The notes: generated by a model not told the origin, from the sequence alone. A stretch of 64,000 nt of DNA from Candidatus Anstonellales archaeon (GCA_038869735.1 JAWCQO010000001.1:106967-170966); one strand, 5' to 3'; shown: positions 1 through 64,000, counted from the stretch's first letter. Program-made: numbers and translations.

Positions 1-1331
1 GTCTTATCGAGAACTATTTTTTTGATCTTATGCATTAACTCAAGACTCTCTGCGTTTTTGAAAAGTATTCCGTATTCGGCCCCTTTGCCGGTCCCCATCA
101 TCACCGCAGTTGGAGTTGCAAGGCCCATAGCACATGGACAGGCAATTATCAGCGTAGAAACAAAGATTGTAAGTGAGAAGACAAGTTTTTCTTTTGCAAC
201 AAAAAACCAGTATGAAAAGGACACGAGTGAGAGGATAAGGACGGCCCAAACAAAATTTCCTGCAACAATATCAACAAGTTTTTGAATGGGGGCTTTTGAG
301 CCTTGTGCCTCCTCAACTAGTTTTATTATTTGCGCCAACAGCGTATCTGAGCCTACCTTAGTGGCTCTAAATTTAATAAACCCTGTTTTATTTATTGTGC
401 CGCCTATAACAATACTTCCTTTCTTTTTGTGGATGGGCATGCTCTCTCCAGTCACCATGCTTTCATCAATGCTCGAAGAACCATCAATTACGACTCCATC
501 AACAGGAATCTTGCCTCCTGGCTTCACTAGGATTATGTCGCCGGGTATGACACTACTAATGGGGACTTCTATTTCTTTTCCATTTCTAATTATGGTAGCC
601 GTCTTTGGTTGTAAACCTATTAGCCGTTTTATTGCCTCAGAAGTCCTGCCTTTTGCTATGGATTCTAGATATTTACCGACAACTATAAATGAAAGTAGAA
701 GAGCGGCAGTTTCAAAATATACTTCACCTTCAATAAGCCCAATCGTTACTACGGCACTATAAAGATAAGCAGTACCTACTCCGATTGCCACAAGACTTTC
801 CATTCCTGGCATTCGATTTATAAGAGAACGAATTCCTCTTACAAAAAAATCTCTGTTTAGATATAGTACCGGAGTAGAAAATAGAAATTGGAGTATTGCA
901 GAGTTTTCAGATATTAGCGGCGGATATTCTAAAAGGATGATTCCTTTGACCATCTCTGGGAGGCCGAGTATTAGGGTTGGAAGTGAAAGGGTAAAGGAGT
1001 ATATTACCCTTAACCTAAGCTCTGCTATTTCTCGTTCACGCTGAATTTTTTCTTTGTCGCGGGCTTCCGAACCATAAAGAAGGGAGGAGGTACCGCTATC
1101 CTCACTTTTGTGTTGGCTTTCGTCTATTTCAGCCTTGTACCCAAGAAGGTCAATAGTTTTTTTGAAATCGTCAGGACTAGTTTTCTTCTCATCGAATTCA
1201 ACTATTGCATTATTAGTAGCAAAATTTACAACAGCCGCTTTCACGCCATCAATTTTTTTGAGTCTTTTTTCAATGTTTGTGGCGCACGAAGCACAGTGCA
1301 TCCCTAAAATGTAGAATTTTATTTTTTTCAT
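1..1331 (-). CDS. copA: Copper-type P1B heavy-metal ATPase, N-terminal part (cut by window edge)
   Basis: A P1B-type ATPase that exports copper or a similar soft metal across the membrane. Reading the minus strand from the ATG at 1331 gives an N-terminal HMA domain with the metal site GMHCASC (residues 10-16), membrane segments, the actuator motif MVTGES, and the in-membrane CPC motif that marks P1B pumps. The reading frame leaves the window at LDK, the first residues of the DKTGT phosphorylation motif, so the ATP-binding half lies outside. A GGAGGGAT ribosome site precedes the ATG. It is the last visible gene of a five-gene metal operon and follows the HMA membrane gene by 15 bases. CPC favours Cu+ or Ag+, but the exact metal cannot be read from sequence. 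Confidence 0.93.
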   Translation of the reverse strand, partial: MKKIKFYILGMHCASCATNIEKRLKKIDGVKAAVVNFATNNAIVEFDEKKTSPDDFKKTIDLLGYKAEIDESQHKSEDSGTSSLLYGSEARDKEKIQREREIAELRLRVIYSFTLSLPTLILGLPEMVKGIILLEYPPLISENSAILQFLFSTPVLYLNRDFFVRGIRSLINRMPGMESLVAIGVGTAYLYSAVVTIGLIEGEVYFETAALLLSFIVVGKYLESIAKGRTSEAIKRLIGLQPKTATIIRNGKEIEVPISSVIPGDIILVKPGGKIPVDGVVIDGSSSIDESMVTGESMPIHKKKGSIVIGGTINKTGFIKFRATKVGSDTLLAQIIKLVEEAQGSKAPIQKLVDIVAGNFVWAVLILSLVSFSYWFFVAKEKLVFSLTIFVSTLIIACPCAMGLATPTAVMMGTGKGAEYGILFKNAESLELMHKIKKIVLDK

Positions 1332-1346
1332 CTAATCCCTCCGTCT

Positions 1347-2267
1347 CTATATGTATGTAAGCGGTCCTTTTGGTCCGGCTATCATTATGATGGAAGCAGC
1401 CAGAAAAAGAGATGCAGAAAAGTAGAAGAAGTCAGAAAGCCCTGAGTTATGATGCTCCTTCTTTGCAGCACCCACTTCTCGATACATCATATAACTTAAA
1501 CCAAATATTACAATAACACATAGTGAGAAGAAGATATAAAGAAATGGCAGAAGGTTATCAGAGAAGAGCATAATTGAGGTCATTGCACCCATTGGTCCTG
1601 ACATCATTCCCGCCATTATTCCCTCCATCGCCCCCATAACTCCACAAAAACGCCCTAAATTGACGCCTAACCCTATCCCTATAGTCATCCCAACTAGTGA
1701 ACCTATAAACATACCGTTTGTTGCACCTACGAGAAGGCCGAACATTGAACCGCAAACCATACCCATTGTCATTCCTATCATCATACCATTTGTGCAGGAC
1801 AAACCTTTGCGATAGCATGACATATGGTAATAAGCGAATGCAGTAGAGATTGATGCGAAGATAGCAAGCAGAAGAAAAGGGAGATAGGCTGAATCGAACA
1901 TCCCTCCAAAGTATCCCAAAGCACCTAAAAAGATAAGTGTTAGTAATGAAACGAGAGCATTAATAAGGAGTCTGCGTTCGACTTCTAAAGAAGCATCCCT
2001 ACCATCAACAAGACGCATGCAATAATCTTTTACAAACGCCCAGTTGCCGCGAGTCACAAAAGATTCTTTATTAGTCTCAATAAAGCCTTTTAGCGCAAGA
2101 GCTTCTTTCAATGATGAAAAGTCATTTTCGCTTGAGTAGAAAACAACTATGCCGGAGTCGTAATCTATGCTCTTTAGTTCTGCATTATGGTCCCGTGCAA
2201 TTTTCTCTAAAAGTTTCTCGCAACTGCTGCACGAAAGGCCGGTTAAATGCAAAGTTAAATCAGGCAT
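1347..2267 (-). CDS. HMA domain fused to a Gly/Met-rich membrane protein
   Basis: 306 residues. The N-terminus is a heavy-metal-associated domain with the metal-binding motif LSCSSC (about residues 12-17). Then come two hydrophobic segments (about 100-147), a stretch very rich in Gly and Met (about 160-225, for example GMMIGMTMGMVCG), and two more membrane segments near 240 and 285. Methionine-rich membrane stretches can bind Cu+, so a role in copper uptake, transfer to CopA, or sensing is plausible. I do not recognise the whole-protein family. It starts 4 bases after the small HMA gene and ends 15 bases before copA, so the three are almost certainly cotranscribed. Confidence 0.8.
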   Translation of the reverse strand: MPDLTLHLTGLSCSSCEKLLEKIARDHNAELKSIDYDSGIVVFYSSENDFSSLKEALALKGFIETNKESFVTRGNWAFVKDYCMRLVDGRDASLEVERRLLINALVSLLTLIFLGALGYFGGMFDSAYLPFLLLAIFASISTAFAYYHMSCYRKGLSCTNGMMIGMTMGMVCGSMFGLLVGATNGMFIGSLVGMTIGIGLGVNLGRFCGVMGAMEGIMAGMMSGPMGAMTSIMLFSDNLLPFLYIFFSLCVIVIFGLSYMMYREVGAAKKEHHNSGLSDFFYFSASLFLAASIIMIAGPKGPLTYI

Positions 2268-2271
2268 AGGA

Positions 2272-2493
2272 TCACTTTTTGAGTAATGGAATTTTAGCTA
2301 CAGTATAGCCTTCTTTTTCTATTGCGACTATTGCTGACTCAATAGCATCTTTACTTTTGGCATCAAATCTTATCTCACCTTTTTTGGAATCTACGCTGAT
2401 GTTTGATATCCCTCCTATTTCTGAGAGAGCGTCTTGAAGAAGAAGTTCGCAAGAGCGGCAGTGAAGCCCAACTACTTTCAAAACTTCAGTCAT
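2272..2493 (-). CDS. Small HMA-domain metallochaperone (CopZ-like)
   Basis: A 73-residue single-domain protein with the metal motif GLHCRSC near its N-terminus and the beta-alpha-beta-beta-alpha-beta length of CopZ/Atx1 chaperones, which carry Cu+ to the HMA domain of CopA. The frame is open further upstream, but ATG 2493 is preferred: it overlaps the stop of the preceding gene as ATGA and has GGTGATG just before it. It is the third HMA domain in this operon, after those of CopA and the 306-residue protein. A silver, zinc or mercury specificity cannot be excluded. Confidence 0.82.
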   Translation of the reverse strand: MTEVLKVVGLHCRSCELLLQDALSEIGGISNISVDSKKGEIRFDAKSKDAIESAIVAIEKEGYTVAKIPLLKK

Positions 2494-2969
2494 TTTTTCA
2501 TCACCTCGCAGTTGCTGCATTGCCTTTTTAGGAGAAAGTGGATGGAGAGCGCAAGAAAGACTATGCTAATTAATCCTAAGGATAGGTTAAAACCAGAGAT
2601 AAACGCTGCGGCAGAACCCAGGCCTGCCCACATTAGAAGGGGGGGATAACAGAAAGGGCATGATGTTGTAAAGAATGCTAAAGTGCTACCAATAACAGAC
2701 AGTTTTAGTGGAAGAGTATGTTTCTCTTTGTTAGAGTGGTTGTAGAAGAGGAGAGTAGCATTAAGAGAAATGAGAAGAGAAATGCAAAATATTATGAGCA
2801 ATAGCAATGGGTCTGTAAAGGGATTTATCTGCAGTGGTAAAGGAACTATAAAGTTGGAAGTTATTGAGAGTATAATAAAAAATATGAGAAAGAGGAGACT
2901 AAACAAGAGAGTATATTCTCTTTTTGATAGTATGTTCCGTAGGTATAGGATAGAATGTGATGCGCTCAT
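2490..2969 (-). CDS. Four-segment membrane protein with CPFC motif in a metal operon
   Basis: 159 residues, mostly hydrophobic, with about four membrane segments. A TSCPFC motif sits at the start of the third segment, and a second pair, CSNC, lies in the short C-terminal tail. Cys pairs in or next to membrane segments are typical of thiol-metal permeases such as MerT, but I see no firm match to a named family. It overlaps the genes on both sides by ATGA (2966-2969 and 2490-2493), the mark of translational coupling. Role inferred from context: moving or relaying copper between the cupredoxin-like protein and the HMA proteins. Confidence 0.72.
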   Translation of the reverse strand: MSASHSILYLRNILSKREYTLLFSLLFLIFFIILSITSNFIVPLPLQINPFTDPLLLLIIFCISLLISLNATLLFYNHSNKEKHTLPLKLSVIGSTLAFFTTSCPFCYPPLLMWAGLGSAAAFISGFNLSLGLISIVFLALSIHFLLKRQCSNCEVMKK

Positions 2970-3631
2970 ACGACCACTAGTTTGCCTCCCCTAAACATTC
3001 TCATGCCGCAATTGTACTCGAAGGTACCTTCTCTGTTTGGAATAAAATCGACTATCTGTTCCTCACCGCTTTTTGAAATTGCACGGACGTTTAAACCATA
3101 TATGACGAGCTGTCTTCCACAACCTGCATTCTTATCGGCTGAGAAATGCAGCCTGACCGGTACTCCCTTTTTTACTTCTATTCTGTCTTTGTCATATCTC
3201 CCTGTCGAAAGCGCCCTAATATAGATATCCTGTACTTCTTTATTACCGGATGTTCCAGTAACATAAGAGGAGGGAGAGGTGTTTGATGAGGGAGAGCGGA
3301 TAGTGTTTAGAGTTGTAAGGGATGCATCAAGAGGACATGCTCCAACATTCCCACTTTCGCATGATGGTTGCGACGAAGATGACAGGATACCGGCAACAAG
3401 ATAAATCAGAAGAAGGATTGCAAGGGACGAAGCTAGTATAAAGGGGAAGGTATTCATTTGTGCATTTATTTGAGCGGTTTTTGCCATTTGATTATTTAGT
3501 TGAGTAGTTGCTTTGTTTTCTGAGGCTTTTTCATTTCTTGTCTCTTGATCGCAGCCACAACCAAAAGAGCTCCTGGGAATCTCGTTTGGTTCTTCTTGTG
3601 GTGTATTGCTTTGGTTTACAATGGGTTCAAT
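2966..3631 (-). CDS. Membrane-anchored cupredoxin-like copper protein
   Basis: About 221 residues. A short cytoplasmic part with GCGCD precedes one membrane segment and a Ser/Thr-rich linker; the C-terminal third looks like a cupredoxin fold, with GCGRQL, a YNCGM motif and the final GGKLVVV strand giving Cys and Met ligands. The likely task is binding copper outside the cell and feeding the operon's membrane proteins. Start choice: ATG 3685 lies only about 15 bases from the TATA box at 3696-3705, so it is probably not transcribed. The SD GAGGTGG (3637-3643) lies 5 bases before an ATT codon at 3631, which I take as the start. GTG 3640 is an alternative, but it overlaps the SD. Confidence 0.68.
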   Translation of the reverse strand: MEPIVNQSNTPQEEPNEIPRSSFGCGCDQETRNEKASENKATTQLNNQMAKTAQINAQMNTFPFILASSLAILLLIYLVAGILSSSSQPSCESGNVGACPLDASLTTLNTIRSPSSNTSPSSYVTGTSGNKEVQDIYIRALSTGRYDKDRIEVKKGVPVRLHFSADKNAGCGRQLVIYGLNVRAISKSGEEQIVDFIPNREGTFEYNCGMRMFRGGKLVVV

Positions 3632-3690
3632 ATGGACCACCTCTATGTTAAATTTATTAAATTTAATTGCTGTTAGATGTATCATTTGAC

Positions 3691-3721
3691 TGAAACAATA
3701 TAAATTAGATAATGAAACAAT
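3691..3721. promoter_or_regulatory. Divergent promoter with paired TGAAACAAT repeats
   Basis: The nine-base word TGAAACAAT occurs at 3691-3699 and again at 3713-3721, 22 bases apart, which puts both copies on one face of the helix. An AT-rich element (AATATAAAT) lies between and over them and can act as TATA box in both directions: toward the metal operon on the minus strand and toward the winged-helix regulator on the plus strand. The repeats are a likely operator for that regulator; the binding itself is inferred. Confidence 0.55.
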
Positions 3722-3750
3722 GTTTTTAATGTAGGTTGTAGTGTGAAAAT

Positions 3751-4221
3751 ATGGAAAACATAAATAAAGTAATAGCTGGGATTTTAGTTACGGCATTCTT
3801 TATTTTTCTTATTACGGCGCTTTCCTTTGTTTATGTAGCATCAATCGAAGGTGCGGAGATACCAAGTCTTTTTCAGCCGTTTCTCCAGTATCATGTTGAG
3901 TTCATGATAATTATGGGGCTTGTGGGTTTCGTTGCTGGGATTGTTATTTATAATAATCTTATATCGACCATTCAGAGGCAAAAAAAGACAAATGTTGGGA
4001 TAGTGATGAAGTTCCTTGAAGACAAAGAAAGGGAGATTTTGGAGCTGCTCTTAAAGAGAGACGGGATGACAACACAGAGTGAAATTTCAAGACTCCCTGG
4101 AATGAACAGATTAAAGGCTCACCGCATCGTAAAGAAACTTGAAAAAAGAGGAATAATATACATAGAAAAAAACGGAAAAGTGAATATGGTTCGCCTTATA
4201 GACGAACTGAAAGAAAAATGA
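3751..4221 (+). CDS. Membrane-bound winged-helix transcription regulator
   Basis: 156 residues. Two membrane segments (about 7-30 and 48-68) are followed by a cytoplasmic winged helix-turn-helix domain (about 85-150) resembling MarR or DUF7343-type domains, with the recognition helix around GMNRLKAHRIVKKLE. The gene is transcribed away from the metal operon, and the space between them carries a paired repeat. The likely role is sensing metal or membrane state and controlling the operon from the membrane. No Cys or His cluster is obvious, so the signal is not evident. It ends 11 bases from the converging TRAM gene. Confidence 0.78.
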   Translation: MENINKVIAGILVTAFFIFLITALSFVYVASIEGAEIPSLFQPFLQYHVEFMIIMGLVGFVAGIVIYNNLISTIQRQKKTNVGIVMKFLEDKEREILELLLKRDGMTTQSEISRLPGMNRLKAHRIVKKLEKRGIIYIEKNGKVNMVRLIDELKEK

Positions 4222-4231
4222 AAAGAAAAAG

Positions 4232-4477
4232 TTATCCTATGACTTCTCCAATTGCAAAGCTGGAACGAAGCTCCTTTATCTTTATCTTCACATTGTCGCC
4301 TTCCTTCGTATTCGGCACAAAGATTACAAAGCCGTCTTTCTTTGCTATTCCGTCTCCTTTTGCTGCTTTGGCCTCTATAGTGACATCAAGCTCATCGTTT
4401 ACCTTGACGGGTTTGGGGCCAAAATCTCGTATGCCTCGCCTACCAAATCTACTATCTTCTCCCTCTGAACCTTTCAT
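4232..4477 (-). CDS. Small TRAM-domain RNA-binding protein
   Basis: About 81 residues. After a basic, Gly-rich N-terminus comes a single TRAM domain: a beta-barrel with the pattern V-x-V-x-x-E-L-D-V-T-I-E, then GDGIAKKDGFVIFVP and GDNVKIKI. Stand-alone TRAM proteins are common in archaea and bind RNA, some as RNA chaperones. ATG 4477 is chosen because GGAGG lies 8 bases before it; the GTG six bases further upstream sits too close to that site. The opposite-strand frame that covers this gene is its shadow. Confidence 0.88.
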   Translation of the reverse strand: MKGSEGEDSRFGRRGIRDFGPKPVKVNDELDVTIEAKAAKGDGIAKKDGFVIFVPNTKEGDNVKIKIKELRSSFAIGEVIG

Positions 4478-4544
4478 CCTCACTACCTCCTTTGTCAGAT
4501 TTTGCGTTGGTTGGTTATGGAAGAGGTTATTTAAAAATGATGGT

Positions 4545-6854
4545 ATGAATAAAACTATGAAAGGGAGAAGCTTCGGGTGGATTAGTTCATTTTTAGTTTT
4601 TATTTTTTTAGTCTGTTTTTCTTTTGGCTATGAGCCAACTTCCTTTTCTTTTGTCGTGGGAGGAGTAGTAAATGTAAATTCAACATTTTTTTTAGATATT
4701 GTCGCAAATAACAGCAACTATGTAGGAGGTTGTTCTGATAGAGTGAACGCCAACAGTAGCCGTGTCCTTGTCAATTCAAGTGGAAATTTTATTGCGCTTT
4801 CGGATTATAACATTTCAGAACGCTATAATGCTAGCGGAATTAGCGGGACTGCCCGCCTACAGATTAAGATTTCTGCATTGGGTATTTACAATATAAGCTT
4901 GAATACGACAGGATGTGAAAACGTCTCACCATATACCAGCACAACCATCTCTCTCTATGGAGGCAGATTTTTTGGCTATGTTTGGAATGGGAGTATAGGA
5001 AATCCATTTTTGGGAGCGGAAGTAAAATTATCTGGAAACTATGGAAATGAAACTGCATTTACGGATTCAGATGGATATTACCAGTTTTTTGATGTAGTAC
5101 CCTCTAATGGATATATGATATCAGCAAATGCAAGCGGGTATGAATCAAACCAGAGCTGGAATCTTACTCTAGTTGAAAACGAAAGCAAGAGCATAAATTT
5201 TACACTAAAAAGAATTAGTGGAGAAGATGTGACAAATGGTTCTCTTTTTGGTTTTGTACTAAATTCAAGCAGCGGTTATGGAATAGGCGGTGCAAATCTC
5301 AAAATGGATAACTCGACTCTAAACATAACACTAAAAACCAATACTTCACAGAATGGAAGCTACTCCTTTTTCAATATGATGCCTGGATTATATCTGCTTT
5401 CGGTCACTGCTACAGAATTTGAGGGCCACTCTAGAATTGTGTTAATTGTAGGGGGTTATAATTATCTCAATATAACACTCAACGAAAGCAAAGGTGGAAG
5501 AATTTTTGGTTATGTAAGAAATGTAAGCAACAATGCAAGTGTTCCAGATGCACTAATAAGGATATCAAAAAACAGATATTTAGTAACTAAAAATACAGGT
5601 AGCAACGGGTATTATTATTTTGATAATCTTACTGCCGGCAACTACACCTTGCTTGTAAATGCTACAAAGTTTATATCACGCACGTTATACTTTGAATTAA
5701 AAAATTCTTCAAGCGCTGTAGAGCTTAACATTTCATTATTTACAATTAGTCTTTCAAACTTATCAAACGGAGTTTCATGTGAAAATGATGATCAGTGTGC
5801 AAGCGGAAATTGTTGCAATAGAGTATGTACTGCTCTGGATTGCAATGTAAGCGCAGGGGGAACTTGTAGAGAAAGTGTTGAGTGCGAAGCTGGGCTTTCC
5901 TGCTGTTACGGAACCTGCCAATTGCCTCCGTGTATTCAGCTCAATGTTCCTGAAGGAGGTGCATGTAACAAAACTTATCAGTGCATAAGAGGACTTGTGT
6001 GTTGTGGGGGCTTTTGCAAAAGCGGCGAGTGCGTAGAGGACGTTGAAGTTGAGGTTGAAAAAACAGAAGTAATAGTGCTTGGGTTCGAAAGAATAGGTGT
6101 CAAGAGAAAAGTAATCTCAAATAAGAGCATGCAAAGAAGTGAAGTCTCTCTTAATATTATAAATATAGAAGAAGAAGCGATTTATAATGTAGAGCTTTGG
6201 GAGACCGTCCCGTCAAATGTTGCTGGAGTGGGTATTAGTGAAATAGAGCCAAAGGAGCATTACATACTTAATGGAAGCGGCGGAAGCAAGATCATTATAT
6301 GGAGATTTTCTGTCCTTGAGCCTCAAAAAGAGATAAGTATACGATACAAAATAAACAAATTTGTTGATGATGCAAGCGGCTTTTCTTCTTTTGGGAAGAG
6401 ATATGAAACAGTGACTCCTGAAAAGATTAAGATTGCAAGGCTAATTGCGCCAGCAAGGATAAATGTGGGAAAACAAGTTACACTCGCACTGAAGGACATT
6501 GATGGTACGCCTATCCCTAATGTTGGGATTATAATTTCTGCACCAAACGGACAGAATATGATACTCATCTCAAATGACGATGGAATGGTGAAATATGTAG
6601 CGAGCATAGAAGGCGAGTATACGTATTCGGTTGAAGGATGGCAACTTATAGAATCTGTAAGAAAAACGATGTCTGTAAAGGAATACGTTGAACATATAAA
6701 TATAAGTTCAGGGATAAAGGTTGGTCAGATACAGCTAAACGCAAGCGAGATTTTTTCGTTTGGACTCGCTGGATTAGTGTTAGTTTTTATAGCTGCAGGT
6801 ATTGTTCTTGTTTTGATTATTCTGTTTTATTATATTTATTTGAAAAAAAAGTGA
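4545..6854 (+). CDS. Surface protein with three carboxypeptidase-regulatory-like repeats and a Cys-rich region
   Basis: About 769 residues, secreted and anchored. A signal peptide (SSFLVFIFLVCFSFG) is followed by an N-glycosylation-rich domain and three repeats of the CarboxypepD_reg type, recognisable by GRFFGYV, GSLFGFV and GRIFGYV at their starts and a YYFDNL- or YQFFDVV-like strand. Next are three small Cys-rich units (for example CCNRVC, SCCYGTC, CCGGFC), an Ig-like part, and one C-terminal membrane segment followed by YLKKK. A frame open from 4218 is mostly the shadow of the TRAM gene. ATG 4545 or 4557 starts the signal peptide; the TTTAAA at 4530-4535 would place a leaderless start near 4557. 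Its 3' end overlaps mgtA by 38 bases. Confidence 0.8.
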   Translation: MNKTMKGRSFGWISSFLVFIFLVCFSFGYEPTSFSFVVGGVVNVNSTFFLDIVANNSNYVGGCSDRVNANSSRVLVNSSGNFIALSDYNISERYNASGISGTARLQIKISALGIYNISLNTTGCENVSPYTSTTISLYGGRFFGYVWNGSIGNPFLGAEVKLSGNYGNETAFTDSDGYYQFFDVVPSNGYMISANASGYESNQSWNLTLVENESKSINFTLKRISGEDVTNGSLFGFVLNSSSGYGIGGANLKMDNSTLNITLKTNTSQNGSYSFFNMMPGLYLLSVTATEFEGHSRIVLIVGGYNYLNITLNESKGGRIFGYVRNVSNNASVPDALIRISKNRYLVTKNTGSNGYYYFDNLTAGNYTLLVNATKFISRTLYFELKNSSSAVELNISLFTISLSNLSNGVSCENDDQCASGNCCNRVCTALDCNVSAGGTCRESVECEAGLSCCYGTCQLPPCIQLNVPEGGACNKTYQCIRGLVCCGGFCKSGECVEDVEVEVEKTEVIVLGFERIGVKRKVISNKSMQRSEVSLNIINIEEEAIYNVELWETVPSNVAGVGISEIEPKEHYILNGSGGSKIIIWRFSVLEPQKEISIRYKINKFVDDASGFSSFGKRYETVTPEKIKIARLIAPARINVGKQVTLALKDIDGTPIPNVGIIISAPNGQNMILISNDDGMVKYVASIEGEYTYSVEGWQLIESVRKTMSVKEYVEHINISSGIKVGQIQLNASEIFSFGLAGLVLVFIAAGIVLVLIILFYYIYLKKK

Positions 6855-9390
6855 AGAATACTTTTTTTCCTATTTCATTTGTAACAAAATAAACAAGAAC
6901 CAAAAAAAGTATAATTAAAAGAAGCGTAGGGTTTGGAGGGGAAAACCTGAAAATTTCGGCTGTTATTGGCGTATAGATGAAAGCAAACGTAAGAATTATT
7001 GCAAAAAGCGAAGTGATGATCAATGAAAGGGAAGGTTGGCTTTTCCAGGCAGGGAGTGTTGTGCGGAGGGAGAAGATTATCGTTATCTCTGTGAGAATGG
7101 AGAGTAAGAACCAAGACGTTCTGAACTGTGATACTGGGGTATTAAGGAAAAGCAACATGAGAAGAATTAAGAGAACATCAAAAAATGAGCTAATGAGCCC
7201 AAAAAAGAGCATAAAGCGAAAAATCAATGAGTTATCCCATCTTTGAGGTTTTTTAGTGTATGATGAATCAACATTGTCTGTAGATATTGCAAACATTGGA
7301 ACGTCGGATATGAGATTTGTAAGAAGTATTTGTGAAGGGAGTAAAGGGATGAAAGGAAGAATGACTGACGAAAGGCTAACGGTCAGCATATTTCCAAGAT
7401 TTGCGCTAACCGTATAACGGACATATTTGAAAATGTTTCCAAAGATTTTTCTTCCCTCTTCAACGCCTTCTGAGATTATATCCAAACTTTTTTGTAGGAG
7501 GATTATATGAGATGCCCCCTTTGCTACGTCTGCTGCGGTATCAACGGATATACCAACATCAGCTGCCCGGAGAGCAGGAGCGTCATTTATTCCGTCGCCC
7601 AAAAAACCAACAACATGTCCGTTGGAGCGCAAAGCCTCAACAATTTTTAGTTTCTGATCAGGGGTAACGCGTGCAAAAACGTCATATTTTTCCACAGCCT
7701 CCAAGAGTTCTTTTTCGCTCATCTCTGAAATTTCGCTTCCAAGGATTATTCTGTTGTCTTTTAGTGGAAGACCAATGTCATTGCATAGTTTTCTCGTGAC
7801 ATTTGGGTCGTCACCTGTGAGAATCTTCACTTGGATGTTGAGTTGATTTAAGCGTTTTATCGCATGTGAAGCAGTCGCTTTTGGGGGATTTGAAAAAAGA
7901 ACAAAGCCTATGAATATGAGGTTCTTTTCGTCGTGAAGGGAATAATCGGATTTGGACTCTATCTCGCTATATGCAACTCCTATTGTACTTAACCCATCTT
8001 TTGTATATTGAGAGATTGCGTTCAATACCTCCTCTTTTTTCTTCTCAACTGGGAGGACAGTTGACTTCATCTTGATTCTTGAACAGACGTCTAAGACGGA
8101 TTCCGGCGCTCCTTTTGTTATTATATATTTCTTTGCTCCCTCTTTGACTATCACCGACATTCTTTTTCTTTTGAAATCAAAAGGAATCTCATAGAGCTTT
8201 TCAAATCTGGATATATCTGCACCGGCCTTTTTTCCTTCCTTTTTTATTGCAATATCTATTGGGTTTCCACGAATTCTTGTTGAACCAACCGCTGAGTTAC
8301 AGAGAAGAGCGTATTCAAAGACATCATGATTGTCTTGCATATCAAGGTCAACATACTTGAAGAAGCGAAGTCCCTCTTCAGTAAGAGTCCCTGTTTTATC
8401 AGTACAAAGAACATCCATGTTTCCTAAATCTTCTATTGCTGCCAGCTTTTTTGTAACAACCTTATTTTTTGCAAGTTTTAGGCTACCTACTGAAAGCGCT
8501 ATAGTAATTATTGCTGGAAGCGCTTCTGGAGTTATGCCAACAGCTAAGGCAAGCGCAAAGAGGGCTGAGTCAAGAAGAGGATTTTTCTCTCCATGACCTG
8601 CCAAATAGTTTGTAATAAATACAAAAAGAGTGATTGCAGCCATTAACTTCATAAGCATAAATCCAAACTTTCTTACACTAATCTGAAAATCGGATTCGGG
8701 CACACGCGAAGAAAAGACTGCAGTAGTCTTCCCAAAAAACGTATTATTACCAGTGAATACAACTACGCCTATGGCATAGCCTTCAAGGATCGTTGTTCCC
8801 ATAAAGAGTCCATTTGATATTTCTTGAGGAGTGTTTGATGATGGGGGGGAGGGACGGACGTTTTTTTCAACCGGTCTTGATTCTCCAGTTAAGATACTTT
8901 GGTCTACAATAATGCCTGACCTTGACTCCAAAATACGCAAGTCAGCTGGGACTATGTCTCCAAGACCGACAGAGACGACATCGCCAGGGACAAGCTCGGA
9001 GGAGGATATTTGGAACTTCTTACCTCCTCTTATTACGGTAGCTTTATAGCTGTAATATTTTTTGAGTTCGGACAAAACCTTTTCTGCTTTGTATTCTTGA
9101 AAGAAGCCAAAAACGACGCTTGCAAGGATAAGTAAAAAAATCACAAGAGAATCAAGTAGGTCTCCAAGGAAGATAGATATGAGGCACCCAAAAAGAAGTA
9201 TTAGAATGGGGGGAGTCTTTAGTTGAGATAGCAGGATTTCTTGGCTGTTGCGTCTATCTTTGTCAGGAATTATGTTTGGTCCGTATTTTTCCAGTCTATT
9301 TTTTGCTTCTTTTTCGGAAAGACCGTATGGGGAGCTTGCAAGCTCAGCTAATAGAGCATTCGCCTCTAAAGACCATATGGTTGAGTTCAC
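6817..9390 (-). CDS. mgtA: MgtA/MgtB-type Mg2+-importing P-type ATPase
   Basis: 857 residues, full length for a P3B ATPase. It has the actuator motif LTGESRPVEK, the membrane motif VGITPEALP, the phosphorylation site CTDKTGTLTE, nucleotide-domain KGAPE, and the hinge GDGINDAPAL. The region after the hinge (SANLGNMLTVSLSS...NLISDVP) resembles MgtA more than calcium or proton pumps. The expected role is Mg2+ uptake driven by ATP; a different divalent cation is possible. GTG 9390 is the start: a TTTATAA element about 26 bases upstream fits a leaderless mRNA, and no ribosome site is seen. Confidence 0.86.
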   Translation of the reverse strand: MNSTIWSLEANALLAELASSPYGLSEKEAKNRLEKYGPNIIPDKDRRNSQEILLSQLKTPPILILLFGCLISIFLGDLLDSLVIFLLILASVVFGFFQEYKAEKVLSELKKYYSYKATVIRGGKKFQISSSELVPGDVVSVGLGDIVPADLRILESRSGIIVDQSILTGESRPVEKNVRPSPPSSNTPQEISNGLFMGTTILEGYAIGVVVFTGNNTFFGKTTAVFSSRVPESDFQISVRKFGFMLMKLMAAITLFVFITNYLAGHGEKNPLLDSALFALALAVGITPEALPAIITIALSVGSLKLAKNKVVTKKLAAIEDLGNMDVLCTDKTGTLTEEGLRFFKYVDLDMQDNHDVFEYALLCNSAVGSTRIRGNPIDIAIKKEGKKAGADISRFEKLYEIPFDFKRKRMSVIVKEGAKKYIITKGAPESVLDVCSRIKMKSTVLPVEKKKEEVLNAISQYTKDGLSTIGVAYSEIESKSDYSLHDEKNLIFIGFVLFSNPPKATASHAIKRLNQLNIQVKILTGDDPNVTRKLCNDIGLPLKDNRIILGSEISEMSEKELLEAVEKYDVFARVTPDQKLKIVEALRSNGHVVGFLGDGINDAPALRAADVGISVDTAADVAKGASHIILLQKSLDIISEGVEEGRKIFGNIFKYVRYTVSANLGNMLTVSLSSVILPFIPLLPSQILLTNLISDVPMFAISTDNVDSSYTKKPQRWDNSLIFRFMLFFGLISSFFDVLLILLMLLFLNTPVSQFRTSWFLLSILTEITIIFSLRTTLPAWKSQPSLSLIITSLFAIILTFAFIYTPITAEIFRFSPPNPTLLLIILFLVLVYFVTNEIGKKVFFTFFSNKYNKTE

Positions 9391-9480
9391 AGAGATGGAT
9401 GTTATAAAAAAGGTTAAAAATATATTTGAGTAAGAGTGCTTGAAAATAATTTAAATATAGGATGGCATTATTTTTATCAA

Positions 9481-9595
9481 GCTGAGGTCGCATAGCCTGG
9501 TTAGTGCGCTGGATTGCTAATCCAGTGTCGAAAGACGCGCAGGTTCAAAGCAAAAAAATGTATCAAGCTTCGTGGGGAAAATCCTGCCCTCAGCG
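9481..9595 (+). tRNA. tRNA-Ser(GCT) with an intron in the T-loop
   Basis: The acceptor stem GCTGAGG pairs with CCTCAGC, followed by discriminator G. The anticodon loop TTGCTAA is closed by CTGGA/TCCAG, and the long variable arm is typical of serine. The T-stem GCAGG/CCTGC is interrupted inside its seven-base loop: TTCAA ends near 9548 and AT resumes at 9581, leaving an insertion of about 32 bases (9549-9580, edges uncertain by about 3). TTC on the 5' side can pair with GAA just before the 3' junction, giving a bulge-helix-bulge-like shape for the splicing endonuclease. A TATA element (9449-9460) lies upstream and a T-run follows at 9596. No CCA is encoded. Confidence 0.88.
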
Positions 9596-9647
9596 TTTTT
9601 TATTGTTTTTATAGTTTCTACTTTCTTCGGAAATTAGGAGAGTATTG

Positions 9648-9930
9648 AGAAGGATTAGAGAATGGGAGGGTCCGGTATTGCCGAACGCACAAGTAGGGGT
9701 TGTTTGGGCCCGTGCTCCGCCTTGGCTCCTCCAAGCACAAATACAAAAATCTTAGGGCTGCTCCTTCCGGCCTGACCCGGTTCGATTTTTGCTTCGCCCT
9801 GCAGGTCAAGACATCTACGCACTAGAGCCCAAGCCGCCTGACTTGGGCGAAAGCGACGCAACCGGATTTTCGGTCCTGCCTTGAGGGGACATGCAGTTAC
9901 AAGGGACCCCTAGCCCCCCGACCTATCCCA
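9648..9930 (-). ncRNA. Signal recognition particle RNA (7S RNA)
   Basis: The minus strand carries the SRP helix 8 signature GGTCAGGCCGGAAGG followed by AGCAGCCCTAA, the binding site of SRP54 (plus-strand 9760-9785 region). The 5' end has the GGGGGGCTAGGGG...TGTAAC pattern of archaeal 5' hairpins. The first bases (GGATAGGTCGGGGGG, reading down from about 9929) can pair with the 3' end near 9648-9668, closing helix 1. A TATA box, TTATAAAT on the minus strand (9950-9957), lies about 25 bases before the 5' end. The two ends are estimated from pairing and promoter position. Open frames here on the minus strand are not genes. Confidence 0.9.
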
Positions 9931-9949
9931 TAAATTTAGGGATTATTTC

Positions 9950-9957
9950 ATTTATAA
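9950..9957 (-). promoter_or_regulatory. TATA box of the SRP RNA gene
   Basis: TTATAAAT on the minus strand, about 25 bases before the predicted 5' end of the SRP RNA, the usual archaeal distance. Confidence 0.6.
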
Positions 9958-10010
9958 GATTTCGTTATTATGGCTTTTTCAAATAAACAAAAACAGGATT
10001 ACCCAAAAAG

Positions 10011-10020
10011 TTATATATAA
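10011..10020 (+). promoter_or_regulatory. TATA box of ftsZ2
   Basis: TTATATATAA, with transcription expected to begin about 26 bases downstream near 10040. This leaves a short leader holding GGAAGGGTGAT before the ftsZ start. Confidence 0.6.
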
Positions 10021-10065
10021 GAGGTGATTAAGGATGTTTAGGCGTTGATAGGAAGGGTGATGGGA

Positions 10066-11115
10066 ATGCAGGCTGATGAGGGAGAGGGGTTTAAAGGGCA
10101 GGACAAAGTGTATGTAGAAAATGAAAACATCGGCCCAAAGATAATGGTAGTTGGTGTGGGTGGAGCAGGTTGCAATACAATAAATAGAATAATTAGAGGA
10201 GGGGGAGGAGCATACGCTGAGCTTCTTGCTATAAATACCGATAAGGTCCATTTGTCTACAGTCTCAAACGAAGCAAAGAGAATACTTATAGGAAAGGGAG
10301 TAACTAAGGGACTTGGTGCAGGAGGGTTTCCTGAAATAGGAAAGAAATGCGCAATGGTAGCAAAAAAAGAGCTTGAGAACATACTTCAAGGTGTTGATCT
10401 CCTTTTCATTACTGCAGGAATGGGAGGCGGCACAGGAACTGGTGCAGCACCAGTAATTGCTCAAATAGCAAAGGAAGCTGGCGCTATCGTTGTCTCAATG
10501 GTTACTTATCCATTTAATCTGGAGCGATCAAGATTGAAAATAGCGCAAGAAGGAGTAGATGAACTTTGCAAGAGTTCAGATACGTTAGTCTTGATAGATA
10601 ACAATAGATTATTGAATTATGCCCCGAATATCCCGATTGAGAAGGCTTTTGAACTTGTAGACGAGATTACTTCAAAAGCAGTTAAAGGGATTGTAGAGAC
10701 GATATCTGTGCCTTCACTTATAAATCTGGATTTTGCTGACGTCAGGTCAGTGATGAATGAAGGCGGAGTTTCTATGATTGCTGTTGGTGAGGCTTCGGGA
10801 GTGGATAGAGTAAATACAATTGCAGAAAACACTCTAAAGCATAGATTACTAGATGTTGATTATGAAGGCGCTAAGGGGGTGCTGCTTCACATAACTGGTG
10901 GACAGGACCTTACTCTTGGTGATGCAACAGCTGTTGGAGAGAGGTTTACTGAGATGGTTGACAAAAGTGCCAATGTAACTTTGGGAGCAAGAATTGACCC
11001 CGCAATGCGAGATAGAATTGAAGTAATCGCAATCTTTACCGGAGTAAAATCAGAAAGCCTGATGGGTAAAAAGAACGACGAAGGAGAAGGAAGAATCGAA
11101 GATCTGTTATTTTAG
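10066..11115 (+). CDS. ftsZ: Tubulin-like cell division GTPase FtsZ (FtsZ2-like copy)
   Basis: About 349 residues. FtsZ polymerises with GTP into the division ring. The nucleotide-binding motif VGVGGAGCNTINR lies near residue 27, the tubulin signature GGGTGTGAAP follows, and the T7-loop region NLDFADVRSVM (which completes the GTPase site of the next subunit) is present. The frame can begin at TTG 10045, ATG 10060 or ATG 10066; ATG 10066 has the best spacing to GGAAGGGTGAT. This copy stands alone. The second FtsZ, at 48990, is next to secE-spt5, the context known for euryarchaeal FtsZ1, so this one is probably FtsZ2. FtsZ1 and FtsZ2 are known to have separate division roles in haloarchaea. Confidence 0.95.
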   Translation: MQADEGEGFKGQDKVYVENENIGPKIMVVGVGGAGCNTINRIIRGGGGAYAELLAINTDKVHLSTVSNEAKRILIGKGVTKGLGAGGFPEIGKKCAMVAKKELENILQGVDLLFITAGMGGGTGTGAAPVIAQIAKEAGAIVVSMVTYPFNLERSRLKIAQEGVDELCKSSDTLVLIDNNRLLNYAPNIPIEKAFELVDEITSKAVKGIVETISVPSLINLDFADVRSVMNEGGVSMIAVGEASGVDRVNTIAENTLKHRLLDVDYEGAKGVLLHITGGQDLTLGDATAVGERFTEMVDKSANVTLGARIDPAMRDRIEVIAIFTGVKSESLMGKKNDEGEGRIEDLLF

Positions 11116-11119
11116 AAGT

Positions 11120-11170
11120 CCAGATAAGAGTGTAAGGAGCTAGCTTTCCGTTTATCTGGGCATTTTTATT
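11120..11170 (+). terminator. Hairpin terminator after ftsZ
   Basis: CCAGATAA (11120-11127) pairs with TTATCTGG (11152-11159), with further possible pairing inside the loop, followed by a T-rich stretch (GCATTTTTATTT). It lies 5 bases after the ftsZ stop and separates it from the converging truD. Confidence 0.55.
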
Positions 11171-11186
11171 TGGGAAGGAAGAGCTT

Positions 11187-12404
11187 TTAGTGATTTCCCG
11201 AGCCGATGAATTCTTGGAGTGCTACTGTTCCGTAGGCTCCCTTTTGTAGTGAGAACCTGAAGAGTCCACTCTCTCTTACAAATGAGAAGTCCACCATAGG
11301 CGCAAGAGCAGACCTATAAGCGCCTTTTACTGAAAGAGCTGGGAACTTTTTAATTTTGAAAAGTGAGAGAGTTATTCCTTCCTCTTCTAAAAGCTTCTTT
11401 TCTATCTCAGTTAGTTCGCTTTCTTTTGTTTCGTATCCTAGCAGTTTGCAGACCAAAAAAGAGTTATTCTGCGACCCATCTTTTTTGATTGAGAGGTCTG
11501 GAAAGCCTAACTTTCCTCTTCCGCAGTAGAATTCCCCTTCTCTTGCAACAAAATCTCTCGTATGGACACGTACTTCAAGAGCCTTGTTGAATAAGTAAGA
11601 TTGATAGGCATGAAGGAACATAATTGATAGTGCCCGAGGGAGTCGCTGGACGGCTCCTACAAAGTCATTCGGGTATTTTGTTAGATGGTGTAGCATAAGT
11701 CTCTCATACTTGAGGTGAGAGGGAAAATTTTTTAGTGCTAAGTTAAAATCGTGGGTTTCTGCCAATTCTTTTCTTGCTTGTACTGCCTGCGGGTCTTTCT
11801 CGTTGCTTGAATCGGAGAGGTAGCTCATGATTGCTTCTTTAAATTTCTCTTGAAGAAGTAATTTTCCAATTTTATGCGTATTTGATCTAAGTGAGCCAAA
11901 CCTCTGAGAACCAAAGTAATTAGGGAACAAAAGTCTGGTTTCACTTGCGATTTCTTTTATTGCCTCCTCCTTGCCTGAGGTTTGAGGAATGAGAGCTGTA
12001 AACCTGTTTCCCAACAGTTCGCCCATTCTTACCGGTTCTTCGCAAGCCCATGAACCATTTATCTGAATATCCTGGATTTTGAGTGACAGGAGTTTTTCTG
12101 GCTCTATAGCAAATACGCTACAAAGTTGCGTTGTGGTGGCGTTTTTATCTTTTATTCCTGCGTGAGAGAAGCGCTTGTGAGTTATATGAAGTGCTTTTGC
12201 AATCGCAAGCTCGGCTTGTATTGTACTCCAACCTGATTTTTGGAGGACAAAGTGTGCAAACTTCCCATCGGAGGAAGATTTTTCAATCTTTTTTCCTACT
12301 TCAAGCACTTCACAAGTAGGGGTTATCTCCTCGACAACGAAAGTTTGAGGAGTGGGGAAGAATGGAATATTTAGAGAGGGGAGACTTGCAAGGCGACGCA
12401 TCAT
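11187..12404 (-). CDS. truD: tRNA pseudouridine synthase D
   Basis: 405 residues. TruD isomerises a uridine to pseudouridine in tRNA (position 13 in the bacterial enzyme; archaeal members may have other targets). The catalytic motif HAGIKDKNATTTQ, with the conserved Asp, lies near residue 82, and the insertion domain characteristic of TruD follows. The N-terminus shows the family's FVVEEI strand. A TATA-like TTTATTTATTAA about 26 bases before ATG 12404 points to a leaderless mRNA. It diverges from topA. Confidence 0.9.
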   Translation of the reverse strand: MMRRLASLPSLNIPFFPTPQTFVVEEITPTCEVLEVGKKIEKSSSDGKFAHFVLQKSGWSTIQAELAIAKALHITHKRFSHAGIKDKNATTTQLCSVFAIEPEKLLSLKIQDIQINGSWACEEPVRMGELLGNRFTALIPQTSGKEEAIKEIASETRLLFPNYFGSQRFGSLRSNTHKIGKLLLQEKFKEAIMSYLSDSSNEKDPQAVQARKELAETHDFNLALKNFPSHLKYERLMLHHLTKYPNDFVGAVQRLPRALSIMFLHAYQSYLFNKALEVRVHTRDFVAREGEFYCGRGKLGFPDLSIKKDGSQNNSFLVCKLLGYETKESELTEIEKKLLEEEGITLSLFKIKKFPALSVKGAYRSALAPMVDFSFVRESGLFRFSLQKGAYGTVALQEFIGSGNH

Positions 12405-12458
12405 GGGTTATTTTAAACATTATTAATAAATAAAGAGAGGGTTTGAGGGAAATGAAGT

Positions 12459-14501
12459 ATGCAGCTTATTGTTTGCGAAAAGCCAAGAGTAGCACAGAAG
12501 ATAGCCTCTGCGCTTGCTGAAGGAGAGATTAGAATAGGAAAGTTTAGGAAGGTCAAATATTATATCTTAAAGCGAGAGGGGCAAGAGATTTGTGTTGCAC
12601 CTGCAGTTGGGCACGTCTATTCTCTTGACCAAAAATCAGGAGAAAAGAATAGCTATCCTGTTTTTGATGTAGATTGGAGAAAAGCTTATGAGGTTGAAAA
12701 AGAAGCTCATTACACAAAAGATTATATTGAACTTCTTGAGGAGCTGGGAAAAAAGGCAGATGAGATAATAATAGCTTGTGACTATGACATAGAAGGAAGT
12801 CTTATAGGGTATAATGTACTTCGCTTTGCCTGTGGACGAAGCGAAGGAGCGCGAATGAAGTTTTCGACTCTCACCTCTGAAGAGCTAATTGAAGCTTATG
12901 AAAAACGCACAGGGGTAGATGTTCTTAATGCCAAATCTGGTGAGGCACGGCATATCTTGGATTGGATATGGGGGATAAATTTAAGCCGCGCCTTGATGGA
13001 GGCTATAAGAAAAAGAGGAAGCTTCAAGATCATGAGCATAGGACGTGTACAGGGTCCCGCTCTCTCAATCCTTGCAAAAAGGGAGAAAGAGATATTACAA
13101 TTTAAGCCTACACCTTACTGGGAGGTATTATTTGAAGCAAAAGGAGTTACATTTACTCACGAAAAGGAAAGATTTGAAAAAAGAGAGGAAGCAAAAAAGG
13201 CGTATGAAACAACAAGTAAAGAAGGAAGAGTTATAAAAATAGAAAAGAAAGAGTATTTACAACCTGCGCCGTCTCCTTTTGATTTAACAAGCTTGCAGAT
13301 TGAGGCTCATGCCTGTCTCGGTATTGACCCAAAACGAACACTTGATATAGCTCAGAGGCTGTATGAGGCGTCTCTTATCTCCTATCCGCGCACAAGTTCC
13401 CAAAAACTTCCCTTACAGCTCAGGTTGCCGCTTATAATACAACGGCTATCTCAAAATCCCAAATATTCCGAACACGCTAGGGCGTTAATTGCAAATAAAA
13501 GATTTACGCCAAAGGAGGGAAAAAAGGAGGATGCGGCCCACCCAGCTATCCACCCTACCGGCATTATTAGCAAATTGGAGGGTACAGAAGAAAAACTCTA
13601 TGACCTTATAGTAAGGCGTTTTCTTTCTACTTTTGCCGAACCTGCACGAAGGGAAAGCCAAAAAATAATAATTGAAGCCGGCAGTCAGAGGTATAGGACT
13701 TCTGGAAACAGAACTTTGTTTGAAGGATGGTTTGAGATTTACAAGCCTTACTTGAGAATGGAAGAAGTAAGCTTACCCTCTTTTGCAGAAGGCGAAATAG
13801 TTAAGGTAGAAGGACTTAGAATCGTGGAAAAAAGGACTAAGCCTCCAAAGAGATACACGCCTGCATCCATAATAGCAGAGCTTGAGAGGATGGGGCTTGG
13901 CACAAAGGGCACGAGAGCTGTGATTATAGACACTCTATTTAAAAGAGGGTATATCCACGGAAAACAGATAAGGGTAACCCCATTTGGAATGTCAGTTTAT
14001 GAAACCCTCTCTGAGAATGTTCCTGAAATAATGGATGAGGGGATGACAAGAAAACTTGAATATGAAATGGAGAGGATACAGAATGGGGAAATTCAAGAAG
14101 AGATAGTAATCGAAAATGGAAAAAGGCTGTTGGAAGAAGCAATAGTTCATCTAAACTCCCTTCAAAATGAAGTAGGCAAGGCTTTGTCAGAGGGGTTAGT
14201 TGAAAAGAAGGCTGCAGATTCTATTTTAGGAAAATGTAGATGCGGGCATGATATTAAAGAAATAACATCAAAATCAAACAAAAGATTCGCAGGTTGCTCC
14301 AATTATCCAAACTGCAGTATAACTTACCCGCTTCCCCAAGAAGGTAAAATTGAACCACTTGGAAGTGTATGCGAAACTTGTGGGACTCCTCAAATAAAGG
14401 TTAGTAGAAAACGAAGGAAGGCATTTATTATGTGCCTAGACCCAAACTGTGCCACAAAGGAGGGATGGGGGGAGTGGAAGAGCAAGAAAAAAGAGGGATA
14501 A
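12459..14501 (+). CDS. topA: DNA topoisomerase I, archaeal type IA
   Basis: 680 residues. It relaxes negatively supercoiled DNA through a 5'-phosphotyrosine link. A TOPRIM domain opens the protein (LIVCEKPRVAQKIASAL, then the acidic ACDYDIEGSLIG). The active-site tyrosine lies in LISYPRTSSQKLP. The C-terminus has two zinc-ribbon-like units (CRCG...GCSNYPNC and CETCG...CLDPNC) that bind single-stranded DNA. There is no helicase part, so it is not a reverse gyrase. GAGGGA lies 8 bases before ATG 12459. Confidence 0.93.
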   Translation: MQLIVCEKPRVAQKIASALAEGEIRIGKFRKVKYYILKREGQEICVAPAVGHVYSLDQKSGEKNSYPVFDVDWRKAYEVEKEAHYTKDYIELLEELGKKADEIIIACDYDIEGSLIGYNVLRFACGRSEGARMKFSTLTSEELIEAYEKRTGVDVLNAKSGEARHILDWIWGINLSRALMEAIRKRGSFKIMSIGRVQGPALSILAKREKEILQFKPTPYWEVLFEAKGVTFTHEKERFEKREEAKKAYETTSKEGRVIKIEKKEYLQPAPSPFDLTSLQIEAHACLGIDPKRTLDIAQRLYEASLISYPRTSSQKLPLQLRLPLIIQRLSQNPKYSEHARALIANKRFTPKEGKKEDAAHPAIHPTGIISKLEGTEEKLYDLIVRRFLSTFAEPARRESQKIIIEAGSQRYRTSGNRTLFEGWFEIYKPYLRMEEVSLPSFAEGEIVKVEGLRIVEKRTKPPKRYTPASIIAELERMGLGTKGTRAVIIDTLFKRGYIHGKQIRVTPFGMSVYETLSENVPEIMDEGMTRKLEYEMERIQNGEIQEEIVIENGKRLLEEAIVHLNSLQNEVGKALSEGLVEKKAADSILGKCRCGHDIKEITSKSNKRFAGCSNYPNCSITYPLPQEGKIEPLGSVCETCGTPQIKVSRKRRKAFIMCLDPNCATKEGWGEWKSKKKEG

Positions 14502-14547
14502 AAGTTAAAAAAGAGAAGCTCCAAACTACTCCGTAAGGCGATGTAAC

Positions 14548-15204
14548 ATGAGGATAGGCACTCTTGTGATTTTCTTATTTTTGTTTGGAGTGTTTTATCC
14601 CCAGATAACTCCTGGTTCGTGTAGTGATGGAACGCCGTATGGGAAATGTTCTAATGTTACTGCAGGTAAGTTTTGTACTGGGTTAATAACTAATCCAACA
14701 CTTCAGGATAACGCAATACGGTGCAAGTGTAGCTCTGTGCCAGGATACACTACGGACCCGTCTAACCCTGATAGATGCATAGCTCTTCAGGCCGGATGTG
14801 CAAACAACAATCCCCCATGTAAGGAATATGAGGAATGTATAAACAACAAGTGTGAGAAAAAGAAAGGATGCCAATATGGCAATCCGCCGTGTCCTCCGAC
14901 ACAGGAATGTGTAGATAACCAGTGTGTAATTAAAAGCGGTTGTCTTTTCAACAACCCCCCATGTCCGTTAGGACAAGTTTGCAATGCAGTTACCAATACA
15001 TGCATCTCGGCATTGGAAATAGAAACGGCCCAACCTTCGCAATCACCTTCTGCTTCTCCGCCAACCAAAACTGAAGCACCTGAGACAGAGGAGGAGGGAC
15101 CACCTGAGCTTATTACTTATGAACCAAGAAAAGTAGGATTGTGTTGTGCAAGTGCCCTTGCCATTTTGGCAGTTGGGTTTATGGTTATTGTAAAGAAGAG
15201 TTAG
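14548..15204 (+). CDS. Secreted Cys-rich repeat protein with C-terminal anchor
   Basis: 218 residues. A signal peptide (residues 1-23) is followed by a Cys-containing head, then three tandem units of about 24-26 residues with the pattern G-C-x(2)-N-N/G-P-P-C-x(4)-E/V-C-x-x-N-x-C (near residues 78, 107 and 132). A Ser/Pro/Thr/Glu-rich stalk (about 157-185) leads to one membrane segment and a KKS tail. This is the layout of a disulfide-bonded cell-surface protein; the binding partner is unknown. The unit resembles the Cys-rich units of the protein at 4545 and of the giant protein at the right edge. It lies 46 bases after topA. Confidence 0.75.
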   Translation: MRIGTLVIFLFLFGVFYPQITPGSCSDGTPYGKCSNVTAGKFCTGLITNPTLQDNAIRCKCSSVPGYTTDPSNPDRCIALQAGCANNNPPCKEYEECINNKCEKKKGCQYGNPPCPPTQECVDNQCVIKSGCLFNNPPCPLGQVCNAVTNTCISALEIETAQPSQSPSASPPTKTEAPETEEEGPPELITYEPRKVGLCCASALAILAVGFMVIVKKS

Positions 15205-15287
15205 ATTTTTTGCTTTAAAGTTGTTTACTTTAAAATTGATTTGTTTATCTTAATTATTTATAATAGCTAAGCTACAATTATTTTTGT

Positions 15288-15394
15288 GGCCACGGTGGTG
15301 TAGCTAGGCAGCACAGGGGACTGTGGATCCCCGGGCCCGAGTTCAAACTAACGCCAATTAACGGCGCTATAAAGAACAAATCTCGGCTGTGGCC
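15288..15394 (+). tRNA. tRNA-His(GTG) with an intron in the T-loop
   Basis: The acceptor GCCACGG pairs with CTGTGGC. The extra G at -1 (15288) is encoded opposite discriminator C73, so post-transcriptional addition is not needed. The anticodon loop CTGTGGA is closed by GGGGA/TCCCC. In the T-arm CCGAG/CTCGG, the loop TTCAAAT is split by about 33 bases (15347-15379, edges uncertain by a few bases). GTTC before and GAAC at the end of the insertion form a four-base central helix, and CGCC/GGCG can close an inner stem. A TATA element (15256-15266) lies about 27 bases before the G-1, so transcription may begin there. No CCA is encoded. Confidence 0.88.
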
Positions 15395-15435
15395 CATTTG
15401 TTTTATATAAGAAGATGAAATAGGAGCGTATCCGG

Positions 15436-16431
15436 TTGAAAAAAATAGTTCTTCAGATGCTACTCTCGCTGGTCATCCTTGCTTTAATTATGTATTTGGC
15501 GGATTTTGAAAAAGTTGCTCAGATTATTTATGAGGCCAATCTTTTCTATCTTGCAGTTGCTGTTGTATTCTACTTTTCCATAAATATTGTAATGGTATTT
15601 AGAATTGGGATGATTCTAGATTATCTGGGAGAAAAAACAGATTATCGGAGGATACTAACCTCTCATTTTGGAGGTATGCTTGCATCTGATTTTACTCCTG
15701 CTCGTGCGGGTTATCTGTTAACGGCTTTTTTGATTTCAAGAAATCAGGGGGTTGACTTAAATAAATCGCTCGTTTCTATTCTTGGCCCGCAGATGTTTGA
15801 CTTCATATTCAAATTTGTGGCTGGAGGAATTGGAATCTGGTACCTATCTACGTTCATTCTTACTTTTTGGCAAGGAACTAAATTAAATCTCATTATGGGG
15901 CTGGTCGTTCTTGGGGGCATGATTTTGTGTATATGGCTCTTGCTCTTTTCAAAGAAGTTTTTAGAGTTAATTTCATTTATAAGAAACCTTCCCGCAGGGA
16001 AGCATGCATACGAGACTCTTTTAAATATGCAGCAGAATTCGCATGCTATTTCTAGCCTAACACCGCAGATATTGGTCCTCTTGTTTGTTACGTGGGTTCT
16101 CAAAGCAATAGAATGGTGGTTTATCTCAATGGGACTTGGGATAGAGCCAAATATAAATTTCCCGCCTATAATATTTTGGGGTTTTATTCAACCAATAGTT
16201 ACTCTCTTGCAATTTATGCCATTTCCGACTATTGCCGGGGTAGGATTGGCTGAAGGTGGGGCATCTATTCTGCTTATGCAGTTTGGTGTGAGCTTTCCTC
16301 ACTCTGTTGCATTTACCTTGATGACTCGTTTTGTGATGGTAATGGTGGATATTATAGGTATTGGTGAGGTCTTGAGGTTAATTTTCAGAAATGAGAAGAA
16401 AATGAGTCAAATTAAAGCGCCTAAAATCTGA
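15436..16431 (+). CDS. LPG synthase/flippase-like membrane protein (UPF0104 family)
   Basis: 331 residues with about eight membrane segments. It shows the pattern of the lysylphosphatidylglycerol synthase membrane domain family (COG0392), including the RAGYL motif (DFTPARAGYL, near residue 93) and the FPTIAGVGLAEGG segment. In archaea this family often accompanies glycosyltransferases and is thought to move or modify lipid-linked groups; the substrate here is unknown. The start is TTG 15436, with TAGGAG about 10 bases upstream. The 3' end overlaps the converging nmd3 by 11 bases. Confidence 0.82.
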   Translation: MKKIVLQMLLSLVILALIMYLADFEKVAQIIYEANLFYLAVAVVFYFSINIVMVFRIGMILDYLGEKTDYRRILTSHFGGMLASDFTPARAGYLLTAFLISRNQGVDLNKSLVSILGPQMFDFIFKFVAGGIGIWYLSTFILTFWQGTKLNLIMGLVVLGGMILCIWLLLFSKKFLELISFIRNLPAGKHAYETLLNMQQNSHAISSLTPQILVLLFVTWVLKAIEWWFISMGLGIEPNINFPPIIFWGFIQPIVTLLQFMPFPTIAGVGLAEGGASILLMQFGVSFPHSVAFTLMTRFVMVMVDIIGIGEVLRLIFRNEKKMSQIKAPKI

Positions 16432-17044
16432 TTCTAAAAGTTGAGCGGTATAGCCTTTTTCCGTCTTTTCTCTGCCCTGCTATTTTCTCTGTCCGTAAAT
16501 AAGAAAGACCAGATGCCTGGATTACACTCTGCGTCACTCTCTTGCTTCCGACGCAAAGGTTTATACCTTCTTTTAGCTTTATTTCGCGAGAAACAAACGT
16601 GATTGGAGCAAGTTGCTTCTTAAAAATAGAGGCATATTTCTGAACTTTAGCTGGATCGCCTCTAAGCTGGATTATAGCTTCGTGATAATGTCCAAGAGAT
16701 TTTGAACATGTGGGGCAGGTAGTTCTCGTATACTCAACAGCAACATTGTAAGAGCGCATAATCTTCGCGTCGCTCATATGTATGGATACAATTAAACTTG
16801 ATGTGTTCTTATCAAAATGAAATGATGAGGCTTGACCCTTGCTATTTTTTATGATTATTTCAGCTATATTGTGTGTCGTAGGGGGAACCCAGCCTCGGCC
16901 TTTTATTTTATTGCAGACTTTACAAAGAGGGATTTTGACAGAATCTGGTGGCAAAAAAGAGATAGGATAGCAGCTTGTGCAAAAATTTCCTGCAAACTCT
17001 GCCTGGGAGGATGACCTACCACACTTTGGGCATATTTTGTGCAT
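16421..17044 (-). CDS. nmd3: NMD3 family 60S/50S ribosome export adaptor homologue
   Basis: 207 residues, the short archaeal form. The N-terminus holds two zinc-ribbon pairs (CPKCG, CTSC; then CKVC) and a third pair CPTC near residue 112, as in eukaryotic NMD3, which binds the large ribosomal subunit. Archaea have no nucleus, so a role in late 50S assembly is assumed. A TTTATAATTT element about 26 bases before ATG 17044 fits a leaderless mRNA. It shares its upstream region with the divergent DUF2070 gene. Confidence 0.88.
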   Translation of the reverse strand: MHKICPKCGRSSSQAEFAGNFCTSCYPISFLPPDSVKIPLCKVCNKIKGRGWVPPTTHNIAEIIIKNSKGQASSFHFDKNTSSLIVSIHMSDAKIMRSYNVAVEYTRTTCPTCSKSLGHYHEAIIQLRGDPAKVQKYASIFKKQLAPITFVSREIKLKEGINLCVGSKRVTQSVIQASGLSYLRTEKIAGQRKDGKRLYRSTFRIRF

Positions 17045-17101
17045 TTTAAAATTGATGATTAGTTAAATTATAAATATTTACATTGCTAAAAAGAAGGGGA
17101 G

Positions 17102-18886
17102 ATGATGGGTTCAGCTGAACGAGCGATTGGACTTACAAAGTATTTTGTTAGCTTGCCGCGAGCAAGAACGATTGGAGCGTACCTTATTTTGGTTGGTGCT
17201 CTCTTCGGGCTTATAGTTAGCATTTCAACTCAAAAAATTGCAGAAATAGAAATTATAGGAAGTGTCGGGATGGGTGTGTTTCTCATCTCTCTCCCGGCTT
17301 TCCTCTCAGCTTTTACAGTTTATCTAGTGTGTAGGTGGATACCTCTAAAGCGAGTGCTAGTTCTTTCACTTTTTGGAGCAATGAGCTATGGGGTATTTTA
17401 TGTAATAGGGATTTTGCTTTTAGAGAGTGGAGTTTCCTTTGGAGGGGAAGTGATTCTCGTAGGATTTGGGCTTATCTTTGTAATATGGTTTTTGATTGCA
17501 AAGCTTGTGTTTGGTCTTGGAAAGATTTCTTTTGTTTTTGCAACACTCCAGCTCTTTTATAACGCAATATTTCTTATGACTACCCACCTCATCTCCTTTG
17601 ACGAAGGCTGGATGCCGATCATCTTAAAGATGTATTTTTCATCATTACTGTTTTTGATTGCGCTATATTCTCTTTTTTTCGTATTGAATGCGCCTATGAA
17701 GAGAAACATTGGTGTAGATAGTACGCAAGCAATCTCTATGTTTGCAGCTCAATGGCTTGAAGGCGGAAAAGAGCTTGAAGAAACTTTTGAATCTATGGGG
17801 GAAGAAGTTGAGACATTATTGGGGACTATTGTGTTTAAGGGCTCAAAAAAAGAAACGGTTTTCCTGGTGCCGGGAGTGCATTTTGGACCTTTTGGAAATC
17901 TCGGCGGCAGTGAATTTTCAAAGTTGCTTGCAAATAGACTGGAAGGTGAGAACAGAGACGTGTTTGTATTTCATTCTCTCGTTACAAATGACATGAATCC
18001 TGTCTCATCGCGTGAAATTGAGAAGATAATCGCCTGTTTTGAGGGACAATATAAAAAAATGGAATTTTCGCCTGCGGTTGGGAACATTTGTAGAGGACGT
18101 GGCGGAAATTCACATGCCCTCTGCCTCAAAATAAACGACTTTGCATTTGTCGGATTTTCCAGAGCACCTCTTACGACTGAGGATGTAAATTTCGGGATTG
18201 GTAGAAGCTTGCAGATGCTTGCAAATAGATTTGTTAGGGAAGCTGTTTTAGTGGACCAACATAATTCTGAAACAGGAGACATAACTTCGGTTGAGCCGGG
18301 TTCTCACATCCAATTTGAAATGGAAGAGGCGCTTTTGGACGCTCTGGAAAAAAATAAAAGGATGGAGAGATTGGAACTTGGATGCGGTGCACAAAAACTT
18401 GAGTGCAAATCGGTAGGGGGAGGTGGGATAAAAACTGCTCTCTTTGGATTTGGAAAAAAGTTTTTTGCGTTAATTTTGTTAGACTCTAATGGAGTCGTTC
18501 CCTCTTTTAGAGATGAGGTAATAAGAGAGGTAAAAGAATGGGGAAAGAAGAAAAAAATGGAAGTAGAAGCCGAGATTTTTACTACAGATACTCATGAGGT
18601 GAATATTGTTCAGGGAGTCTTGAATCCTGTAGGAAAGAGGCGTGAAGAGGGTGAGGAAGTTATTTCTGCTATTGTTAATTGCCTAGAAGAAGCTAAAAGG
18701 AACATGGAAGGAGTAAGCGCGGGCGTTTCTGTGGACAGATTCACCACAACTGTATTGGGAGCGAAAGTCTCCACTGAAGTAGTTGCAACTATAAGTGCAG
18801 TAATTGCAATCGCAAGGATAGCTATACCTGTGATACTTATAGGCACCGTTATCTTGATTTTATGGAGCCTTACAAAAATTAAGTAA
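17102..18886 (+). CDS. DUF2070 family membrane protein
   Basis: 594 residues. About seven membrane segments in the first 200 residues precede a soluble domain with the family's landmark VPGVHFGPFGNLGGSEF (near residue 257), a VDQHNS motif and DTHEVN. A final membrane segment lies near 565-590. DUF2070 proteins occur widely in archaea. The His-rich soluble domain suggests a hydrolase or metal site, but I know of no proven activity. GGGGAG lies directly before tandem ATG codons (17102 and 17105). The glycosyltransferase gene follows closely. Confidence 0.85.
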   Translation: MMGSAERAIGLTKYFVSLPRARTIGAYLILVGALFGLIVSISTQKIAEIEIIGSVGMGVFLISLPAFLSAFTVYLVCRWIPLKRVLVLSLFGAMSYGVFYVIGILLLESGVSFGGEVILVGFGLIFVIWFLIAKLVFGLGKISFVFATLQLFYNAIFLMTTHLISFDEGWMPIILKMYFSSLLFLIALYSLFFVLNAPMKRNIGVDSTQAISMFAAQWLEGGKELEETFESMGEEVETLLGTIVFKGSKKETVFLVPGVHFGPFGNLGGSEFSKLLANRLEGENRDVFVFHSLVTNDMNPVSSREIEKIIACFEGQYKKMEFSPAVGNICRGRGGNSHALCLKINDFAFVGFSRAPLTTEDVNFGIGRSLQMLANRFVREAVLVDQHNSETGDITSVEPGSHIQFEMEEALLDALEKNKRMERLELGCGAQKLECKSVGGGGIKTALFGFGKKFFALILLDSNGVVPSFRDEVIREVKEWGKKKKMEVEAEIFTTDTHEVNIVQGVLNPVGKRREEGEEVISAIVNCLEEAKRNMEGVSAGVSVDRFTTTVLGAKVSTEVVATISAVIAIARIAIPVILIGTVILILWSLTKIK

Positions 18887-18906
18887 AAGAAGTGAGAGGG
18901 GATTTT

Positions 18907-20034
18907 CTGAAGCTTGGATTTTTTACAGATACTTATCTTCCAAATAGAGACGGCGTAGTTAGGGTTATATTAAACACGAAGGAAGTTATTGAAAGAAAAG
19001 GACATAGAGTATACACGTTTGCACCTTATGGAAATGAAAAAACGAACGTCGATGAAGATAACGACGTATTTTACTATCATTCTGCAAGTTTTTTTCCCTA
19101 TCCAGATTACAGAGTTGCACTATTTCCGTTTTTTGCTTATAAGAGGGCACAGAAGGTTGGAGTGGAGATAGTGCATTCTCACGGCGTTGCAACGATGGGA
19201 ATTGCGGCTTTAAAGACTGCGCGCATGCTTAGGGTTGGGTCGGTTGCAACGTTCCACACTCTTTTGCCAAATGCTGCGCGTTACATAGGTGGAAGCTGGT
19301 TTCTTGAAGGCATAACCAAAAGAGCAATATGGAGATATTTGGAGTGGTATTATAGTCAGTTTGAGCGCGTTATATCTCCAACCAATTATACAAAAAAGAT
19401 CCTTCAAAAGCATGGAATAGAGGCTGTTGTCTTGCCAAGTGGTGTGGATACAGCAAGATTTACACCTAATAAAAAGTTAGGGGAAAGGATAAAAAAGAAA
19501 TGGGGAATTTGTGGCAAGAAAGTTGCTCTTTATCTTGGAAGAATTGCTCGAGAAAAAAGGTTGGAGATTTTTTTTGAGGCTGCAAGCAAAATAAACAAGG
19601 AATCTGAAATCTTTTTTGTTGTTGCAGGGAAGGGACCAGCTTTGGATTACTACAGGGCAATGGCAGAGAGGATGAACATCTCTGGAAAGGTTATTTTCAC
19701 AGGATTTGTTCCTGAGGACCAACTTTCGGCGTATTATAATGCAGCTGACGTGTTCATTATGCCATCATCCTTTGAGACACAGGGTTTAAGTGCTCTGGAA
19801 GCACTTGCTTGTGGGGTTCCGATATGTGTTGAGAGGGATTCTGCCACTGCAGAATTCGTCAAGAATGGAAAAAATGGGGGTTTGTTTTCAGATGCGGAAG
19901 AGTGTGCAGAGAGCATATTAAAGATTTCTACTCAAAAAATCAAGATGAAAGAATTTGCAAGAAAAACTGCGTTGGAATACTCAAACGAAAAAATGGTTGG
20001 AAAGCTCCTCGAGCTTTATAAGCAGCTCATCTGA
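18907..20034 (+). CDS. GT4 family glycosyltransferase
   Basis: About 375 residues with the two Rossmann domains of GT4 enzymes: N-terminal FFTDTYLPNRDGV with the acceptor-side loop, and C-terminal YLGRIAREKRLEIF with the sugar-nucleotide motif ETQGLSALEALACGVP. It probably adds a sugar to a lipid or to surface glycan; mannose or glucose donors are common in the group. Start: the family begins with M-K-x-G-x-F-T-D-T-Y, and here that position is a CTG (18907) lying 5 bases after GAGGGG (18896-18901). The in-frame GTG 18892 has no ribosome site and would add five unrelated residues, so CTG is preferred. Confidence 0.85.
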   Translation: MKLGFFTDTYLPNRDGVVRVILNTKEVIERKGHRVYTFAPYGNEKTNVDEDNDVFYYHSASFFPYPDYRVALFPFFAYKRAQKVGVEIVHSHGVATMGIAALKTARMLRVGSVATFHTLLPNAARYIGGSWFLEGITKRAIWRYLEWYYSQFERVISPTNYTKKILQKHGIEAVVLPSGVDTARFTPNKKLGERIKKKWGICGKKVALYLGRIAREKRLEIFFEAASKINKESEIFFVVAGKGPALDYYRAMAERMNISGKVIFTGFVPEDQLSAYYNAADVFIMPSSFETQGLSALEALACGVPICVERDSATAEFVKNGKNGGLFSDAEECAESILKISTQKIKMKEFARKTALEYSNEKMVGKLLELYKQLI

Positions 20035-20048
20035 TTAAATACCTCAGA

Positions 20049-22601
20049 TTAGATAATTATTGAATCTATAAATGATGGCAACTGCTCAAGAGATATTAGA
20101 AAGAGTCTCTTTGAAGCAACTTCAAGTTTGATTCTTACTGCAAGTGGAGTTGTAGAGGTGAGTCGCTTAGAAAACTCTTCAAGCACTATTGAATTTTCAA
20201 AAAGGAGGATTGTTGGGTATTCGGAAATGGAGCATAGTGCGCGATAAGCAGATGAATCATCCTCAAAGAAGCAGATAGCGTATTCTCTTCCAGATATAGA
20301 AAATTTTACGTCTGCCTCTTCATTGCTTGTTGGTCTTGAAAATTTGATTGCTTTGGTTATAAGTACATCTCTAACGTGTCTGAATAGAGATAGATTCTTG
20401 AGGCTTCTTTTTGCTTCGGTTTCCCATCTTTTCAGACACCAGAAGCCTAGTACTTCTTTTACCTCGCCAGTACGGTTTTGGATTTGGAGCAAAATGCGCT
20501 CAAGATTGTAATCACCAATGATTATTGGACTGCCGTTATGCTTCAACTTCCTAAACCCGCTTTTGAGGTCTTCAAGTGAAAGTGGCATGTATCGCCATTG
20601 GTACGTTTTATTTACGGTATCAAAGAGCTCCAGTACTTGATCTTTCTTTATTGGAATCTTTATTTGTGATATTGGTGGAAATTCAGGTATATCTATAACA
20701 AGAAGCTGTTTTTCTGGCTTGCGGAGATAGGTGCCTATTGCAAAAAACAGAATAGTCAGCATTCCCATGAAGATGATTAGTGGATTTTCATAAAACTGCT
20801 TTTGAAGTATATACTCGATTTGAATAGATTTTTTAAAGCCGCCGTCGAACTCGAAGGTGAAGTTATGGGTACCGGGTGGAAGATTCGGAACATAATAGAG
20901 AAGAACGGTTGATGGTTGGATTTCTTTCTCAAATTTGCCATCCACCGAGACTTTTAGGCGCTGGAATGGTATTTTCTCCTCTTTGGATGATGTAAAGGAA
21001 AATGAGAAATTCCCGTTTTTAAAGTCTTGATTGGCTACATAGACAGAAAAGTCTTCTACCTCTACCTGCGCCTGAGCGTAAACTCGGTTCGTAGAATCAA
21101 CTACCCGGAGTATGTAAATTCCAGAAGGAAGAGAGGAGTCATAATCAAATGGAAGCGGTGATTGGAGATTGGTTAATCCTTCTTGTACTTGCTCAGATTT
21201 TATTACTTGTCCATCTTTTATTGTCTGAAGGAATAGCTTTCTTTGACCTCCCCCGGATTCTTTAAAATCGAGTATTAAACGAATCTTTTGCCCAGTCAGA
21301 TAGGTTGGCAAGAATGAGCTTCCTCCTTTTACATAGATGTTTGAATTTTGCTTCTTGCTTAATGCTAAATCAACTCGTCGGCTTATCTTTTGTCCGTCTG
21401 GCGATTCGCCTTCAAAGCGTATTATTGAGAAGATTTCTGATGGCAGAAGAGGGGGGGAGTAGATATAAACGGTATCAGAGGTTGAATTCTCGACCATAAG
21501 TTGCACTTCTGTTTTTGCCAAAACATTCTGCCATGCATAATTGGAGATTAGTCGAGAAATGTCCTCAGCTGCGGTTTCGCCGTTTCTTCGCCATCCTCCA
21601 TCGAGTGTTTGGGGTAGGAAGACGAAATAACTCGAGTTTAAGGCGAGTGCTGATATTGACCCATAAATTTTGGTTTTTGCGATCTGAGACGCGATTCGGG
21701 GTGCGACGCTGTATTGTGGGTCGAACAATCGAAAGTCCTCGTCAGATGGTGTCGGACGTTCAAATATAAATGGCAGGGAGGAAAGCAGTTCCTTTGACGA
21801 TACGATTGGAATGCCCTCATCATTAAGAATGCGGTCAAATGGAAGGCCTATATAAATAATTATTATCCCTTTTGAAAGGAGATCCTGATAAAAAAAACTG
21901 CTTTCAAATAATTTAGTGGGAAAATAACCAGTTGGTATTATTAGAACTGAGCGAGGCGGAAGTGACTTAAGTTGCGCATATGTAACATCATTGACGGATA
22001 TTTCGTTGAGAGTTAATAGCTCTTCTAGCTTTGACCTAAAGGTCTGGTAAGTTTCTGCTTGATGGCTCTTTGTTTGAAGAATAAAAACTTGTCTTGGAAG
22101 GGGATTTGGGAAAAATGTTGCAAGAATTTTTGCTGATGAAAGGTCCTTTTGATTATAGGAAATCTCGAAATAGGCTGTGTGAAATTGAGGGGTCTCGCCC
22201 CAATCAAGAATCTGAAAGTCTTTGACTTCGACATCAACCCAGGGAGTATACGGCGCTTTTTGTGGTGGCGGTGGCTGGTTTTGTGAAAATGAAAAGTAGA
22301 AAGCCGCCAAAAGAAGAAAAAAAGCAAATGCAGCTATGGGCAAAAGAATGGTTTTGATGGTGGGTGAAGTTTTAGGAGCTTCTTCTGCTTTTTTTTCATC
22401 TGCCTTTTGCGCAACCGGAACTTTTTTTTGGGGAGTGGAAAGAAAAGACGAAACGCGTTCAATCAGATTTTTTGATAATGGTGGCTTCTTCTGAACAAAT
22501 CTCTTTACATTCTCATATTTCTTTCTTATTGTAAAGATATATGCCTTTTTTGAAATGCGAAATTTGAGCGTTTCTTCATCCACCATAGGACCAGATCCCA
22601 T
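20049..22601 (-). CDS. Large two-segment membrane protein of the VirB4-like module
   Basis: 850 residues, family not recognised. A basic cytoplasmic N-terminus (1-100) is followed by a membrane segment (about 105-128) and a Pro-rich linker. A large outer region (about 140-615) holds an alpha/beta part with LIIPTGYFP and then beta-sandwich-like domains. A second membrane segment (about 628-645) leads to a cytoplasmic C-terminal domain of about 200 residues, with GDYNLERILLQIQNRTGEV and a WCLKRWE motif. It is the last gene of the minus-strand module with the VirB4-like ATPase, 26 bases after the coiled-coil gene. The topology suits a protein that links the cell exterior to the ATPase; this is inference. 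Confidence 0.7.
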   Translation of the reverse strand: MGSGPMVDEETLKFRISKKAYIFTIRKKYENVKRFVQKKPPLSKNLIERVSSFLSTPQKKVPVAQKADEKKAEEAPKTSPTIKTILLPIAAFAFFLLLAAFYFSFSQNQPPPPQKAPYTPWVDVEVKDFQILDWGETPQFHTAYFEISYNQKDLSSAKILATFFPNPLPRQVFILQTKSHQAETYQTFRSKLEELLTLNEISVNDVTYAQLKSLPPRSVLIIPTGYFPTKLFESSFFYQDLLSKGIIIIYIGLPFDRILNDEGIPIVSSKELLSSLPFIFERPTPSDEDFRLFDPQYSVAPRIASQIAKTKIYGSISALALNSSYFVFLPQTLDGGWRRNGETAAEDISRLISNYAWQNVLAKTEVQLMVENSTSDTVYIYSPPLLPSEIFSIIRFEGESPDGQKISRRVDLALSKKQNSNIYVKGGSSFLPTYLTGQKIRLILDFKESGGGQRKLFLQTIKDGQVIKSEQVQEGLTNLQSPLPFDYDSSLPSGIYILRVVDSTNRVYAQAQVEVEDFSVYVANQDFKNGNFSFSFTSSKEEKIPFQRLKVSVDGKFEKEIQPSTVLLYYVPNLPPGTHNFTFEFDGGFKKSIQIEYILQKQFYENPLIIFMGMLTILFFAIGTYLRKPEKQLLVIDIPEFPPISQIKIPIKKDQVLELFDTVNKTYQWRYMPLSLEDLKSGFRKLKHNGSPIIIGDYNLERILLQIQNRTGEVKEVLGFWCLKRWETEAKRSLKNLSLFRHVRDVLITKAIKFSRPTSNEEADVKFSISGREYAICFFEDDSSAYRALCSISEYPTILLFENSIVLEEFSKRLTSTTPLAVRIKLEVASKRLFLISLEQLPSFIDSIII

Positions 22602-22627
22602 CAGCCCAAGTTTAAAATTAAATCAAC

Positions 22628-23365
22628 TCATTCCTTGATTGCGAGGTAGCCTTCCAATACAAGCCTGTTTAACACTGCCTCTACCCGACTTTCTGGAACG
22701 CCGTAAGTTTTTGAAAATTCAGTTATGTTTATCTCTGAGTTGTGTTCGTGAATCCAATTTTGTATTTTTGATGCAAGAACTTCGTCAGAAATGGACTGGA
22801 ACTCTGCAAGCTTATTTGCAAGCTCATCTTTTGACACTTTTAGTTCATAGTTTTCCCGCGAAAGGAGAGTATTTGCCTCCTGTAGGTCTCGAACTCTCTT
22901 TTGAAGAGAAATAACCTCTGATTTTAGGCTGTCGTAGAGAGAGTAGAGTTTATCGTAATCGCTAGTAACGTATTCCTCCATTTCAGATAGAGCATTTTCC
23001 AGCATTTGGTATATCTTTCGATTGTCAATGCTATAGTTGGATCCCAACAGCGTAAGAAGATTGAGGAGATACTTTAACATATCAAGTTTTCTTTTTTTTG
23101 GACTCATTCCGGCTGTATAGGTGTAGAGAAGCTCTATTTTGTCTGGATGGAAGTAGGTTAGTGAAAACAAGAATGGGTTTTTGTGGATATCTCTACTCTC
23201 GACGTTTATTCCAATGATGGTTTCGTTTTCTTCTACCAACTTTAAAAACGAAAGTTGAGAAAGTGATTCAAAAACGTCTTTTTTGCTGCCTACCCTTGAA
23301 GCCTCTAAGAATATTCCGCTAACCTTTGGCGGAGTCGTTGCTTTTTGCTGTTTTTGTGGAGGCAG
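22628..23365 (-). CDS. Coiled-coil protein with C-terminal winged helix, VirB4-like module
   Basis: About 245 residues. An N-terminal alpha/beta part (GIFLEAS..., FESLSQLSFLKLV, IIGINVES) precedes a long coiled coil (about 140-200) and a C-terminal helix-turn-helix-like domain (ITEFSKTYGVPESRVEAVLNR). The frame is open with no ATG, GTG or TTG between 23365 and 23239. TTG 23239 has no ribosome site, whereas GGTGAT (23371-23376), formed by the stop of the upstream gene, lies 5 bases before CTG 23365, which I take as the start. A cytoplasmic adaptor or regulator role in the module is a guess from architecture. Confidence 0.68.
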   Translation of the reverse strand: MPPQKQQKATTPPKVSGIFLEASRVGSKKDVFESLSQLSFLKLVEENETIIGINVESRDIHKNPFLFSLTYFHPDKIELLYTYTAGMSPKKRKLDMLKYLLNLLTLLGSNYSIDNRKIYQMLENALSEMEEYVTSDYDKLYSLYDSLKSEVISLQKRVRDLQEANTLLSRENYELKVSKDELANKLAEFQSISDEVLASKIQNWIHEHNSEINITEFSKTYGVPESRVEAVLNRLVLEGYLAIKE

Positions 23366-23371
23366 ATGATA

Positions 23372-23836
23372 TCACCTTTTTTTCTTTTTGATTTTTTTTG
23401 ATTTAGATTTAGTGGCAAGAATGGCTTGTTTAGACGTCTTTTTCTCTAAAGAAGGCTGCTCAGACAGAGACGGCGGTGGTTGAGGAGTCTCTTCAATTGC
23501 AGGAACGTATGAGGTAAGAGAAAACAGCACAAGAAAAGCTCCGATGAAGATAGATATAATAAAAGTTCCGAGGGACAGTGTCCCGCTAAGAAGAGAGAGA
23601 CCAACAAAGGCAATGAAGATGATGACTGCAAGGGCAATGTACTGAACCAGTGTCTTTTCAAATTTAGTCCTTCTTTTCTTATATTCTTCATACATCTCTT
23701 CGCTCACAATAAGTCTGTTATTTTTTGCGATTCCAAAAAAACGCTTTATTTTTCTTATTGAGCGTATCACTATGTCTTCCTTGACTGGATAGCCAACGCC
23801 TTCATTTCCTGACATTATGCAAATCCCTCTTTCCAT
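23372..23836 (-). CDS. Two-segment membrane protein with Lys-rich tail, VirB4-like module
   Basis: 154 residues. A cytoplasmic N-terminus of about 60 residues leads to a hairpin of two membrane segments (about 64-108), then a Pro/Ser-rich stretch and a very basic tail (KSKSKKIKKKKR). Small proteins with a membrane hairpin are common partners of VirB4-type ATPases (VirB3 and PrgI types), though I see no clear sequence match. ATG 23836 is used; ATG 23815 with GAGGGAT upstream is also possible. It lies 27 bases after the ATPase gene. Confidence 0.65.
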   Translation of the reverse strand: MERGICIMSGNEGVGYPVKEDIVIRSIRKIKRFFGIAKNNRLIVSEEMYEEYKKRRTKFEKTLVQYIALAVIIFIAFVGLSLLSGTLSLGTFIISIFIGAFLVLFSLTSYVPAIEETPQPPPSLSEQPSLEKKTSKQAILATKSKSKKIKKKKR

Positions 23837-23863
23837 ATCTCAAAACACCTCTTTTATGTGTGT

Positions 23864-25438
23864 CTACTCCTCCAATATAACTTGGGTTATATCTCGTCCA
23901 GTCATCCCAAGTTTTTTGAAATCTGTTTTGGAGAATATATTTATTATAGTTAAGTCGTCGATTCCCATATCTTTGAGAAGGGAAGTTATATTATTTCTTC
24001 CAAGGCCGTAGCGTTCAAGAAGGATAACAAATGAGATCACATCAAGATGGTTGTTTTTCTTTGAAAATAAAGAGACTATTTCTTCTATATGAACTGTGTC
24101 GAGGCCAAAAGACAGCAACTTCTTTTTTAATTCTCCTCTCTCAAATGAGACTACTTTAGCCATAAGCTCATCCCTCCGTTCCTCCTCTGAAAGAGCAGAA
24201 GAGAGATCCAAGAAAAGCTCTTGCAGAGGTTCTTCACCGTCAACGCGCTCCATTATAAATGTCTCTGAAAACTGCATTGTTGTCTGAAAAGCCATATTTA
24301 CTGCGCAGGACCCAAGCCCCAGCTTTGCAATCTCATCTCTCATAAAATCCGAAAAATTGAGAGTGTTTTGCAGATAGTTCAAAAAGCGCTCAAATTTCAC
24401 TCTAAAAATAAATGTGGTCCCAACGTTTGAGAAGATTGCTTCTGAGATATCTGTAGGATTTTGTGAAGCAACAATAAGCCCAAACTGGTATTTTCTTCCT
24501 TCCCGGACAATCATAACTGCATCTGAATTATCGTCCTTTGCAATTTTCCATGCTTCATCAAGCACAACCAAAAGACGCAGGCCAGCCGTTGAGCTCCAAC
24601 CTGACTCACGCATCTTTTCCTTTATGAACTGGAGCATAGATAGAGCAGCTAAGCCTCTGAAGACTTCATCAGGGAGTCCAGATAGGTCCAAATCTACAAG
24701 ACCAGCATTTAAAAGTTGCTCTAAGTTAACGGTTGATTGTTGTGCAAAATAATCTTCGCCTTCGCGAGTAAACTGCTTTATTCGATAGATTGCATTTTCA
24801 AGTTCTGCCGGAAATTCGTATGTTCCTGCTGCAAGCTGATCTTCAAGGATGTGTTGTACATCCCGCAATGTTGGCGGTTGAAGTGGGCGACCTGCACGGT
24901 CACGCTGGACTTTTCTATCAAGCTTAAATCCAGCCTCAACATAAGCTTTTTCTATGGCATTTTCGGTAAGTCTTTTTTGTTCAGGGTAATGACTTATGTC
25001 TGTGAGTATCTCCAACGTTCGGATAATCTGTTTTATCCTATCATTTGGTTTCATTCCGCCCAAATCAAGGAGATTTATATAAGAGCCCTTGCCAAGTGAA
25101 ATTACAATGCCGCCTGTTTGTTTTACCCACTCCTTGTATTCTCCTGCCCAGTCAATTATAAACGCATTGGTTCCCCAGACAAAGCTGGCTCGAGTTAGAA
25201 AAGTTTTTACAAAATAGCTTTTTCCAGAGCCGGTTATTCCAACCACACAGATATGTGGATTAGTGATTCGCTGGAATGTCCAATAAAAAGGAACGTGAAA
25301 AATCTTTGTTCTTCCTATATAAATGGAATTTGTGGGGTCTGCCATGAGGTAATCCTCTGGCGGCTCTGGCGGCCTGACAAAAAAATTGCGCCTAGCTACA
25401 TCGCGATTAAAGACGTGAGATAGTTTTAGCCTTCCCAT
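23864..25438 (-). CDS. VirB4/HerA-superfamily ATPase (type IV secretion-like)
   Basis: About 524 residues. It has Walker A GITGSGKS (near residue 68), the strand IIDWAGEYKEW after it, Walker B LLVVLDEAW (near 291) and the sensor-like ASQNPTD, an arrangement typical of VirB4/TraC ATPases that power DNA or protein transfer. The long N-terminal domain of classical VirB4 is absent; a protein resembling it is encoded by the gene just upstream. A C-terminal extension of about 110 residues (helical, repeated DLTIINIFSKTDF-like units) is unusual. ATG 25438 follows GGTGGT by 4 bases. A HerA-like role in DNA processing is the main alternative, but no NurA is nearby. Confidence 0.85.
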   Translation of the reverse strand: MGRLKLSHVFNRDVARRNFFVRPPEPPEDYLMADPTNSIYIGRTKIFHVPFYWTFQRITNPHICVVGITGSGKSYFVKTFLTRASFVWGTNAFIIDWAGEYKEWVKQTGGIVISLGKGSYINLLDLGGMKPNDRIKQIIRTLEILTDISHYPEQKRLTENAIEKAYVEAGFKLDRKVQRDRAGRPLQPPTLRDVQHILEDQLAAGTYEFPAELENAIYRIKQFTREGEDYFAQQSTVNLEQLLNAGLVDLDLSGLPDEVFRGLAALSMLQFIKEKMRESGWSSTAGLRLLVVLDEAWKIAKDDNSDAVMIVREGRKYQFGLIVASQNPTDISEAIFSNVGTTFIFRVKFERFLNYLQNTLNFSDFMRDEIAKLGLGSCAVNMAFQTTMQFSETFIMERVDGEEPLQELFLDLSSALSEEERRDELMAKVVSFERGELKKKLLSFGLDTVHIEEIVSLFSKKNNHLDVISFVILLERYGLGRNNITSLLKDMGIDDLTIINIFSKTDFKKLGMTGRDITQVILEE

Positions 25439-25448
25439 TTTTACCACC

Positions 25449-26258
25449 TTATGAGAGGCGAGCCTCGAGCTCCTTTTCGTTGGGAGGTATCATGTACTCC
25501 CAATCAAAACATGTTTTCATTTCCTCTCCGGTTAGAACGATTACATCAACGTTTAGTGCGTTTGACACCGTAGCTCTTATTTCGTTTGCCTGAGATTTTA
25601 CTGCAGCAAGTGCCGCTTCCTTTGAGACACCGGTTGCTGTTGTCATTACATAAGCTACGCACCCCATTGGCTTAATACCGCGTGTGAGTTTTGCTATTTG
25701 GTTTTCCCACATCGCAACTTCGCGCTCGTAGCGGTCTATTTTGAGGATGTCAGGCTCAGGTTTGTCGCGTTCTCTGGAGAGTCTAAGCTGAGCCTCTGCA
25801 TATTTCGTCTCCATTTTTTCGCGGAATTCGTTTAAATCTTTTAGATAGATAAGAAGGCAGAATTTGGTAACAAACCGCACTGAGGATATTGCCCGCTCAA
25901 AATATTCTGAGTAAATTATGTTTTCTTCAGGTGTTTTGTCTGTTGTTGACTCGTAGATCCTGACTCCCAAGAACATGGATGCATAGTAAGTTGAGCCGAC
26001 TTTTTTTAAGATAGCATCCTGCTCTGGTGGGATTTCATAGCCTGTATCAGTTATCTGTACTATCCTTGCACCACTAGTCAAGAAAGGGAATAGAACGTAG
26101 CCATACTTGTAGAAAGCTATTGCACCTACCGCACCTAGACCGGCAAATATGCCTCCTATGAGGGAAAGAGGCCCTCCGCCTCCTGTGAATGCGCCTATAA
26201 CTCCAAGCAATCCTATTAAAGCAGAACCGTATCCCATCTGCTTTGTATCAACTATCAT
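25449..26258 (-). CDS. Membrane protein with VirB4 N-domain-like region
   Basis: About 269 residues. Two Gly-rich membrane segments (about 8-55) are followed by a soluble domain with YFERAISSVRF, FREKMETKY and a long helical pair ending in a YVMTTATG strand. This layout resembles the N-terminal domain of VirB4/TraC proteins, which contacts the membrane parts of the secretion channel. It ends 10 bases before the ATPase gene starts, so the pair looks like a VirB4 split in two, with a VirB3- or PrgI-like hairpin fused to the front half. ATG 26258 is chosen because GGGGATC lies just before it. Confidence 0.72.
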   Translation of the reverse strand: MIVDTKQMGYGSALIGLLGVIGAFTGGGGPLSLIGGIFAGLGAVGAIAFYKYGYVLFPFLTSGARIVQITDTGYEIPPEQDAILKKVGSTYYASMFLGVRIYESTTDKTPEENIIYSEYFERAISSVRFVTKFCLLIYLKDLNEFREKMETKYAEAQLRLSRERDKPEPDILKIDRYEREVAMWENQIAKLTRGIKPMGCVAYVMTTATGVSKEAALAAVKSQANEIRATVSNALNVDVIVLTGEEMKTCFDWEYMIPPNEKELEARLS

Positions 26259-26293
26259 ACTGATCCCCTTCAAAACTTACAAAGAGGCTATTT

Positions 26294-28012
26294 TTAAAGT
26301 TTATTAAGAGGGGAAAGATTTTTTGGGTTTGCCTCTCTTAAAAAAAGCCAGATAAAAAGACCAGAAAGAGACACCGCAGATAAGAGCGATAGGTACAGCA
26401 CAAGCCTTCCAAGTTGATGGAGAGGGTTGTCTGTATTGTAGTTATCCCAGGCTAAGCGCTTATCTTTCCACCCCACAGGATAGAAATAGAAGACATGTAG
26501 ATAGTCAATTGCAAGAAGCGAATAAGGTTCTAATCTTGCTGTTCCAACGTAAATGCGGTAATAGGGCGTCTCTTCCTTTTTTATCTCTCTAACAAGAGCA
26601 AGGTTGCTTTTTAAGCTGTTTATTTCTTTTTCATAGAGAGTTTTATCGGCCTTGCTTTCTCCCCATCCACAATCTCCCGGTACGCACTCTATAAGAACCA
26701 TTTTTGCAAGTACATAATTATTTGGGTCGCGAAGCTGGGGAAAATAATTAAGCTCTGCTGTCTCAAGATAGTGACGATCCATCAGAGCCCATGCTATTTT
26801 TCCTCTGTATATACGAGTATCTGCAATATAAAGAGTATTTTGAGGGGAATGCTTTTCAATTTCTTCTCTAAGTTCTAGTGTCGGATGCGACCTTTCATAA
26901 TTAAGCACTATTACGTAAACGGAAAAGATCACAATCAAAAGAGAGATGGAGGGGAGAACTAGCGGCGATTTGATAAACCGAGAAATGGCACGCTCAGAAG
27001 CTAACACTGCTTCGGAGGCAAAAAAGGAAAGAAGCGGAGCAAAAACCGTAAAATTTTTTGGAAGGCCGGTCGACGCCAGAAGAAATATGAAGGGAAAAAC
27101 AAAGCAAGAAGCCAAAAGCATGTGAAAATGAGTTGGCCTACGGATGAGCAATACTCCGAGACCTATAGTTCCTGCTAATAGGATTGCAGGGTCGTATTTG
27201 AAGAGGTGTTCAATGACTACTCTTGAAAAGTGCTCTGGTAAAACCCCAATGTCAAACTCCGGCATGCCAAGGCCCTCATAGATACCCGGGTCAAGTCGAA
27301 AGAATCTTGTAAAGATTATATCCATTTGTCCCTTCTCGTTGAACAGAAGAAAGTTGTATATTAGGAGAGGGGATATTAGGAGAATTAACAAAATCGCAGA
27401 TAGAATCATATTTTTTGGTTCAAGAGCGAAGGTCTGGTTTTGGACTTTGCTTTTGTATATCCGCCAAACTAGAAAAGCTGCAGATACAAAACCAAATGCT
27501 AGCGCATATGACTTTATCAGAGTAGCAATTCCCAGAGTTAGAGATGAAAGAAAAAGATATTTGGGTTCTGTGGTTTTTATCAGCTTCACGGAGAAATAGA
27601 GGAAAAGCAGGATGAAAAAACTGCATGTAAGTCCCATATCGCCTATTGTATACGAAATATGAAACCCTGAAAATGAGAGAAAGAGCGATGAAAGAATGGC
27701 CTGAGTGGGGGATGAAAACTCCTTTATTAAAAGATAGAGAAGTGGGATTGATAGAAGGCCGTATACCAATGAAAGAAATCTGGAAGAAAGAATGGAAAGC
27801 CCAAAAATTTTATAGACCAAGTCGGCCATATAAAAATAAAGCGGTGATTGGTCAATTGTAGAGATGTGATCGGAATTAAAGAAATTGTAAGGACGCACAG
27901 TATAGAGATTTTCGTCCCACCAAGGCTCAGTAGTATAAAGTGTATAAAGGCGAAGGCCAAGGGAGAGAACGAAGGCAAGAAAAAAGATGAAATAGTGAAC
28001 GTTTCCTTTCAT
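26294..28012 (-). CDS. GT39/ArnT-like membrane glycosyltransferase
   Basis: About 572 residues with 11-12 membrane segments. The GT-C signature is in the first outer loop (PWWDENLY), where the acidic pair is catalytic. Such enzymes move a sugar from dolichyl phosphate onto proteins or lipids outside the membrane, which suits the many Asn- and Thr-rich surface proteins here. The frame runs on to 28099 across tRNA-Phe. ATG 28012 is preferred, with TTTTAATAATC about 26 bases upstream giving a leaderless mRNA. It lies 35 bases before the VirB4 module, so both may share a transcript. Confidence 0.83.
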   Translation of the reverse strand: MKGNVHYFIFFLAFVLSLGLRLYTLYTTEPWWDENLYTVRPYNFFNSDHISTIDQSPLYFYMADLVYKIFGLSILSSRFLSLVYGLLSIPLLYLLIKEFSSPTQAILSSLFLSFSGFHISYTIGDMGLTCSFFILLFLYFSVKLIKTTEPKYLFLSSLTLGIATLIKSYALAFGFVSAAFLVWRIYKSKVQNQTFALEPKNMILSAILLILLISPLLIYNFLLFNEKGQMDIIFTRFFRLDPGIYEGLGMPEFDIGVLPEHFSRVVIEHLFKYDPAILLAGTIGLGVLLIRRPTHFHMLLASCFVFPFIFLLASTGLPKNFTVFAPLLSFFASEAVLASERAISRFIKSPLVLPSISLLIVIFSVYVIVLNYERSHPTLELREEIEKHSPQNTLYIADTRIYRGKIAWALMDRHYLETAELNYFPQLRDPNNYVLAKMVLIECVPGDCGWGESKADKTLYEKEINSLKSNLALVREIKKEETPYYRIYVGTARLEPYSLLAIDYLHVFYFYPVGWKDKRLAWDNYNTDNPLHQLGRLVLYLSLLSAVSLSGLFIWLFLREANPKNLSPLNKL

Positions 28013-28071
28013 TGGAAAATGATTGGTAAGCAAGATTATTAAAAGTAGTTTGAGAAAAGCAAAGATGTTCT

Positions 28072-28145
28072 GCCGCGTTAGCTCAGCCTGGGAGAGCATT
28101 CGGCTGAAGACCGAAGTGTCGCTGGTTCAAATCCGGCACGCGGCA
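28072..28145 (+). tRNA. tRNA-Phe(GAA), no intron
   Basis: The acceptor GCCGCGT pairs with ACGCGGC, and the discriminator is A. The anticodon arm CGGCT/GAAGA is closed by TTCGG/CCGAA, and the T-arm GCTGG/CCGGC has an uninterrupted TTCAAAT loop. No CCA is encoded. It is the first of four tRNA genes between 28.0 and 29.8 kb. Confidence 0.93.
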
Positions 28146-28232
28146 TATCAAACAATTAGGCATATTAAATTAGGAGTTTGTCTGCTCTTGCAAAGGTATA
28201 AATAGAATTTTGATGTTAGAAAATCAAAAAAA

Positions 28233-28306
28233 GCGACTATAGTCTAGCCTGGTTAGGACACGAGATTGCCAATCTCGAGAGCCGGGTTCAAATCCCGGTG
28301 GTCGCA
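28233..28306 (+). tRNA. tRNA-Gly(GCC), no intron
   Basis: The acceptor GCGACTA pairs with TGGTCGC (one G-T pair), discriminator A. The anticodon loop is TTGCCAA, closed by CGAGA/TCTCG, with T-arm CCGGG/CCCGG. A TATA element (28196-28204) lies about 30 bases upstream. No CCA is encoded. Confidence 0.93.
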
Positions 28307-28341
28307 TAGATGCACATAAATGCGTTATAGTTTATGAAGGT

Positions 28342-28415
28342 GCGACTGTCGTTCAACCTGGTTAGGATGCGAGCCTTCCAAGCTCATGATCCGGGTTCAA
28401 ATCCCGGCAGTCGCA
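28342..28415 (+). tRNA. tRNA-Gly(TCC), no intron
   Basis: The acceptor GCGACTG pairs with CAGTCGC, discriminator A. The anticodon loop CTTCCAA is closed by GAGC/GCTC, with T-arm CCGGG/CCCGG and an intact TTCAAAT loop. It lies 35 bases after tRNA-Gly(GCC). Confidence 0.93.
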
Positions 28416-28472
28416 TTTAATCTTTGCGGCTATTTTATTAGATTGATAATGTTGGTTTGCTAGGTTGGTTTG

Positions 28473-29531
28473 TTAGGCGGAAGCAAGAAAATAGGCGCAA
28501 GAAAAGGTGTCTCCAAGACCAACAGTTATGGCTGGATGTGAGATTTTAAGCGACGTCGCTTTTTGTGCGTATTTAAAGAGAGCTGTCCAAGTTGGGTTTT
28601 TGCCATATTTTGCTTTGTATGAGCAAACGATTCTTGCAAAAAGAAGAGCCAAATCGTCTCCCTGTTCTTTTGGAAATGTAAAGGAGGTAAACGGGGTGTG
28701 ATAAAGAATTTTTACAACGCTTTTTGGAAGTTTATTTATTGCTCCGATACCGTGTGTGTATGTAAGCTGAAAAAGCTCTTCATCGTTTAAACCCACGCAA
28801 TAAGCAAAAGGAAAAGCATACTTTTTTATTACTTCCATAACGGTTTTTTTCTGAAAGTCTCCAAGTTCAATGAAGATTTTGAGTTTCTTGTTTTTGGCTT
28901 TTAGAGATTTAAGAAAATTGCATGCCTCCATCGCTTCATGTGCAGAGCTCATAAGGTGAAACCCTCCAACAAAAAGGTGTGAAAAATGTTGAGCTCCTGT
29001 GTGTAGGCTTTTTGAAGAAATAATAGGACAAGGGTCATAAGAGAAAATTATGCGATTTCTGACATCTGGACGCACGCAATATTCGAGAATGTAATGAATT
29101 GGAAACCTTTGAAGCTGGTTTTTTAGCTTATCTGCACGCACTGCCGATTTGCCACAAAGAGCATATATGAGTTTGGGATTAGAAAAAAAAGAAAAAAGGT
29201 GTTTGCTTGAACATGCGCAGATTATGTTGCATCTTGTTCCCAGAGAAGATGCAAGCTCAGCGGCCTGACCTGCTTGTCCCCCTATTTTAAGTGTTGGGTT
29301 GGGAAAGGCGTTTTGAAGACATAAAAGCTCTCGTTTTCCTATTTTTACCTCTCTCTGGATGCCTGACCTAATATCAAGAGAGAGGCGAGTATTTTTCTTG
29401 ACAAAGGGCAGGTTTAGTATTTTGCTTGTGCTGGTATGCAATATTGCATCTAAGCAGACATTAAAGGCAAAGAAAGAGTTTTTGGGAAATGCTGCCTTTG
29501 CGCATGCTACGGCTTCAACAAATTGTTGCAT
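28473..29531 (-). CDS. ADP-dependent glucokinase/phosphofructokinase family sugar kinase
   Basis: About 352 residues. It phosphorylates glucose or fructose-6-phosphate with ADP as donor in the archaeal Embden-Meyerhof pathway. Family marks are the sugar-binding NVCLDAI near the N-terminus, GGQAGQAAELAS, VGGFHLMS, VGLNDEEL and the catalytic GLGDTFS close to the C-terminus. It is shorter than the usual 450 residues. The frame runs on across the tRNA-Gly(CCC) gene. ATG 29531 lies about 26 bases from an AT-rich TATA element (29551-29564) and would be leaderless; ATG 29570 would lie before that start site. Whether it acts on glucose or fructose-6-phosphate is not clear. Confidence 0.82.
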   Translation of the reverse strand: MQQFVEAVACAKAAFPKNSFFAFNVCLDAILHTSTSKILNLPFVKKNTRLSLDIRSGIQREVKIGKRELLCLQNAFPNPTLKIGGQAGQAAELASSLGTRCNIICACSSKHLFSFFSNPKLIYALCGKSAVRADKLKNQLQRFPIHYILEYCVRPDVRNRIIFSYDPCPIISSKSLHTGAQHFSHLFVGGFHLMSSAHEAMEACNFLKSLKAKNKKLKIFIELGDFQKKTVMEVIKKYAFPFAYCVGLNDEELFQLTYTHGIGAINKLPKSVVKILYHTPFTSFTFPKEQGDDLALLFARIVCSYKAKYGKNPTWTALFKYAQKATSLKISHPAITVGLGDTFSCAYFLASA

Positions 29532-29550
29532 AGAAAAACGAACGCAGGGG

Positions 29551-29564
29551 TATTTTAAATAAAT
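29551..29564. promoter_or_regulatory. Shared TATA element for tRNA-Gly(CCC) and the ADP-dependent kinase
   Basis: An ATTTTAAATAAAT element readable in both directions. Its centre is about 30 bases from the tRNA 5' end (29588) on the plus strand and about 26 bases from ATG 29531 on the minus strand. Confidence 0.5.
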
Positions 29565-29587
29565 TCGCATATAATCACTTTGATAGT

Positions 29588-29730
29588 GCATCCGTAGTCT
29601 AGCCTGGTAGGATCCGAGCTTCCCAAGAAACTCCGACAAAAACAAATAGTATGGATAGTTTGGGTTTTCGGAAGAAGCTTGAGACCCGGGTTCAAATGGA
29701 GTAAATTCTCCGGAAATCCCGGCGGATGCA
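29588..29730 (+). tRNA. tRNA-Gly(CCC) with two introns (anticodon loop and T-loop)
   Basis: The acceptor GCATCCG pairs with CGGATGC, discriminator A. The anticodon stem CGAGC/GCTTG and loop TTCCCAA are split after A37 by about 50 bases (29626-29675), the canonical archaeal site; TCCGA and TCGGA within it can pair. The T-arm CCGGG/CCCGG is split inside its TTCAAAT loop by a second insertion of about 20 bases (29696-29715) with a GGAG/CTCC hairpin. TTC and GAA flank it as in the serine and histidine tRNAs. Removing both leaves a normal 73-base tRNA. Intron edges are uncertain by a few bases. No CCA is encoded. Confidence 0.88.
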
Positions 29731-29750
29731 CTTTATTACGGAGATGTTCT

Positions 29751-31520
29751 ATGAAAATTAAGGATTTAGTAACCCTGTTTTTTCTCTTTCTTCTGCTTTA
29801 TCCACATTGCCCGGAGGGTTCGTCGCGAGTTATTGTCCCTGCTGTTTTGGGGGATTCGGAGAAAGGAGGGCTTGCCGAATTCACGGTGCAAATCAAGAAT
29901 GGAAGCGGGAAAGTTTATACTGCAGTAAGCCCAAAGGTAGATGTAACGGTTCAGCTGTCTGAAGAAATTGCAAGCTTTGTAGGTTTTAAATATCTGAATT
30001 TAAGCCAAGAGGAATGTGACGTCTTTTTCACAATTAAGGAAGAGGAGCTTGGAGCAAACTCAATAAATGGAATGTCTGGTGGTGCAGGAATGGCTCTTGG
30101 AGTTATAGCTGCTGCAACAAATAGGACTATCGGGAAGGGTATTGCAATAACAGGGACAATTGAGCCAGACGGTAGCATTGGTTCAGTGAGTGGGATTATT
30201 GAAAAAGCAGAGGCCGCACGGAGGGGGGGACTGGTGTACCTCATTGCCCCCAAGAGAAGTTTTTTTGAGACACTATTATTTAGTACCGTGAATACGAGTA
30301 TACGAATTATTGAAGCGGCTAATATAGATGAGGTAGTCCAGATAGCACTATTTGGAAAAATAGAGAAAAACGAGAGTAGGCTGAACGTAGAACGATTACC
30401 AGTAAACATCAGCGAAAACGATATAGGTAAGAGAAGGGATGCCGTCAAACTGCTTGCAAAGGAGATGCTGGTCGAGAATTTTGACGTCGAACTAAATGAG
30501 AAGACAAAAGAATATTTCAGGATAAGAAAAGAAAATGCGGAGACTCTCTTTGAAAAAGGTTATTATTACAGCTCTGCAAATGAGGCCTTTTTATTATGGA
30601 TCGACCTAGAGTTTCTAAAACTTCTTGAAGAAGGGAGGGACATTGCATGGAGTGCGACTCGTATTGAGGAGTGCTTATCCAAGCTTGAATCAAAGAGCAT
30701 CTCTCCAACTGAGGTTAACTGGGAGTTTTATGTGGGATCCAAACTTCGTGAGCGATGGAGCAAAAAAAAGATTTCTGACACATTAAATAAAACACCGCGA
30801 GTTTCAGAGGAAAGGGGCTATCTTTTGAGAGAGTCGCTTTACTCATTTGGATGGTGCAGAGTATCAAATAGGCTCGCTGATATGGCAATTAGCTATGAAC
30901 AAAGTAGTAGTAGAATAGACGAAAACAGCTTTAAGCAGATGGCAGCTGATAAGATTTATGTAGCAAAAAACCTAGTTGGAAAAGGAGGGATAGTAGATGA
31001 AGAAGCTCTATGGAGACTGGAAAATGCTGAAATACTTTATGAAGATGGAGAATACCTGGCATCCATTTTTGATTCTACTTATGTATATGCCATACACAGT
31101 GCACGTCTAGAAGCATTAAAGACTGCTCCTGAGGAACTTGAAAAGAAGGTGCTTGATTTTCTGAAATGGGAGTATAATGGAACATGGGCAGGTGCATACG
31201 CTTCTCATGGAAAATATCTCTACGAAGCGGACAATAAGGCAAACCTTATTATTGCTTATTACTCTCTTAGGTTTGCATCTGAGCTTGAGAAAGCTACCAA
31301 TGAGATTGAGAGAAAAATTTTGGACTTGAAAAAAGAAAATTTGAAAAATAAAAATGATAGGCTAGAGGTAGAAGAAAAGAGGGAGGGGGTAGAACAAAGT
31401 TTTTATAGCAAAATGCGCGAAGTCCTGATTATAGGTGCCGTTTTGGCTTTAGCGGCATTGTTGGTCATGTTCCTTCTGTTAAGATTCAGAAAGAGGAAAA
31501 AAGGGAAGAGAAAGATTTAG
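29751..31520 (+). CDS. Secreted, membrane-anchored Lon-like (S16) serine protease
   Basis: About 589 residues. A signal peptide (LVTLFFLFLLLYPHCPEG) is followed by an S16 peptidase domain: the serine motif INGMSGGAG (Ser109) and the lysine in GIIEKAEAARRGG (Lys152) are 43 residues apart, the same spacing as the Ser-Lys dyad of E. coli Lon. No ATPase domain is present. A helical middle region of about 350 residues and one C-terminal membrane segment with a basic tail follow. The active domain would face outward, so ATP-free processing of surface proteins is plausible. ATG 29751 has GGAGATG 4 bases before it; the frame open further upstream lies in the tRNA. It overlaps the converging aRF1 gene by 4 bases. 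Confidence 0.82.
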   Translation: MKIKDLVTLFFLFLLLYPHCPEGSSRVIVPAVLGDSEKGGLAEFTVQIKNGSGKVYTAVSPKVDVTVQLSEEIASFVGFKYLNLSQEECDVFFTIKEEELGANSINGMSGGAGMALGVIAAATNRTIGKGIAITGTIEPDGSIGSVSGIIEKAEAARRGGLVYLIAPKRSFFETLLFSTVNTSIRIIEAANIDEVVQIALFGKIEKNESRLNVERLPVNISENDIGKRRDAVKLLAKEMLVENFDVELNEKTKEYFRIRKENAETLFEKGYYYSSANEAFLLWIDLEFLKLLEEGRDIAWSATRIEECLSKLESKSISPTEVNWEFYVGSKLRERWSKKKISDTLNKTPRVSEERGYLLRESLYSFGWCRVSNRLADMAISYEQSSSRIDENSFKQMAADKIYVAKNLVGKGGIVDEEALWRLENAEILYEDGEYLASIFDSTYVYAIHSARLEALKTAPEELEKKVLDFLKWEYNGTWAGAYASHGKYLYEADNKANLIIAYYSLRFASELEKATNEIERKILDLKKENLKNKNDRLEVEEKREGVEQSFYSKMREVLIIGAVLALAALLVMFLLLRFRKRKKGKRKI

Positions 31521-32722
31521 CGTTTGTATCTTAAAAATGCGCCTATTCCATAAAACGATTGCAAAAACTGTAAGCCTTCATCTGTCTCCTTGGAGATGAG
31601 TTTTACTTCTATATTGTTTTTTTCTGCTATTTCCATAAAGTCGTCAATAAGTGGCTTTGATTCTGCCAGAGTAAAACCCAAAGCGGAGAGTTCTGCCTCC
31701 TTCGCTTTTAGCTCCTGCTCGTTTTTCAGATTGAAGAACAGCTCCTCTTTGGAGTTACTGACAAACCTAGCACGCAGATAAGAAAGCCCTTCTGAAAGTA
31801 ATAAGAGAGATACTGCCTTCGCTTCCAATGCTTTTCTTACATCTGGTTCGCCATAAATTGCAAGTCCGCCGTGGGCAACCTCTTTCATAAATGAGTCAAT
31901 CAGTTTCTTTTCAGAGATGAGTTCTTGGTTTTCAAGAATTTCCTCGCTTTTTGAAAGAACCTCGCGAATTCCGTATTCGTCTGTGTAGCCAGTATCGACC
32001 ACTCCAAGTATCTTTATCTGGTAGTTAAATGGCTTTTCTTTATAGAAGAACTCTTTTGTGGGCCCTGGACCTCCGATTATCACTCCTTTTATTCCGGAAA
32101 GAAAATATTGGTCCATTGCTTCTCCGACACGCTTGTAGTATCTTTCTATTGATTCTTCTATGAGGCGCTCGAATCTTCTTGCAGACTGCCCTCCTTTTCT
32201 GATTTTGGCGTGCGCTGTGGAGTTTAGTCGCTTGAGAATCTGTATATTTGTACCACGAACAGTTGCAAGTGTTGCCTCTCTTCCGTCCATAACGACGATT
32301 CCATAGGTGTCTTTGACCTCAAGTAGATTTTGGAGAGGCTCCAAAAAGAACTTAGAGTCGCACCTGTAAAGCTGTATATTGAGCGGCTCTGGGGGCTCAA
32401 GAGAGAATAACTTTATGTCGGTTTTGGCTGGATTATCAGATACGTTGCCGCAGAATATAACAAGCCCGTTTTTTGGCGTTTCTCTAAAAATTTTTAGATA
32501 GCCTATTATTTTTTCAAGTGCGTCCTGGACGTTCTTGCGCGTGGATTTGCTCTTTATGTTTGAAGCTTGACCGGCCTCATTTTTCAATTTGTTTGACATC
32601 TCAAAAATGGGATAGGAGGGAGGGATATAAACAGAAATAAGCTCAGTTGAGCCTCCAGAATAGGAGGAAAGCTCTTTGAGGAATTTTTTTAGCTTAAATA
32701 CTGCCTTTCCGCTGTCTTCCAT
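31517..32722 (-). CDS. prf1: Archaeal peptide chain release factor 1 (aRF1)
   Basis: 401 residues, typical aRF1 length. It reads all three stop codons and triggers peptide release. The stop-codon recognition loop NIKS lies near residue 54 and the GGQ motif (RKGGQSARRFE), which enters the peptidyl transferase centre, near residue 177. The C-terminal domain that binds the aRF3/Pelota partner follows. A TTTAAATAA element about 28 bases before ATG 32722, within the end of the carbonic anhydrase gene, suggests a leaderless transcript. Confidence 0.94.
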   Translation of the reverse strand: MEDSGKAVFKLKKFLKELSSYSGGSTELISVYIPPSYPIFEMSNKLKNEAGQASNIKSKSTRKNVQDALEKIIGYLKIFRETPKNGLVIFCGNVSDNPAKTDIKLFSLEPPEPLNIQLYRCDSKFFLEPLQNLLEVKDTYGIVVMDGREATLATVRGTNIQILKRLNSTAHAKIRKGGQSARRFERLIEESIERYYKRVGEAMDQYFLSGIKGVIIGGPGPTKEFFYKEKPFNYQIKILGVVDTGYTDEYGIREVLSKSEEILENQELISEKKLIDSFMKEVAHGGLAIYGEPDVRKALEAKAVSLLLLSEGLSYLRARFVSNSKEELFFNLKNEQELKAKEAELSALGFTLAESKPLIDDFMEIAEKNNIEVKLISKETDEGLQFLQSFYGIGAFLRYKR

Positions 32723-32749
32723 TTTTGCTCTTGTATAATTAGAGATGCC

Positions 32750-33436
32750 TTATTTAAAAGAAGGGATGCCTCCTATTATCTCTACTCTGCCAGTTGATAT
32801 GAAGTATTTTGCTCCAAGGACTATTAGCTTGCCGTCTGATTCAAGCTTCGAGATTATGTTGCTTTTTCGGATTTCAGATACAGAGTTTAGGATGTTTTTG
32901 ATGCATAAGTCTTCTGGGTCATGAATTTTTGAATCTTTGGTTAATGACCCTATTTTGGTTAAGAGTTGCTCTATGCTTTTGCTGTTGTGTTGCTTTTCGT
33001 TAAAAGAGGCGGCAGCTATCACTGCACCGCATTTCTCGTGTCCCAGAACAAGTATGAGTGAGACCCCAAGGTGCTCTGCGGCGTATTCCAACGAGGCAAG
33101 AGTACTTATGTCTACAACATTGCCGGCGTTTCTTACGACAAAAATCTCGCCAAGCGAGCAGTCAAATATGATTTCTGGGCTTACGCGAGAATCTGAACAG
33201 CAGAGGATCGAGGCAAACGGTTTCTGACCAAGAGCCAAGGATTCCCGTTTTTCCGCAGGAACTTTGACGTTGCCTTGGTCTGCACAGAACCTCTTATTTC
33301 CTTCAAGTAGTTTTAAAACAAATGGGTTATGTTGAAGAGTCAGTGGTGCCACCACGTTGGCAGGAATGTTCCGCTTTTCTTTGTCAGCCAATGGGCCCTT
33401 ATTTATTTCAAGGAATCTTGTCAAGTCTCGTTGCAT
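32750..33436 (-). CDS. Beta-class carbonic anhydrase
   Basis: 228 residues. It interconverts CO2 and bicarbonate. Zinc ligands are the Cys of CCSDSR and the His and Cys of GHEKCG, and the Asp-Arg dyad of CSDSR is present, as in active beta-class enzymes. The frame extends to 33490, but ATG 33436 is preceded by GAGGTGA with 5 bases between and is preferred. It lies between argG and prf1 on the same strand. Confidence 0.9.
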   Translation of the reverse strand: MQRDLTRFLEINKGPLADKEKRNIPANVVAPLTLQHNPFVLKLLEGNKRFCADQGNVKVPAEKRESLALGQKPFASILCCSDSRVSPEIIFDCSLGEIFVVRNAGNVVDISTLASLEYAAEHLGVSLILVLGHEKCGAVIAAASFNEKQHNSKSIEQLLTKIGSLTKDSKIHDPEDLCIKNILNSVSEIRKSNIISKLESDGKLIVLGAKYFISTGRVEIIGGIPSFK

Positions 33437-33634
33437 AAAATTCACCTCATGACTTTTCATTATTATCTTGTTTAATGGGAAATTTTTCATATGCTAATTT
33501 GTTTTTTTTAGATTGCTTGAAGATAGAGCATACACTTCGAGAGTCGGGACATGCTGGTATAGCTTATCCTCGCCCCGTAGATAAATACATTTGTTCCCAA
33601 GGATTTCTGGTAAAGAATTTTGTGAGAAAGAAGT
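33437..33634. other. 198-base gap between argG and the carbonic anhydrase gene
   Basis: No convincing gene. A plus-strand frame crossing it runs into argG and looks like chance. GC-rich patches (GAGAGTCGGGAC, CTCGCCCCG) could belong to a small structured RNA, but I find no tRNA arms or box motifs. Confidence 0.35.
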
Positions 33635-34903
33635 TTAAAATAGTTTCTCTTTTTCAAAAAGTTTTGAGGCATCCATTCTGTAGGCAATTATATCTTGAAG
33701 CCCCCAAAGTTTTGCAAATCCTCGTGAATCTCGCTGGTCAAAAAGCGCGTTTTTGGCTCTGGACGAAAGCCTTGGGTCATATAGGGCATAGCTAGAGCTC
33801 ATTTCCACAAGCTCAATAGTGCCCCTGCAGATTGAAAGCTCTACTGTGCCGGTAACTGCATTTTGAGTGTAGGAGATAAAGCCTTCAAGAGCGTGGCGCA
33901 GTCTTGTGTACCAGCCGCCATCATAAACTAAACGTGACCAGACGTGGTCAAGATAATTTTTAAGCTCAAGTTCCTTTGAGGTTAGAGTAAGGCGTTCAAG
34001 TTCCTTGTGAGCCATAGTTATGATAGTAGCTGCAGGACACTCAAAAACCTTGTGGGATTTCAGGCCTATTAGATTATCTTGGACAGAGTTGTATCTGCCT
34101 ATTCCGTTTTTGCCGCCTACCTTATTTAGAGCCAAAAAAACGTCGCTGTTTTTGTAATATTTCTTGTCTGGCAGGATTCTGAGCCTATCAGGAAAACCGT
34201 GTTTGAAATCAATAATAAGCCTCGTGGAGGATGAAGGACACTCCTGAGGGCTTTTTGTCCAGTTATATGCTTGTTCTGGAACGCGAAAGGAAGGAGATGA
34301 CAGCAACCCGTATCTTATTGTCCGGCACCAAAGGTTTTCATCAATGGAAAATGGAGGTTGCTTGCCTAATTTTATCCCGACATTTTTCTTTTTTACATAT
34401 TCAACTGAATCTTCTCTTGAAAGGTTCCAATCTCGCACAGGGGCAATTATTCGAAGATGTGGCGCAAGCACGCGTATTGAGTTTTCCATCCTAAATTGGT
34501 CGTTTCCGCTTCCGCTTGAACCATGCACGACTGCATCGCACCCTTCCATTTCGGCTGCTTTGACTAGATATTTTGCAATGATTGGCCGGCTAAGTCCCTC
34601 GCTGTTGATGAATCCCTCGTGAAGAGTGTTTGCCCACACTCCCTTTTTTATGTTAGCTAAAAGATCCTCTTTTGCATCAAAAAAGAGATTTTTTTCACAC
34701 ACAAGAGGGGCCGTTTGGCGGGCTTTTTTGAGGTTTTGGCCCAGGTCAAGACTCACGGTTACGATTTCTATGCCCAGGTCTTGAAGGATAAGGGCCATTG
34801 CTGTAGAATCAATTCCACCAGAGTAGGCAATCGCGCACCTTTTTATATCTTTATATTCCAGTTCAAAGCTCTTTCTTATGCGCTCAAGTAAATCGGATTG
34901 CAC
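33635..34903 (-). CDS. argG: Argininosuccinate synthase
   Basis: About 422 residues. It joins citrulline and aspartate using ATP in arginine synthesis. The PP-loop AYSGGIDST binds ATP near residue 28, and GSSGSGNDQFRME matches the family's citrulline/aspartate loop. No argH or other arginine gene is in view. Start: the frame opens with GTG 34912, which overlaps the upstream stop, but GGGGTGAT lies 4 bases before GTG 34903, so the latter is preferred. It is coupled to a small membrane protein of unknown role. Confidence 0.9.
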   Translation of the reverse strand: MQSDLLERIRKSFELEYKDIKRCAIAYSGGIDSTAMALILQDLGIEIVTVSLDLGQNLKKARQTAPLVCEKNLFFDAKEDLLANIKKGVWANTLHEGFINSEGLSRPIIAKYLVKAAEMEGCDAVVHGSSGSGNDQFRMENSIRVLAPHLRIIAPVRDWNLSREDSVEYVKKKNVGIKLGKQPPFSIDENLWCRTIRYGLLSSPSFRVPEQAYNWTKSPQECPSSSTRLIIDFKHGFPDRLRILPDKKYYKNSDVFLALNKVGGKNGIGRYNSVQDNLIGLKSHKVFECPAATIITMAHKELERLTLTSKELELKNYLDHVWSRLVYDGGWYTRLRHALEGFISYTQNAVTGTVELSICRGTIELVEMSSSYALYDPRLSSRAKNALFDQRDSRGFAKLWGLQDIIAYRMDASKLFEKEKLF

Positions 34904-34908
34904 TCCGA

Positions 34909-35376
34909 TCACCCCTGACGCTGCACTATTGTGCAGCTGCCTTCGTAAAACGATGGGATTTGTATCTCTGCGCGGTTTGTGTAAAATTTTGAACCACCAG
35001 TGCCTTCGGAGATATGAAGCTTAAAATAGCGTGAGTAGATACTTTCGCATTCAGCTACGCTAGTGGTTCTATTTTCGTATATGCACTTGTTATTATCATA
35101 CGCAACTATATATGTTTGGTTTTTTCCAAGGAGGTTTAAGGAAGCGACTATATCCACGCCGCATTGCATAACCGCTCTTCTCCCCTCAGCCGTCCGGGCA
35201 TTTCTTAAATCCATGACAACATAAAAGCTTTGGGACTTTTCTATTGATTGCTTAAATTCATTTATACTTACTTCTTGCTCAGTAACAAAAAATGCAAAAA
35301 TGACAGCGAGTGCAATAGTTAAAGTTATTGCCAGCAGAAAAATTAGGATATGCTTCTGAAAGTCTGCAGCGTTCAT
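34909..35376 (-). CDS. Membrane-anchored protein, single outer domain
   Basis: 155 residues, family not recognised. One N-terminal membrane segment (about 11-31) precedes an outer domain with the pattern V-M-D-x-x-N, a Cys about 20 residues on, S-L-N-x-L, then C...C before a final strand. The same order of motifs (VDNTNS, SSCADKV, SSLQALN, C...YC) is found in the C-terminal domain of the neighbouring 686-residue protein, so the two share a domain. GGGGGAG lies 5 bases before ATG 35376. Its stop overlaps the start region of argG. Confidence 0.68.
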   Translation of the reverse strand: MNAADFQKHILIFLLAITLTIALAVIFAFFVTEQEVSINEFKQSIEKSQSFYVVMDLRNARTAEGRRAVMQCGVDIVASLNLLGKNQTYIVAYDNNKCIYENRTTSVAECESIYSRYFKLHISEGTGGSKFYTNRAEIQIPSFYEGSCTIVQRQG

Positions 35377-35424
35377 TTAATCTCCCCCTATCTGCGAGGT
35401 CCATCTTTATTTCCAATCTTACTT

Positions 35425-37485
35425 TTAGGAAATGACCTTTGAGATATCACACCTTTTCATATAAAGCGCGTCCCCCGAGATATGCGCCTCTTTAGTATAT
35501 ACAACAAAAAATTTTGGCGTAAGGTTTTTTGGAGAATATGAAAGTTTAATTATAGGAACATCTCCTATTTGGGAGTAGCAGTAGTCCTTGCTTTTGGCTG
35601 TTGTGTTTCCTGAAAGGTAACAGTTCTCATCTTCTATTTCGTATCTTATATAAGAAAGATTCAAAGCCTGAAGACTGGAGCCCACCTTATCTGCACAAGA
35701 GGAGAGGTAAAGCCGCGCTCCAACAGTGGAATTAGTGTTATCAACTATTATAACTGAGCTGTTGTGCTTATAAAGTTCGCTTTTGAACTCGAGAAACGTC
35801 GCAGCGTTTGCTGCTTCATTTAGCAGTGCATAAAACCCTAATGAGGAGATGGCAAGGACAAATATGAAAACAAGGACAGTAGCAGTCCAACCAAGCAGTA
35901 CTATGCGCCTTATAACGTATTTTCTCATTCTGACTATGAAAGCTGCAAATAAGAGAAGAGCAAGAGAGATTAGAGAAAAATCAGTTAATATTATGAGAAC
36001 TGGTGGGATTATTGCAGCATAGGTCTTGCGTGTTTTGTAATTGATGCTTATAAACGGAGTAGAGAGCTTGAGGACGCCATCAACAGTGGCTCTCCCTATA
36101 TTTCCTACAAGCCAATAAACGGTGTTTTTTACTGACCCATGAACTTTTGCAAATCCCTTGGTTTCATTTAGTAGCTGGGAGTAGTTATAGTATAGGTTGC
36201 GGTAGGATGCAATGCTCATTGGTGGGGAAAAGCGCTTATCTAACTCGTACTTTCTTAATTGCAAATCGCGGTAGGTAGTGACCTCTTCAAGATTTGAACG
36301 GTCAACTATCCATCCTGTCAGTATGAGCTCATCTGTTACGTTTTCTTTTATCTCTGAAGTTGAGGTGTAGGGTTCTGTGAAGTTTTTCAGAGTGTTATTT
36401 AGTTTGTTTACAAGGATTCTGTACCGTTCAAAAGCGCTGTTAAGTCCGAAGAAGCGATTTTGAGCAAGTGAAGCTTGGATGTCGAGTGTGAGTGTTCCGA
36501 GTTCAGAGACATCTTTGTTAAAGCTCTCATCGTAGACAAGCGTTTGAGCTTCCGTTGCCGCATCTATGGTCTTTTGAGCTTCTTTTTGCATCTGAGAAAA
36601 AGTTGCGCCATATGAGCCTGACAGCTGTGCGTTTGTCCGATAGGAGATGCGCGTCTGGGTTAAGTTTGCAATCTGGGCTGCCGACTGGTTTATGTTTGAT
36701 ATTATCACAACCTTCGTTTTTATAGCATTTATCTTTGAGCTTGCGATGTCAAGCTTTGAGAGATTTATAGGAACAGGGGCGCACAAGAGAAGGCAGTCTC
36801 CGCAAGTTGGATCGCTTCTGCTTAGCTTTGAGTTGATTATGGTTTTTGCGCTCTCCCGCATCCTTGGGATGGAGCTTATTATTTCATCTACTTTTGAGAC
36901 TATGTTTTCAATGCTGATGGAAGAGAAGGCTTCGTCTACTTTTCTCATTTCTTCATCAAGCGTTTGCGTTGCAACTGCAAATTCAGTCGTGTAGTTTGTA
37001 AGGGTAGTGTAATAGGAGAGGCATTCAGAGCTCCCAATCCTGCTGCAGAAAGAAAGTACCGTAGCAGAACAGCTTTGTGTATTATTGCAGGGAATCGCAA
37101 GAAGCCCAAGATATTGCTTGCAATAGTATTCTGCGCCCTTTTTGGCAGTTCCTGCTAGAACTGTTTCGCGAGTTGCGTTAAATTCAAGAAACGCCCGTCT
37201 TGCGTCCTCGATATCAGAGGGGGTAGGATAATATGTAGACAGATCGTAAGCTCTGATTATCTCTCTTATTTTTTCTGTTCTGTTTAAAGGTGTGCCGTTT
37301 TCAAGAAGGAACGTTTCTACTCCTCCAAAGGATATAAGTTCATAGAATGTTCCATTTATAGTGAATTTTGTTGAGGTTATAATAGATGGCCTTTCTCCGG
37401 GGTAGAGATAATCAGAAGCATTAAACGAAAAGACAGGATAAATAAGCATCAGTACAAGTAAAGCAGCAGCTGCTGGCCGCACCAT
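35425..37485 (-). CDS. Large surface/membrane protein with helical ectodomain
   Basis: 686 residues, family not recognised. A signal peptide (AALLVLMLIYPVFS) is followed by an outer region of about 460 residues rich in helices and Asn-glycosylation sites, with paired cysteines (CGDCLLLC). Two or three membrane segments follow (about 495-560), then an outer C-terminal domain of about 110 residues related to the whole ectodomain of the 155-residue neighbour. A TTTTAAAC element upstream of ATG 37485 suggests a leaderless mRNA. The two proteins probably act together at the cell surface. Confidence 0.68.
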   Translation of the reverse strand: MVRPAAAALLVLMLIYPVFSFNASDYLYPGERPSIITSTKFTINGTFYELISFGGVETFLLENGTPLNRTEKIREIIRAYDLSTYYPTPSDIEDARRAFLEFNATRETVLAGTAKKGAEYYCKQYLGLLAIPCNNTQSCSATVLSFCSRIGSSECLSYYTTLTNYTTEFAVATQTLDEEMRKVDEAFSSISIENIVSKVDEIISSIPRMRESAKTIINSKLSRSDPTCGDCLLLCAPVPINLSKLDIASSKINAIKTKVVIISNINQSAAQIANLTQTRISYRTNAQLSGSYGATFSQMQKEAQKTIDAATEAQTLVYDESFNKDVSELGTLTLDIQASLAQNRFFGLNSAFERYRILVNKLNNTLKNFTEPYTSTSEIKENVTDELILTGWIVDRSNLEEVTTYRDLQLRKYELDKRFSPPMSIASYRNLYYNYSQLLNETKGFAKVHGSVKNTVYWLVGNIGRATVDGVLKLSTPFISINYKTRKTYAAIIPPVLIILTDFSLISLALLLFAAFIVRMRKYVIRRIVLLGWTATVLVFIFVLAISSLGFYALLNEAANAATFLEFKSELYKHNSSVIIVDNTNSTVGARLYLSSCADKVGSSLQALNLSYIRYEIEDENCYLSGNTTAKSKDYCYSQIGDVPIIKLSYSPKNLTPKFFVVYTKEAHISGDALYMKRCDISKVIS

Positions 37486-37531
37486 AGTGCTTTGATTCGG
37501 AAGTATAGTTTAAAATCTTATCTAAAATTTT

Positions 37532-37583
37532 GGACAAAAAAAATGCAAAAAAAGAAAGGGAGAGAAGGGCTTTTTCCCTTCTC
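37532..37583 (-). terminator. Strong hairpin terminator of the S-layer gene
   Basis: On the minus strand GAGAAGGG (37583-37576) pairs perfectly with CCCTTCTC (37569-37562) over a six-base loop, followed by two T-runs. It lies 45 bases after the S-layer stop, as expected for a very highly expressed gene. Confidence 0.7.
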
Positions 37584-37627
37584 TTTTGTTGGTTAGATAG
37601 AGGCCAAGCCTCCCCTCAGCTTTTCGT

Positions 37628-40318
37628 TTACAGCTTTCTTATTCCAGCTATAAACTGTTGGGCTGCTGTCACGGTGTCAGCTGCAGTATAACCTGCAACG
37701 ACAATCGTGTCGCCAACTTCCTTGACAACCACGGAGGTCGTGGTAAAGTCAACAGTGTTTCCAAGCGCCTCTCTTGTTACGGTGTTGACAAGCGGGCCAC
37801 CTACAGAAATCTTCTTGCCGACTCCTGCAGCTGCGCTGTCAAGGACAACAAGGTCGCTTGAAAGCCTATAAGGTTCTGTGACTTCAACTGAGGCAGCATT
37901 GTTTGGCATAATTACAGCAGACACTCCGCTGGAGTCTACCGTGCATTCAGGTGTTGCGCCTCCAACTGCACCGGCAACACAAGAGCCGACTGTCTCTGTA
38001 ATTGATGCTACCTTAATCTTTATGCCTCCCGATACCTCCAAGGTTTCGCCTTCGCCAAGAGACCTCTTAAGAACATTGGCTGTCTCAACACCACTGCTCT
38101 TAAGCACGTACTTTGCCTCTGCCACCTTCTTTGCAACGTCAAAGATGACTTCGTCAGAGCTGAGAGAGACAAACTTTGAACCCCTCTCTGAAATGACTGG
38201 CGCATCATAGTACCTTGTGACTGGGTCAAGGTCGATGCTTGAATCCTTTGGACTGGTGTAATAGATTGCGTCTGTGTTGTCACCGTTGGGCGCCGTGAAT
38301 GTGAAGCTGCCGTTTGACCTTCCAGATACATCGAAGACAAAGGCACCGTGTTTTTGGGTTACTGTGTTTACCTTTCCTACATCCTCCTGCAGATAGATAG
38401 AGAGGTTTCCGGAAGATACTGGCTTACCCAAGAAGCTGAGATATCCTTGAGCTGTTCCTGTGCCTGCAACATCGTACTCAACAGCACCTGAGGCTGTCGT
38501 GTTGGCGGTGGTGTTTTCATCACCTAGTTTCCCTTGCCAGTAATAGCAGCCTGCGTTAGATGGCTTGTAATATACCGATACCGCGGGAGTTATCCCCGAC
38601 CCGTTAACGAGGGGTCTGTACCGAACGTAGAACTGCTTTACGTATTCGCCTCCTGAGCCTGGTATCTTGAAGGCATTGGACTGCTGAGACTCAACCTTGA
38701 CAAGCTTTTCTCCTGATAGAGATGTTGCACCTGTGCATGAAGTGTTTGATGTGACAGTGGAGCTCGGAAGTCCGGGTGAAACAAGCCCGATATCAGAGCT
38801 GTCAACGATTGCAAATTTCAGCCTGTCATAGTCAGTTCCTGACAACGAAAGCCCATCATACATCAGCTGATAGGACGCTGGCTTCCCTATAATGTCAATA
38901 CCTGACCCTGCAGTAATGTCAGAGTAAGTCTCGCCATTATAGAGAATTATCTCTCTCAAGGTGTCAGCGGTGCCTCCTCCTGTTGGAAGTCCACTTGTCC
39001 AGCCCTTGTTCTTCCATCTTAGGTATACATACCATGGGTAGTTAGGATTAGACGGTTCAGTTGAAACCCTCTCGCCACTTTTAAGGGACAGCTCGTCTGT
39101 TAGTATTGCCATGTCTGCCCACTTGGCGTTAAGGGTGAATCCCGGGGCTGTTTTGTACACCTTTATCCTGACAGTTGAGCCGTCTGGTGCAGTGTATGTG
39201 TATGTGCTTCCTTCGTTTATTGTGGTTTGCTTAAGCACAGCACCATTTGCATCCAGTATGTCAACGATTGCAGGATGGAGGTTGCTTGCGCCTGATGCAA
39301 CCGATATGTCTGAGAGCCTTACCTTGACGCTTCCGGCATCAAGCTCGTCTCCAACGTTGATGATTCCTGACTGGGAAGCTTTTGCAAGTTTAATTGAACC
39401 ACCAAACAACGTTGAAGTGGCTGAGTCAAGAGTGCCGCTTGGAACTGAGACTTCCGATAAAACCCAGCTCTGGCCAAGGAACTGTATCTCCAGCTTGTGG
39501 GTGTCTATGTGCTCGCTGTCTGTTGAGGAACAGCTTGCATAATTGTTTGTCGTGGTGTCGTAATTTGTGCCTGAACAGACCACTATTCCGTAGTCTCCTG
39601 AATCAAATTTTACGCTGTAGCCGATTCCCTTAAACTTTCCAACTACTTGGTCAAGAGTTGGGCTGAAGTCTGTCTCACCATGAACCCAGAGAGCCTGTGT
39701 CTCTGTGTATGTCGCGCCTCCTCCTGCTGTGTCAGTCAGAGTCACTGGTGAGAAGGCTGGGAAAACATCCCCGCTTATCTTGTATACATCCTGTGTGCTT
39801 CTTATCTTACTGGTGTCATTAGCGTCGCCGTATAGGCTTGAGAAGAGAGATGACGTATCAACTGTTGCAGAATAGGTGTCATCTGAAGAAGTCTTATTTC
39901 TGTTTCCAGGACTTCTATCAATATAGTCTGCAATCAGTGTTGTAAACTGATACGCCCCACCGGCAACTCCCGGCAGTGTCACCTCCAAGTTTGCCTTTTT
40001 GTTTGTAACGGCGCACGTACCTCCTCCTGTTCCGCCTCCGGTTACACCGCCAACAGAACAGGTCGCTGTACCTTTAACCTCAGCTGTAAGAGTTGAGCTC
40101 TTATAGGCGAGGTTTGCAATTCTTGCAGCGATGTTTGCCGCAGCGACTCCATCTGAAGCTGCTGCATTCGCGCCAACCACAACCTTCACAAGGGGTTGCC
40201 CATTAACATCTACAAGCTCGGTGTTGCCATACATTACTTGAGCAACTGAAACCGAGGCTCCAAGGAGGGCTACTCCCGATGCGAGGGCTGCGATTTTCCT
40301 CACATTTATGCCTTTCAC
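37628..40318 (-). CDS. S-layer protein, methanococcal type
   Basis: About 896 residues. It is the probable main subunit of the cell's protein coat. The N-terminus has the methanococcal S-layer signal region (VRKIAALASGVALLGASVSVAQ), then a domain with GQPLVKVVVGANAAASDGVAAA; the C-terminus ends with a small domain and AADTVTAAQQFIAGIRKL, the pattern of S_layer_C. The body is rich in Thr, Ser, Gly and Val. GTG 40318 is the start: GAGGTGG ends 4 bases before it, and the frame upstream of it belongs to the leader. Codon choice and G+C differ from neighbours, as is common for very abundant proteins. Confidence 0.88.
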   Translation of the reverse strand: MKGINVRKIAALASGVALLGASVSVAQVMYGNTELVDVNGQPLVKVVVGANAAASDGVAAANIAARIANLAYKSSTLTAEVKGTATCSVGGVTGGGTGGGTCAVTNKKANLEVTLPGVAGGAYQFTTLIADYIDRSPGNRNKTSSDDTYSATVDTSSLFSSLYGDANDTSKIRSTQDVYKISGDVFPAFSPVTLTDTAGGGATYTETQALWVHGETDFSPTLDQVVGKFKGIGYSVKFDSGDYGIVVCSGTNYDTTTNNYASCSSTDSEHIDTHKLEIQFLGQSWVLSEVSVPSGTLDSATSTLFGGSIKLAKASQSGIINVGDELDAGSVKVRLSDISVASGASNLHPAIVDILDANGAVLKQTTINEGSTYTYTAPDGSTVRIKVYKTAPGFTLNAKWADMAILTDELSLKSGERVSTEPSNPNYPWYVYLRWKNKGWTSGLPTGGGTADTLREIILYNGETYSDITAGSGIDIIGKPASYQLMYDGLSLSGTDYDRLKFAIVDSSDIGLVSPGLPSSTVTSNTSCTGATSLSGEKLVKVESQQSNAFKIPGSGGEYVKQFYVRYRPLVNGSGITPAVSVYYKPSNAGCYYWQGKLGDENTTANTTASGAVEYDVAGTGTAQGYLSFLGKPVSSGNLSIYLQEDVGKVNTVTQKHGAFVFDVSGRSNGSFTFTAPNGDNTDAIYYTSPKDSSIDLDPVTRYYDAPVISERGSKFVSLSSDEVIFDVAKKVAEAKYVLKSSGVETANVLKRSLGEGETLEVSGGIKIKVASITETVGSCVAGAVGGATPECTVDSSGVSAVIMPNNAASVEVTEPYRLSSDLVVLDSAAAGVGKKISVGGPLVNTVTREALGNTVDFTTTSVVVKEVGDTIVVAGYTAADTVTAAQQFIAGIRKL

Positions 40319-40470
40319 GAAACCACCTCGTGGTTTTCTTTCCGCCGCCTCTTTTCGGGCGCTTTTTTGTTCAAAAATATTATCGGCGACGGAAATTCTT
40401 GCGCCCAAACAATTTCCTTCTCCTGTGTTAGAAACCCTCGGGTAGGGTCTCCAATCTGGAGAGTTGGAGT
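40319..40470 (-). promoter_or_regulatory. Structured 5' leader of the S-layer mRNA with sequestered ribosome site
   Basis: The TATA elements (40476-40494) place transcription start near 40455-40465, leaving a leader of about 140 bases, unusual here. It can fold into CTCCAA/TTGGAG (40449-40469), ACCCT/AGGGT (40434-40448), a longer-range GGGCGC/GCGCCC helix (40357-40362 with 40401-40406), and a perfect AAACCAC/GTGGTTT hairpin (40320-40336) whose loop and 3' arm contain the GAGGTGG ribosome site. This would allow control of translation or stability; the regulator is unknown. Confidence 0.6.
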
Positions 40471-40625
40471 TATCTCTATAAAAAGATATTTAAACCTTAT
40501 GAAAATAGATAAAGTCGTATTTATAAATTGAAAGATATGAATAGTCATTTGACGAACTAAAAGGTGGTATACTGACGAATTTTTTTAAGATTTGAGAGCA
40601 AAAGGGGCATTCGTTCGTTTTGCGT

Positions 40626-43334
40626 CTATTTCCGTTCACCGTATTCTTCCAAGAATTCCTCAAACTCATACAGGTCTGAAGGAGTTATTGATGGCTTGCG
40701 GCTTTTTATTATTTTGACAAGGTCAGTTACAGCAATGGTTTCTTTTTTGTCTGTGCCTTTTATTTTGTTTCTAACAAGCTCCATCTTTGCTTCTTGGCAG
40801 ATGGAGGCTATATCTGAGCCTGAGAACCCCTTGGTTACTGATGCAAGATGAAGGAACGCATCTTTAGACGTCTCGGAAAGAAAATCACCTACGTTGAGGC
40901 GGAATATTTCAGCACGCGCTGTCTGGTCAGGTGGAGGCACGTAGATTATTTTGTCAAATCTGCCAGGCCTTAAAATTGCTGGGTCAAGCATCTTTGGCTT
41001 GTTGGTCGCGCCAATTAGCATCACGTTTTTTAATTCATAAACTCCATCCAGCTCAGTTAAAAGCTGAGATACCAGGGGGCGGAAGGCAGGCGAGGCAGAT
41101 GCAGGTGCGATTGACTCTATCTCGTCTATGAAAATGAGCGCTGGCGCGTTTTCTCTTGCCCTATTGAAGGTTTCCTTTATAACATGCACTGCGTAATCAT
41201 ATCCCTTTTTTGTAAGTTCTGCACCAGAAAGCGTAAGGAATGTTGCATTAAGTTCATAAGAGGCAGCTTTTACAACAAGCGTTTTTCCGCATCCTGGCGG
41301 GCCAAAGAGAAGAAGCCCTTTTGATGGTTTTATTTTGTATTTTTTTATTAAATCCTCATGAAGAAGGGGAAGTTCAACTGCTTCCTTTATGGCCCTCTTC
41401 ACGTCTTCCAGTCCTGCCACATCCTGCCATGAAACTTGCGTTTTCTTTTCCTTTTTCTTATCTGCTGTCACACTGCGCTCAAAGTCAAGCCTGAATTTTT
41501 CGTATTCTGCCAATGCCTCTAGTGAAACAGATGGTTTTAGTTGAGACAAGACAGTATGAAAATGAGTCATGTTAATGGGCACTATTCTGCCTTTTACCTT
41601 TGATTCTGATGCTGCAAGTCTGGCAACTTCCATGCAAGCGTTTGCTATATCGGCGCCAGAGAACCTCTCAGTCATTGAGGCGAGTCTGGCAAGATCTACA
41701 TCCTCTGAAAGCGGAAGCTTCTTTGTGTGGATTTTGAAGATTGCCTTTCTTGCTTCAAAATCAGGCAGTGGCATATAGATAAGCTTGTCAAGCCTCCCTG
41801 GACGGAGAAGGGCGGGGTCCAGCTGATTGGGAATGTTGGTTGCACCTATTGTAATCACGCTGTTAGTTGTTTTGAAGCCGTCAAGCTCTTGTAAGAAAAG
41901 TGAAAGGAGTCTTGGTCCTACATCATCTGATGAGTATGCCGTTCTCTTTTTTCCTATAGAATCTATTTCATCAAAAAATAGGACGCAGGGAGCGTTTTTT
42001 CTTGCAATGGAAAAGACCTCGCTGAGATTTTTTTCGCTTTCCCCATACCATTGGGATAGAAGATCTGAGCACTTGACGTAGTAAAAGCCGTAAGAAAGCT
42101 CCTTTGATAGGGCCTGCACAAGAATCGTTTTTCCTGTTCCGGGGGGCCCAAAGAGGAGAATTCCTTTTGGTGGAGTGAGCCCGAATTTGCTGGATATCCC
42201 TTTTTGTTCAAGAGGAGTTATGATTGCTTCACGAATTTCTTTTTTTACGTTGTCGTATCCGCCTATATCGTCAAGGGAACTAGCGCCTGCCGAGTCGCTG
42301 AGGTCCTGGAGTCCAAACTTGCCAAATTGCTTTACTTTTTCAGCCCTTTTTATCTGTGCTTCACGCGCAAAGTGTATATTGAAGTGCTCAAGAGTGCCTA
42401 TTATTAATATAGTTATAATAGAGTAGGGAACAATGTGTGGTTTATAGGGTGTGTTATACATCTGAGAAAGAAAGAAATAAAAAAGTGGAACAAGAAGCAG
42501 AAGGGAGGAAGCTATAAGCTGCTTTCTTTGGCCTGAAATCCTTGCAGGTACATGGCCTATTACAAACAGCAGAGCCGCCCAAAAACCGATTTGGAATAAT
42601 GCACTATCTTCAAAGAGGAGATAATAAATATTGTTAAGAAGGATTTGAAGAGCTAGTGAGGCGTATTGAAAATTCTCTGTCAAACCAAGGTTTGATATTG
42701 CATTTATCATCTGCGGCAAAACTGAGAAGAGGTCTACAGGCCCAAACCGGGAATTTGAAAGAATGCTTTCTTTGGGATATAGTCCCATATTTATTGGGAG
42801 CAACGCGGCGTTTTCTGTATGCCAAAGCGACGAGAGGAGAAGAATTAGAAAAATGCTTGGAATAGAAATTGCGGCGCTTTCGCGCGAGCCCACATAGAGG
42901 GAAGCAAGAGTCATTGCAAGATAAACGAATGGAGAAAAGAGTGAGAATGGAAACGAAGCAAATGGTGCAAGTATTACTATTTCAAGAAATGAAATGATTG
43001 CCCAAGATGAAAAGATATAGAAAAGAGCAATGGAGAGCGGTATCAAAAACATCCAGCCCAAAAGAGGAGATTGATAAGCTATTGCAGGAAAAGCTGCCAG
43101 AAGACCAAAGACAACTCCAACTGGCGGATTTTTGTATGCTACTAAGCCGCAGGCTATGGGAATAAGGGCCAAAAGCTCAAACGGATAGAATGGAAAGGCC
43201 AGAAGAAGAGAAAGCGCGCCTAAAAAAACCAAGATGCTGTTCCATATTGATATGTTCCCCTCAGCCTGAATCAAGCGAGCCTTTATTTCTTCTTTTAGTA
43301 GCTGGTCGTGGCGAAAGAGCTTTTCCAACTGCAT
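40626..43334 (-). CDS. Membrane-anchored double-AAA ATPase (Cdc48/VCP-like)
   Basis: 902 residues. The first 330 residues hold about eight to ten membrane segments in place of the usual Cdc48 N-domain. Two AAA modules follow: D1 with GPPGTGKT (near 395), LFFDEIDSIG and LLRPGRLDK; D2 with GPPGCGKT (near 670), IFIDEIESIAP and ILRPGRFDK. Both have arginine fingers and Walker B acids, so both should be active. Cdc48 enzymes unfold proteins; a membrane-fused form may extract or regulate membrane or secreted proteins, much as FtsH does with one AAA module and a protease. No protease domain is present. Confidence 0.88.
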   Translation of the reverse strand: MQLEKLFRHDQLLKEEIKARLIQAEGNISIWNSILVFLGALSLLLAFPFYPFELLALIPIACGLVAYKNPPVGVVFGLLAAFPAIAYQSPLLGWMFLIPLSIALFYIFSSWAIISFLEIVILAPFASFPFSLFSPFVYLAMTLASLYVGSRESAAISIPSIFLILLLSSLWHTENAALLPINMGLYPKESILSNSRFGPVDLFSVLPQMINAISNLGLTENFQYASLALQILLNNIYYLLFEDSALFQIGFWAALLFVIGHVPARISGQRKQLIASSLLLLVPLFYFFLSQMYNTPYKPHIVPYSIITILIIGTLEHFNIHFAREAQIKRAEKVKQFGKFGLQDLSDSAGASSLDDIGGYDNVKKEIREAIITPLEQKGISSKFGLTPPKGILLFGPPGTGKTILVQALSKELSYGFYYVKCSDLLSQWYGESEKNLSEVFSIARKNAPCVLFFDEIDSIGKKRTAYSSDDVGPRLLSLFLQELDGFKTTNSVITIGATNIPNQLDPALLRPGRLDKLIYMPLPDFEARKAIFKIHTKKLPLSEDVDLARLASMTERFSGADIANACMEVARLAASESKVKGRIVPINMTHFHTVLSQLKPSVSLEALAEYEKFRLDFERSVTADKKKEKKTQVSWQDVAGLEDVKRAIKEAVELPLLHEDLIKKYKIKPSKGLLLFGPPGCGKTLVVKAASYELNATFLTLSGAELTKKGYDYAVHVIKETFNRARENAPALIFIDEIESIAPASASPAFRPLVSQLLTELDGVYELKNVMLIGATNKPKMLDPAILRPGRFDKIIYVPPPDQTARAEIFRLNVGDFLSETSKDAFLHLASVTKGFSGSDIASICQEAKMELVRNKIKGTDKKETIAVTDLVKIIKSRKPSITPSDLYEFEEFLEEYGERK

Positions 43335-43407
43335 GCAACAATAAACTATGAGGATAATTAAAAGGTTGTCGGATGACTGTGAGGTTGAGGTAATAAAGTG
43401 GGCAGGA

Positions 43408-43596
43408 TTTTATAAAAGTAGAAAGGTTCAAACGGAGGAACTCTTGGGAGGTTCAAGGGGAGGAACTGTTGGTGGTTTTTATGATTTTTGGAGAACGTTG
43501 ATTATTTGCGTGTGGTTTGAGTAGTAGATGTTAAGGAAGCTATTGGTGGTTTTTATGATTTTTGGAGAACGGGAGGGAGTGTGTTAGAGCAAGGAA
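43408..43596 (+). ncRNA. Candidate repeat-bearing small RNA between AAA and GH57 genes
   Basis: A clear plus-strand TATA element (TTTTATAAAAG, 43408-43418) is followed by imperfect 24-base tandem repeats (43424-43447 and 43449-43472; 3 mismatches), two perfect 29-base direct repeats (43469-43497 and 43543-43571), and a T-run at about 43588-43596. There is no good reading frame. Transcription would start near 43435 and end at the T-run. The RNA is a hypothesis from promoter and terminator signals only. Confidence 0.35.
43469..43571. repeat. Two perfect 29-base direct repeats, 45 bases apart
   Basis: The 29-base unit beginning TTGGTGGTTTTTATG and ending GGAGAACG occurs at 43469-43497 and, identical, at 43543-43571. 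The 45-base sequence between them is unique. Only two copies are present and no cas gene is nearby. Confidence 0.85.
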
Positions 43597-44787
43597 TTAT
43601 TTTTTTTCCTCCTGCGCAACGCGGCTTGAAAAATCTTGCAGTATGTTCATAAGGTTGATATAGGATTCAAATGGGTTTGGATAGGGCGAAAAGTAATTGT
43701 GCACGTCCTGGTCAGAGAGGCTTTTTGTGGATAGGTAGTAGAGATGGTCTGAGCTTTGGAGGAGCCTCCATGCGTGGATAAGCTCTTCGTTTTTTGTGGC
43801 TTTTACCTGCTCTTCTAGACTTTCCAGAAGGGAAAAGCAACTCTTCTGCATTTCATTGCCAAGCCACGCTGAAGTATCTCTTTCCATATCTGCCCAAGAG
43901 ATTGTATTTGGAACATCTATCTCATCGAGGGCATGTAGCGCCTTGACTATCCTTGAGGGAGTAGAAAACTCCAAGTGTTTATGAGAAAGAATTTCGCCGG
44001 GCAGATATCTTAAAAAGTCAAATATGCCAGTATCGCTCCAATGATGCTCCCCGAAAGTTTCGTAGTCCATGAATATTTGACAGCAGTCGCCTTTAAGCGA
44101 TGAGAGCCAGCTTGCGTACTTTTTTGCAGTTAGAGGATATTCATTCCATCCTTGTGCTGAGAATCTGTACCCTATGTCATCTGAAAGGCGGTAGTTCCTA
44201 AACAGGAGTTTGAGGTTTGGGAGGTCTTTTGCATGGTAAACATAATTTGGGCTCCTCCATCCAAGAATGTGTTCTATTCCTTCAGTTAGGATTCCCTCAA
44301 ATCCAAGTGAATGGACAACACGAGCTATTTTGTTTGAGTAAATGGCTTCAGTGTTTCTAAATATAGATGAAGGGGTAGCCAGCTCCGAGATTGTTTGTTG
44401 GTGAAGGGATATCTGCTCTATGAATTCAGCTGCTGTTGAAAAAAGAGAGGCAAGCGAGTGGTAGTAAGTTTCTGATAGAAATTCAACTTTTCCTGTTTTT
44501 GAAAGTGCAGCAAATGAATCCAAAATTTCCGGAGCAAAATTTTTGCATTGCTCAATAAAAACTCCTGTAAGCGAGAAAGTAACGTAAAACTCTGGGAATT
44601 TTTCAAGAAGCTCAAGCATAATTTGGTTGGCAGGCAAGTAGCACTTCTCCGCAACTTTTTTCATTATTCTTGCGTTAAGCTCATGGTTAAAATAGTCTTC
44701 AAGGGGGGAGGAGGATGGGGAAGAAAAAATAGAAAACCGTTTAAGTCTCATTGGCTGATGAACCTGGAAATAAAAGCAAACGTACAT
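43597..44787 (-). CDS. Glycoside hydrolase family 57 (alpha-amylase-like)
   Basis: 396 residues. GH57 enzymes cut or transfer alpha-glucans. The family's first conserved region HQP lies at residues 10-12. GILTEG (around 165-170) probably holds the catalytic nucleophile, and MDYETFGEHHW (240-250) the acid/base Asp. It sits next to a glycogen-synthase-like GT4 gene on the same strand, so the pair probably makes and trims a storage glucan. Amylase and branching activities cannot be told apart here. Confidence 0.88.
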   Translation of the reverse strand: MYVCFYFQVHQPMRLKRFSIFSSPSSSPLEDYFNHELNARIMKKVAEKCYLPANQIMLELLEKFPEFYVTFSLTGVFIEQCKNFAPEILDSFAALSKTGKVEFLSETYYHSLASLFSTAAEFIEQISLHQQTISELATPSSIFRNTEAIYSNKIARVVHSLGFEGILTEGIEHILGWRSPNYVYHAKDLPNLKLLFRNYRLSDDIGYRFSAQGWNEYPLTAKKYASWLSSLKGDCCQIFMDYETFGEHHWSDTGIFDFLRYLPGEILSHKHLEFSTPSRIVKALHALDEIDVPNTISWADMERDTSAWLGNEMQKSCFSLLESLEEQVKATKNEELIHAWRLLQSSDHLYYLSTKSLSDQDVHNYFSPYPNPFESYINLMNILQDFSSRVAQEEKK

Positions 44788-44824
44788 CTTCTATCACTTT
44801 TTAATTTTCTACCCCTAAGCCCTA

Positions 44825-46012
44825 TTAGCTATGGTGTTTCTGAATTAGCTCATTGTAGACATTTAAGGTTTGCTTAGCTGCGCTTTCCCATGAGAATTTT
44901 CTTGCTTCATAAGAGGAGAAGGCCGAGAGAGTTTTTGCAAGGGGCTTGTAGCGAAGAAGAGCCACTATCTGCTCTGCCATCTTGTCCTTATCCCAAAAAT
45001 CAACTTTTAGGACATACTTAATGGTTTCACAAACTCCTGCATTTTTGGATATTATTGTAGGTGTGCCACTTGCCATTGCTTCTAGTGCTGAAATTCCAAA
45101 GGGCTCTGAGACCGAAGGAAGAACGTAGACGTCGCACTCTGAGTATATACGCCTTCGCTCCTCTTCTGAGATGTAGCCCAAGAAAAGGACGTTTTGTGAA
45201 ATTCCAAGCGAAATAGAATAGTTTATTAGGTGAGGGAGCAAATCCCCAGTTCCTGCAATGATAAATAGGGTATTTGGTTCAAGTGTAAGGACTTTTTTTG
45301 CTGCCTCAAGAAAAAATGTTGGACCCTTCTGAGAGGTAAGCCTTCCGAGAAAAAGCACTTTTTTTCTGTTTCTCATAACAGGAGGCAAAGGCTTAGATGG
45401 GGTATTCATCTGGTGCTCAAACTCCTCATGCGCAACTGCATTATAGATAACCCGTATCTTGCCTGGATCCGCAGAAAAATTAGTTATGAGCCGCTTTTTC
45501 ATAAGATGTGAAACTGTTATTATCCGGTCTGCCGTTTGGACTGCCTCCTTTTCGGTAGATAATATAAAATCCCAAGTAAAAGAAGTCCTGTCAAATTCGG
45601 TAGAATGAAACGTCTGCACTAAAGGTATTCCAAGTTCTTGTCTTAGAACTTTTCCTGCAGGAAAGCAGAGCCAATCATGGGCGTGGATTATGTTGTAAGG
45701 GTTCTGTTTGTGAAGCTTCTTAACAAGAGAAACAGCGTTAGCAGTGTATTGTGAGAGAGAGCTGATGATGTTGTCTCCGTAGAGTGAAACATTTTTTTGT
45801 AATTGGAGATAGGGGCTAAAGAGTGAGTCTGAAACTTCAAAAAGTCGCAATTTGGGGTTTGCTTCGCGAGTTATTTTTTCACCAAATGAGGGCATAAAAA
45901 AATCTATATAAACTCCAAGAAGTGAAAGGGCTGAGGTTAAATAAAAGCAGTGAACTCCCATCCCACCTGAAATGAACGGTGGAAACTCCCATCCAAGCAT
46001 TGCAATTCTCAT
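44825..46012 (-). CDS. Glycogen-synthase-like GT4 glycosyltransferase
   Basis: 395 residues. The N-terminus LGWEFPPFISGGMGVH is typical of starch/glycogen synthase-related GT4 enzymes (substrate-binding GGMG loop). The C-terminal half has FLGRLTSQKGPTFF and the donor motif SVSEPFGISALEAMASGTP. It probably elongates alpha-1,4-glucan from a nucleotide-glucose. It precedes the GH57 gene by 37 bases and diverges from the DUF4870 gene, sharing an AT-rich promoter region. Confidence 0.86.
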   Translation of the reverse strand: MRIAMLGWEFPPFISGGMGVHCFYLTSALSLLGVYIDFFMPSFGEKITREANPKLRLFEVSDSLFSPYLQLQKNVSLYGDNIISSLSQYTANAVSLVKKLHKQNPYNIIHAHDWLCFPAGKVLRQELGIPLVQTFHSTEFDRTSFTWDFILSTEKEAVQTADRIITVSHLMKKRLITNFSADPGKIRVIYNAVAHEEFEHQMNTPSKPLPPVMRNRKKVLFLGRLTSQKGPTFFLEAAKKVLTLEPNTLFIIAGTGDLLPHLINYSISLGISQNVLFLGYISEEERRRIYSECDVYVLPSVSEPFGISALEAMASGTPTIISKNAGVCETIKYVLKVDFWDKDKMAEQIVALLRYKPLAKTLSAFSSYEARKFSWESAAKQTLNVYNELIQKHHS

Positions 46013-46043
46013 AATTTAATCCATTTTGGGTTATCAGAGATGG

Positions 46044-46052
46044 TTTATATAT
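46044..46052. promoter_or_regulatory. Two-way TATA element between GT4 and DUF4870 genes
   Basis: TTTATATAT. On the plus strand its centre lies 26 bases before ATG 46074, fixing that as a leaderless start. On the minus strand it lies about 35 bases before ATG 46012. Confidence 0.6.
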
Positions 46053-46073
46053 CTAATGCGAGATAAGGAATTT

Positions 46074-46484
46074 ATGATAGACGAGATAAAAAGGGCCCTC
46101 GTAGAATTTGTTGTTGAAAGCTACAAAAATGAATGGGAGTCAGGCAAGGAAAGGATGACTTTCTACGAGCCAGTCGAGGAAAATGAAGAAGAGAGGGTGA
46201 TAGCTGCTTTGGCGTATCTTTTAGGGCCAGTCGGAGCTATCTGTTTTTATCTCATAAAAGAGAAAGACCGATTTGTGAGGTTTCATGCAATACAGTCTAT
46301 ACTCTTTTGGCTATCCGGGATATTTTTTGTACTAATCCTTATTTTGGGAATTGTAACCATCTCGCTTGTGCCGGTATTTATAATGCTTTTTGTTGGGTGG
46401 CTTGTTTACCTGATGTACCATGCAGAGCGAGGGGAATGGATAGAGGTTCCATTTATAGGGAATTTTGCAGAAGAAAACTGCTGA
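46074..46484 (+). CDS. DUF4870-like membrane protein (first of a pair)
   Basis: 136 residues. An acidic cytoplasmic N-terminus precedes three membrane segments. The central pattern KDRFVRFHAIQSILFW is the DUF4870/Tic20-like signature (the phrase VRFHAxQS is typical). Function unknown; proteins of this group are small membrane components in many archaea and bacteria. The frame opens at 46026, but the TATA element makes ATG 46074 the likely leaderless start. A second member lies tail to tail 16 bases downstream. Confidence 0.8.
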   Translation: MIDEIKRALVEFVVESYKNEWESGKERMTFYEPVEENEEERVIAALAYLLGPVGAICFYLIKEKDRFVRFHAIQSILFWLSGIFFVLILILGIVTISLVPVFIMLFVGWLVYLMYHAERGEWIEVPFIGNFAEENC

Positions 46485-46500
46485 GTGTCATTTTTGGGTT

Positions 46501-46878
46501 TTAGATATGCGTCTTTGTAATGTCAGTAATAAGAGGGATGTGGACTATCTTTCCATTGTAGGCTTCTATTGCTGCCCAGGCACAGAAAATCCAGAATAAG
46601 ATTATGCTTGGAATCGATACAATAAGACCCAATATTGTAAGAGATAGAAGAACAAAGACGATAGTGTATGAAGTTGCAAGAAGAAAAGATTGTAACGCGT
46701 TAAATCTGACAAATTTGTCTTCTTTTACAAAGATGTAAATAAGAATTGAAACAAGGTAAGGCACTAAAAGGAAGAAAAATGGAAAAATAAAAGCAATTGA
46801 AGCATATGAAACAGCTGAGAGAAGCCGTGAATCGCGAAAATCATCTTCTCTTGGGTTTTGCAGTAAACGGGGGGACAT
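46501..46878 (-). CDS. DUF4870-like membrane protein (second of a pair)
   Basis: 125 residues with three membrane segments and the signature EDKFVRFNALQSFLL, closely matching the protein converging on it from the plus strand. The two C-termini also agree in pattern (IPLITDI against VPFIGNF). Function unknown. It looks like a gene duplicated and inverted, or two paralogues that came to lie tail to tail. Confidence 0.8.
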   Translation of the reverse strand: MSPRLLQNPREDDFRDSRLLSAVSYASIAFIFPFFFLLVPYLVSILIYIFVKEDKFVRFNALQSFLLATSYTIVFVLLSLTILGLIVSIPSIILFWIFCAWAAIEAYNGKIVHIPLITDITKTHI

Positions 46879-46966
46879 AATGATTTTTTAATGGCTGTAG
46901 AATTTAATAAATTTAGCCAAAGAATATAAGAAAAGGTGAAGGAAAAGAGGGGGCAGTTTTGATTTT

Positions 46967-47845
46967 ATGGACAGCGTAGAACGTGTTCCCGTAGAACGTG
47001 TTCCGTTTAATTTTGGTGCAGTGCAATGCAAACTTTCAGACGCAAAGGCAGTCATAATTCCAGTTCCGTATGATTCAACAGCTTCATATAGAACGGGGAT
47101 GCGGAGTGGTCCGCGTGAGATAATCGAAGCTTCAAGGAATATGGAGCTCTATGACTTAGAGCTCAAAAGAGACATAATAGATGATGCACCAATCTTTACT
47201 ATGGATGAGATTGTATGCAGTAAAGAAAGCCCACAGGAAGTTGTTGAGGCTGTAGAGAATGCTGTTAGTTGGGTGCTCTTAGAAGGCAAATTTCCGCTAA
47301 TGCTTGGAGGAGAACACTCAGTTACTCTTGGTTCTCTGAAAGCGTGCAAAAAAAAATACGAAAGGCTTTCTGTTGTCCAGATTGACGCTCATGCGGATAT
47401 GCGAGATAGTTACGAGGGAACAGGATATAGCCATGCTTGTGTTATGAGGCGTGTTCGCGAACTCTGCCCCAACGCTGTGGGTGTTGGAATCAGAAGCATG
47501 AGTAAAGACGAAGCCGAATATATAAAAGAAAAGGGGCTTGAGCCGTACATATTCGGACCTGAATTTGACGAAAAAGAGATTGTCAGTAAAATTGAAAATG
47601 AAAGGGTTTATGTAACCTTTGATCTTGACGCCTTTGACCCTTCAATTATGCCTGCAGTTGGGACTCCTGAACCAGACGGGATTTCTTGGAAGCAGGCTAT
47701 ATCTTTATTGAGGAAAGTTTACGAAGAGAAGGAAGTTGTAGGAGCTGATGTTGTTGAACTATGCCCTACAATTGGGGACATTGCATCTGCCTTTACTGCT
47801 GCAAAGCTCGTATATAAGTTGGTGGGCTACAAATTTATGTTGTGA
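46967..47845 (+). CDS. speB: Agmatinase (ureohydrolase family)
   Basis: 292 residues. It hydrolyses agmatine to putrescine and urea in polyamine synthesis. Manganese ligands are in GGEHS, DAHADMRD and DLDAFDPS, and SHACVMRR and GTPEP complete the family pattern. The first residues are odd: VERVP is repeated exactly, from a 15-base tandem duplication (46976-46990 and 46991-47005). Arginase or formimidoglutamase are less likely alternatives. It overlaps the converging tyrS by 19 bases. Confidence 0.9.
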   Translation: MDSVERVPVERVPFNFGAVQCKLSDAKAVIIPVPYDSTASYRTGMRSGPREIIEASRNMELYDLELKRDIIDDAPIFTMDEIVCSKESPQEVVEAVENAVSWVLLEGKFPLMLGGEHSVTLGSLKACKKKYERLSVVQIDAHADMRDSYEGTGYSHACVMRRVRELCPNAVGVGIRSMSKDEAEYIKEKGLEPYIFGPEFDEKEIVSKIENERVYVTFDLDAFDPSIMPAVGTPEPDGISWKQAISLLRKVYEEKEVVGADVVELCPTIGDIASAFTAAKLVYKLVGYKFML

Positions 47846-48900
47846 AATTTAAGCAAATGCTTGTTCTTTTCAAAATATTCTCGTGATGGAGCAAGAGCTT
47901 TTATCAGATATTCCGATACTGCCTCCTTAAGGTCAGCGGGGTGAAGGCGTCCTTTTTTATAGTCAAGAATAAGCTCCTCAGCCGAGGTGTATGTTACTTC
48001 GCCTCCGTATTTTGAAGGCCTTTGGATTGTAAGTGAGTCCTTTTCAGTACGGAGAATTATGAGATTGCAAATGTCAATTATGGGGTTTGCTTCTATCTCT
48101 TTTGGAGGGCAATATGCGGCGTTTATCTTGTTTTTTATTTGTTCAGGGGAGTCATGGAGATATATGCAACTTGAAGGATTTGATTTGCTCATTTTTGAAG
48201 ATATTTGGATATCTGCCTTTTCATCCTCTTCAAATCCCATTCTTTTCGGCCCAAGAAGTCCTGATAAGAGGCTGTGATGAAGGATGGCGAAGGGCTTTCG
48301 TTTAAACTTTTCCCCAATTTCGCGGGCAAGGATGTGTGCTTTTCTTTGGTCGAGCCCTGCATGAGCAATATCCACATCAAGTTTAAATATATCCGCAACT
48401 TGCATGGCAGGGTAGATGAGAGAGGAAGAGAAGAGTTTTTCCTTGGATGTCCTTCCCATTATAGTTAGGCATCGCGTCATTCTATCCAATGTCGTTTTGT
48501 TGGAAATATCGAGAACGAGTTTCCAATAATCTGAATCGTAGTTCTCGCTTGCAAGTTGGTATTCTACCTTGTCATCGCTCAATCCAAGCGAATTAAACGC
48601 AGATTTAAAATAGCCTCTTGCTATCTCTTGAATTTTTTTTAAGTCGCCACCGAGCTTTCTATTTATCCATGTGTGGTAATCTGCCAGCCAGATTAGTGGT
48701 TTTATTCCAACTTCAAGAAAATCTTTAATCTTGAGTGCGGTTATCAGCCCGCTTCCGAGATGAACATAGCCCGATATTTCAAATCCGATATAATGGGTCG
48801 GGTGAGGATTGGTTTGAAATAGGTGTAGAAGGTCCGAGTCGGTTATTGTCTCAACGATAGGTTTTCTTTTTACTATTTCTATTTTCTTTTCTATATCCAT
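47827..48900 (-). CDS. tyrS: Tyrosyl-tRNA synthetase, archaeal type
   Basis: 357 residues, class I. The HIGH-type motif is GYVHLGSG and the KMSKS loop is SKMSKSNPSS. The region around YPAMQVADIF and AGLDQRKAH binds tyrosine, as in archaeal/eukaryotic TyrRS. The frame opens at 48954, but ATG 48900 has a TATA element (48922-48934) about 28 bases upstream and would be leaderless. Confidence 0.93.
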   Translation of the reverse strand: MDIEKKIEIVKRKPIVETITDSDLLHLFQTNPHPTHYIGFEISGYVHLGSGLITALKIKDFLEVGIKPLIWLADYHTWINRKLGGDLKKIQEIARGYFKSAFNSLGLSDDKVEYQLASENYDSDYWKLVLDISNKTTLDRMTRCLTIMGRTSKEKLFSSSLIYPAMQVADIFKLDVDIAHAGLDQRKAHILAREIGEKFKRKPFAILHHSLLSGLLGPKRMGFEEDEKADIQISSKMSKSNPSSCIYLHDSPEQIKNKINAAYCPPKEIEANPIIDICNLIILRTEKDSLTIQRPSKYGGEVTYTSAEELILDYKKGRLHPADLKEAVSEYLIKALAPSREYFEKNKHLLKFHNINL

Positions 48901-48921
48901 GGTCAGATTTATAACAGAAGC

Positions 48922-48934
48922 GGTTATAAATATG
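48922..48934. promoter_or_regulatory. Divergent TATA region between tyrS and ftsZ1
   Basis: GGTTATAAATATG can serve as TATA box both for leaderless tyrS (28 bases to its ATG) and, on the plus strand, for ftsZ1 with a leader of about 35 bases. Confidence 0.5.
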
Positions 48935-48989
48935 TTCGCCGACAAAATAGGCAAAACATTGGATTAGTGGAAGCTAAAGAGAGACGGTA

Positions 48990-50108
48990 ATGAGTATGGA
49001 TGAGATAAAAGTAAGCGACCTACCAAAAGATATTATAGTTTCAAAGGAAGACGAGGAACTGTTGAAGTTTATAGAGCAGTCACGCCCAAAAATATATGTA
49101 ATTGGAACTGGGGGGAGTGGTTGCAACACCCTCAACAGGATGTATCAGCTTGGAATTGAAGGGGTGCGATTTGTTGCTCTCAACACAGATGTACAGCACC
49201 TCGTTAGAGTGCGTGCTGACAAAAAGATTCTTCTGGGGAAAAAAACTACTCGAGGGATGGGTGCAGGAAGCAATCCAAAAGTAGGAGAAGAAGCTACAAA
49301 AGAGAGTGAGGAGGAGGTGGCCGCAGCTATTGCTGACGCAAATTTGGTGTTCGTTACGTGTGGTCTTGGTGGGGGAACCGGAACTGGGTCTGCACATATC
49401 ATCGCAAAAAAAGCCCGTGATAATGGAGCTCTTGTAGTTTCAATAGTAACTCTTCCCTTTTCTTCGGAAGGGAAGCAGAGAATGGACAATGCCATCGAAG
49501 GATTGGAAAAACTAAGAAAAAATTCCGACACTGTTATTGTTATCCCAAATGATAAGCTTCTCGGAATTGCATCCGATCTTCCGCTTAATATGGCATTCAG
49601 AATTTCAGACGAAGTACTTGCCAGCTCAGTCAAGGGGATTGCTGAGCTTGTCACTAAAGCAGGGCTTGTCAATTTGGATTTTGCTGACCTTCGCACTATA
49701 CTTTCAAATGCAGGATGCGCTGTTGTAGGAATGGGAGAATCAACCATTGAAACCAAGGCTGACCAGCGGGCTATGCTAGCAGTTGAAACCGCACTCAACT
49801 CTCCCCTTCTTGATGTAAACATCTCTCAAGCCGATAAGGCTCTTATAAATGTGATTGGAGGGGAGGATATGACATTAAAGGAAGCTGAGCTTATAGTATC
49901 TGAAGTATCTAGGCGGATAAGTCCAACTTCACATATAATATGGGGAGCTCGCATTGAAAAAAGCTCAAAGAAGTCTTCTATAAGAGTATTGGTGGTCATT
50001 GCAGGAGCAAAGTTTCCAGATTATACATCAAAGAAAGTTGATGTTGAGACTCCCGAAGACAGGTTGAAGATGCAAGAGATGGAACTTGAACTTGACTTAA
50101 TAAACTAA
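48990..50108 (+). CDS. ftsZ1: Tubulin-like cell division GTPase FtsZ (FtsZ1-like copy)
   Basis: 372 residues. It has the nucleotide-binding GTGGSGCNTLNRM, the tubulin signature GGGTGTGSAH and the T7-loop segment NLDFADLRTIL. It has an N-terminal extension of about 28 residues and a short acidic C-terminus (MQEMELELDLIN). It is followed by secE and spt5, a linkage known for FtsZ1 in euryarchaea. The other copy, at 10066, differs in its tails. Both keep the residues needed for GTP binding. Confidence 0.95.
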   Translation: MSMDEIKVSDLPKDIIVSKEDEELLKFIEQSRPKIYVIGTGGSGCNTLNRMYQLGIEGVRFVALNTDVQHLVRVRADKKILLGKKTTRGMGAGSNPKVGEEATKESEEEVAAAIADANLVFVTCGLGGGTGTGSAHIIAKKARDNGALVVSIVTLPFSSEGKQRMDNAIEGLEKLRKNSDTVIVIPNDKLLGIASDLPLNMAFRISDEVLASSVKGIAELVTKAGLVNLDFADLRTILSNAGCAVVGMGESTIETKADQRAMLAVETALNSPLLDVNISQADKALINVIGGEDMTLKEAELIVSEVSRRISPTSHIIWGARIEKSSKKSSIRVLVVIAGAKFPDYTSKKVDVETPEDRLKMQEMELELDLIN

Positions 50109-50188
50109 CTCGATTTAACAACTAAATAAGGACTAAATAGCTAAAAAGAGTTGTCAAAGATTCAAAGATGAAAGATGCGTGAGAGCCA

Positions 50189-50353
50189 ATGTTGAACATT
50201 CGGGAGTTTTTTAGCAGATGCGCACGCATTATGAATGTGTTCTCAAGACCAAAGAAGAAGGAATTTATAAAGATGGCTACAGTTACAGGATTAGGAATAA
50301 TAGTTATAGGATTAATTGGCCTCATCATTTCAGTTGTGTTTCATATTATATAA
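50189..50353 (+). CDS. secE: Preprotein translocase subunit SecE (Sec61 gamma)
   Basis: 54 residues. Translation from ATG 50189 begins MLNIREFFSRCARIMNVFSR, continues with the PKKKEF motif and an amphipathic helix, and ends in one membrane segment (about 32-54). This is the SecE/Sec61-gamma layout, in which the single tail helix clamps the SecY channel. Its position between ftsZ1 and spt5 is the usual archaeal one and supports the call strongly. Confidence 0.9.
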   Translation: MLNIREFFSRCARIMNVFSRPKKKEFIKMATVTGLGIIVIGLIGLIISVVFHII

Positions 50354-50417
50354 AAAATTTTATAGATGTATAGAGGATAGTTAACATGAAAAATTGAAAA
50401 AGGAAGAGGAGAATGGC

Positions 50418-50867
50418 ATGCTTTATGTTTACCGGGTAACGGCTGGACAGGAGAAAGTAGTTGCAGAGATGCTCATAAAAAGGATAAAGAAGGAAGGCAT
50501 CCCAGTTTATGCAATTGCTGTTTTTGATGACCTTAAAGGATACTTGATTGTTGAGGCTGCTGATGAGGTTGCTGCACGCCAAGCAGCTATGAAGATATCA
50601 CACATCAAAGGCGTTTTGCAAAAGCAGATGGATTTTTCAGATATTGATGCGCTAATTGAAGCTTCTAAACCAGCAGTCATGACACTAAACATAGGCGACA
50701 TAGTTGAACTTGTGTCAGGTCCATTTAAAGGAGAAAAAGCAAAGGTAGTGAAAATTGAAGAGGGAAAGGATGAAGTTACTGTTGAGCTAACGGAAGTCGC
50801 TGTTCCCATTCCGGTTACAGTGAAGGCAGGTGTTCTGCGTGTCTACCAAAAAGTTGAGGATAGGTAG
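50418..50867 (+). CDS. spt5: Transcription elongation factor Spt5 (NusG)
   Basis: 149 residues. It holds an NGN domain (LYVYRVTAGQEKVVAEML..., binding the RNA polymerase clamp) and a C-terminal KOW domain (GDIVELVSGPFKGEKAKV). With Spt4 it increases processivity and couples transcription to translation. The frame opens at TTG 50394, but ATG 50418 lies 8 bases after GGAG and gives the usual N-terminus. Confidence 0.94.
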   Translation: MLYVYRVTAGQEKVVAEMLIKRIKKEGIPVYAIAVFDDLKGYLIVEAADEVAARQAAMKISHIKGVLQKQMDFSDIDALIEASKPAVMTLNIGDIVELVSGPFKGEKAKVVKIEEGKDEVTVELTEVAVPIPVTVKAGVLRVYQKVEDR

Positions 50868-50898
50868 GCATAAAAGCAGACAAGAATCTTTCTTTTGA

Positions 50899-52539
50899 TT
50901 AATCTTTCTTTTTTCCAAAGACCTTGAAATAAAGTATCAGACCAACAAGAAGGATAGCTATCGGAAGTAGTAGCTCACTTTGAAAGTTCTTGTTTTCCTT
51001 CTCAACTGCTATATTGATGGATTTTGTTACATAGCCTGCTTTTGATATTGTAAGTGTCTTTGTACCGGATGAAGAGGATGATAGCAAAAGCGGACTTGAA
51101 CCTTTAATTTCTTGTCCTTCCCATGAGTAGTAAAAGTCACTTAGAGGATTATCGTACTCATCTGTGATATTCACATAAAAATGAGTTGACACTCTAACTT
51201 GGCTTGGGGCTGAAACATTTATCGGTTTGGGCATTGCAAAATTAGAACGATGGACTTTTATAGTGGTATAAAGACCTCTTTCTTCTCTCCCAGATTTATC
51301 TACAACCTTGCACACTATTGTAAATGGGCCTTGCAGAATTGGTCGGGGGTCAAAAAAATATGACCAACTGGCAGCTTCTTCTATATTTTTAGTGTCTAAG
51401 TTTGCCTTTTTCCATGGTCCTTCGTTTACACTTACATATACGTCTCTAACTCCGTTGGTTGCAAACGCTTTTCCAAAAATGCGCTGAAGAGCCATCCCGA
51501 TTTTTTCATCATTTTGTGGCTCCTCTATTGAACAAAAGGAATTAAGAGAGATTGAATGTAAGAATCCATCTCCTGTTGCAATTATGAGATTATAATTGGA
51601 GATTGCTGTATGCTGAATAAACTCTCCAAAGCGGATACTAGAAATAACTTTGCCCGAGACGGGGTTTAGGAAATATAGCTTTCCATCATTTGAGCCAACT
51701 AAAAGAAAGCCTGAGCTGAGTGTGGGTTTGGATTGTACTGCCCCTCCTACTTTTGTTATAAAAACCTCCTGACCGCTGCTTATGTTGACGCAATGCACTT
51801 TTCCGTCGTTCGTGCCAAAAAAGAGTAACTGCCCGTCTTTGAGAAATTCGCCTGCTGCAAGCGCTTGGAGAGGATATTGCCAAAGCTTCTTACCGCTTTC
51901 TAAGGAATAGAGGGTTAATGAATAGTCTGTTGTTGAAACTACGACACCAAGCTCAGTCAGCGTTAGGGATGTGGGCCATCCGCCAGATATGGGAACTCTC
52001 CAAAGAAGGGAGTTATTTGCGGTAGAGTATAGAGAAAGAGAAGACTCAGATGCAACAGCTAAATAACCACTCCAAAATGCTGTGCGAGAAACGCTTCCAT
52101 CAGTGTCATTTATGTGCGAAAAGAGTGAGCCTGAGCGCGGATTATAAAAAAAGATTCCATCATCTTTTTCGATAACAAGCGCATCGTTATGGATGAGGAG
52201 TCTTAGCGCATTTGAAATTGGAATGGTGTATTTTTCTTTTCCTGTTAGAGAATCAAGCGCGTATACGGCTGTAGCATCTGCCACAAATATAATATCTTTG
52301 TATGCAACAGGATTTGTAAGTGGGGTTGGAAAACTGAGCAAAAAAAACAGTGAGCCATCTTCTTTGTTTACTGAATAAAGCTCGTTTTTGATAGTTGTAA
52401 CGGAAATTGCACTTTCGCTAACATCTAATCCAATTGGCTCTGAGTGGAAGTTAAAAATCCAATTTGAAAGAGAAAACGAAAACGCTGCAAAAAGGACAAA
52501 CAGAAAGGGGATTATGAATGGTTTGCGCAAGCGTATCAA
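50899..52539 (-). CDS. Secreted PQQ-like beta-propeller protein with membrane anchor
   Basis: 546 residues. A signal peptide or N-terminal anchor (PFLFVLFAAFSFSLS) is followed by about seven blades of a PQQ-like propeller, seen as repeated GxVYALDSLTGKE, LTLYSLESGKKLW and DGKLYFLNPVSGKV units. An Ig-like domain and a C-terminal membrane segment with GKKKD follow. Propellers of this kind often help assemble or bind surface proteins; function unknown. Its start overlaps the stop of rpl11 (ATGA), so it is translated from the ribosomal protein mRNA. Confidence 0.8.
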   Translation of the reverse strand: MIRLRKPFIIPFLFVLFAAFSFSLSNWIFNFHSEPIGLDVSESAISVTTIKNELYSVNKEDGSLFFLLSFPTPLTNPVAYKDIIFVADATAVYALDSLTGKEKYTIPISNALRLLIHNDALVIEKDDGIFFYNPRSGSLFSHINDTDGSVSRTAFWSGYLAVASESSLSLYSTANNSLLWRVPISGGWPTSLTLTELGVVVSTTDYSLTLYSLESGKKLWQYPLQALAAGEFLKDGQLLFFGTNDGKVHCVNISSGQEVFITKVGGAVQSKPTLSSGFLLVGSNDGKLYFLNPVSGKVISSIRFGEFIQHTAISNYNLIIATGDGFLHSISLNSFCSIEEPQNDEKIGMALQRIFGKAFATNGVRDVYVSVNEGPWKKANLDTKNIEEAASWSYFFDPRPILQGPFTIVCKVVDKSGREERGLYTTIKVHRSNFAMPKPINVSAPSQVRVSTHFYVNITDEYDNPLSDFYYSWEGQEIKGSSPLLLSSSSSGTKTLTISKAGYVTKSINIAVEKENKNFQSELLLPIAILLVGLILYFKVFGKKKD

Positions 52540-53006
52540 CCAAGCTTATTATCATGAAGGCCTGCGTTTATATCTTTAATCACTTCCTTTGCTGATTTAC
52601 CATCGCATGTAACTCCAAGTGAGACGCAAGTTCCCAATATTTCTTTTACCTTTGCTTTGAGGGATTTGGAGAGTGTCTCTTTCATTTTTGCAATTTTTAT
52701 GACCTGCTCAATTGTTATGTTGCCTGCTATCTGTCCTTTTTCTTTTCTTCCTTTTTCTATCTTGAGTTCTCCCTTTATTAGTTCTCCGGTTGGAGGAGAG
52801 CCCACAATTATCTCATAGCTTTTTGTTTTAGGGTCAACGACCACTTTTATTGGGACTTTTAAACCATCCAAGTGCTTTGTTTGCTCATTTATCTTCGCAA
52901 TAATTTGCGGTATGTTGACTCCGAGTGGCCCAAGTGCTGGTCCAAGAGGAGGACCTGCTGAAGCTCTTCCTCCTTCTACTATTGCTTCAATTGTCGCCTT
53001 TGACAT
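52536..53006 (-). CDS. rpl11: Ribosomal protein L11
   Basis: 156 residues. L11 binds 23S rRNA at the GTPase-associated centre. The Pro-rich N-terminus (GPPLGPALGPLGVN) and the C-terminal RNA-binding domain with KAKVKEILGTCVSLGVTCDGK are complete. In many archaea it lies after spt5 in the order L11-L1-L10-P1. Here it is on the opposite strand, separated from spt5 by the propeller gene, and L1 and L10 are absent. Confidence 0.95.
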   Translation of the reverse strand: MSKATIEAIVEGGRASAGPPLGPALGPLGVNIPQIIAKINEQTKHLDGLKVPIKVVVDPKTKSYEIIVGSPPTGELIKGELKIEKGRKEKGQIAGNITIEQVIKIAKMKETLSKSLKAKVKEILGTCVSLGVTCDGKSAKEVIKDINAGLHDNKLG

Positions 53007-53076
53007 ATAGATAAACCCCTCATAAAAGAGATAGAAATCCTCAGCTACAGATTTTATGTATATGAGCTACCCTATT

Positions 53077-53649
53077 TTAAATCTTTTTGGGTTTTTGGAT
53101 GGAGTCTAGCCACCATGACGAAGGAGAAGTTTTTGAGATGATATCAAAAATTTTCTTTGCCGACTCTGTTTTTAGTTTGCTTTTTGTATTTTCCATCCAT
53201 TTTTCTGTTGGATAACCAAACCACATGTATTCTCTTGCGCTTATTGCCATTTCAAGGTAGTCTGCATCCTTGGCTATTATTGCTGCGGGTTTGAGCCTCT
53301 CCTCGAAATTCTTCCACAAATCAAAAATTTTTTTTCCTATATTTCCAATGCGTCGAGTTTGGTGAAAGACAGCTTCTTTTTCGTTTGTTTTAGTGTAAAC
53401 TTTAGCAAGCGAGTGGAGATCACCAATTCTGCATTCTCCAATATCGTGAAAAATTAGCATTGCTGAAACCTCAGATGGGTTAGGGTATCCTTCAAGCTCT
53501 GCTAAGATGAAGCCTATTTGGGCTGCTCTTAGGCAGTGGTCTGCCACGCTTTCTGGGCGTTCAACTCCTGCAACTCGCCAGCCCTCCCGCTTTATTCTTT
53601 TGAGCATTGAAAGCTCGTAGATAAATTTGGCTATTTCTTTTTTGTCCGT
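53077..53649 (-). CDS. HD-domain phosphohydrolase (YfbR/HDDC2-like)
   Basis: About 190 residues. Family members are 5'-deoxynucleotidases acting on dNMPs. Metal ligands are the H of ADHCLRAA, the HD pair of FHDIGE, and a downstream D (AKDADYLEM). The family's first helix, K-F-I-Y-E-L-S-M-L-K-R, is encoded before ATG 53607, so translation must begin earlier. The only ribosome site is GGTGAG (53655-53660), formed partly by the stop of the antiporter gene, and 5 bases after it comes ACG 53649. No ATG, GTG or TTG lies between, so ACG is the proposed start. Confidence 0.83.
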   Translation of the reverse strand, partial: TDKKEIAKFIYELSMLKRIKREGWRVAGVERPESVADHCLRAAQIGFILAELEGYPNPSEVSAMLIFHDIGECRIGDLHSLAKVYTKTNEKEAVFHQTRRIGNIGKKIFDLWKNFEERLKPAAIIAKDADYLEMAISAREYMWFGYPTEKWMENTKSKLKTESAKKIFDIISKTSPSSWWLDSIQKPKKI

Positions 53650-53655
53650 GGCTGC

Positions 53656-55059
53656 TCACCTTTCTCTTCTTCTTTTTGAAAGAGCCATTTTTATTATTGG
53701 GGGAGTCAGAAATGCGGTCAAAAAAGACATTGAAGCAATGATAGTATACTCCTTTTGTGTAAGAATGCCAGCTGACAGGCCCATAAGCGCTATTATAAGA
53801 GCAATTTCCCCTCTGGGGCTCATCCCTATTCCTACAAGAAGGGAGTCGATTCCCTTAAGCCCAAGCATGAGGCTTGGAATTGTGCAACCAGCTATTTTCG
53901 TGATTATAGCAATGGAGGAGATTAGGAGGATGGGTATCAGCAGGTCGCTTATTCCTGAAAAGTCAATCAGCAGTCCCAAAGAAATGAAAAAGATTGGCAC
54001 AAATAAAAGTTCAAGTGGCAGTATAAATGAATGAATGTGCTTTACTATCTTGGAGTTGCCAAGAATTATTCCTGCAAGAAACGTCCCTACTATTCCGGAC
54101 AAACCTATAAACTCAGCGACGTAGGCATATAGCAGAAAAAAAACCATAACCGAAAGATAGGTTTTCTTTGGTAAAACATTCTCATCTCCGATGGTTAGAT
54201 CGATAAATTTAGCGACAAGAATCCTGCCAAGGTAGATTCCGCCAACCACAAAGATTAGGGCAGAAAAAAGGACACCTCCAAGAGGACTTATTGTTTCTAT
54301 ACTCAGAGTGGATGGAAAGTTTGTAACTATTGATAGGACAAGCAAACCGAGTATGTCGTCAATTACGGCTGCTCCTATTATTATTTTTGCAAATTCCTCT
54401 TTTAGCATGCCATATTCGGCAAGGAGAGCCACTGTAATTCCTACTGATGTTGCGGTGAGGGCAGCTCCGAGAAACATTGAATAAGAAAAGGAATGGCCGG
54501 TCATCTCCGCATATAGAAAACCAACAAAGAAAGGGAGAATAACGCCGCCAAGACCTACAAGGAGATTTTTTTTATTAAACACGCTTGATATTTCTGACTC
54601 AAGCCCAACTTTAAATAGAAGGATGAGGGCGCCGAGCTGGGCAACTACTTCAACTACCCCTTCTGGAGCTACCACATGAGGAATAGAAAAAGGGATGCGC
54701 AAATTTAAAGGAAAAAGCGAAAGAATGCTGTTTACAGTTTGAGCCATTGTTGGCCAGAAAAATGAAACAAAGCTAGGGGAAATTATTGCACCGACTAGCA
54801 TAAGAGCCATAACGGTTGGTTGGCGGAGGTAAAGCACTATGAACTCTGCAAGTATTGCTGCAAATAGCAAGAAAAGTAAGTCAAACCAAATGCGGGTTTC
54901 TTCCTCGATATCAGAAAAAAGGCTCGCTCGTATGGCTGAAAAGAAGAGGAGGGCAGTCAGTCCAAGGATTGTAGCAGGCAATACCCACTCAATCTTTTTT
55001 TTAATTTTTCCAGCAGAATAGAAATCCAACAGTTCAGGAATCTCTTTGAGAGTAGGCAT
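53656..55059 (-). CDS. CPA2-family Na+/H+ antiporter (NapA/Kef-like)
   Basis: About 467 residues with 12-13 membrane segments. The ion-binding Asp pair is present in AAVIDDILGLL, which marks electrogenic NapA-type Na+/H+ exchange rather than Kef K+ channels with a single Asp. There is no C-terminal RCK/TrkA domain. The N-terminus has an extra cytoplasmic stretch (KEIPELLDFYSAGKIKKKI). ATG 55059 is preferred over GTG 55068. It is translationally linked to the HD gene. Confidence 0.87.
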   Translation of the reverse strand: MPTLKEIPELLDFYSAGKIKKKIEWVLPATILGLTALLFFSAIRASLFSDIEEETRIWFDLLFLLFAAILAEFIVLYLRQPTVMALMLVGAIISPSFVSFFWPTMAQTVNSILSLFPLNLRIPFSIPHVVAPEGVVEVVAQLGALILLFKVGLESEISSVFNKKNLLVGLGGVILPFFVGFLYAEMTGHSFSYSMFLGAALTATSVGITVALLAEYGMLKEEFAKIIIGAAVIDDILGLLVLSIVTNFPSTLSIETISPLGGVLFSALIFVVGGIYLGRILVAKFIDLTIGDENVLPKKTYLSVMVFFLLYAYVAEFIGLSGIVGTFLAGIILGNSKIVKHIHSFILPLELLFVPIFFISLGLLIDFSGISDLLIPILLISSIAIITKIAGCTIPSLMLGLKGIDSLLVGIGMSPRGEIALIIALMGLSAGILTQKEYTIIASMSFLTAFLTPPIIKMALSKRRRER

Positions 55060-55068
55060 GATTACCAC

Positions 55069-55339
55069 TCAATTAAACGTTCTCGATTTGACACTTTCCT
55101 TAAAAGTGACCACCTAGTCTCTACGCGTTGCGTACCCCATTTTTTCTGAAAGTTCTGCCCCAAAAGTATAAATTTTGGATTGTAAGCTATAGGCGTTATC
55201 TAAAACGCATACGGTCAGGAGTTTTCATGTTTACATTTTTCCGACTTTAGCTAACTAGCGAAAATGTTTGCCTTTAAAGTTTAAATATGTATTGCGATTA
55301 TAAAGAAAGCCTAAGTTATAGTTAGGAGGAGGTAAGTAT
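55069..55339. promoter_or_regulatory. Divergent promoter region between antiporter and thioredoxin genes
   Basis: TTTAAATATG (55277-55290) is a TATA element for thioredoxin on the plus strand. A TATAAATTTT region (55163-55177) could serve the antiporter on the minus strand, leaving a leader of about 80 bases with a CACTTT/AAAGTG hairpin. A small GCGTT/AACGC hairpin lies between. I find no gene in these 270 bases. Confidence 0.45.
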
Positions 55340-55657
55340 ATGTTGGAGCTCAATTTAGGAAACTTTGAAGTGGCAATTAAGAATTCAAAGGTTCCAGTAC
55401 TGGTAGATTTCTGGGCAGCCTGGTGTGGTCCGTGCAGAATGCTTGCACCTGTTTTTGAGAAAGTATCTCAAGATTATAGCGGCAAAGTTCAGTTTGCAAA
55501 GGTCAATGTAGATGAAAACCAAGAACTGGCTGAGGATTTTGGAATTATGGGCATACCCACGCTTATTTTGTTTGAAAACGGAAAAGAGAAGGCGAGGATT
55601 TCTGGTGCTCTTCCCGAGGATGAGCTAAAAGAGTGGATTAAAGAAAATTTAGGTTAG
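55340..55657 (+). CDS. trxA: Thioredoxin
   Basis: 105 residues, standard thioredoxin length. It has the active site WCGPC (near residue 28) and the cis-proline motif MGIPTLILF. It reduces disulfides in the cytoplasm; there is no signal peptide. GGAGGAGGT lies just before ATG 55340. hisS follows after 10 bases, so the two are cotranscribed. Confidence 0.95.
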   Translation: MLELNLGNFEVAIKNSKVPVLVDFWAAWCGPCRMLAPVFEKVSQDYSGKVQFAKVNVDENQELAEDFGIMGIPTLILFENGKEKARISGALPEDELKEWIKENLG

Positions 55658-55667
55658 GTAGAATTAG

Positions 55668-56936
55668 ATGGTCAGTTTTGCACGGCCAAGAGGGATGAAG
55701 GACTTTTTTCCTTCAGAAATGAAAATCAGGGAACAAGTAATAGAGTCCATTAGAGAAACGTTTAGAACGTACGGCTATCTACCGTTTGACACGCCATCTG
55801 TGGAAAGATTGGATGTGCTGGAAAGAAAGGGAGGAGACGAGATAGAAGGACAGATTTTCAGAATTGAAGGAGACTTGGGACTGCGGTTTGATTTAACTGT
55901 GCCGCTTGCAAGAGTTTGTGGGGGCAATCAGTTCGTCCTACCATTTAAGCGTTATGCAATAGGGCCCGTGTGGAGAAGAGAGGAGCCGCAGAGAGGGAGG
56001 ATGAGAGAATTTTATCAAGCTGATATAGATATTGTAGGTTCTGCTCGCCCAGAATGCGAAGCTGAACTTCTTTCCTGCGCAAATGATTGCATAGAGAGGT
56101 TGGGGTTTCAAAAGCCAAGGATAAGAATCAATTCAAGAAAAGTATTGGATTCTCTGTGCAAAAAGTTTATGATTGAGGACAAAAAAAAGAGTTGTCTCCT
56201 TCGCATACTTGACAAAAAAAACAAAGTTTCGGATGATCAAATAAAAAAAGAAATGATTGACTGTGGAATTTCCCAAACTCAGGTTGAGAATATCCTCTCG
56301 TTTATTGGAGCAAAGATGAAAAACGAGGAAGCTCTCGAAGCTGTTAGGCAGGTCGTAAACGGAAAGGAAGTTGCAGACGAGATTGAGAGAGTGTTGGCGC
56401 TTTGTAAGGATTACGGAATCTCCCCGGCGATAGATCTCTCCCTCGTGAGGGGTCTTGCATACTATACAGGAATGGTGTTTGAAATGGAGCTTGGTAGAGA
56501 GATTGGCTCGGTTGCTGGCGGAGGACGGTACGACAATCTGGTGGGGTTATTTGGACGTAATCTCCCTGCTGTTGGAATTTCTCTTGGCGTTGAGAGGCTT
56601 TGTACGCTGCTTGAAGAAAAGAAAGGAAGAGACGAATCTGTCACATACGCAAAGGTATATGTCGCAGCTGTAAGAGAGGAGTTTTCTTCTTATGCACGAA
56701 AAGTTGCTGTTAAGTTGCGCAGAAACGGTATCCCGTGCGAAACTGACACAATGGGAAGAAATTTAGCACGACAGATTGAATATGCTAAAAAGCTCGGGAT
56801 TCCTTTTGTTATAATTGTTGGAGAGAAAGAGACGAAAGAGGATAAAGTCACTCTTCGGGAACTGGAAAGTGGAATGGAGAGAATGTTAAAAGTTGACGAT
56901 GTAGGAGATGCTATTGAGGAGAAAAATAACTCTTAA
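55668..56936 (+). CDS. hisS: Histidyl-tRNA synthetase
   Basis: 422 residues, class II. It has the N-terminal RGMKDFFP, motif 2 GPVWRREEPQRGRMREFYQ, the histidine-A loop LVRGLAYYTGMVFE and motif 3 GISLGVERL, followed by the C-terminal anticodon-binding domain (VYVAAV...AKKLGIPFVIIVG). It charges the tRNA-His whose gene lies at 15288. The 3' end overlaps the converging scpB by 26 bases. Confidence 0.95.
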   Translation: MVSFARPRGMKDFFPSEMKIREQVIESIRETFRTYGYLPFDTPSVERLDVLERKGGDEIEGQIFRIEGDLGLRFDLTVPLARVCGGNQFVLPFKRYAIGPVWRREEPQRGRMREFYQADIDIVGSARPECEAELLSCANDCIERLGFQKPRIRINSRKVLDSLCKKFMIEDKKKSCLLRILDKKNKVSDDQIKKEMIDCGISQTQVENILSFIGAKMKNEEALEAVRQVVNGKEVADEIERVLALCKDYGISPAIDLSLVRGLAYYTGMVFEMELGREIGSVAGGGRYDNLVGLFGRNLPAVGISLGVERLCTLLEEKKGRDESVTYAKVYVAAVREEFSSYARKVAVKLRRNGIPCETDTMGRNLARQIEYAKKLGIPFVIIVGEKETKEDKVTLRELESGMERMLKVDDVGDAIEEKNNS

Positions 56937-57363
56937 ACTTTGGGGTTACATAAAGCGCTGTTGTTCTTCCTGCCTTCTTCTGAATAATAAAGCCCTTATC
57001 AACCAATTCTTTGCAGTCTTTATATATCTGGCTTCCCAAAATTCCAAATAATTTTCTTTTTGTGATTCCATTTTTGTTGTGTATGAGGGCAAGAGTTTTG
57101 AGAGCATGTTTTGATATTTCGAGCTCTTGAGCAAATGACCTCACCTTTGGAAAGTACTCCCCTTTTACTGCCATTGCATACTTTTCCCCTTCGTTTATTA
57201 TGCAAAGTGATGAAGAAGAGGACTGGTATTCACTTGCAAGCTCTTCTACAAGTGATTTTACAAAGCCTTTTGCAGGAGTTCCCAATAGTTTTGCAAGCTC
57301 GTCTAGGGAGAGGGCCCTTCCTGAAATGAAAAGCGCTGCCTCAATTATTCGTTTGCCTTCCAT
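56911..57363 (-). CDS. scpB: Segregation and condensation protein ScpB
   Basis: 150 residues with two winged-helix domains: IIEAALFISGRALSLDELAKLLG is the typical ScpB opening, and NGITKRKLFGILGSQIYKDCKELVDKG closes the second domain. ScpB dimers bind ScpA in the SMC-ScpAB complex. ATG 57363 fits the family start and overlaps the end of scpA by 23 bases; the frame open to 57432 is the shadow of scpA. Confidence 0.88.
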   Translation of the reverse strand: MEGKRIIEAALFISGRALSLDELAKLLGTPAKGFVKSLVEELASEYQSSSSSLCIINEGEKYAMAVKGEYFPKVRSFAQELEISKHALKTLALIHNKNGITKRKLFGILGSQIYKDCKELVDKGFIIQKKAGRTTALYVTPKFKSYFSPQ

Positions 57364-58159
57364 CTCCAAAACCCGCCGTTTTTTCTCTAGAAACTTTAAC
57401 TTTTGATGGAAGCTCGATAAAAATCTCTCCAAAGAAGGTGTCCTGAGATATTCGGATTAATCTTTCCTGCGCAAGATGGAGAAGCGCAATGAAGCTAAAT
57501 ATTGTTTGCTCTCTGTTTTTTCCCTCAACTATTTGTGAAAACAGAGCCATATTTTCTGAATCGACGTTTTTTCTTATTTGTTGCAAGAGAGACTGCATTT
57601 CTCTGTCTATGTCAAACTCAGAAACAGGAAAAGAAAGAGTGGTAAGCTGATGCTTTTTTTTATCAAGCTCCTTCTCCTCCCTTTTTTTCTGTTTTGCAAA
57701 AACCTCCTCAAGCGCAGCAGTAAGCTCCTCAAGGGTGAACTTGCGCTTTGGGGGTATCCTCCCTGCAAGAAAAATCGGTGGTATCTCTTCAGCCTCAGTG
57801 ATGCTTTCTTCCGATACCACTAAGGCTTCCTCTTCTAGAACCTCACCAATTTTAAATGCTTCGGCCTTTAGGCGCAAGAGGACTGAAGCAACTAGAATTA
57901 CATTTGCAGGTATATGGAGGGATAGACGCTTAAGAGATTTTATTTTGGATATGTATGCTCCGCATAGGCGTTCTATGTCTATATCCCAAGGATCAAAACC
58001 ACCCGAATAGACAAGCTCGTAGAGCATCTCTTTCCATAGAGGATTTGATGCAAGCTCTTCCAACTCTACGCTCTCTTTGGTAATAAGGGATGGTGACAGC
58101 TCGCTATATTGTGATGGCTTAATCTCCTCTGCAATTATTTCCTGTCCTCTGATCGCCAT
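57341..58159 (-). CDS. scpA: Segregation and condensation protein ScpA (kleisin)
   Basis: 272 residues. ScpA bridges the SMC heads. The N-terminal kleisin part (ELVYSGGFDPWDIDIERLCGAY) and the hydrophobic ANVILVASVLLRLKAEAF segment are diagnostic. A Glu/Lys-rich middle and a C-terminal winged helix follow. The smc gene is not in view. It is followed by overlapping scpB. Confidence 0.9.
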   Translation of the reverse strand: MAIRGQEIIAEEIKPSQYSELSPSLITKESVELEELASNPLWKEMLYELVYSGGFDPWDIDIERLCGAYISKIKSLKRLSLHIPANVILVASVLLRLKAEAFKIGEVLEEEALVVSEESITEAEEIPPIFLAGRIPPKRKFTLEELTAALEEVFAKQKKREEKELDKKKHQLTTLSFPVSEFDIDREMQSLLQQIRKNVDSENMALFSQIVEGKNREQTIFSFIALLHLAQERLIRISQDTFFGEIFIELPSKVKVSREKTAGFGDGRQTNN

Positions 58160-58255
58160 TGAGGATAAGATAAAAGAAAAGATATTAAAAAGGAGATGGT
58201 TGGCTTGAAAATTTTACTTAGATATTAGGTAGAGTCTATCCTTTTCGTATCCGAA

Positions 58256-61200
58256 TTAAAGTAGAATCTCGTGAAAAGTGCCATCTTTTTCTTTTACACA
58301 TAATTTGAACTCTGAGTTTGATTCACCTCTTATCGAAATAGAGTGAGTTGAATAAGTTAGAGAAGGACAAGAGCCCAGAGAGAAAGAAAGTGGCTCTCCA
58401 ACAAGTGGATATGAGACAAATTGCGAAGCAAAATAGGCATCAGAGATTATTGCGGAGTGTAAAAATTTATCCGATTTATTTGGCGGAACGATATAGTAGA
58501 TATACGTGAATGGTGAGACAGCATAGCGGTTTTGTGGAAATACCTGTCCGTCCCTGTTCAGGGGATAAAACGGAATTCTTTCGGCTTTCTCATGATTTGT
58601 TCCTGTGTAATTTGCATTTACCAAATAAATGCTTGCAAACAAGTTATTTGCATATGTTGAAGCAGAATCTAGAGAGGATAATAAGGTAGTTCCTATTATG
58701 GAATATGTCTCTGTCCCAGAGATAAATGCAGCCACCGCAAGTATTATTGCAATGAACACTACCAGTGCAATTGCCAAAACCCAATATGGCTTTTCTTCTA
58801 TAAGCAACTTTCTTGATACAAACATTGCAACTGAACCAAATATCCCAAAAATCGAAATTGCATATAGAAGGAGGAGGGTGTTTAGCTCTATTACCATATA
58901 CTCTGCATCAATTACTATGGGTTGCATTCCTACTACTGACGAAATAAGCATCAATCCTGAAGAAAATGCAAACAGAACGAAGGCAAGTAATTCATAGGCA
59001 AGTTCAAGCAGATTTAGCCTGTATGTTGGAAGAATGTGGCTTACCTTAATTCGAGGTACTGAGAGCTGGATTAGAGGCTTTGGGGGATGGACTTCTGGAA
59101 CAACTATCCTTGGAAGTATTATTCTGATGTGGGGAAGGTAGAGATGAGGGATCTCAATTCTCATTTTTGGTACTCTGAAAACTGGTGCTCTAACCTTTAT
59201 TTTTGGAATTCTTAATATAGGAACCCTTATAAGCGGTGCGTAGAGGTGGAACTGAGGTATTACAATGCGTGGTATGGGTATAGAGAGCCGTATGTGGGGG
59301 AGGTGAATAGGCGGAAGGGAGATACGAATTGAAGGCATGGATATGTGAGGAAGTACTATCACTCTCTGAGATGGAAGAGTTTGTGGCTCTCTTGCGACTG
59401 CTTCTGTGGTGTGGATTGGTTTGTAGGGTCTTAGTGAGATATATTGTGAAGTAAGGTAAATGACACTTACAATAAGTCCACCTGCAATTATGGACAAAAC
59501 GGAATAGATGGCATCTATTTCAATTATATATTCTTGCTGCTCGATGCTAATGATACCTTCCTTGGTCTGGAAAAGGTATAATAATGAGACTGAAACAAGC
59601 AGAGCAACAAACATAATTCCATAAACGACTTTTGCCTGATGACTCCAGAAGACTTGTGCAAGATCTATTGTTGGAAAGAGTGGTTCCGGAGGAGCTTCTT
59701 CTACTTTTACTTCAAGCTTTCTCTTGGCTGCAATCTCAAGCTCTGGATAGTAGCGAACCTGAAGTGTGCTGACCTTGTGCTTTCTAAGTAAGATGACCAT
59801 TAAAGCAAGCAACGAACCTACAGAGATTGCTGCAAAAAGAACAAGCACATATGCGGCTCCAAAGAGGACTGAGTAGTAGGGAAGCTGACTTGGGGATGGC
59901 GGCTTTGGAATAAGCGTTTTGGGAGGGGCGTTCTTTGCAGAGAGTTTAGAAGCCTTAGCAAGTTTTAGGGCTTCTTCATAGTTTCCTTTTGAAAATGCAT
60001 ATAATGCGTTGTTTAGCTCCTCATAAGCCTGTCTTGTCTCTTTTCCGGTGGCTTCGTTCAATGCTTTCTTTGCCTCTTCGATTTCCTTCTGCGCCTCCTG
60101 CTTGAGAATCAGAGGTGAAATGACGCATCTGTTATCGATGCACTCCTCACCTTCCTTGCAGTCAAGTGATGAGCAACATTCATAATTTATCCAAGTGTGA
60201 TTAGCTGCATAGCCGCATTTTCCGCTTATTTGTAGACATCTACCCCAACTACAGTATTGATTATCTAAGCATTGAGAATCGTCATCGCATGAAGCTCGTA
60301 TGCAAAATCCTCCTACGCATATCTCTCCTTTCTTGCAATCAGAATCTGCAAGGCAGGCTAGGTCAGGTAGTGTCTGGTTGAGGACGATCTGAACGCACTT
60401 TCTTCCCTCGCATAGGTATCCGGAAGGGCAGTCCAAACTTGAGAGACATTGGGGTTCTTCTTTTTCTTTGGTACAGCTTACACTATATATTCGTGAGAAT
60501 GGGTAGAAATCTGTCTTTGAAAGCGAGAGAGAATACTGCCCTTGCGTTGGTGGAACAAAGGCTATCTTTCCATTTTTATCTGTTCTTCCTGAAGCAATTA
60601 TATTTCCGCCAATTCGTCCTTCTTCTCTTATAGAGTAGGATGCATCTTGAAGCGGAGAACCAGCATACTCAACGATTATGACTGATTTTGTTCCCGCACA
60701 ACCGATCCTTGCTACAACGCTGAATGTTTTGAGTGGTTCGCCTGGACAAATTCCGCAGTCCTCTGAGCAAGTGGCGCAATTTTCGCCTACAGAATAATGG
60801 CATACTCCGTCGCCGCAATAAGGCTTTATTACAATTAAGTATGCGGGGTCAGAAGATGTTTCAGTGAGAAGATAAATGTCATTTTCAAGTACCTTTGTTG
60901 CGTTTGCAACTATCCAACTTGACAGACATATGCTCTTCTCAAAATCCCACTTTGAGCATTTATAAAGAACTGCATTTTGTTCATCGCTTAAGGACAGATT
61001 GAGCCACGAATAGCTAAACGAAATATCTGCGTTTGTAAAGTTAAGTGATGTATTGAATGCTACCCCGCCCTTGAAGTTAAGGTCTCCAGAAGGAGCGTAT
61101 GCGAAGAGGTCCATTTGCAGATTTCCGCCATTTTCTCTTGAGACGTTTATTTCCATAAACGTTATGTTGAAGCTCCCGTTAAAGCTCTTTGTCTTCAGGT

Positions 61201-64000
61201 CAAGAATAGACTCTGACAATTCAACTACAAAACTGGAATTTCCAAGAAGATTCTTAACTATTGCAGTAGAATTGGGGTATAAGAAGGTCATATTGACGTA
61301 TAAATCGGATTGGTTTGCAGTTAGCGTTGAGAAGTGGAACTGTACAGGCTCGGAGACCTCAAAGTAGTCACTTGCATTTGCTGTGTTGCCGGCAGTATCA
61401 TTTGCATAGAAGGTTATGTTATACCTCCCATAAATTTGCGGTGTGACGTAGGTTGTTGGTATTGAGCTTATTTCAACCATTGATGAGTTTGGAAGTGTGA
61501 TGTTTGCCCACATCTTGTCAACCTGAACATTATCTGTTACAGTGGCGTAGAGATACACTTGAGATCCGTTTGAAGCGATTTTTGGAGTTATAGAAGTATC
61601 GACGACAACTGGGGGTGAAATATCATAAACAGAGATTGTTATGTTTATTATTTCTGTTCTAGTGTTTGACACAAAGCTTGAGTAATTAGTGGTATTGAAA
61701 TCCACAAAGAAAGCATGGATGGTAAAGAGGTTGCCAGTTGCATTCACATTCCAGCTGAAGGTACATGATTCATCCTTTTTTAGAGAGGTACAGTTGGTCT
61801 GCGGATTCGGGCTTATTGTATAGAAAGGAATCGCTCCTTGGACGGTCGAGATTGCTCCTGTCTTTGTGGTAGGTAGGATTATGTTATCAGTTGTATTCTG
61901 ACTCTTGTATTCGCTTGAGTTGCAGGATACCCTGAAAGTATAGGATGTATTCTCAGCCAATATAGAGTGGTTTTCATACAAAGAGCTTGTGGAATTGAAA
62001 CTCATTTGGAGTGGCTCGGTGTAGGCTGAATCTGGATCTGCCTGCTTTTTGAATTGGATGATACAGGTTCCTTCTGAAGGGCCTATTACGTCTCCGACTT
62101 GTCCTTGCGTGTAGTTTGCCAAGAACTTTATTTCTTTGCCAGCTGCTCTGCTCTTCCCTCCATACGGCATTCTGGGATTTGTCTCGCTCCAGATAACCAA
62201 GTAAGACTCATTGAGAAGGCCACCGGCGTATCCTGAAAATGAAGAGACATTGAACTCAATGTATGTGGGATACTGAACAAAGGGAATTTGGGTTGCTTTC
62301 CACTCTGGACAGCTGAATGATTCTTGATCAAAGTTCGGACAGTGCAGAATAGCGTCTACTTTATCCTCTGTGGGTAGGATTATTTTTGCTGATTCGATAG
62401 TAATATTTGAAACAGCAACTACGTCGGTCTTTATTCGCGAATCGTCCACATAGTCTATAACGACTTTTACTTCACCAGGCACCACTCCATATAATTCTAC
62501 TTTTGGTTGTGGCACGCTTTCAGCAATCCTGTAAAGGGCAGCTCTTTGTGGGGGGGAGATAGCTGAACCGGTAGTTGCTGCGTCCTGGCGCTTTACAAAC
62601 GTAATGTTGAATTTTCCATCAGTTCCGTTTGTTATGGTATATTCCCCTCCCTTACTAGTATTTTTTAAGGTAAAGACAACTGTGAGTTGCTGAGAAACAT
62701 TCTCAGTGGACTTGAGTATTTGGAGATTTACGTTTATGGAAGTATTCTGACCTAAGATAACTTCAACTGATGGAAGATAATAGGAAGCAAATCCGCTTTT
62801 TTCTAATCTTAGCGAGTAATTTGCTTCTGAGAGGTTTCCAATAACAAGCGGAGTCACGCCAATCGGACTTTCATTTAGATAGATGGTTGCGTTCTCAGGA
62901 GTTGAGTAAACCAAGATACTTCCATATTTTATCTGTTGGTTTTCTGCTGATATATTTTGTATGTGGTTTTGATCTTGTGTTTCTTTTTTGCTTATATTTA
63001 CCTCTTCGCCAATCACGTTTAGTATCACAAAGCCTTCTTTTCTTTCATCTTCCGGCGTCTTTAGCTGGTGGATTAGATTACTTGCAAGCTCTGATATGTC
63101 ATCAAGTATAGTTATATTTCCAAACAGCGGTAGTTCTATTGGATCAAGGGTCGCTTCAACTCCACCGCATTCCCCGCCAAGGCAAGTTACACGAGCAGTA
63201 AAGGTAAAGAATTCGCCTTGAACAACACTCGCATTTGATGAATGTGAAACAACGCTTGCCGCTAGGTGTCCCCAAGGTATGCTCCAATTGTTAGTTATAT
63301 TTGCTGTGTTTCCATATTCATCTATGCATGAAGCTGTAAGATTGAAGTCGCCCGAATCGTTTATAGTATGATTTACCTCGGCAATCCAGTCAGTTAGAAC
63401 AACGACTGTTGCATTTGATGTGTTGATCAAAGCAATTGTGTCTGGTTCATTTGTCAATAGATAGCTTGCGCGTACTATGTTGTTGTTAGGGTCAGTACAA
63501 CTTAAAGAGATATTTACAATTTTTTCACCATAGACAAATTCCGTGCAGTTTTTGTATATGCCGGTTTCATTGGAACAAGTCAGATTGCTTATTTCAGGAA
63601 TCTGGCCACCGGATATGTTTATTGAAAATATGGATTGCGCTCCGGTTGAGGAGAGACTGAATGAATTGTTGCAATAAGGTTGCCATGAATAATTGCCATT
63701 TGGGAGATTTCGCCATATTGTAAGATTTGAATTGTGCTGCGCTGGAGTGGATTCATTATAAGTGGTTCCGTTTATGATTACTGCGCAAGAGACTTCACCC
63801 ACTGGATTTTCAACATAAAATGTGAAGTTGATAAGTGTGGTGTCTATGAAAAGGGAGTTATTCTCCGGATATAAGGGGGTCAATGATGGTGGTGCTGCTT
63901 GTGAGGAAGCTCTTGGTCCCCAGTCCTGGCCATATCCTGTCCAGTTTCCTCCCTGAGTTGAGGCTGACAGTGGATAGCCGCTTCCATAATCTCCCCAGCC
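58256..64000 (-). CDS. Giant surface protein with PEGA, Cys-rich and Pro-patterned repeat regions (N-terminus outside window)
   Basis: At least 1914 residues; the frame is open to the right edge, so the true start is further on and the TTG at 63883 is internal. In order: an aromatic Gly-rich stretch (GYGQDWG), Ig-like domains, a PEGA domain (STPENATIYLNESPIGVTPL), more beta domains, a CGDGVC...GENC...CGIC unit, several C-x(5)-C units (for example CKKGEICVGGFC), a helical EAKKALNEATGKE segment, and membrane segments. A proline-patterned stretch of about 110 residues follows (plus 59040-59370), then more membrane segments and an outer C-terminal domain. It is probably an adhesin or coat-associated protein; the family is not recognised. 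Confidence 0.82.
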   Translation of the reverse strand, partial: GWGDYGSGYPLSASTQGGNWTGYGQDWGPRASSQAAPPSLTPLYPENNSLFIDTTLINFTFYVENPVGEVSCAVIINGTTYNESTPAQHNSNLTIWRNLPNGNYSWQPYCNNSFSLSSTGAQSIFSINISGGQIPEISNLTCSNETGIYKNCTEFVYGEKIVNISLSCTDPNNNIVRASYLLTNEPDTIALINTSNATVVVLTDWIAEVNHTINDSGDFNLTASCIDEYGNTANITNNWSIPWGHLAASVVSHSSNASVVQGEFFTFTARVTCLGGECGGVEATLDPIELPLFGNITILDDISELASNLIHQLKTPEDERKEGFVILNVIGEEVNISKKETQDQNHIQNISAENQQIKYGSILVYSTPENATIYLNESPIGVTPLVIGNLSEANYSLRLEKSGFASYYLPSVEVILGQNTSINVNLQILKSTENVSQQLTVVFTLKNTSKGGEYTITNGTDGKFNITFVKRQDAATTGSAISPPQRAALYRIAESVPQPKVELYGVVPGEVKVVIDYVDDSRIKTDVVAVSNITIESAKIILPTEDKVDAILHCPNFDQESFSCPEWKATQIPFVQYPTYIEFNVSSFSGYAGGLLNESYLVIWSETNPRMPYGGKSRAAGKEIKFLANYTQGQVGDVIGPSEGTCIIQFKKQADPDSAYTEPLQMSFNSTSSLYENHSILAENTSYTFRVSCNSSEYKSQNTTDNIILPTTKTGAISTVQGAIPFYTISPNPQTNCTSLKKDESCTFSWNVNATGNLFTIHAFFVDFNTTNYSSFVSNTRTEIINITISVYDISPPVVVDTSITPKIASNGSQVYLYATVTDNVQVDKMWANITLPNSSMVEISSIPTTYVTPQIYGRYNITFYANDTAGNTANASDYFEVSEPVQFHFSTLTANQSDLYVNMTFLYPNSTAIVKNLLGNSSFVVELSESILDLKTKSFNGSFNITFMEINVSRENGGNLQMDLFAYAPSGDLNFKGGVAFNTSLNFTNADISFSYSWLNLSLSDEQNAVLYKCSKWDFEKSICLSSWIVANATKVLENDIYLLTETSSDPAYLIVIKPYCGDGVCHYSVGENCATCSEDCGICPGEPLKTFSVVARIGCAGTKSVIIVEYAGSPLQDASYSIREEGRIGGNIIASGRTDKNGKIAFVPPTQGQYSLSLSKTDFYPFSRIYSVSCTKEKEEPQCLSSLDCPSGYLCEGRKCVQIVLNQTLPDLACLADSDCKKGEICVGGFCIRASCDDDSQCLDNQYCSWGRCLQISGKCGYAANHTWINYECCSSLDCKEGEECIDNRCVISPLILKQEAQKEIEEAKKALNEATGKETRQAYEELNNALYAFSKGNYEEALKLAKASKLSAKNAPPKTLIPKPPSPSQLPYYSVLFGAAYVLVLFAAISVGSLLALMVILLRKHKVSTLQVRYYPELEIAAKRKLEVKVEEAPPEPLFPTIDLAQVFWSHQAKVVYGIMFVALLVSVSLLYLFQTKEGIISIEQQEYIIEIDAIYSVLSIIAGGLIVSVIYLTSQYISLRPYKPIHTTEAVAREPQTLPSQRVIVLPHISMPSIRISLPPIHLPHIRLSIPIPRIVIPQFHLYAPLIRVPILRIPKIKVRAPVFRVPKMRIEIPHLYLPHIRIILPRIVVPEVHPPKPLIQLSVPRIKVSHILPTYRLNLLELAYELLAFVLFAFSSGLMLISSVVGMQPIVIDAEYMVIELNTLLLLYAISIFGIFGSVAMFVSRKLLIEEKPYWVLAIALVVFIAIILAVAAFISGTETYSIIGTTLLSSLDSASTYANNLFASIYLVNANYTGTNHEKAERIPFYPLNRDGQVFPQNRYAVSPFTYIYYIVPPNKSDKFLHSAIISDAYFASQFVSYPLVGEPLSFSLGSCPSLTYSTHSISIRGESNSEFKLCVKEKDGTFHEILL

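Follow-up and report, generated by a model that had tools for sequence, protein, structure and literature searches.

In Sulfolobales, the domesticated, chromosomal Ced system (CedA, CedA1, CedA2, CedB, CedD and CedE) spreads the VirB4 N-domain over two proteins (PMC11868833, PMC9905601), the N-domains of CedB and CedD matching different parts of it (PMC11868833). In the VirB/Trw type IV secretion system (T4SS) of R388, VirB4 is a single protein. In Patescibacteria, a relaxase-less T4SS is essential for epibiotic growth (PMC10633639, PMC12102498), and in Nanohaloarchaea the giant SPEARE proteins join surface proteins to a VirB4/TraG-like ATPase (PMC10266531).

It is still open by what means DPANN archaea with genomes of about a megabase pass material to and from their hosts. 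A cultured Micrarchaeon is host-dependent and extensive gene exchange with its host has been reported (PMC5498576), and the component proteins of the attachment organelle of Nanobdellota YN1 are unknown (PMC11420986). In the open-access literature we found only incidental mentions of Micrarchaeota with VirB4 or type IV secretion, and in the Mia14 genome paper, which mentions neither VirB nor HerA, the passages on secretion systems name type IV pili, Sec and Tat. Subscription papers and preprints were outside our search and a prior description is not excluded.

Here, we analysed a locus within a window of 64,000 nucleotides (the whole stretch of DNA under study; Candidatus Anstonellales archaeon, GCA_038869735.1, JAWCQO010000001.1:106967-170966). 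An original prediction, made from the sequence alone, had proposed that a five-gene VirB4-like module lies at 20049-26258, that its VirB4-type ATPase is split into two genes, and that it is not an ordinary conjugative element and may be an undescribed envelope machine.

Results

Five genes in conserved order

The window belongs to a Micrarchaeota (DPANN) chromosome, from a genome of 884 kb in 15 contigs that is 96.85% complete and whose relatives by sequence are nearly all labelled Candidatus Micrarchaeota. The five genes, P1 to P5, are real ORFs at the predicted coordinates, all on the minus strand (Table 1). Each has clear orthologs, in identical order, across dozens of genomes, which argues against chance ORFs. 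The gaps between them measure 1-27 bases, so that the predicted 6-27 bases held only in part. A scan for consensus promoters and terminators, in which archaeal promoters are not modelled, found no excess over chance.

Table 1. Positions of the genes and their recognised parts, counted from the first nucleotide of the window
Feature	Coordinates	Strand	Description and basis
P1	25449..26258	-	269 aa membrane protein; 2-TM hairpin (5-64) and VirB4 N-domain-like alpha/beta domain (70-269)
P1 transmembrane hairpin	26067..26246	-	helices 5-25 and 30-64 in the model; hydropathy
P1 VirB4 N-domain-like region, matching TrwK 219-382	25452..26051	-	AF2 model, VIA
P2	23864..25447	-	527 aa VirB4/CedB-type ATPase without N-domain; Pfam, NCBIfam, invariant catalytic motifs
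P2 Walker A (GITGSGKS)	25217..25240	-	G70, G73, G75, K76, S77 invariant in 36 sequences
P2 Walker B (LVVLDEAWK region)	24545..24571	-	V295, D297, E298, A299, W300, K301 invariant
P2 C-terminal helical domain	23867..24190	-	separate-gene duplicate (P2C) in other families
P3	23372..23836	-	154 aa; N-terminal zinc finger, 2-TM hairpin (about 63-111), Lys-rich tail
P4	22628..23365	-	soluble, 245 aa; N-domain, coiled coil, winged-helix-like C-terminus; likely CTG start; conserved in nearly all loci
P5	20049..22601	-	850 aa, bitopic; large outer part, cytoplasmic C-terminus; AF2 pLDDT 84.3, alignment
P5 outer part	20796..22280	-	GATase1-like (169-357) inserted after a beta-sandwich, then macroglobulin/Ig-like (416-600); VIA, Foldseek
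P5 cytoplasmic region	20052..20699	-	winged-helix-like 653-723, then alpha/beta; best conserved part of P5; DSSP of model, identity

A probable VirB4-type motor divided between two genes

An AlphaFold2 model of P1, built from 47 sequences (pLDDT 84.7), consists of a two-helix hairpin followed by an alpha/beta domain bearing a helical arm. VirB4/TrwK of R388 filled the top five rows of a Foldseek search, with probabilities of 0.80-0.98 and E-values of only 0.06-0.08. The best VIA row was again a VirB4 (8rtd chain g, Z 11.8, rmsd 2.7 over 150 residues, aligning model residues 72-268 with TrwK 221-380), with four further VirB4 entries at Z 8.7-9.0 and unrelated rows at 8.2 or lower; the VirB4 rows span the whole soluble domain, the unrelated ones mostly the helical arm alone. 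On this model-based evidence, the soluble domain of P1 probably has the fold of the second half of the VirB4 N-domain (TrwK 219-382). No sequence link to VirB4 was found by PDB profile search, Pfam or NCBIfam, which returned only coiled-coil noise; a Pfam GPS2_interact match falls on the helical arm and was judged to be chance.

The TrwK segment 219-382 lies immediately ahead of the motor domain in VirB4. Since P1 matches this segment and P2 the ATPase, P1 and P2 are colinear with VirB4 from about residue 219, and the division of a VirB4 motor between two genes is well supported and likely. No counterpart of the first 218 residues of TrwK was found here. Among 156 P1 ORFs, some of them present in more than one fetched locus, there was no genuine P1-P2 fusion; an apparent fusion ORF in loci L015 and L060 was traced to misassembly, with an N gap and a local duplication. 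The P1 hairpin is VirB3-like in position, with no homology to VirB3 shown. Relatives of P1 were not matched in plasmids. Comparison of the five proteins with one another revealed no convincing homology, a P1-P3 hhalign score of 62% being discounted as it rests on 48 columns, mostly hairpin.

P2 starts at a GTG at 25447 or an ATG at 25438. It matched the Pfam families AAA_10 (2.3e-13), DUF87 (6.6e-12) and P-loop_TraG (3.2e-10) above cut-off, and its best NCBIfam models were CedD (2.3e-20) and CedB (2.5e-20), followed by mycoplasma-ICE VirB4, TraC (5.9e-16) and CD1110 VirB4. The CedD, CedB, VirB4 and TraC models match every P2 member, and all top models remain far below their curated cut-offs (CedD 72.8 of 600 bits, CedB 72.6 of 700 bits). 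The alignments begin at P2 residue 40 for CedB (its residue 252), 41 for CD1110-type VirB4 (393) and 52 for VirB4_CagE (422); these onsets lie 250-500 residues inside the model proteins, whose N-terminal part is therefore missing from P2. Across 36 sequences, the Walker A, Walker B (DEAWK), REGRK and SQ motifs do not vary. An intein-looking insertion of about 517 residues interrupts the P2 gene of one genome immediately ahead of Walker B.

HerA and VirB4 scored about equally for P2 in Pfam and HerA scored higher in the PDB profile search, so that sequence alone cannot settle between the two. P2 was assigned as VirB4-type chiefly from the fold of P1 and the order of the NCBIfam models, HerA families being close by sequence. 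NurA was absent from the window genome and seven others of the ten genomes searched, which argues against P2 being simply the HerA of a HerA-NurA pair. The PADLOC models of HerA-type defence gave matches to the ATPase only, none to P1, P4 or P5 and a marginal one to P3 (PycTM, 0.00099). Plasmid TraC proteins are about 25% identical to the P2-type ATPase, and viral contigs yielded five distant ATPase matches and no P1-type module.

Thus, the predicted absence of the classical N-terminal domain from P2 was borne out by the NCBIfam alignment onsets, and VirB4-type models match P2. The description of P1 as that domain joined to a two-segment hairpin held in the AF2, Foldseek and VIA comparisons, only the TrwK 219-382 half being recognised and no profile tying P1 to VirB4. 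A structure prediction without a VirB4 N-domain in P1 had been named as a refuting outcome, and it did not occur.

Partner proteins P3, P4 and P5

P3 had been described as a hairpin with a Lys-rich tail, which held in part, as a zinc finger is also present. Its pattern is CxxC...CxxC, with all four cysteines retained in 25 of 48 relatives; the window's own family has lost most ligands, and here C6 is kept and the other zinc ligands are gone.

P4 is the coiled-coil/winged-helix protein that had been predicted, with a corrected start. No ATG, GTG or TTG lies ahead of its conserved region, and the start is probably the CTG at 23365, 6 bases past the P3 stop. The P4 profile used in the locus survey contained one wrong-frame row among 39.

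For P5, the predicted two-segment protein of 850 residues with a large outer part also held, on the AF2 model and a topology inferred from hydropathy and charge. From N- to C-terminus it comprises a cytoplasmic part, TM1, the outer region, TM2 and a cytoplasmic winged-helix-like plus alpha/beta region, about 490 residues being predicted to face outside. VIA aligned the GATase1-like domain with the GATase-like domain of 7x87 (Z 10.8) and with GH42 enzymes (Z 10.6), and gave rows of Z 8-9 for the macroglobulin/Ig-like domains. A match of the outer part to complement/alpha-2-macroglobulin was rejected, reflecting generic Ig/MG folds with large rmsd. The putative recognition-helix region (IGDYNLERIL) is acidic, not basic. 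Mean pairwise identity falls from 0.66 in the motor to 0.51 in the winged-helix-like part of P4, 0.44 in P5 635-730 and 0.23 in the P5 outer part, the gradient to be expected of a constant motor working with a variable surface.

Distribution and inheritance in Micrarchaeota

The following counts cover genomes of Micrarchaeota only. A P2-type ATPase is encoded in 59/59 genomes of the order, a few having the type of a second module only. P1 was found in 258 of the 295 genomes of the phylum, and in 88 of 96 when only high-quality genomes are counted. The full P1-P5 set is present in 51 of 63 distinct loci, some with P1 duplicated and/or P2C inserted. Contig ends truncate most of the incomplete loci; P5 is inverted in one, and a single genus of family f21 keeps only P1-P2-P5. 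Within the phylum, homologues therefore occur together in nearly every testable locus, and the predicted module held as a unit; the second refuting outcome that had been named, homologues never found together, did not arise either.

Families f16, f18, f20, f24, f25 and most of f21 lack P1, and P5 is missing there too; P5 co-occurs with P1 at the family level. When 20 P1-less genomes were tested for P5, 17 had none, one had a marginal match (8.5e-5) and two had P5 at a contig edge. The latter two, G142 and G172 of family f13, were not accepted as cases of P5 without P1, the contig ending before P1 would be reached.

The window genome also contains a second module, P1'-P2'-P4', without P3 and P5. 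Of 12 additional loci retrieved from this order, 10 contain it with all three genes. This module is an old paralog of the main one, and P1-P2-P4 the minimal core. In a tree of 44 ATPases, module A was separate from module B with support of 98/95, and the module A ATPases grouped largely by host family or taxonomy. Conservation, co-occurrence and the tree pattern together indicate old, vertically inherited, chromosomal core equipment of most Micrarchaeota families and not a conjugative element.

Transfer components

By Pfam, the relaxase PF03432 is absent from the window genome and nine others, other relaxase families being outside the search; archaeal conjugative plasmids have no recognisable relaxases. 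The classical coupling protein PF02534 is absent from nine of these ten genomes, and the sole match in the window genome is a HerA/VirD4-like ATPase domain inside a giant surface protein encoded elsewhere. Apart from that domain, the predicted lack of a relaxase and a coupling ATPase thus held for these two Pfam families in ten genomes. No TrbL channel matched over cut-off in the ten genomes, although diverged channels such as CedA could escape detection. Neither a VirB6-like channel nor a VirB2-like pilin was recognised within the operon, nor were VirB8 and VirB10; no dedicated search was made for VirB8 or VirB2-type pilins.

Discussion

On balance, we favour the view that the products of the five genes form an envelope machine of Micrarchaeota, chromosomal and passed on vertically, that is built on a two-gene VirB4-type motor, while acknowledging that there is no experiment on the complex, its localisation or its substrate. 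In this model, P1 supplies the membrane hairpin and the N-domain half adjoining the ATPase, and P2 the ATPase with its intact catalytic motifs, and P1 would hold a putative hexameric P2 ring at the cytoplasmic membrane. P4, soluble and with a coiled coil, may act as an adaptor in the cytoplasm, whereas P3 and P5 may build the membrane and outer portions of a contact or surface apparatus. P5 would dock on the motor via the conserved region on its cytoplasmic side and meet the outside or a partner cell with the GATase-like and macroglobulin-like domains, which are variable. Powered by ATP hydrolysis, the motor would then drive a substrate or a surface subunit across the membrane while the cell is in contact with another. 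The fold, gene set and co-occurrence behind this model are shown or strongly supported, whereas ring, docking and substrate are inferred. We slightly prefer nucleic acid as the substrate because no named ATPases come closer than CedB and CedD; effector proteins or subunits of surface filaments remain possible and are not excluded.

Two specific forms of this reading differ in the substrate. In a Ced/Ted-like system for DNA import or exchange, the motor would pull DNA of a neighbour or host in, for repair or as nucleotides, with channel and pilus encoded elsewhere or unrecognised. The ranking of CedD (2.3e-20) and CedB (2.5e-20) as closest named ATPases, the division of the VirB4 N-domain over two proteins in Ced (PMC11868833), the report that a Micrarchaeon and its host have exchanged genes extensively (PMC5498576) and the winged-helix-like domains of P4 and P5, which could touch DNA, speak for it. 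Scores far under the curated cut-offs (72.8/600 and 72.6/700 bits), the lack of a detected TrbL-like channel and the acidic putative recognition-helix region of P5 speak against it, and we regard this form as no more than possible. It is also possible, more tentatively, that P2 extracts or expels effectors or surface subunits at a contact site. The absence of relaxase and coupling protein by Pfam, the large, variable outer part of P5 and the parallel with relaxase-less T4SS in Patescibacteria (PMC10633639, PMC12102498) would fit such a protein-secretion or surface-structure machine, but the operon has no identified pilin or effector, and VirB6, VirB8 and VirB2, retained in the Patescibacteria system, are unrecognised.

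A further alternative is a housekeeping DNA motor. Here an FtsK- or HerA-like pump tethered to the membrane would serve to segregate or repair the chromosome, and the winged-helix proteins would recognise DNA. This would account for the vertical inheritance across the phylum and the HerA-type sequence similarity, and the HerA partner NurA is missing in 8 of 10 genomes. We consider it unlikely given the VirB4 N-domain fold of P1, the roughly 490 P5 residues outside and the several families of the phylum that lack P1 and P5 entirely or nearly so. Least likely of all is a remnant of an integrated conjugative element: a VirB4-like motor is present and plasmid TraC is about 25% identical, but no PF03432 relaxase and no classical PF02534 coupling protein were found in ten genomes, one gene order is kept in many families, the tree largely tracks hosts and P1 has no plasmid relative, so that the phyletic pattern contradicts this reading. 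The claim that this is not an ordinary conjugative element is supported. Returning to the envelope machine, its description as undescribed fits the evidence and the literature searched, its substrate being unsettled. The phylum-wide core status and ancient paralog, the P3 zinc finger and the CedB/CedD precedent (PMC11868833) go beyond the original prediction.

A bolder version of the envelope-machine reading would be a cell-contact translocation machine of a class not yet described, dating back to the ancestor of most Micrarchaeota or nearly so, that shares only the split VirB4 motor with known secretion systems, has P3, P4 and P5 as new components and exchanges macromolecules with hosts; the evidence does not quite carry us that far. 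The module may nevertheless be how Micrarchaeota exchange material with other cells, and for the question of exchange between small-genome DPANN archaea and hosts the five-gene set is a concrete target, because its motor can be recognised, one of its partners is exposed at the surface and most families of one DPANN phylum have it. Furthermore, it illustrates how a VirB4 motor can be encoded by separate genes and brought together with partners to which it is unrelated.

Among known systems, SPEARE proteins are likewise DPANN surface proteins joined to a VirB4/TraG-like ATPase, and one such giant protein is encoded in the window genome, but each is a single giant polypeptide unrelated to P1-P5 save for the P-loop ATPase domain. 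With the VirB/Trw T4SS of R388 the module shares the predicted fold of P1 70-269 (TrwK 219-382), the VirB4-type motor domain of P2 and a hairpin that is VirB3-like in position; it differs in that VirB4 is undivided there and that VirB6, VirB8, VirB10, VirD4 and a relaxase are unrecognised here. The T4SS of Patescibacteria is bacterial and keeps VirB6, VirB8 and pilins, yet it too is widespread, chromosomal and mostly relaxase-less in ultrasmall host-dependent cells (PMC12102498, PMC10633639), and it is a parallel in a machine needed for epibiotic growth. In Ced, both N-domain parts sit on ATPases, whereas here one part sits on a membrane protein without an ATPase, P3, P4 and P5 have no known Ced counterpart and no CedA-like channel was found. 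However, Ced provides in CedB and CedD the nearest named ATPases to P2, is likewise domesticated and chromosomal with its VirB4 N-domain spread over two proteins (PMC11868833, PMC9905601), and is thus a looser precedent for the division between P1 and P2.

Variants of the operon genes

The zinc-finger cysteines of P3, the operon's zinc finger/hairpin protein with a Lys-rich tail, are kept in most relatives but are mostly gone in the window's own family. Among other Micrarchaeota families, P1, the hairpin protein with a VirB4 N-domain-like part, has undergone tandem duplication within f12, f13, f14 and f17, and a separate gene for the C-terminal helical domain of the ATPase P2 (P2C) occurs besides P2's own domain in f12, f13 and f17, and also in f5 and f22 (P1 and P2C variants: L133, L134, L135, L136, L137, L138 and L139). 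In a further family, the gene for P2 has an insertion directly ahead of Walker B that resembles an intein.

Features of the window and of other loci
Feature	Location	Strand
P3	window 23372-23836	
P2 gene with insertion of ~517 residues	L143:2626-5826	
tRNA-Phe, tRNA-Gly-GCC, tRNA-Gly-TCC (consecutive, upstream of operon)	window 28071-28416	plus
S-layer-like protein (S_layer_C)	window 37628-40408	
1875-aa protein with PEGA domain	window 58256-63883	
P5 paralog, 678 aa	L132:14752-16785 (G000:C6)	
Giant ORF (right-handed beta-helix, NEW3)	L132:1-9813 (G000:C6)	
Giant ORF, single TM	residues 2880-2898	
Giant ORF, HerA/VirB4-like ATPase domain	residues 2929-3063, after TM	

The tRNA-Phe gene overlaps the start of ORF 28099-26294.

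Surface-type genes outside the operon

A paralog of the large outer-part protein P5 lies outside the operon; it may be the protein with which P1'-P2'-P4', the second module, located at G000:C5, is partnered. The window genome also holds a giant surface-type ORF of more than 3271 residues, truncated at the contig start, which resembles the SPEARE proteins of Nanohaloarchaea; the organism in this case is a Micrarchaeon.
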